A stretch of 20,615 nucleotides of DNA from a virus, in the IMG/VR virus record IMGVR_UViG_3300037322_000105, positions 1-20,615 of that record. The stretch is one strand, 5' to 3'. The position numbers were made by a program, and so were the translations under genes. Under the pieces are notes generated by a model. It searched no databases, was not told the DNA's origin, and was given only the letters and a program-made list of their open reading frames with translations. Below are positions 1 through 20,615 of this stretch, one piece after another (within the stretch, counting starts at the first letter, position 1; every line of letters begins with the position of its first letter).

Positions 1-635
1 CTATGATTATGCTAAACGACGAATTTGGTGGCATGGCACATAAAGACGTAAAGAATTTTAAAAAAATAACCGAAAAAAATAAAATAACCGTTAGACTTCC
101 ATACGGACGTTTAGACGTTGATTTAAAGCGTAGAACAATGCTATGTGGAACAACTAATGATAATTCCGTTTTAAAAGACGAAACGGGTAACAGGCGTGTC
201 TTACCGATAGAGTTTGAGAGTGTAAAATATAATGAAGCAGTAATTTTTGACAAAGATAAATTATTAAAATGTGCGGAAAACTTATATAAGTCTGGATTTG
301 AATTTAGAATATTTTCTAAAGAAGAAATAGAATACTTAAATAAAAATACATCTCAAAATGTAGAAATTGAAGCGTCAGAGGATTTATTTTTTACTAAATT
401 TTCATTACAAAGAACAGACGAGCATCAAGATGAAACTGTTTTAAATCAAGGTGAAATTTGCAATTATATGAATACTCATTTCGCGTACAAAATAACAAAA
501 TACGACATAAAAAGAATTTGCTTAAAACATAAAATGGAATTAAAAAGTCATAGAATAAGCGGAAAAGTCAAGACTGGATACTTATTGTATAAGGAATTAA
601 TTGAAAAAATAGAGCCAAATCAGCATTTTATGTAA
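1..635 (+). CDS. VapE-like replication ATPase/helicase, C-terminal part (5' truncated by window)
   Basis: This is the C-terminal part of a virulence-associated protein E (VapE)-type P-loop ATPase, a family that acts in phage and satellite DNA replication, often fused to a primase. The reading frame is open to the window edge. The first in-frame ATG (position 3) falls inside what looks like the Walker B strand (MIMLNDE, residues 1-7 counted from there), so the true start and Walker A lie upstream. Further family features are the LPYGR segment (32-36), a sensor-like LCGTTND (47-53) and the GNRRVLPIE stretch (62-70) with likely arginine-finger residues. The last 80 residues resemble a winged-helix DNA-binding domain ending in a GYLLYKE strand. 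The sequence and its place next to a VRR-NUC nuclease support replication. The family is confident; the exact activity (helicase alone or primase-helicase) cannot be seen. Confidence 0.85.
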   Translation, partial: MIMLNDEFGGMAHKDVKNFKKITEKNKITVRLPYGRLDVDLKRRTMLCGTTNDNSVLKDETGNRRVLPIEFESVKYNEAVIFDKDKLLKCAENLYKSGFEFRIFSKEEIEYLNKNTSQNVEIEASEDLFFTKFSLQRTDEHQDETVLNQGEICNYMNTHFAYKITKYDIKRICLKHKMELKSHRISGKVKTGYLLYKELIEKIEPNQHFM

Positions 636-899
636 TATTGTAATTTTTTGTAATTTATCAAAAATTTGTGAAAAATTACACTTTTTACCCAATGATAGTA
701 AGGCTTAAGGCTATTTGTAATTTTGTAATTTAATAATTTGATAAAACTATTATAGAAAACACCATTATAGCACACATTATATATAATGACGCATTATTAT
801 ATATTTCTAAGAAAGTCTTAAAAAAGTAAAATTACAAAGTTACAAAGTTACATCGTTAAAAATCAACAATTTACAAACATATAAAAAATTACAAATCAC
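636..899. other. AT-rich intergenic region with iterated TGTAAT/ATTACA motifs
   Basis: This 264-base gap holds no convincing gene on either strand. It carries TGTAAT on the plus strand at 631, 639, 649, 716 and 724. The complementary forms ATTACA, GTTACA and TTTACA occur at 675, 831, 839, 847, 870 and 889. Several copies sit exactly 8 bases apart. Between the two groups lies a perfect 14-base palindrome, CATTATATATAATG (775-788). The layout resembles a binding array for a regulator or replication initiator. Which of these it is, is inference. Confidence 0.5.
714..846. repeat. 18-bp long-range inverted repeat enclosing AT palindromes
   Basis: TTTGTAATTTTGTAATTT at 714-731 is the reverse complement of AAATTACAAAGTTACAAA at 829-846 at 17 of 18 positions. 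The single mismatch would be a G-U pair in RNA. The 97-base interval contains the palindrome at 775-788 and a second inverted pair, ATAATG/CATTAT, around 783-797. It could form a cruciform or a long RNA stem. Confidence 0.55.
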
Positions 900-1247
900 A
901 TGAAATTAGAAAATATTATAAAAAAAAGCTTAAAACAATTAACGGAATTAAGCGAAAATGAAATACAAAATCAAATAATTGACTGGTCTCGAGCAAATGA
1001 GGTATTATCTATTGTAGTTCCGAACGAATTGGCAAGGAATAATAAAAGTGTAAAAATAGAAAAAGGCTGTTCCGATTTAATTGTTTGTCTTTTTGGATCT
1101 ACAATTTACGTTGAATTAAAAGATTATCGAGGTACGCAAAAACCCGATCAAATTAAATTTCAATTAAAAGTTGAAAGATTGGGACAGCAATATTTTATTT
1201 GCAGGTCTTTAGATCAGTTTAAAACAATAATCTTAAAAAAAAGTTAA
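900..1247 (+). CDS. VRR-NUC domain nuclease
   Basis: This 115-residue protein is almost entirely one VRR-NUC domain, a PD-(D/E)XK-type endonuclease fold found in phage replication modules and, as a fusion, in eukaryotic FAN1. Visible motifs are ENEIQNQIIDW (19-29) with the N-terminal acidic and Gln residues, PNE (41-43), GCSDLIV (56-62) with Asp59, and YVELKD (70-75) with the Glu72-x-Lys74 pair. PDQIKF (82-87) and the final RSLDQF (102-107) also fit the family. Phage stand-alone VRR-NUC proteins are usually about this size, so it looks complete. It follows the VapE-like gene across the repeat-rich gap, which suggests a role in processing branched replication or recombination intermediates. 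The substrate is inferred from the family, not from the sequence. Confidence 0.88.
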   Translation: MKLENIIKKSLKQLTELSENEIQNQIIDWSRANEVLSIVVPNELARNNKSVKIEKGCSDLIVCLFGSTIYVELKDYRGTQKPDQIKFQLKVERLGQQYFICRSLDQFKTIILKKS

Positions 1248-1286
1248 ATAATAAAAACATAAATTATTAATAACTAAATTTACAAA

Positions 1287-1547
1287 ATGAAAGACATATC
1301 ACAATACGGAATCACACGTAAAAAAGCAAAGAGCAAAATAGACGTTTTAAAGGACTTTTTAAATGAATATGATACTTATAACGTTAAAGAACTTTCTATC
1401 GAATTAAACATGCCTGTATTGAAGCTTATAAGTGAAATAGACATTATTCAAGGTTTAAGTTGGATGACTATAACGCAAAAAGCACATAGATTGCAAGCAA
1501 AAGGGTATTGCATAGAAGAAATAAATTTAACTTTAAATATTAAATAA
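1287..1547 (+). CDS. Small unrecognised protein, possible helix-turn-helix
   Basis: I do not recognise this 86-residue protein. It starts with a Lys-rich segment (residues 1-25). A helical region around 33-58 (YNVKELSIELNMPVLKLIS and onward) has the spacing of a helix-turn-helix, and a second helical stretch lies at 60-80. It is preceded by the A-rich sequence ctaaatttacaaa, which fits Bacteroidetes initiation without a Shine-Dalgarno sequence. Its stop overlaps the start of the next gene in TAATG, so the two are probably translated together. Its position between the nuclease and the terminase suggests a DNA-binding or late-regulatory role, but that is context only. Confidence 0.6.
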   Translation: MKDISQYGITRKKAKSKIDVLKDFLNEYDTYNVKELSIELNMPVLKLISEIDIIQGLSWMTITQKAHRLQAKGYCIEEINLTLNIK

Positions 1548-2269
1548 TGGAACTAAAAGAAGTAAAAGAGTATTTTAAAAATGCTAAAGAAGTAAGATGC
1601 CTAGCTGACGGGCTTGTACATGATTTAACTAAAATAAAAATTACTAGAAAAAACAAATTTGGTGGTAATTTTTGGATTGATTATAAATTCGGTAACATAC
1701 AATTAACTAAAGGGGATAAATTAGCTAAAATAATATCTTATAAAAACGTGTACCAAATTACAAAAGAGCAACTTAGAAGCTTAACTGATCCTAAAGTAAA
1801 AGAAATGTTCCCAGATGCTTTTGCGGAAGAAATGCAACAAGGGAAATGGTATAAAAGAGATAATGAGTTGCTAGTTTGGAATAATGGAAACTTAACTTAT
1901 GGATTTAATAGTTCTGGCGACTATTTGCGTTTAATGCACTATACTGTAAGTGTTGATTCAACACCAGCAACAGAAGAAGAAGTGTACGAAGCTTTAAAAA
2001 ATGAAGCAATTAAAAGAGGTTATAAAGGTAAGTTTAATTACACGCCATTTTGCAATACGTTGTGGACTGGATTAGACGCTGTATTTAGCAATGGTAAATG
2101 GTCTGAAACTTTTGAATATTTAGAAGAAGTTGAGGCAAGTGATAACGAAGATTTTACTGATTCTGATAAAGTTTTATTTGGATGTAAACACGTAAGAGGT
2201 CATTATATCTGTTTTACTAAAAACGAAAATGCAATACCTATTAAATACATTAAAAAAATAAAGTTATGA
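1547..2269 (+). CDS. Conserved-looking phage hypothetical protein
   Basis: This 240-residue protein has no function I can name. It looks soluble, with no signal peptide or membrane segment. The N-terminal 75 residues are Lys-rich. A middle block, roughly 98-125, reads like a small beta domain (GKWYKRDNELLVWNNGNLTYG). A helical block, around 142-185, follows (EEEVYEALKNEAIKRGYKGK) and then a Trp- and Phe-containing segment. This reminds me of hypothetical proteins in the early or middle regions of other flavobacterial phages, but I cannot assign a family. The start overlaps the upstream stop by one base, and its own stop overlaps the next ATG by four bases (ATGA). It therefore sits in a tightly coupled run leading into the terminase. 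Confidence 0.7.
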   Translation: MELKEVKEYFKNAKEVRCLADGLVHDLTKIKITRKNKFGGNFWIDYKFGNIQLTKGDKLAKIISYKNVYQITKEQLRSLTDPKVKEMFPDAFAEEMQQGKWYKRDNELLVWNNGNLTYGFNSSGDYLRLMHYTVSVDSTPATEEEVYEALKNEAIKRGYKGKFNYTPFCNTLWTGLDAVFSNGKWSETFEYLEEVEASDNEDFTDSDKVLFGCKHVRGHYICFTKNENAIPIKYIKKIKL

Positions 2270-2364
2270 ACGAACTTAAAATTGCAATAATAAAATTTGC
2301 TTGGGTTATGGGAATTTGCTTTGTAACTTATATTTTATTACTTTTGAAATATGAAGTACAATAA
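2266..2364 (+). CDS. 32-residue single-pass membrane peptide
   Basis: This short frame starts in an ATGA overlap with the previous gene's stop and runs 14 bases into the start of the small terminase gene. It encodes 32 residues. A charged N-terminus (MNELKIAIIK) leads into one hydrophobic segment of about 18 residues (about 11-28, FAWVMGICFVTYILLLLK), followed by KYEVQ. The overlaps at both ends and the clean membrane-segment pattern favour a real gene. No function can be assigned. A small-holin role is possible but unsupported, because there is no lysin nearby. Confidence 0.5.
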   Translation: MNELKIAIIKFAWVMGICFVTYILLLLKYEVQ

Positions 2365-2791
2365 AGAAAAAATAGAATCTTGTTTTGATTATATTATCTC
2401 TGAAATGGAATCTGGATCCTCGTTGCGTTCTGCATTGAAAACAAACGGTATGCCTAGTAGCGCAACTTTTTATAACTGGCTGGATGAATCAGAAGAAAGA
2501 TTAAAACGATATGCGCGCGCGTGTGAAGATAGGGAATTATTATTATTAGATGAAATATTAATAATCGCTGATAAACAAGAAGCGGACGTAATTGCAACAG
2601 ATTCTGGCAACATTGTAAATCATAACGTTATACAAAGATGTAAGTTACAAATTGAGGCTAGACAATGGGTGCTAGGCAAACTAAACGCGCCTAAATATGG
2701 AAACAAGGTGCATCAAGAGTTAAGCGGACAAATTACTACAAACATCATAAATTTAGGTGATGGAATAGATCCAAATGAAGCTACTAACTAA
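2351..2791 (+). CDS. Terminase small subunit
   Basis: This 146-residue protein matches the Sf6 gp1-like terminase small subunit group, which binds viral DNA and directs the large subunit to the packaging start. A helix-turn-helix spans about residues 20-46 (SGSSLRSALKTNGMPSSATF, then YNWLDE). The RYARACEDRELLLLDEILII helix (53-72) follows. The C-terminal signature is IEARQWVLGKLNAPKYG (101-117), close to the xDARKWLxxKLxPKKYG pattern known from this family. It directly precedes the large subunit, with a 17-base overlap. The ATG lies inside the preceding 32-residue frame and is the only sensible start before the helix-turn-helix. Confidence 0.87.
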   Translation: MKYNKEKIESCFDYIISEMESGSSLRSALKTNGMPSSATFYNWLDESEERLKRYARACEDRELLLLDEILIIADKQEADVIATDSGNIVNHNVIQRCKLQIEARQWVLGKLNAPKYGNKVHQELSGQITTNIINLGDGIDPNEATN

Positions 2792-4073
2792 ACAGCAACA
2801 TGCTACTTTTTATTTAAACGACAGCTCCACTACAGAGGTTATTTACGGTGGAGCTGCTGGAGGAGGTAAAAGCGCATACGGTTCACTAAGACTAATTGAA
2901 ATGTGTCAAAGATTTCCTAAAAGTCGCTGGCTTATGGGTAGATCAAAACTAAAGACACTAAAAGAAACTACGTTAAACTCATTTTTTGAGATAGCTAGTA
3001 ACTTACAAGTTAGTTCTCAATTTAAATACAACGATCAAAGTAGCACAATAAATTTTCATAACGGAAGTCAAATATTGCTAAAAGACCTATTTCGTTATCC
3101 TAGCGATCCTAAATTTGATAGTTTAGGCTCGTTAGAGATAACAGGGGCGTTTGTCGACGAGTGTAACCAATTAGATTATATGGCATGGCAAATAGTACAG
3201 TCTCGTATAAGATACAAGCTAAAAGAATTTAATCTTAGCCCTAAAATATTGGGAACTTGTAATCCATCAAAAAATTGGGTTTATTCCGAGTTTTACATGC
3301 CTCATTCAAAAAAAATACTACAGCCAAACAGAAGGTTTATTCAAGCACTACCAACCGACAACCCTTATTTGCCAAAATCTTATTTAGAATCGTTACTAAG
3401 ACTAGACGATAATAGCAAACAGCGTTTATACTATGGTAATTGGGAGTATGACAACGACCCGGCAAAACTAATAGATTTTGAAAACATACAGAACTGTTTT
3501 ACCAACGAATTTATTGAAGGAGGTAAAATGTATATTAGTGCGGATATAGCTCGATTTGGTAGTGATAAAATGGTTATAATAGTTTGGTCGGGTTGGCGTG
3601 TTGTAGAAATATTTTCTTTGGCTAAAAGTAGCATCACTGAAATAGTAGAGAATTTAAAAAGATTAGCTTTAAAATATAAAGTACCTTTATCAAATATTAT
3701 AGCGGATGAGGACGGCGTAGGTGGTGGTGTTGTAGATATGATGCAATGTACTGGATTCGTGAATAATGCTAAGCCTATGCAAGAAGAGGGCGTTATAGTT
3801 CAATATCAAAACCTAAAAACACAATGTTATTTTTATTTAGCAAACAAGATCCAAAACAATGAGATATATATTTCATGCAACGAAACAGACGAAAAATCTT
3901 CTATTATTGAAGAGCTAGAACAAGTTAAAAGAGACAAAATAGACAGTGATGGTAAGTTGAGGATACTACCAAAAGAAAAGGTAAAAGAAATGATTGGAAG
4001 GTCTCCCGATTATTCAGATGCTCTAATGATGCGTTGTTATTTTGAGTTTAAACAAGATTTTTTTATATTTTAA
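2775..4073 (+). CDS. Terminase large subunit (ATPase and nuclease)
   Basis: This is the packaging motor that pumps DNA into the prohead and cuts it. The 432-residue protein has an N-terminal ATPase with a Walker A loop GGAAGGGKS (25-33), Walker B GAFVDE (124-129, catalytic Glu129) and coupling motif GTCNPS (160-165). The C-terminal RNase H-like nuclease shows ISADIARFGSDK (254-265) with Asp257, IIADEDGVGGG (308-318) with Asp311 and Asp313, and SPDYSDALMM (410-419) with Asp412 and Asp415. All core motifs are present and the length is normal, so it looks active. The start overlaps the small subunit gene by 17 bases, which suggests coupled translation. The gene pair fixes the beginning of the packaging and head block. 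Confidence 0.96.
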   Translation: MKLLTKQQHATFYLNDSSTTEVIYGGAAGGGKSAYGSLRLIEMCQRFPKSRWLMGRSKLKTLKETTLNSFFEIASNLQVSSQFKYNDQSSTINFHNGSQILLKDLFRYPSDPKFDSLGSLEITGAFVDECNQLDYMAWQIVQSRIRYKLKEFNLSPKILGTCNPSKNWVYSEFYMPHSKKILQPNRRFIQALPTDNPYLPKSYLESLLRLDDNSKQRLYYGNWEYDNDPAKLIDFENIQNCFTNEFIEGGKMYISADIARFGSDKMVIIVWSGWRVVEIFSLAKSSITEIVENLKRLALKYKVPLSNIIADEDGVGGGVVDMMQCTGFVNNAKPMQEEGVIVQYQNLKTQCYFYLANKIQNNEIYISCNETDEKSSIIEELEQVKRDKIDSDGKLRILPKEKVKEMIGRSPDYSDALMMRCYFEFKQDFFIF

Positions 4074-4085
4074 TCATAATTTAAT

Positions 4086-4100
4086 TATATTTGTCGTATG
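4086..4100 (+). promoter_or_regulatory. TATATTTG box four bases before portal ATG
   Basis: TATATTTG (4086-4093) matches the Bacteroidetes -7 element TAnnTTTG and is followed by tcgt and then the portal ATG. I see no convincing -33 TTTG at the usual 19-21 base spacing. If it is used as a promoter, transcription would begin at or almost at the start codon. Confidence 0.4.
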
Positions 4101-5486
4101 GCTAACAAAATACAATCGTTTTTTAATTCCTTTATTGGGAATAAAGCAAATGACAAGGATTTATCTAACGCATTGTTTGGAATGATGGGGGGTAAGTTCT
4201 CAGCTTACGACAATAAAAAAACTACAATCCTAGAAAAAGGATACGGAATGAATCCTGACGTTTTCGCAATAGTCAATAAATCAGCATTAAAAGCCGTCTC
4301 CATACCTTACGAAATAAAAAAGGTAAAAGACAAGAAATCACTAAAAAAACTAAAACCATTTGAAATAGAATTGTCGCCAATTCAATTATTAAGAAAGCAA
4401 ATAATCGAATCGGAAGCGTACGAAAATGACACTTTAGACTTCCCGATGGAGCAGCCTAACCCATTACAAACATGGAGCGATATATTTTCTTTATATAAAA
4501 CTTATATTGACGTTGTGGGGGATTTTTATTTATACATGATAACTCCAGAGGATGGAGCAAATAAAGGCGTCCCTAAACAATGTTATGCTTTGCCAGCTGA
4601 TAAAATGCAAATTGTGCTTAAAAAAGAAGTTGATTTGATGAGTGATGAAAGCCCAATTGATTATTATTTATTTACAGAAGGCACGGGCTATATTGAATTT
4701 CCAGAAAAGGACGTTATTCATATTAAAACCGCAAACCCGTTTTATAGCTTAAATGGTTCTCATTTATACGGACTAAGTAGATTACAAGCTGCTTTAAGAA
4801 ATATACAGTCAAGTAATGCAAGTATTGACAACAATATAAAAACAATGTCTAATAGTGGTGTGTTTGGTTTTATTCACGGAAAACAAGGCGAAACTCCATT
4901 AACGCCAGACCAAGCACAATCATTAAAACAAAGACTTTTAGAAATGGACAGAGACCCGGGACGTTTGGCAAATATTGCGGGGGGTTCGGGAGAAATTGCA
5001 TTTACTAGAATATCACTAACAACGGATGAATTAAAGCCTTTTGACTTTTTGAATTACGATAGGAGTGTAATTTGTAATGCTTTAAATTTCCCTATAGTTT
5101 TGTTAGGACAAGACGATAAGAGTGGTATAGGTTCGTCAGATAGAACTATTGAGGCAAAGAAAACGTTATTAGTTGATAATATTGTCCCTGATTTAAAAAT
5201 GTTAGCGGAATCTTTGCAAAAACATTTTTTTCCTAGATTTAAAGGTTATGATAATTGCGTAATGGATTTTGATATTTCAGAGTTGCCAGAAATGCAGCAA
5301 GACATGACGGCTCTCGTTGGATGGCTAGAAAAAGCCCCGGTAACTAAAAATGAATTTAGAGTCGCATTGAAATACTTGCCTTTGCAAATAGACGGTATGG
5401 ATAGTATTTATTTACCAATGAATTTACAATCGATAGATGCTGAAATAACAAATACAAACGAAATAGATAACGCATTTAATGAATAG
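4098..5486 (+). CDS. Portal protein, HK97 type
   Basis: This 462-residue protein is the dodecameric portal through which DNA enters the head and to which the tail joins. It fits the HK97-type portal family in length and motifs. NPDVFAIVNKSALKAVSIPY lies near residue 55. The PNPLQTWSDIFSLYKTYIDV segment follows near 120, with VVGDFYLYMI just after it. VIHIKTANPFYSLNGSHLYG begins near 205, and the RLQAALRNIQSSNASIDN helix comes after it. A Gly-rich IAGGSGEIAF and YDRSVICNALNFPIVLLGQ appear near 295-335. It follows the large terminase by 24 bases, and the MuF-like gene starts 8 bases inside its 3' end, the standard order. Confidence 0.92.
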   Translation: MANKIQSFFNSFIGNKANDKDLSNALFGMMGGKFSAYDNKKTTILEKGYGMNPDVFAIVNKSALKAVSIPYEIKKVKDKKSLKKLKPFEIELSPIQLLRKQIIESEAYENDTLDFPMEQPNPLQTWSDIFSLYKTYIDVVGDFYLYMITPEDGANKGVPKQCYALPADKMQIVLKKEVDLMSDESPIDYYLFTEGTGYIEFPEKDVIHIKTANPFYSLNGSHLYGLSRLQAALRNIQSSNASIDNNIKTMSNSGVFGFIHGKQGETPLTPDQAQSLKQRLLEMDRDPGRLANIAGGSGEIAFTRISLTTDELKPFDFLNYDRSVICNALNFPIVLLGQDDKSGIGSSDRTIEAKKTLLVDNIVPDLKMLAESLQKHFFPRFKGYDNCVMDFDISELPEMQQDMTALVGWLEKAPVTKNEFRVALKYLPLQIDGMDSIYLPMNLQSIDAEITNTNEIDNAFNE

Positions 5487-6264
5487 CGATACTTACATAC
5501 TTCTACACGCTAAATACGAAAAGAAAGCGTTTGTAATTCTGCGAAAACATATTAAAAAGATAATTGCAAAAATTCCCGTAGATAGTTTAACGATAGAAAA
5601 TGCTGAGGCAACTATATTATTAAATTTTGACAAAGAAGCGATTAACACAGCTTATCTAGAAATGTATAAGACGATAGGATTGGCTCATGGTAAAGTTGTA
5701 TTAAAAGATATTGAAAACCAAACTAAAGCGTTAAGTTTTTTTGAAACATTATTTAGTAATAGTCTATTAAGTTGGATGGGTTTAAACGTAGGTCAAAGAA
5801 TAATATCTGTTAATGAAACCTTAGCAAAAACAATTATAGATATTATTAAACAATCTTTTAATAATGAATTAAATATTGTTCAAATTAGGAATTTAATACA
5901 AAAAAAACTAAATTTAGCAAACTTTTATAGATGGCAATCTATGCGAATAGTAAGAACGGAAACGACAACAATTTCAAACTATTCAGCTTTTAAAGCTAGC
6001 GAAAGCAGTAATTTAGTTTTAGACAAAGAATGGGTTTCTATTCAAGACACTAGAACTAGAAGATTGCCTAAAAACGAGTTCGATCATTTAAACATGAACG
6101 GTGTAAAAGTGCCGTATGAACAGGAGTTTTTTGTTAATGGGGATTTGGTTTTATATCCTGGCGATCCGACAAGTGTATTTGCTGGAAACGTTGTGAATTG
6201 TAGATGCACATTTAATTTAGTTCCTAGACGAGACGCAAATGGAATGTTAATAAGAAAAACATAA
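5479..6264 (+). CDS. MuF-like minor head (head morphogenesis) protein
   Basis: This 261-residue protein belongs to the phage Mu gpF-like minor head family, which sits with the portal and is needed for correct head assembly. The N-terminal 150 residues are mostly helical. The C-terminal domain carries the family signature: RIVRTETTTISNYSA (about 154-168), KEWVSIQDTRTRR and FDHLNMNGVKVP, then YPGDPTSVFAGNVVNCRC ending at Cys243. The Arg-Thr-Glu-Thr motif and the NCRC ending are diagnostic. The gene overlaps the portal by 8 bases and lies five bases before the protease gene. No toxin domain is fused to it, unlike some MuF proteins. Confidence 0.88.
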   Translation: MNSDTYILLHAKYEKKAFVILRKHIKKIIAKIPVDSLTIENAEATILLNFDKEAINTAYLEMYKTIGLAHGKVVLKDIENQTKALSFFETLFSNSLLSWMGLNVGQRIISVNETLAKTIIDIIKQSFNNELNIVQIRNLIQKKLNLANFYRWQSMRIVRTETTTISNYSAFKASESSNLVLDKEWVSIQDTRTRRLPKNEFDHLNMNGVKVPYEQEFFVNGDLVLYPGDPTSVFAGNVVNCRCTFNLVPRRDANGMLIRKT

Positions 6265-6269
6265 TAAAA

Positions 6270-6929
6270 ATGGATTTTAAACAAATTTCATACGATTTAA
6301 AAGATTTAGACGAAACAAAAGGCGTTGTAGTTGCTTATGCTAATGTTTATAATGTAAAAGATGCTGACGGAGACATTTCCAGTTTTGGAAGTTTTGATAA
6401 AACGGTAACCGAAAATTTTAAACGGATTCGAGTGCTAAAAGATCATGACCCTAGACAAATGATAGGTGTGCCATTATCAATTGACACTAAAGATACTTAT
6501 GGGCTTTTGACTACCACTCAATTTAACATGAAAAAAGATTTAGGCCGTGATATGTTTACCGATGTTAAATTAATGTTTGAAAACAACTTGAACGCTGAGT
6601 TATCAATTGGTTATAAAGTACTGCAGAGAGATTCAAAAAACAAATCCGTAATTAAAGAGTATTATATGGGTGAATATTCCTTTTTATCTTCTTGGGCAGC
6701 TAACGAACTTTCAACGGTTCAAAGCATAAAGGGAATAAATAGTTTTTATGGCATCATGGAAATAGCGCAAAAGGCTTATAATTTAGATTATTCAGATATA
6801 AGGCTTCGAGACCTTGAAACAATATTAAAAGCACTATCACAAGAGCCGTTAGAAAATGACACTCAAAAAGAACAGCCGCTTATTTTAGAAACGTTAAAAT
6901 CATTTTCACAAACATTAAACATTAAATAA
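6270..6929 (+). CDS. Prohead maturation protease, HK97 family (S78)
   Basis: This 219-residue protein is the serine protease that cleaves the scaffolding part of the capsid protein during prohead maturation. It shows the S78 hallmarks: AYANVYNVKDADGD (22-35), KDHDPRQMIG (57-66) with the catalytic His59, and AELSIGY (109-115) with the nucleophile Ser112. EYSFLSSWAANE near 145-156 contains the position of the third catalytic residue. The C-terminal 40 residues are polar and probably a scaffold-like or self-cleaved tail. The start follows an A-rich leader (aaaaacataataaaa). It is separated from the capsid gene by one base, so both are likely made from one message. Confidence 0.92.
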   Translation: MDFKQISYDLKDLDETKGVVVAYANVYNVKDADGDISSFGSFDKTVTENFKRIRVLKDHDPRQMIGVPLSIDTKDTYGLLTTTQFNMKKDLGRDMFTDVKLMFENNLNAELSIGYKVLQRDSKNKSVIKEYYMGEYSFLSSWAANELSTVQSIKGINSFYGIMEIAQKAYNLDYSDIRLRDLETILKALSQEPLENDTQKEQPLILETLKSFSQTLNIK

Positions 6930-6930
6930 G

Positions 6931-8166
6931 ATGGACGAAAAATTGTTATTAGAATTAAAGTCAATCCAAAACGGATTAGAGACTAAAAGCGCAATGGAAA
7001 TTAAAGCTGCGTTAGATGCTTTTGAAGTAAAAGCAAGCAAATCCACAGAAGAGGTGAAAGCTACTTTTGCAACTGAATTAAAAGCGGTTACTGACGCAAT
7101 GGAAGTGAAATTTCTTGCAGACATTAAAGCGGTTCAAGATCATGCTGATAAATTGGATATTAAACTGCAAAAAAAAGATGTTCAAACTAAAGGTAACGCA
7201 AGTTTTAACGAGCAATTAGCAACTGCTATTTTAGAAAAATCTACAGATATTGAAGCGTTCAGAGACAAGAAAACAAAGAGCGTTGAATTAGAATTAAAAG
7301 CAGTAGGAGACTTTACAACTGCAAATGTTACAGGTGGTGCCAGATACGGCCAAGTATTTGCTCCGCAAATTATGGGTATTACCGAACGTAAAATGCACAT
7401 GGATCAGATTATACCGGGTGGTACAATTGGTGCAGGAAATTCATTTACGTTTATGCGTGAAGTTGGAAACGGTGAGGGTGCTATTTTGCCAGTTGCAGAG
7501 GGTGCTTTAAAGCCTCAATTCGATTTAGATTTAGAAGAAGCTACGGTGCAAATTGAAACTATTGCCGGTTGGATTCGTGTAACGCGTAAAGCAATGGCAA
7601 ACATTCCAGGATTTATTTCTTACTTACAAAGAAAATTACCAGAATTATTTAGAAAGGTTTTGGATAATCAAATTCTTTACGGTACAGGAGTAACGCCACA
7701 AATTAAAGGAATGTTAGCCGCTGGAAATTTCACAGCGTCAAATGTAGCGATTGCAACTCCATTGATTGAAAAAATTATTTTGGACGTTGCTAGATTAGAA
7801 GATACATTTGAACGTAACGCTGATGCAATTTTATTGCGTCCAGCTGCTTACTACGGTTTTTTCTTAAACAAAGCAGTTGGTTCTGGCGAGTATGATTTGC
7901 CACAGGGTGTAAACATTGTAAATGGTCGTTTATCTTTCTTGGGAATACCAGCTTATCCAACAACTGCTTTAACGGGAACAGATTATGTGGTGATGGATAG
8001 TGAAGGAGTTCAATTGCTTACTCAAGAATCAATGAGAATTGAATTTTTCGAGCAAGATGGAACGAATGTACGTGAGAATAAAGTAACGGTAAGAATCGAA
8101 GGAAACTACGCTCTACCAGTGTACGGCAGCACGTATATAATTCGTGGAAGTACTGCTACAGTATAA
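6931..8166 (+). CDS. Major capsid protein, HK97 fold with N-terminal delta domain
   Basis: This 411-residue protein is the main head subunit. The first 100 or so residues form a highly charged, Ala/Glu/Lys-rich helical region (for example LELKSIQNGLETKSAMEIKA) that acts as built-in scaffold in this family and is removed by the S78 protease encoded just upstream. The mature HK97-fold part begins around 125 (AVGDFTTANVTGGARYGQVF). It includes NSFTFMREVGNGEGAILPVA, an IETIAGWIRVTRKAM strand, LFRKVLDNQILYGTG, and a C-terminal VRIEGNYALPVYGSTYIIRG. The cleavage site cannot be fixed by eye. A strong terminator 19 bases after the stop shows this is the end of the first late unit, consistent with the need for many copies. 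Confidence 0.95.
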   Translation: MDEKLLLELKSIQNGLETKSAMEIKAALDAFEVKASKSTEEVKATFATELKAVTDAMEVKFLADIKAVQDHADKLDIKLQKKDVQTKGNASFNEQLATAILEKSTDIEAFRDKKTKSVELELKAVGDFTTANVTGGARYGQVFAPQIMGITERKMHMDQIIPGGTIGAGNSFTFMREVGNGEGAILPVAEGALKPQFDLDLEEATVQIETIAGWIRVTRKAMANIPGFISYLQRKLPELFRKVLDNQILYGTGVTPQIKGMLAAGNFTASNVAIATPLIEKIILDVARLEDTFERNADAILLRPAAYYGFFLNKAVGSGEYDLPQGVNIVNGRLSFLGIPAYPTTALTGTDYVVMDSEGVQLLTQESMRIEFFEQDGTNVRENKVTVRIEGNYALPVYGSTYIIRGSTATV

Positions 8167-8185
8167 TGTAAATTATAATTAAATT

Positions 8186-8221
8186 AAAACCCTTTGATAA
8201 CATATATCAAAGGGTTTTTTT
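8186..8221 (+). terminator. Strong intrinsic terminator after capsid gene
   Basis: AAAACCCTTTGATA (8186-8199) and TATCAAAGGGTTTT (8205-8218) form a perfect 14-bp stem around a five-base loop ACATA, and a run of T continues to 8221. It ends the terminase-to-capsid unit and lies directly before the homing endonuclease. Confidence 0.9.
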
Positions 8222-8222
8222 G

Positions 8223-8237
8223 TACGTTTACTTTATG
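8223..8237 (+). promoter_or_regulatory. TACGTTTA box four bases before endonuclease ATG
   Basis: TACGTTTA (8223-8230), a one-base variant of TAnnTTTG, is followed by cttt and then ATG. The geometry is the same as at the portal gene. It could restart transcription after the terminator. No -33 element is evident. Confidence 0.3.
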
Positions 8238-8969
8238 GAAGGAATATATAAAATAACAAGTCCAACGGGACGTATTTATATTGGTCAAAGTATCGATGTA
8301 GAAAAAAGACGTAGAATGTACGTAAAAAATCATTGTATAAAACAAACTAAGTTATACGCTAGTTTGGTTAAATATGGTTTTGATAAACACTTATTTGAAG
8401 TAATAGAGGAGTGTGTTTGGGGGTTGTTAAACGAACGTGAGGAATATTGGATAGAATTTTACAATACCTTCAATAGTGACAGTGGAATGAACCTTTCTTC
8501 AGGAGGTTTAAATAAAAGAGTGTCTGAGGAAACTAAAAAGAAAATAAGCATAGGTAATTCAAGAAAAAAAAGACCTGATTTATCATTAATGAATAGAACC
8601 CAAAAAAGAATACCGAGTAAAGAAACTATTGCAAAAGGTTTAGAAAGTAGAAAAGGTTTTAAACATAGCGAAGAGAGCAAAATAATTATGCGTAATAAAG
8701 CACTATTAAGACCTCTAGTGAGTGAAGAAACAAAAGCTTTAATGTCTAAAAATAGAAAAGGAATAAAGCCTACTGAAGAAATGAAAAAAGGTATCTTATT
8801 AGCTCGTTTAAATAGCGAAAAAACAGGCAAAACTGTTGTTAATATAAATACAAATGAAGAATATAAAAATTTAACTTATCTTTGTAATTTAAAAGGTTAT
8901 GTTTATGGAACTATGAAAAAGAAAATGAGAGGTGATTCTAAAAACAATACTGATTACAAATACAAATAA
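8235..8969 (+). CDS. Free-standing GIY-YIG homing endonuclease with NUMOD3-like repeats
   Basis: This 244-residue protein is a mobile DNA-cutting enzyme that spreads its own gene into related phages lacking it. The N-terminal nuclease domain has GIY (3-5) and YIG (15-17), the Arg cluster KRRR (24-27), a glutamate-containing LNEREEYWIEFYNT segment (about 71-84) and GMNLSSGG, all typical. Residues about 97-185 contain several NUMOD3-like DNA-binding units (VSEETKKKIS, KHSEESKIIM, VSEETKALMS, KPTEEMKKGI). The last 45 residues (VVNINTNEEYKNLTYLCNLK and onward) look like NUMOD1. I chose ATG 8235 over the TTG at 8220, because GIY motifs lie near the N-terminus in this family and the earlier codons fall in the terminator T-run. 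It is not inside an intron and interrupts the capsid-to-connector order. Confidence 0.92.
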   Translation: MEGIYKITSPTGRIYIGQSIDVEKRRRMYVKNHCIKQTKLYASLVKYGFDKHLFEVIEECVWGLLNEREEYWIEFYNTFNSDSGMNLSSGGLNKRVSEETKKKISIGNSRKKRPDLSLMNRTQKRIPSKETIAKGLESRKGFKHSEESKIIMRNKALLRPLVSEETKALMSKNRKGIKPTEEMKKGILLARLNSEKTGKTVVNINTNEEYKNLTYLCNLKGYVYGTMKKKMRGDSKNNTDYKYK

Positions 8970-9008
8970 TTTATTTCTTTTTCATAGTTAGTTATTTTTT
9001 TTAGTTTT

Positions 9009-9039
9009 AAACCCGCTACAATTAAGTAGCGGGTTTTTT
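9009..9039. terminator. Bidirectional terminator between convergent genes
   Basis: AAACCCGCTAC (9009-9019) pairs with GTAGCGGGTTT (9026-9036) around a six-base loop, an 11-bp GC-rich stem followed by T through 9039. The plus-strand endonuclease ends at 8969 and the minus-strand cassette ends at 9044. The hairpin therefore serves plus-strand messages well and can also serve minus-strand ones, although the T-run on that side is shorter. Confidence 0.87.
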
Positions 9040-9043
9040 GTAA

Positions 9044-9277
9044 TTACTCTTTTTTATCAATCATTACACTACAGCTTAACTCCCAACCTTCTGGATATTG
9101 TTCGTTTCCGCTATCACAATCAACAATTTTTAAATTAACTAACTTTGCCAAGTCATTTATATGAAGTCGGTTTAAAAAGCCTTTAATAAATTGCTTTTTC
9201 ATTATTTCACGCGAACCATCGTTAATATCGTACGTGTGTTTTAACTTAATTTCTGAATGTTTTAGTTTTGTTTTCAT
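9044..9277 (-). CDS. Small unrecognised protein, last gene of antisense cassette 1
   Basis: This 77-residue protein is not one I recognise. It has a Lys-rich N-terminus (MKTKLKHSEIKLKHTYDIND), a helical middle (KKQFIKGFLNRLHINDLAKL, about 27-46) and an acidic end with PEGWELSCSVMIDKKE. No membrane segment or signal peptide is seen. It is the last of five minus-strand genes. Its ATG overlaps the upstream stop in ATGA, and it ends five bases from the shared terminator. Its start lies inside the 14-base sequence AAACCATGAAAACA that also surrounds two other starts in this cassette. Being antisense to the late operon, it was probably acquired as a moron. Confidence 0.65.
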   Translation of the reverse strand: MKTKLKHSEIKLKHTYDINDGSREIMKKQFIKGFLNRLHINDLAKLVNLKIVDCDSGNEQYPEGWELSCSVMIDKKE

Positions 9278-9282
9278 GGTTT
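9269..9282 (-). repeat. Copy 1 of 14-base start-codon repeat AAACCATGAAAACA
   Basis: On the minus strand this reads AAACCATGAAAACA and contains the ATG of the 77-residue gene. Identical copies occur at 9532-9545 and 9886-9899, each at a gene start. Confidence 0.8.
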
Positions 9283-9540
9283 TTTATGTAAAATGTTTAA
9301 TAGTTCCAATACAAAACTTTCTGAAAGTAATTTTTCTGTATTTGGTTGTTTTTCAGGGATCTTTTCGATAAAGTTTAGCATTTGCACAGGCAAGCCCATC
9401 ACTTCGTTGTTAACAAATACCATTATTGAGCTAAAACCTTTTTTAGTTACTAAATAAAATCCTGCTGTCGGGTAATTTTTTAGATCATCAATTTTATCAC
9501 ATTTAGAAAGTTCTATTTCATATACTCTAATTGTTTTCAT
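9274..9540 (-). CDS. Small unrecognised protein, antisense cassette 1
   Basis: This 88-residue soluble-looking protein has no assignable function. The N-terminal half alternates strand-like segments: MKTIRVYEIELSKCDKIDDL, YPTAGFYLVTKKGFSSIMVF and VNNEVMGLPVQM. This suggests a small beta or alpha-beta domain. The C-terminal 25 residues form an amphipathic helix (EKLLSESFVLELLNILHKKP). It overlaps the gene before it by 14 bases and the gene after it by 4 bases, so translation is probably coupled through the cassette. Its start is embedded in AAACCATGAAAACA. Confidence 0.65.
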   Translation of the reverse strand: MKTIRVYEIELSKCDKIDDLKNYPTAGFYLVTKKGFSSIMVFVNNEVMGLPVQMLNFIEKIPEKQPNTEKLLSESFVLELLNILHKKP

Positions 9541-9670
9541 GGTTTCTCATTTGTTTTAATACTTGTTTGTACAAAAAATTTTTATAATCATTTGTTAATT
9601 CTCCTTTTGGTAGCACGTAAAAAGTAAGCCTTATTAAATACATAGCTATTAATTTTCTAAATTTTTTCAT
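9527..9670 (-). CDS. 47-residue basic protein, antisense cassette 1
   Basis: This short minus-strand frame encodes 47 residues: a basic and hydrophobic N-terminal half (MKKFRKLIAMYLIRLTFYVL) and a polar, basic C-terminal half (NDYKNFLYKQVLKQMRNHEN). The first half could be an amphipathic or membrane-associated helix, but the charges at Lys, Arg and Arg14 make a true membrane span uncertain. It begins in an ATGA overlap with the upstream 45-residue gene and ends 14 bases inside the next gene. Those nested boundaries are the main evidence that it is real. Function unknown. Confidence 0.5.
   Translation of the reverse strand: MKKFRKLIAMYLIRLTFYVLPKGELTNDYKNFLYKQVLKQMRNHENN
9532..9545 (-). repeat. 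Copy 2 of 14-base start-codon repeat
   Basis: This is identical to the copies at 9269-9282 and 9886-9899 and contains the ATG of the 88-residue gene. Confidence 0.8.
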
Positions 9671-9804
9671 AAATCTAAAGTTTTTATAAATTTTAAAATT
9701 GTTTGCTTATACTTTGGGTTAATCCAAAAAGATACATTTTTCTTGTCTCCTTTAGGGCGTCCCGAGCCTTCTCTTTTGCCTCCGTGAGGTTTTTTGTCTT
9801 GCAT
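9667..9804 (-). CDS. 45-residue GGxREGSGRPKG miniprotein (possible DNA binder)
   Basis: This 45-residue frame reads as a Gly/Arg/Lys-rich N-terminus HGGKREGSGRPKGDKKN (7-23), then a strand-like VSFWINPKY (24-32) and a helix TILKFIKTL (35-43). The GGxREGSGRPKG motif is common at the N-terminus of small phage and plasmid proteins and of some small terminase subunits. The GRPKG core resembles an AT-hook, and the strand-helix remainder could be the beginning of a ribbon-helix-helix. A DNA-binding role is therefore a reasonable inference, not shown. It follows the 28-residue frame by three bases and overlaps the next gene by four. A related motif occurs in the second antisense cassette at 11446-11598. 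Confidence 0.6.
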   Translation of the reverse strand: MQDKKPHGGKREGSGRPKGDKKNVSFWINPKYKQTILKFIKTLDL

Positions 9805-9807
9805 AAG

Positions 9808-9894
9808 TTATCTGTACTTTAAAGGGGTTAATAAATGGATTGATACTATAATTACAACTACAATTAATGCGATAATTTTCTCTGATGTTTTCAT
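9808..9894 (-). CDS. 28-residue single-pass membrane peptide, first gene of antisense cassette 1
   Basis: This is the first frame after the minus-strand promoter. It encodes a short charged start (MKTSEK), one strongly hydrophobic stretch of about 14 residues (IIALIVVVIIVSIHLL, about 7-22) and a basic end (PLKYR). The placement 12 bases after a well-formed -7 box, the AAACCATGAAAACA start context shared with two other genes, and the membrane-segment pattern support it despite its size. Function unknown. Very small membrane peptides in prophages can act in exclusion or toxicity, but nothing here shows that. Confidence 0.5.
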   Translation of the reverse strand: MKTSEKIIALIVVVIIVSIHLLTPLKYR

Positions 9895-9899
9895 GGTTT
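9886..9899 (-). repeat. Copy 3 of 14-base start-codon repeat
   Basis: This is identical to the other two copies and contains the ATG of the 28-residue membrane peptide at the head of the cassette. Confidence 0.8.
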
Positions 9900-9905
9900 T
9901 TTTAT

Positions 9906-9936
9906 CAAAGATAATATAATATTTGAATTAAACAAT
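9906..9936 (-). promoter_or_regulatory. Bacteroidetes-type promoter for antisense cassette 1
   Basis: Read on the minus strand, ATTG (9936-9933), a 19-base spacer and TATCTTTG (9913-9906) match the known Bacteroidetes pattern of -33 TTTG or TTG, 19-21 bases, then -7 TAnnTTTG. The first ATG of the cassette lies 11 bases further on. This is the best promoter match in the window. Confidence 0.75.
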
Positions 9937-9966
9937 AGTGAAATCAAATTATTTTAAATTAATTTG

Positions 9967-9974
9967 TATATTTA
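9967..9974 (+). promoter_or_regulatory. Plus-strand TATATTTA box before head-tail joining genes
   Basis: TATATTTA lies 22 bases before the ATG at 9997 and about 30 bases from the minus-strand promoter, which makes a divergent pair. It could restart the late operon after the antisense cassette. A -33 element is not evident, so confidence is modest. Confidence 0.4.
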
Positions 9975-9996
9975 CATAACTTTAAAACCTAAAGAC

Positions 9997-10116
9997 ATGA
10001 AACTAATACTTTTAAGAGATCACATTTACGGAAAAAAAGGCGATAAAATAACCGTAGACGCGGAAAAATCAACTTACTTAATTCAATGTGGAATAGCTAA
10101 AATTGACAAAAAATGA
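9997..10116 (+). CDS. 39-residue phage head protein with GDKITV-type motif
   Basis: This frame encodes 39 residues: MKLILLRDHIYGKKGDKITV, then a DAEKSTYLIQCGIAKI segment (21-36) and DKK. The layout of a short strand, a KKGD turn, an ITV strand, an Ala-Glu helix and a CGIA end is common in tiny proteins encoded between capsid and connector genes of HK97-type phages. These are probably small beta-barrel head-associated proteins. It follows a TATATTTA box by 22 bases and shares an ATGA overlap with the next gene. The role is inferred from place and pattern only. Confidence 0.65.
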   Translation: MKLILLRDHIYGKKGDKITVDAEKSTYLIQCGIAKIDKK

Positions 10117-10253
10117 TAAGATTTGTAAAAGAAGGTTTTGACACATTAAAGTCTAAATCCATAAAAATAGGTGAGGTTATCGACTTGGGAGAACTTAGAA
10201 ATAAATTAGCAATCGAAAGGGGTTTAGCGGTTGCAGAAAAACAAAAGAAATGA
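10113..10253 (+). CDS. 46-residue phage head protein related to preceding gene
   Basis: This 46-residue frame begins in the ATGA overlap with the previous gene and ends in an ATGA overlap with the connector gene. Its plan resembles the 39-residue neighbour: an N-terminal strand (MIRFVKEGFDTL), a SIKIGEVIDLGELRNKLAIE core (16-35) and RGLAVAEKQKK. Compared with the neighbour, IGEVIDL takes the place of KGDKITV, and ERGLAV the place of QCGIAK. The two could be products of an old duplication or bind the same head surface. No function is proven. Confidence 0.65.
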   Translation: MIRFVKEGFDTLKSKSIKIGEVIDLGELRNKLAIERGLAVAEKQKK

Positions 10254-10696
10254 GTTATTTAAACGTAATTACGTTAGAGCAAGCGAAGGTATATTTAAGA
10301 ATTGACGAAGATCAAACCGAAACAGACAACGAAATAATCGCAATGATAAATGGCGCATTTTCATTTATCGAAAAACGAACTAATCATATTATTTTCCCTC
10401 GTGAAAAAACATATTACGGCGAGCATAATATAAACGTCTATGATTTTCCAATAAACGAACCATTACCAATTGATAATATAAGGCTAAAGTATGCTAATTA
10501 TTCACGTTTCACGCTTACCGATGAAATAACGCTAAACGTTGGATATGAATTACCGTTAAATGTCCCAGAAGAACTAAAACAAGCAGCTTTACAAATGTTA
10601 AAAGTATGGTACTATGAAGCTGAAAAACAAGTTAATACTACATTAATTCCTGATTCAGTACTTATGGCATTAGACGTAAATAAGAGATTTGTATGA
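10250..10696 (+). CDS. Head-tail connector (HK97 gp6-like adaptor)
   Basis: This 148-residue protein fits the gp6-like adaptor family, which forms a ring under the portal. The diagnostic start is NVITLEQAKVYLRIDEDQTE (5-24), followed by a TDNEIIAMINGAFSFIEKRT helix (25-44). This is the usual pattern of an early LRID motif and a helix that tracks along the portal. A strand-rich centre (YYGEHNINVYDFPINEPLPI) and a C-terminal helix (EELKQAALQMLKVWYYEAEK) complete it. It overlaps genes on both sides by four bases, within the run connector, closure, completion seen in many siphoviruses. Confidence 0.85.
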   Translation: MSYLNVITLEQAKVYLRIDEDQTETDNEIIAMINGAFSFIEKRTNHIIFPREKTYYGEHNINVYDFPINEPLPIDNIRLKYANYSRFTLTDEITLNVGYELPLNVPEELKQAALQMLKVWYYEAEKQVNTTLIPDSVLMALDVNKRFV

Positions 10697-11019
10697 TAAG
10701 TAGAAAATACAATAAAATAATTGAACTATACAATTTAGAACCAATTAGCGACGAGTTTGGAGGGTTTACAGTCGTGCCTAAATCTATGGGTAAAAAATGG
10801 GCGCATATTGAAACGAAAGTAAGTGTTAGAAATACCGATAATGGGAATGTAGAAAACTATCAAACTATTATCATTTCGTTTAGAGGTCGTGGCTTAAATT
10901 TATACGTAAAGACCGACTATATTGTGTATAAGTCAAAAAAATACGTAATTAATAAAATTGACGATGTAGATTTAACAGGGATTGATTTAACCGCATTTTG
11001 CACAGAATCCGATGGCTAA
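10693..11019 (+). CDS. Head closure protein (head-tail joining, gp7/SPP1 gp16-like)
   Basis: This 108-residue protein has the size and strand-rich layout of phage head-tail joining or head closure proteins, which plug the portal-adaptor channel. Visible features are an N-terminal DEFGGFTVVPKSMGKKWAHI (20-39), typical of the first beta hairpin, then VENYQTIIISFRGRG (53-67) and LYVKTDYIVYKSKKYVINKI (70-89). It starts in an ATGA overlap with the connector gene and overlaps the tail completion gene by 8 bases. Sequence conservation in this family is low, so much of the call rests on order and length. Confidence 0.75.
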   Translation: MISRKYNKIIELYNLEPISDEFGGFTVVPKSMGKKWAHIETKVSVRNTDNGNVENYQTIIISFRGRGLNLYVKTDYIVYKSKKYVINKIDDVDLTGIDLTAFCTESDG

Positions 11020-11449
11020 AGTAGGGATAAAAGGCATTTCAAGTACAATAAACGAATTGCGTAAATTTGGAGCTAAAGCCGATAAGATAATTAGTGAAAA
11101 TATTGAAGCTACATCACAAGAAATGGTACAAAAAGCCGTTTCATTAGTACCTAAAGACTTTGGTAAATTAGCTCAATCGATACAATCGGTAAAAGTAGAC
11201 AATTTACATTACAGAGTTGAAGCTGGCGGGGGAGTCGCTCCTTACGCTCCTTATGTTGAATATGGCACGGGCGGGCTTTTTGATGTGCCAAAAGAATTTA
11301 AAAAGCAGGCGTCACTTGCTAAAGGTAAAAAAATAAAAAAAGTTAATTTAAAGCCACGGCCTTACATGTATCCCGCTTTTGTTTTTGGTTCTAAAGATTT
11401 ACTAGAAAATTTAAAAAAGGAATTGGAAGTATTGACAAAAGCCACCTAG
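11012..11449 (+). CDS. HK97 gp10-like tail completion protein
   Basis: This 145-residue protein matches the HK97 gp10 family, which acts at the head-tail interface during tail attachment. The signature blocks are the VPKDFGKLAQSI segment (about 47-58) and APYAPYVEYGTGG (about 76-88). A central Gly-rich region and PRPYMYPAF (about 115-123) follow. All occur in the family order. The stop codon TAG (11447-11449) lies inside the left arm of the terminator hairpin and overlaps the antiparallel stop of the minus-strand miniprotein gene. This ends the head-joining unit; the tail genes resume after the second antisense cassette. Confidence 0.9.
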   Translation: MAKVGIKGISSTINELRKFGAKADKIISENIEATSQEMVQKAVSLVPKDFGKLAQSIQSVKVDNLHYRVEAGGGVAPYAPYVEYGTGGLFDVPKEFKKQASLAKGKKIKKVNLKPRPYMYPAFVFGSKDLLENLKKELEVLTKAT

Positions 11450-11464
11450 ATAATAGGTGGCTTT
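11438..11464. terminator. Bidirectional terminator holding both convergent stop codons
   Basis: AAAGCCACCTA (11438-11448) pairs with TAGGTGGCTTT (11454-11464) around a five-base loop, an 11-bp perfect stem. T-rich sequence follows on both strands (CTTTGTTT on plus, CTTTTG on minus), although neither run is long. The plus gene stops at 11449 and the minus gene at 11446, both inside the left arm. Confidence 0.8.
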
Positions 11465-11598
11465 GTTTCTAAATCTTTAATAAATTTATCTATTTCAGCT
11501 TTATTCCCTTTAAAAGTCCAAAATCTAAGTAAGCTTTTGCCTGTACTTTTTCGCCCGCTGTTTTCTCTAAAGCCGCCCCATTTGTTTTTCTCTTCCAT
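11446..11598 (-). CDS. 50-residue GGFRENSGR miniprotein, antisense cassette 2
   Basis: This 50-residue minus-strand frame reads MEEKNKWGGFRENSGRKSTG, then KSLLRFWTFKGNKAEIDKFI (21-40) and a short KDLETKPPII end. The WGGFRENSGRKSTG block is a diverged form of the GGKREGSGRPKG motif in the 45-residue protein at 9667-9804. The following strand and helix also line up (RFWTFKGNKAEIDKFIKDLE against SFWINPKYKQTILKFIKTLD). The two are therefore probably homologous miniproteins, perhaps DNA-binding. The stop shares CTAG with the stop of the convergent gp10-like gene, inside the terminator stem. It lies four bases after the 112-residue gene and is probably expressed with it. Confidence 0.65.
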   Translation of the reverse strand: MEEKNKWGGFRENSGRKSTGKSLLRFWTFKGNKAEIDKFIKDLETKPPII

Positions 11599-11602
11599 TT
11601 GA

Positions 11603-11941
11603 TTATAGCCCCTCTTTTAAATCTATAGAATATAAAAAAGCCTCTTTATAACTTTCAAAGCAAAAGAAATTAAAATTTATATCTTGATCGTTGATTCTTT
11701 TAATGTGATTTTTAAAATAGTTAGCCACATCAAATAAATCTTTAGAAATAAAAAAAGATGGATTTTCTTCTTCAATTTCGCAATCTTTCCAGCTTTGAAA
11801 ACAAACAAAAACTTTATCTTCACTTAGTTCAAGTTGTTCTTCAATTAATACAAAATAACGATCTTGTATTTCATTTTTTGTAAATTCATAAGTTGGAATA
11901 TCTCCAGCTTGATTTGATGTGCTAATTGTTATTTTTGCCAT
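11603..11941 (-). CDS. 112-residue unrecognised protein, antisense cassette 2
   Basis: I do not recognise this protein. It is acidic and soluble-looking. The N-terminal part (MAKITISTSNQAGDIPTYEF) is strand-like, and the middle (VLIEEQLELSEDKVFVCFQS) is rich in Glu. The C-terminal third holds many aromatic residues (FFISKDLFDVANYF, INFNFFCFESYKEAFLYSID). No signal peptide or membrane segment is present. It is transcribed against the late genes from a promoter-like TATGTTTG box 20 bases upstream and is followed by the miniprotein gene. Small acidic moron products sometimes counter host defences by mimicking DNA, but nothing specific supports that here. Confidence 0.68.
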   Translation of the reverse strand: MAKITISTSNQAGDIPTYEFTKNEIQDRYFVLIEEQLELSEDKVFVCFQSWKDCEIEEENPSFFISKDLFDVANYFKNHIKRINDQDINFNFFCFESYKEAFLYSIDLKEGL

Positions 11942-11961
11942 AATTTTATTTTTTTGTTATG

Positions 11962-11988
11962 CAAACATAAACATTAATTTGATACAAA
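11962..11988 (-). promoter_or_regulatory. Promoter-like element for antisense cassette 2
   Basis: On the minus strand TATGTTTG (11969-11962) matches the -7 element TAnnTTTG. A TTTG (11988-11985) lies upstream at a 15-base spacing, shorter than the usual 19-21. The start codon follows 20 bases after the -7 box. Confidence 0.5.
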
Positions 11989-12030
11989 AGCATTAAATCA
12001 AAAACTTTAACATTTAACATTTACATTTAG

Positions 12031-12044
12031 TATATTTGCTTATG
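12031..12044 (+). promoter_or_regulatory. TATATTTG box three bases before tail terminator ATG
   Basis: TATATTTG (12031-12038) is followed by ctt and then ATG at 12042. It restarts the plus-strand series after antisense cassette 2. Its distance from the start codon matches the portal gene to within one base. No -33 element is obvious. Confidence 0.4.
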
Positions 12045-12464
12045 CAAAAGTCAAACCCGAATAAATGGATTAGAAAAGCGATACACGCAGCTATTAATAA
12101 TATGGTTGTTAACGGTTTGACAATACCGTGTTATGACACTAGAGTTAAACCAAATGAAAATCCAAACTATTATGTTTTAATGAGTTCGCAAAGCAAAAGG
12201 AGGCTTAATATTAATAAATGTGAAGAGTTTTGGGAAGCGGATATTTTACTAGATATAGTTACTATTTATCCCGCATTTGGAGCGACTGGAAGCCGTTTAT
12301 TAGTTGATGACATTGAGGATAAAGTAAGGGAGTTGACAAACGTTTTGCAAGTCGATAATTTTACGGTATTATTCCAAAATATAGATCAAACAGGTTTAGA
12401 CAATATTAACGATAACACGATGGTATATCGAAATTTATACAGAATTATATTAACACTTAAATAG
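12042..12464 (+). CDS. Tail terminator-like protein
   Basis: This 140-residue protein is placed and sized like the tail terminator, which caps the tail tube and joins it to the head. It has a helical start (SNPNKWIRKAIHAAINNMVV) followed by a CYDTRVKPNENPNYYVLMSS stretch. The ADILLDIVTIYPAFGATGSR strand segment then leads to an LVDDIEDKVREL helix, and RNLYRIILTL closes the protein. This is the alpha-beta order usual for such proteins. The upstream TTG at 12036 lies within the TATATTTG box, so ATG 12042 is the better start. The gene directly precedes the tail tube gene (8 bases apart), as expected. Sequence identity across the family is low. Confidence 0.7.
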   Translation: MQKSNPNKWIRKAIHAAINNMVVNGLTIPCYDTRVKPNENPNYYVLMSSQSKRRLNINKCEEFWEADILLDIVTIYPAFGATGSRLLVDDIEDKVRELTNVLQVDNFTVLFQNIDQTGLDNINDNTMVYRNLYRIILTLK

Positions 12465-12472
12465 CAAATTTT

Positions 12473-12931
12473 ATGGCAACATTTATCAAAGGAGAAGCAA
12501 ATATTCTCTTTATTTACAAATCTACTGCGCCAGTTGGCTGGAAGCCTATCGCATGCCTTACTTCAAATTCTTTGGCTACAGAATTACCGTCTATTGAATC
12601 GCAAACAAAATGCGATCCAGGAGTAGTTGTAAAACAACCGGGAACTTTTGCTTATACAATCGACGCGGAAGGTCAATACATTGACACAACTAGCGCGGGT
12701 GGCGATACAGGCAAAACTTCGCATGATGCCCTTTTAGCGATTCAACTTACAAAACAAAATGTACAATGGAAAATTGACACGAATGTTAGTAATCCAGCGT
12801 CAATTAAGTATTTCGGAACTGCTAATATTTCCTCTTTAAATTTAGACGCTGCTGCAGGAGACGAATTAATGACTTTTAGCGTAACGCTAGACGGTTCGGG
12901 TAATATTTTAAATATTGATCCAAATGTTTAA
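12473..12931 (+). CDS. Major tail tube protein
   Basis: This 152-residue protein is the likely tube subunit of the long tail. The sequence is rich in strands and matches the TP901-1-like tail tube pattern. An early PVGWKPIACLTSNSLATELP (16-35) leads to IESQTKCDPGVVVKQPG and FAYTIDAEGQYIDTT. LLAIQLTKQNVQWKIDTN follows, and the end is YFGTANISSLNLDAAAGDEL then MTFSVTLDGSGNI. The order (tail terminator, tube, then chaperones and tape measure) supports it strongly. The next gene starts 8 bases before this gene's stop. It is similar in layout to the protein at 17601-18101. Confidence 0.85.
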   Translation: MATFIKGEANILFIYKSTAPVGWKPIACLTSNSLATELPSIESQTKCDPGVVVKQPGTFAYTIDAEGQYIDTTSAGGDTGKTSHDALLAIQLTKQNVQWKIDTNVSNPASIKYFGTANISSLNLDAAAGDELMTFSVTLDGSGNILNIDPNV

Positions 12932-13280
12932 TAGTGTTGAAATAGAAATAGGTGGCGAGCTAAGGAAATTTCATTTCGGACTTGGTTTTTTAGGCGAATT
13001 AATTGATAGTTTTGATTTAGATATTGTTTCCCTTGGTGAAGTAGCCACTAAGAATCCATTAAAATATGATCCTATTATTATGTATTGTTCCGCTGTTTAC
13101 GCTTTAAAAAGAGAAGGTAAAGAGCCAAATTTTACGCAATATGATTTTATCGATTGGATAGAAAATAGTGGAGGTATTAAAAGCGAACCGATGTTAAAAT
13201 TTAACGAGGCTTTTATAAAATCACTTACTAAAGACGTCCCAATTGACACTACAGAAGTTAAAAAAAAAGTGAAAAAATAA
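12924..13280 (+). CDS. Tail assembly chaperone, G-type (short form)
   Basis: This 118-residue protein is the likely counterpart of lambda gpG, which holds the tape measure during tail assembly. It is a small helical acidic protein (KFHFGLGFLGELIDSFDLDI, then IIMYCSAVYALKREGKEPN and FDWIENSGG-like residues) lying between tail tube and tape measure, as expected. I use ATG 12924; the earlier TTG at 12915 would extend further into the tube gene. The last codons sit in a run of nine A, and the reading frame ends at 13280. A -1 shift in this run continues into an open frame to 13603, giving the longer G-T form. Confidence 0.78.
   Translation: MFNSVEIEIGGELRKFHFGLGFLGELIDSFDLDIVSLGEVATKNPLKYDPIIMYCSAVYALKREGKEPNFTQYDFIDWIENSGGIKSEPMLKFNEAFIKSLTKDVPIDTTEVKKKVKK
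13260..13277 (+). promoter_or_regulatory. Predicted -1 frameshift site joining G and G-T chaperones
   Basis: Nine A residues at 13260-13268 contain the in-frame heptamer A AAA AAA (13262-13268), followed by G. A second weaker run is G AAA AAA (13271-13277). The -1 frame has a stop at 13259-13261 and is open from 13262 on, so a shift is possible only in this short interval. Transcript slippage on the A-run is an alternative mechanism. Confidence 0.7.
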
Positions 13281-13603
13281 ATTGGCCAAAAGATGTTATT
13301 TCTTTTGCTATTGGCGAACTTGAAATCCCTACCTTACAGAGTGTTTACGACATGACTTGGGCAGAGTTTCAAATTCGCCTTTTTGCTTATAACCGCATAC
13401 AAAAGAAAATAGACTTTCGATTTAGGGAGGTTGCTTATGCGTCGTTAACAGGTTCACATTCTGACCCAAAACGATTACCCAAAACAATAGAAAAATTTTG
13501 GAGTTTAGACGGTAAAAAGCAATCTGCAGGACTTAATGACGTTCAAAAAGAAGCTATTTTAAAAGCACAAGAACAATACCTAAAAAATATAAAAGATGCC
13601 TAA
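13268..13603 (+). CDS. Tail assembly chaperone T extension, read by -1 frameshift
   Basis: This is the C-terminal part of the G-T fusion (12924-13268 joined to 13268-13603, about 226 residues in total). Codons from 13268 give SEKINWPKDVISFAIGELEI, then PTLQSVYDMTWAEFQIRLFA and a helical, charged remainder to KNIKDA. The NWPKDV start and the MTWAEFQ block look like the usual T-domain sequence, and the 28 residues before the first ATG (13352) are clearly coding in character. Initiation at 13352 is therefore unlikely. In lambda and many siphoviruses the T part binds the tail tube subunit while G coats the tape measure. The end overlaps the tape measure gene by 8 bases. Confidence 0.75.
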   Translation, partial: SEKINWPKDVISFAIGELEIPTLQSVYDMTWAEFQIRLFAYNRIQKKIDFRFREVAYASLTGSHSDPKRLPKTIEKFWSLDGKKQSAGLNDVQKEAILKAQEQYLKNIKDA

Positions 13604-15377
13604 AATTGAAATTGAAATAGGTGCAGACAATTCAGACTTAAAAAAGAAAATTAAAGAAGTTGAATTTGACGTCAAAGAACTTGCGAAAGTCAAAGTAGAC
13701 AGGATAAAATTAGGCTTAGATACTACTGAAATAACAGCGCAAATAAAAGATACTAAATCTACATTAACAGGGCTTAGGAGTACGTTAAAAGATACAGGCG
13801 ATTCTTTTACAGCTATGAAACCAAAGGTAGCTAACGGGTCAAACGCTTTAATGCAATTTTCAAGGATTGCACAAGATGCACCATTCGGAATAATGGGTAT
13901 CGGTAATAATATAACCGCTACAACAGAAGCGTTTGGATATTTAAAGCAAAGTACAGGCAGTGCAAGCGGTGCATTGAAAGCAATGGCTAGTTCGTTATTA
14001 GGAAGCGGTGGTATTTTACTAGCCGTATCGTTAGTTACAAGTGCATTTACTTATATGTCAATGAATGGTATTTCGTTAGGTGATGTAATTGATAAAATAA
14101 CAGGCAAATTTGATGCGTTTGGAGCATCTTTAAAAAAGGCTTATGATGAATCGGCTAAAAGCGCAATTGAAGAAACTGGAGCTTTAAAAGGGCTTATTGC
14201 AGTTGCTCAAAGTGAAACGGTATCGAGAGAGGCAAGGACTCAAGCCGTTGAAGATTTACAGAAAAAATACCCCGCTTATTTTGGCAACTTGTCAAAAGAG
14301 GAAATAATGTACGGCAATTTAACTGGGGTTGTAAATGAAGTAACAAAAGCGTTAATAAATAAAGGTATAGCGGAAAAACTTTCTAAAGACGCAATAGCTC
14401 CTACTTTAGATTTATATAAAGCATATGCGCTTTTAGTTTCTCAAAAACAAAAGCAAATACAACTAGAGAGAGATTTAGCAACAGAACTAAAAAAGACACA
14501 AGACGGAGGATTTGCAGGTGCTTCAAATGCAACGGTAAATTTAAAAAACGCAATTATAAACAACGGTTTTGCAATAAGAGAAACTAGAAGCGACATCATA
14601 GATTTAACAAAAGTTGTTAACGCTTATGAAAGAAATATTGAAAGCGCATCCGTTGCATCTTCAAAATTATTAATTCAGCCACCAAAAGCAGAGGCAAAAA
14701 AGAAAAAATCAGCCTTTGTCGGAGACACTCCACAAGTCGCTCCTTTAGTAAATTCTCTTTTGCCAACGGGCTTAGTTCCTCAAATTGGAGCTCAATTAAT
14801 GGCTCAAGTTCCTGCGATAAAATTAGCAACAACCGCAATAAGTGAGGAATTATTAGCTTTTAATGAAAATGCAAACCAGCTTATAATGGGCTCTATAACT
14901 GACACTTTTGCTGGGCTTGGAAGTGCTTTAGGCGAAGCATTAGCAACAGGGGGTAATGTATTAAACGCATTAGGCAAGTCGCTTTTAAATTCTTTAGGTT
15001 CGTTTCTTGGATCCTTAGGCAAGCAAATGATTGCGTTTGGGGTAACTGCTTTGTTTTTTGATAAAACTAAAAAATCATTATTTAGCGGAGTAGGAACTCC
15101 AGCGGCAGCTATTGGATTGATTGCAGCTGGATCGGCTTTGAGTGCAATAGGCTCTGCGATCGGGTCAATGGCAAGCAAAGGATCGGGTGCAGGAGGCGCA
15201 TCTTCAAATACTGGAGGTAATTCTTTTCAATCAAGCGGAGGCAGTAACGCTGGATTTAGTTCAACTAGTAGTGGAGGCGGAACGTTTGTATTTAGAATAG
15301 CGGGTCAGGATCTTATAAGCGTTATTAGTAATACTTTAGACAAAAATAGCCGTTTAGGAGGCGCAATAGGTATATAA
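13596..15377 (+). CDS. Tail tape measure protein
   Basis: This 593-residue protein sets tail length and is ejected with the DNA. It has a charged helical N-terminus, then FSRIAQDAPFGIMGIGNNI (88-106), a motif I associate with tape measures of Bacteroidetes phages. A hydrophobic segment spans about 131-157 (ASSLLGSGGILLAVSLVTSA and onward). The middle is helical. A long Ala/Gly/Leu-rich hydrophobic stretch covers roughly 435-525, followed by a Ser/Gly-rich linker and a C-terminal FVFRIAGQDLISVISNTLDK block near 564-583. Known tape measures suggest about 0.15 nm of tail per residue, which would give a tail of roughly 90 nm. It overlaps the chaperone frame by 8 bases. Confidence 0.9.
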   Translation: MPKIEIEIGADNSDLKKKIKEVEFDVKELAKVKVDRIKLGLDTTEITAQIKDTKSTLTGLRSTLKDTGDSFTAMKPKVANGSNALMQFSRIAQDAPFGIMGIGNNITATTEAFGYLKQSTGSASGALKAMASSLLGSGGILLAVSLVTSAFTYMSMNGISLGDVIDKITGKFDAFGASLKKAYDESAKSAIEETGALKGLIAVAQSETVSREARTQAVEDLQKKYPAYFGNLSKEEIMYGNLTGVVNEVTKALINKGIAEKLSKDAIAPTLDLYKAYALLVSQKQKQIQLERDLATELKKTQDGGFAGASNATVNLKNAIINNGFAIRETRSDIIDLTKVVNAYERNIESASVASSKLLIQPPKAEAKKKKSAFVGDTPQVAPLVNSLLPTGLVPQIGAQLMAQVPAIKLATTAISEELLAFNENANQLIMGSITDTFAGLGSALGEALATGGNVLNALGKSLLNSLGSFLGSLGKQMIAFGVTALFFDKTKKSLFSGVGTPAAAIGLIAAGSALSAIGSAIGSMASKGSGAGGASSNTGGNSFQSSGGSNAGFSSTSSGGGTFVFRIAGQDLISVISNTLDKNSRLGGAIGI

Positions 15378-15378
15378 T

Positions 15379-17580
15379 ATGGCAAAGAAAATAATCATAA
15401 GTTTTGCGAGTAATCTAACGGTTGGGCAAACATTAGGTTACAATATAAAAGTAAATAATCAAAATATTGCTTATAATTTATTAGGCAATAATGTTTTGAT
15501 CTTGAATTTTAGTAACAATAACAGTACTGCAAGTAACGTTAAAATAAGATCAACAGCAGACGAAACTTTAAACGAGCTTTTTTTGGTTCTAAACACGTAT
15601 TGGGACGCGAACGGAGTTACTTATTCCTTAGTTGGCAATACAATTGAAGTAAATGTATTTAGCGAAAATGCAACTATAGAATCGGTAATTAATCCAGTTA
15701 GTATTATAGTTTCTATTATTGATATTGTAATAAATTCAGAGCCTACACTATTCTATTTCATGGAATATTCAGATCCCTTAAACGTGCCATATAGGGTAAA
15801 TATTTATAAAAAAAATAATAATATTGCACCTAGATTAATTTACGGTTATGCGACTTTGGAATCGGGAAGCGTGAAAGACAATTTAGATCCAATTCGTGGC
15901 AGTGGGTTAACTTTGAATTTAGAAGCAACTTTAGAGTTAAATTTAGAAGATTTGTATAGTGAAGATGAAAACGAATTTACAGTGCAATTTTACAGAAATA
16001 ATCAATTATTATTTAATGGATTTATTAAGCCCGATGGTGTGTTTCAATCTTTTGTAAATGATCGCTGGGTTATTAATTTAGATTGTGTTGATGGGTTAGG
16101 AATATTGAAAGATTTAGCTTTTGTAAAACCAAACGGATTACAATTTATAGGAAAACAAAGCGCGCTAGAAATTATTTATAATTGTCTTATACGTACAAAT
16201 ATTTCAATGGATTTAAACACTTTTGTAAACATTTATTACGAAGGATTAAATCCGTTAGTCACATTAGATCCATTAACTGAAATATACTTATCAGTAAGCA
16301 GATTTGTAAAAACAGATAAGGAAACAATAATGAATTGTCAAGAGGTTTTAATATCGATTTTGACGTTATTTAAAGCTTCGATAACTCAATTAAATGGAGA
16401 GTGGTATATTTATCGGTCAAACGAATTAAGCGTTAACCCTATAGTCCAATTCAGAAAATACTCAAAGAAAAATAATTTATTTATTGGTGTAAATTCACGT
16501 GATTTAAGAAAAAATTTAGGTAGTCAAATTAATGGTAAATATCCACATCACGCAAATAGCAATCAACAGATTGAAATTAAAGGGAGTGTTTCGGCTTTTC
16601 GTGTAAATTATAAATATGGATTTGAAAAAGGCTTATTCCTTAACTCAGACTTGAGATACACAGGAAACACAAAGCAAAATATTAATTATTTGAATTTTAT
16701 AGAAGGCGACTTAACTAAAGTTTTTGTTGATTCAGAAGCAAATTCTGGGTTACGTTTTTTAATTTTTACATCTAACAATGATAATGCAGTAGTATTAACA
16801 TCAAACAATATTCCTTTATTAATAAATGAAACGATAAAGTTTGAATTTGCCCTTTCGGTTATTGGAGCGAGTGCGGGAATATTAAGATTTAAAATAAGGT
16901 TGGCTAATTTTTTAATGAATAAAGAGGGGGATTGGGTTAATATTGATAACGACAACACGATGTTGACAACTAGGGGGGAATCTTTTGGCTCAATACAATC
17001 TAATCCTTTGCCGGTTTCTGGGAACTTATTTTTTGAAATTTTTAGCCCTAGAAATTTTGCTCAAGGACTTTCAAACATGACTGTTACAAAATTAGACATA
17101 ATAAACACAACTAATCTAAACAACGGCGCACAAGGCGAATTTCACACGGTACAACGACAAAATAGGCCTTCGTCAATTGCTAAGGAAACAGAGGAAATAT
17201 TTAACGGTGATAGCCCTTCTATTGTTTACGAAGGTGCAATATTTAAAGCGGATAAAATAACTCCAACTTCTAAATGGTTCAGGAAATCAAAAGTAGAAAG
17301 CAAACCTATTTTGCAAATATTAGGTGAGGACGTTTTAAGGATGAGCCAAAAGCCTGCTAAAGTATTTTCTGGCGATGTTTATGGGTATATTCCTTATTTA
17401 TCGGTTGTCACTATAGATTCATTAGAGGGTAGTTTCATGGCGATAGAACATTCTTTTGATTCAAAAGCAAATATCACTAAATGCAAATTTTTACAAATAA
17501 TGCATGATGAATTAACGGACTTAAATTATAAGCTAACATTTGATTACGGAAACGTGAATAAAGTCACAATTGTTAGCTAA
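15379..17580 (+). CDS. Large tail tip/hub-like protein
   Basis: This 733-residue protein follows the tape measure by one base and is probably a structural protein of the tail tip. The N-terminal 110 residues are Asn-rich and strand-like. Residues about 120-260 carry a hub-type block: FYFMEYSDPLNVPYRVNIYK, GSGLTLNLEATLELNLEDLY, then LLFNGFIKPDGVF and LDCVDGLGILKDLAFV. The last motifs (a PDG turn and a DGLxxLKDL segment) recur in tail proteins of Bacteroidetes phages and resemble gp27-like or Tal hub domains. The C-terminal part includes FHTVQRQNRPSSIAKETEEI and a final strand domain. No peptidase or lysozyme motif is evident. The hub call is inference; tail structural protein is secure. Confidence 0.7.
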   Translation: MAKKIIISFASNLTVGQTLGYNIKVNNQNIAYNLLGNNVLILNFSNNNSTASNVKIRSTADETLNELFLVLNTYWDANGVTYSLVGNTIEVNVFSENATIESVINPVSIIVSIIDIVINSEPTLFYFMEYSDPLNVPYRVNIYKKNNNIAPRLIYGYATLESGSVKDNLDPIRGSGLTLNLEATLELNLEDLYSEDENEFTVQFYRNNQLLFNGFIKPDGVFQSFVNDRWVINLDCVDGLGILKDLAFVKPNGLQFIGKQSALEIIYNCLIRTNISMDLNTFVNIYYEGLNPLVTLDPLTEIYLSVSRFVKTDKETIMNCQEVLISILTLFKASITQLNGEWYIYRSNELSVNPIVQFRKYSKKNNLFIGVNSRDLRKNLGSQINGKYPHHANSNQQIEIKGSVSAFRVNYKYGFEKGLFLNSDLRYTGNTKQNINYLNFIEGDLTKVFVDSEANSGLRFLIFTSNNDNAVVLTSNNIPLLINETIKFEFALSVIGASAGILRFKIRLANFLMNKEGDWVNIDNDNTMLTTRGESFGSIQSNPLPVSGNLFFEIFSPRNFAQGLSNMTVTKLDIINTTNLNNGAQGEFHTVQRQNRPSSIAKETEEIFNGDSPSIVYEGAIFKADKITPTSKWFRKSKVESKPILQILGEDVLRMSQKPAKVFSGDVYGYIPYLSVVTIDSLEGSFMAIEHSFDSKANITKCKFLQIMHDELTDLNYKLTFDYGNVNKVTIVS

Positions 17581-17588
17581 AAAAATTA

Positions 17589-17603
17589 TATATTTACGAT
17601 ATG
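17589..17603 (+). promoter_or_regulatory. TATATTTA box four bases before tail-tube-like gene ATG
   Basis: TATATTTA (17589-17596), cgat, then ATG at 17601 repeats the geometry seen at 4098. A TTG at 17570-17572 lies 16 bases upstream, a shorter spacing than the usual 19-21. Confidence 0.4.
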
Positions 17604-18101
17604 AAATTTACAAATGGCGAAGATCGAATTTTATACATAAAACTTTTAGGCGTTTTTTTGCCCTTAGGCTGTTTGACTGATAATTCATTTAGCGAAACAG
17701 CAGAAATGATAGATACCACAACTAGAGAAAATAATGGATGGACTTCATCACGTCCTAGTAATCAATCCTATTCTATTTCGTTTAGTGGACTGCAAATAAA
17801 CACAGCTTTAGCGGGTGGTAATTTTAACGTAATATCTTATGACAAACTAAAAGAATTAAAACGAGATAGACAGTTATTAGCTTGGAAAATACAAGGTACT
17901 GATTACCCAGTTGTAGACTATGGAAACTGTTATATAACAGGCGTTTCAGAAGCAAATACAGTAGGCGAATTGATTACCTTTAGCGGTGAATTATCGGGCT
18001 TTGGACGTCCCTATATGACTAGTTTACAATTGGTTTTGTTAAACAATGGAGACCCTACAAAAATAGTACAAGATGGGAATAACAATTTAATACGAGTATA
18101 A
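17601..18101 (+). CDS. Second tail-tube-fold protein, tail tip associated
   Basis: This 166-residue protein has the layout of a TP901-1-like tail tube protein. VFLPLGCLTDNSFSETAEMI (18-37) and DTTTRENNGWTSSRPSNQSY (38-57) open it. A SISFSGLQINTAL strand and LLAWKIQGTDYPVVDYGNCY follow. ITGVSEANTVGELITFSGEL SGFGRP-type residues close the domain. It lines up by eye with the main tube protein at 12473-12931 (PIACLTSNS against PLGCLTDNS; GDELMTFSVTLDGSG against GELITFSGELSGFG). Its position after the hub protein, rather than before the chaperones, suggests it forms a special ring at the tail end or anchors fibres. The alternative is an accessory tube subunit. It stands 20 bases after the hub gene. 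Confidence 0.75.
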   Translation: MKFTNGEDRILYIKLLGVFLPLGCLTDNSFSETAEMIDTTTRENNGWTSSRPSNQSYSISFSGLQINTALAGGNFNVISYDKLKELKRDRQLLAWKIQGTDYPVVDYGNCYITGVSEANTVGELITFSGELSGFGRPYMTSLQLVLLNNGDPTKIVQDGNNNLIRV

Positions 18102-18102
18102 A

Positions 18103-19110
18103 ATGGCAGATTTTACAAGCGTAAGAGTTGGCGAACTGCCACCAGCGATATTTAGCCCTTCTGATTTAATCCCGCACGAAATAGGAGGTTTATTGAAAAG
18201 TGGGACGTTAAGCGATATGGCTACGGCTATTTCGTTAATAATTGGCGCAACTGCTGGTGTAGGATTTAGAGCTGTTCAAGTAAATGACGGCGATACGTTG
18301 CCAACAACGACGCAACAAGAATTTATTTTAGTAGGGCGCGGGACTTATTTTAATGTTGGAGGGGGTGCAACGGTAGTGGCTAATGAAGGTTTAAACGTAT
18401 TAGTTTCAAATGGCACAAATTGGAATTTAGGCGTTGCAATTCCTATTATTACTCCAGAGGTTGTTGTCAAAAATTATAGTCAATTAGTTTTAAGAACGGT
18501 AAACCCGCAAAACTATAGTTTGCCAGATAATACTCAAGTGCAAATTTTACATAAAAATGGTAGTTTTTTATACCCTAATTTCTGGGTGCAAAACGGTAAT
18601 GTGTTAACCATTAACGATGCATTCGACCCCAACGGATTAGACGAAATAGTAATAACGGGAATACAACAAGAAACACAAAACACACAGCCTTTTACAGATG
18701 TTTTATTAAATCAGGTGATAATGCTACAAGTCCCTACTTCTTTTATTAGTTCTAATTTTGAATTGTCAGGTTTAGGAGTTGGCGCATTTACAAAATATGC
18801 AATTTGCAACGGCAATAACGGAACAGAAGATTTTGGAGGACGCACCCCTATAGGATTTGACCCAGTTAGTTATCCTAATTTAGGGTTTAAATTAGGATCT
18901 AAAGACGCTGTAGTTGTTGCTCATAGTCATAATTATACACAGTACACGCTAGATCAAGAAGTGTCTGAAAATGGAAGCGGGGTTAGATCTTTAAATAAAA
19001 ATAATCAGCAAGTGGGAAATTTTTCAACTTCTACCGAAGGAGAAAGCGGAACAGGGAAAAATATGCAACCTTCAATAGTTGTATTATATATAAAAAAAAT
19101 AACTTCTTAA
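18103..19110 (+). CDS. Tail collar-type fibre protein
   Basis: This 335-residue protein is probably a short tail fibre or receptor-binding adapter. The N-terminal 60 residues (MADFTSVRVGELPPAIFSPS, then DLIPHEIGGLLKSGTLSDMA) look like an attachment domain. A strand-rich centre (about 75-195) includes GRGTYFNVGGGATVVANEG, typical of fibre shafts or carbohydrate-binding parts. The C-terminus resembles a phage tail collar domain: YAICNGNNGTEDFGGRTPIG (from about residue 229), then AHSHNYTQYTL and a final NMQPSIVVLYIKKI. The His-Ser-His residues and the MQPSIVV ending are typical of that family, in which they can bind metal ions. It starts one base after the preceding stop. Confidence 0.83.
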   Translation: MADFTSVRVGELPPAIFSPSDLIPHEIGGLLKSGTLSDMATAISLIIGATAGVGFRAVQVNDGDTLPTTTQQEFILVGRGTYFNVGGGATVVANEGLNVLVSNGTNWNLGVAIPIITPEVVVKNYSQLVLRTVNPQNYSLPDNTQVQILHKNGSFLYPNFWVQNGNVLTINDAFDPNGLDEIVITGIQQETQNTQPFTDVLLNQVIMLQVPTSFISSNFELSGLGVGAFTKYAICNGNNGTEDFGGRTPIGFDPVSYPNLGFKLGSKDAVVVAHSHNYTQYTLDQEVSENGSGVRSLNKNNQQVGNFSTSTEGESGTGKNMQPSIVVLYIKKITS

Positions 19111-19122
19111 TTAAACAAAAAA

Positions 19123-20615
19123 ATGAAAAAGTATTTATTATTATTATTAGCGGTTACAGGATTTGCGCAAACAAATCCTACAGCGTTTAACAAGTTAAGA
19201 ATTACCCAAAATATTGAGGATAATTTAGCAAATCGCGTAGTAGTGCAAGATCCAGTTACAGGAGAATTAAAATGGGTTTTAAAATCTTCTATAGCTTCTA
19301 ACGTTCCACAAGCAACAGCAACAGTATCAGGAACGGTCAGGATTACAACGGCGGAAATAAATCCACAAGTTCCAACAGTTTCAATAGTTAATAATTTGCT
19401 TAATGCTAAAGTAGATAAAACAACTACTGTTAACGGTCAAGCGTTAAGCGGGAATATTACAATAGTGACAGGAACTGTAAACAGCACCGATGCGCAGTTA
19501 AGAGATAGAACCACGCATACAGGCGTACAGACATCTTCTACTATTTCAGATATTCAAAGTACGATCACTAATAATACGGCTGTTTTGGCTAATACAGCAA
19601 AGGCTGGTATTACAACGGCTCAAAGTAATGCGATTGTGGCTAATACTGCTAAAACAACAAACGCCACTCACATAGGAGACGTAACAGGCTCAACAACTTT
19701 AACCTTAGCAACAGTAAATTCAAATATAGGAAGTTTTGGAAACTCAACAACTGTTCCTACAGTTACAGTTAATGCAAAAGGATTAGTTACTGCTGTATCA
19801 GCAACTGCTATTCCTACAGCTAATACAACTACTACTGGACTATTAACTGCAACAAATTGGAACACTTTTAATTCAAAAGCAAATACTTCTGCATTATCCG
19901 CTTATTTACCATTAATAGGAGGGACTTTAACGGGGCCTTTAAATATAGGAAATTTAAGTACTACAATTGAATATTTCTTAGACATTCCTAGTAATACAGA
20001 AACATGGGTTAACATCGGAACATTTATGAATCGTTTTTCTGCACAAATTCAAACTCAAATTACTTCAGCTTCTTCAGAAGAAGAATCGGTAATTGACTTA
20101 CTTGGTACTTATTACATTGATAAAACTAATATTAATGTTAAAAGACAAACTTACACATCCCCTTCTCTTTTAGAAGTTAGAGTTACTGGAACAGAAGGGA
20201 GTAATCAAACAGTTTTTATAAGAATTCGGTCAAATGAAGCAAATAACTCTATAAGATTTAGAGTTATATCAAGCAGAGGATTAGTCAGTATTTCAAATAC
20301 AATTACAACAGCACAAACAGGTGGAGCTTTTTACATAAATAATAACACCCGTGTAACAGGAATGAATACTGATCTTGACATAGTAGGTAATGGAAAGTTT
20401 AGTGGTTCAGTTACAGCAACCTCGTTCTTCCAATCCTCCGACATTCGTTTAAAAAATATAATCAAACGTGACGGTGATGTAATTTATTACACTTGGAAAG
20501 ACAAAAGAGACACTAAAACTCACATAGGCTACATAGCCCAAAAAGTAAGAGCAACAAATCCCGATCAAGTAAACAAGGACGATAACGGGTATTTATCTGT
20601 TAATTACATAGAAAT
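19123..20615 (+). CDS. Tail fibre with signal peptide and C-terminal S74 chaperone domain (3' truncated by window)
   Basis: The frame is open from ATG 19123 to the window end, giving 497 residues. Residues 1-15 (MKKYLLLLLAVTGFAQ) look like a Bacteroidetes Sec signal peptide with cleavage near FA/Q, unusual for a tail fibre. The shaft has NTAK-type repeats (152-177), GDVTGS (185-190), a GSFGNSTTVPTVTVNAKGLV block (about 203-222) of the kind widespread in phage fibres, and a LIGGTLTGPL turn (264-273). A FFQSSDIRLKNI block (435-446) starts an intramolecular chaperone/peptidase S74 domain. Ser439-Asp440 are at the self-cleavage position, and IGYIAQKV follows. In this family the domain guides trimer folding and is then cut off. 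It begins 12 bases after the collar fibre, behind an A-rich leader. Confidence 0.87.
   Translation, partial: MKKYLLLLLAVTGFAQTNPTAFNKLRITQNIEDNLANRVVVQDPVTGELKWVLKSSIASNVPQATATVSGTVRITTAEINPQVPTVSIVNNLLNAKVDKTTTVNGQALSGNITIVTGTVNSTDAQLRDRTTHTGVQTSSTISDIQSTITNNTAVLANTAKAGITTAQSNAIVANTAKTTNATHIGDVTGSTTLTLATVNSNIGSFGNSTTVPTVTVNAKGLVTAVSATAIPTANTTTTGLLTATNWNTFNSKANTSALSAYLPLIGGTLTGPLNIGNLSTTIEYFLDIPSNTETWVNIGTFMNRFSAQIQTQITSASSEEESVIDLLGTYYIDKTNINVKRQTYTSPSLLEVRVTGTEGSNQTVFIRIRSNEANNSIRFRVISSRGLVSISNTITTAQTGGAFYINNNTRVTGMNTDLDIVGNGKFSGSVTATSFFQSSDIRLKNIIKRDGDVIYYTWKDKRDTKTHIGYIAQKVRATNPDQVNKDDNGYLSVNYIE

Follow-up and report, generated by a model that had tools for sequence, protein, structure and literature searches.

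Can a tailed phage send its tail fibre out of the cytoplasm and still build it into the virion? Tailed-phage assembly is regarded as cytoplasmic, and the question is raised by the last gene of the DNA analysed here, a 20.6-kb virus record from IMG/VR (20,615 nucleotides, referred to as the window), which encodes a putative tail fibre headed by a predicted Sec signal peptide. A sequence-only reading of this gene had suggested that the protein might be a fibre exported and attached late, a decoy or exclusion protein, a captured host surface protein, or a fibre whose attachment segment mimics a signal.

The window and its fibre gene

The window carries genes for portal, protease, capsid, tail tube, tape measure, baseplate, adapter and fibre in the usual order (Table 1). 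Just 3' of the capsid gene, a TTG-start ORF (8220-8969) with GIYKITSPTGRIYIGQS resembles by eye a GIY-YIG homing endonuclease with NUMOD-like repeats. The fibre frame opens with an ATG and remains open up to the end of the contig, so that the C-terminus of the protein is missing; the complete homologue in contig L002 is 657 aa long. Its position after the tube and adapter genes and its homology to virion fibres identify the ORF as a tailed-phage fibre, and matches of its C-terminal end to PHROG virion and long-tail-fibre families bear out the earlier description of a fibre-like protein. Pelagibacter and Limnohabitans phage proteins share the fibre motif at aa 185-226, and their own N-termini bear no signal.

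Table 1. Features of the 3' part of the window that bear on fibre export.
Feature	Position	Strand	Basis
Baseplate / tail-tip protein, no signal	15379..17580	+	phrog_33803, E=2.5e-186; 42% identity to phage 11b protein
Tail tube protein, no signal	17601..18101	+	PF06199, phrog_1407
Tail adapter without signal: RVGELPP attachment domain, cap domain, collar-like end	18103..19110	+	Homologous to N-termini of fused fibres, e.g. phage 11b gp46; occupies stand-alone-adapter position
Adapter cap domain, proposed socket for exported fibre	18484..18657	+	HMM matches directly precede signal-bearing fibres, except in L026
Putative exported tail fibre, first 497 aa	19123..20613	+	Open frame; PHROG C-terminal matches; N-terminal module shared with L002 and L003
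Predicted Sec signal peptide MKKYLLLLLAVTGFA, cut before Gln16 (Q-rule)	19123..19167	+	Sequence; rule-based caller and shuffle control
Mature N-terminal stretch QTNPTAFNKLRITQNIEDNLANRVVVQDPVTGELKWVLKSSI, putative docking stretch	19168..19293	+	Kept in L002 and L003
Fibre shaft / repeat region	19294..20430	+	Fibre motif at aa 185-226 common to other phage proteins
S74-like intramolecular chaperone, incomplete	20437..20613	+	PF13884, 22.8 bits, aa 454-483; motif QSSDIRLKN, aa 437-445

The fibre starts with MKKYLLLLLAVTGFA followed by Q. More specifically, its N-terminus MKKYLLLLLAVTGFAQ has K2-K3, a hydrophobic core without charge and F-A/Q at the cut, which fits the Bacteroidetes Q-rule and confirms the Sec signal that had been read there. 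In Bacteroidetes, most signal peptidase I substrates expose a Gln that is cyclised to pyroglutamate (PMC5837995, PMC10653852). The window fibre resembles these Sec substrates in the Gln at its predicted new N-terminus and differs from them in that they are host proteins and it is a phage fibre. No in-frame ATG lies ahead of codon 302, which makes a cytoplasmic form from an internal ATG unlikely, and an internal start was rejected on this ground.

The S74 self-cleaving domain of the sequence-only reading is a weak call. The Ser-Asp motif SSDIRLKN is found in the window fibre, but the domain is weaker than had been stated: PF13884 reaches 22.8 bits against a cut-off of 22.0 on the truncated fibre, covering only aa 454-483 (about half of the profile), and 20.7 bits, under the cut-off, on the complete homologue. 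The S74-like end may be self-cleaving.

The N-terminal module of the window fibre also starts complete fibres in the IMG/VR contigs L002 and L003, with differing C-terminal parts, and its relatives were seen in phage contigs only. L003 belongs to a near relative of the window's phage. L002 comes from another phage, in which the head module is unrelated and of ClpP type; its fibre differs from the window's at 1 of the first 57 residues. Between the window and L003, the 15 codons of the signal show 4 replacements (A10S, V11I, T12G and G13A, all within signal classes) and 2 silent changes, and the next 42 codons 4 replacement and 11 synonymous changes. These counts on both sides of the cut mark the stretch after the cut as the conserved part and indicate purifying selection on this putative docking stretch.

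In both L002 and L003, the lysis genes come after the fibre. They include a small lipoprotein with a C-terminal hydrophobic stretch, encoded after the endolysin gene (L002:10285-10746, L003:4347-4805), which is a candidate one-piece (u-) spanin. A second signal-bearing gene lies directly 3' of the first exported fibre in L002 (7974-8792), L058 (12877-13548), L178 (10233-11795) and L044 (16449-16748); by eye, the one in L002 looks similar to an unsignalled 155-aa start that follows the fused L188 fibre (QMVSYTDSQSG..VSNQCMTK).

Signals on the fibre and spike genes of other phages

Signal prediction was extended across homologues with a rule-based caller (signal plus Q at +1) run on unique N-termini. 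The caller was positive for 16 of 63 unique fibre-region genes and, among the remaining genes of these phages, for 2 of 473 (Fisher 2.7e-14); of 26,800 shuffled N-termini, 2 were positive. The sequence-only reading had proposed a check of this kind, and the trait recurs: seven Cellulophaga phages, together with about 20 uncultivated relatives, bear about 31 different Q-rule signals on their fibre or spike genes. These signals are 14-20 residues long, and the only features common to them are the n/h/c pattern, A/G/S at -1 and Q at +1.

Large signal-bearing fibre, spike and lyase genes lie between the tail and lysis genes of phi10:1, phi19:1 and Nekkels (Assiduviridae), of phi19:3, phi13:2 and phi46:3 (Pachyviridae) and of Ingeline (Duneviridae). 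No signals were found on head, tube, tape-measure and portal genes of the seven Cellulophaga phages, the exception seen being a 71-aa phi13:2 gene within the signal-bearing cluster. One signal-plus-docking module, MKHTISIVLFFILSLGLNAQTVEGTVGSDGSLIPYNVS, heads Cellulophaga phage proteins with unrelated C-terminal domains, in the manner of the anchors of receptor-binding proteins.

According to GenBank notes, phi10:1 gp91-94 and phi19:1 gp101-104 (eight proteins) are virion proteins by MS/MS. All eight carry signals, that of phi19:1 gp104 being weaker and with a non-Q cut. This evidence for virion membership concerns other phages, whose fibres are non-homologous to the window's, and envelope carry-over into virion preparations may account for the listings. 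In phi19:1 gp101, the intact peptide across the cut is IFSILILLSCFYINAQGVAPLVDQVR and the predicted cleaved start pGlu-GVAPLVDQVR; for phi10:1 gp94, the predicted cleaved start is pE-TVEGTVGSDGSLIPYNVSGGLDETAVDTK.

The trait is not general. Both phi4:1 and the crAss-like phi14:2 encode lyase homologues with different N-termini that lack a signal, and no signal was found on the fibre or tail genes of Maribacter phage Colly, Olleya phage Harreka, Polaribacter phages P12002L and Leef, FCL-2 and Bacteroides phage B124-14. Because the signal is missing from many flavophage fibres, export is not required for infection and the trait is a mosaic one. Q-rule genes also occur outside the fibre region, where they are possibly envelope-modifying: one in phage FCL-2 (L070, 45363-45806), VGIATTTPTETLDVNG, is like host S74 surface proteins, and one in phage 6H (L071, 8153-8707) has DUF4468.

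A further line of evidence concerns exposure to the periplasm. O-glycosylation in Bacteroidota targets Asp-Ser/Thr-hydrophobic sites of proteins located outside the cytoplasm (PMC12871550). A set of 30 non-redundant exported phage proteins contains the sequon D[ST][AILVMT] 31 times versus 87 expected (z -6.6), in a comparison that followed an initial look aimed at testing enrichment. The exported proteins showed no depletion of the E, N, Q and G versions of the sequon, of the reversed motif or of D[NGQ][AILVMT]. Before residues other than AILVMT, D[ST] is itself slightly scarce in all classes (0.72-0.84), which makes the share of AILVMT after D[ST] the cleaner measure. This share is 23.5% in exported proteins versus 41.3% both in non-exported fibres (Fisher 6.7e-4) and in other phage proteins (p 5e-5), and 30.8% in host signal-bearing proteins. 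Non-exported fibres thus show no avoidance specific to the sequon. The deficit suggests selection against glycosylation, a pressure that would act only on a fibre reaching the periplasm. Export for the sake of fibre glycosylation was rejected, the sequon being depleted rather than enriched.

Adapters, shafts and the proposed docking site

To compare gene arrangements, we used the baseplate gene as anchor and gathered 50 related contigs, which fall into two main types. In the first, exemplified by phage 11b, a single long fibre without signal contains both the RVGELP attachment domain and the shaft. In the second, an unsignalled adapter of 190-340 aa precedes a signal-bearing fibre without the attachment domain. 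Among fibres of at least 300 aa, 11 have the attachment motif, 15 the signal, 17 neither and none both. An exported fibre lies downstream of a stand-alone adapter in 22 of 23 contigs versus 0 of 14 with a fused adapter-fibre (p 2.5e-9), and held-out contigs from a new adapter scan repeat the pattern (stand-alone 7/7, fused 0/5, p 0.0013); many of the contigs come from one metagenome, so these p-values overstate independence.

Adjacency was scored within 3 kb, as small genes intervene between adapter and exported fibre in L176 (6788-8494), L178 (7104-7931), L181 (6797-7988) and L184 (6792-8341). The L184 insert at 7407, VIGYEDRYQVSNLGNVKSL, resembles a NUMOD4/HNH homing endonuclease, and other inserts recur across contigs. 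Prophage copies were also sought: alignment of the baseplate gene against genome contigs gave no match, and alignment of the tube gave three Chryseobacterium loci, whose fibre genes are without signal.

Exported and fused fibres can share a shaft. Identity between the exported L051 shaft (aa 34-302) and the shaft of the fused, unsignalled L056 (aa 135-401) is 79%, and the exported L033 fibre has 40% and 34% identity to two unsignalled fibres, the second being phage 11b gp46. Phage 11b gp46 and other fused fibres come with the same tail genes and attachment domain as the window phage, and with a shaft homologous to that of exported L033, but keep attachment domain and shaft in one unsignalled protein.

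Stand-alone adapters contain, or end in, a small cap domain. A cap HMM matches adapters directly 5' of signal-bearing fibres and no fused fibre, with L026 as single exception; it was trained on ten of the matched adapters from the same contig set, the window copy included, and the matches outside the training set are L035, L040, L066, L026 and, weakly, L038 and L039, of which L035, L040 and L066 are close kin of training members. In L002, a recognisable cap stands just ahead of the window-type fibre N-terminus, and the occurrence of both in this unrelated phage fits a pair that moves together. No cap domain was found in the Cellulophaga phages, so docking there must differ. The structure model of the adapter is of low confidence (pLDDT 58), and its best fold match, the anchor region of CBA120 TSP4, is weak (E 1.6e-3, TM 0.24).

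The exception is informative in two ways. The L026 fibre (8479-11823, same contig as L190) follows a stand-alone capped adapter and has a docking stretch, LQNPTLGTVKLKNN, that scores 65 against L037 (0/1000 shuffles as high), and it has no signal, which makes it a naturally occurring signal-less variant. A docking stretch without signal implies that the hydrophobic start is not needed for docking. As an unsignalled fibre after a stand-alone adapter, L026 also counts against the export model.

Proposed export of the fibre and its alternatives

The best explanation, and in our judgement a likely one, is a split tail fibre that is exported by Sec and docks on its adapter at lysis. The unsignalled adapter would be added to the tail tip inside the cytoplasm, while the fibre would cross the inner membrane by Sec and be cut by signal peptidase I after Ala15, its new N-terminal glutamine probably being cyclised to pyroglutamate. 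The fibre would trimerise in the periplasm and wait there. No type IX C-terminal secretion domain was found by Pfam and NCBIfam in the exported fibres scanned, including the complete L002 and L025 homologues; type IX export was rejected on this account, and with no recognisable type IX signal the fibre would stay in the periplasm until lysis. Once the cell is opened by holin, endolysin and spanin, the mature N-terminus of the fibre would dock on the adapter cap domain and complete the virion. The Q-rule signal, its confinement to fibre or spike genes, its link with a stand-alone adapter and the avoidance of the sequon support export well; the Sec route, in vivo cleavage, pyroglutamate, periplasmic trimerisation, storage until lysis, the docking partner and docking after lysis are steps that we infer. 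Possible reasons for export are that sticky or enzymatic fibres are kept from the cytoplasm or that folding is assisted by envelope chaperones. Disulphides offer no such reason and were rejected, as cysteine is equally rare in both classes (3.8 per 1000 in exported fibres, 3.9 in non-exported).

An exported, late-attached fibre is accordingly favoured among the earlier suggestions, in that fibre and spike genes repeatedly bear Q-rule signals, virion annotations exist for several of their products, and a signal goes with a separate attachment gene, although attachment after export is something we infer. It could be argued instead that the exported protein is not a virion part and acts as a decoy, exclusion factor or receptor-destroying enzyme on the envelope of the infected or lysogenic cell, like a lysogenic-conversion gene. 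The signal is convincing enough for such a role, some signal-bearing spikes are lyases, and phage precedents exist: lambda carries the gene for Lom, an exported protein of the outer membrane, between its spike and fibre genes (PMC12309495), and P. gingivalis phages have five Q-rule genes without assigned function that were suggested to be outer-membrane modifiers (PMC10367356). The latter are likewise phage-encoded but were not identified there as virion fibres. Lom is likewise a signal-bearing gene in the fibre region, but it is an outer-membrane protein of the host cell and no fibre, and the fibre-type repeats and shaft homology would point away from a Lom-like protein here. We consider a non-virion role unlikely: it would leave stand-alone-adapter phages without a long fibre, an exported shaft is 79% identical to one fused to a tail-attachment domain, and GenBank counts the equivalents in phi10:1 and phi19:1 among the virion proteins by MS/MS.

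Quite improbable, in our view, is a dual fate in which an inefficient signal lets a cytoplasmic fraction enter tails and the exported fraction is used elsewhere or wasted. Ordinary cytoplasmic assembly would be retained, virion detections would still be explained, and L026 is such a fibre existing without signal; yet the signals are strong and under class constraint, codon 302 is not preceded by an internal ATG, the association of signal and stand-alone adapter is left unexplained, and sequon avoidance implies that the exported copy matters. That the hydrophobic start is an attachment segment resembling a signal, on a protein that stays in the cytoplasm, would agree with its apparent replacement of the attachment domain, the two never occurring together in long fibres. 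This is very unlikely, as some 31 unrelated cores of varied length keep signal features only, the conserved docking stretch sits after the cut, L026 has that stretch without a hydrophobic start, and the sequon deficit is specific to signal-bearing proteins. Least probable of all is the capture of a host surface protein. Flavobacteriales chromosomes do encode S74 proteins (40 of 296 genomes), several with Q-rule signals, but the fibre profile gave one match in the 296 genomes, weak and in the C-terminal part, and the N-terminal module has relatives only in phage contigs. The chromosomal S74 proteins with Q-rule signals (e.g. L077, L081, L094 and L099) are of interest in themselves, since S74 chaperones evidently act on exported host proteins too.

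A split, exported fibre has partial parallels. In split-fibre systems, synthesis and joining of the two parts are generally placed in the cytoplasm. Split fibres and anchored tailspikes (e.g. CBA120 TSP4) likewise use a small tail-bound adapter carrying a separate receptor-binding fibre, but here the distal part alone has a signal. Filamentous phages provide virion proteins with Sec signals, pIII and pVIII; they assemble in the envelope without lysis, whereas the window phage is tailed, with head and tail made separately in the cytoplasm. In the open-access literature we found no tailed phage whose virion fibres were reported to bear signal peptides; in the paper on Ingeline, Nekkels and Leef, their lyases are treated as parts of the tail, and the term 'signal peptide' does not appear (PMC8776804).

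Many flavobacterial phages thus probably export their receptor-binding fibres from the cytoplasm and attach them to tails only when the cell bursts. On balance, we also favour the broader proposition that a recurrent class of tailed phages completes its virions outside the cytoplasm, with Sec-exported receptor-binding fibres and enzymatic spikes, periplasmic processing and a fit made only at lysis by a dedicated cap-and-docking pair. If flavobacterial phage fibres do pass through the periplasm, assembly includes an extra-cytoplasmic step, virions could in principle be equipped with fibres from a different lysed cell, and phage host range comes to depend also on periplasmic proteases, on glycosylation and on glutaminyl cyclase. 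A Q-rule signal on the gene after a stand-alone adapter would also be an easy marker for the receptor-binding proteins of Bacteroidota phages, which are mostly annotated as 'hypothetical'.
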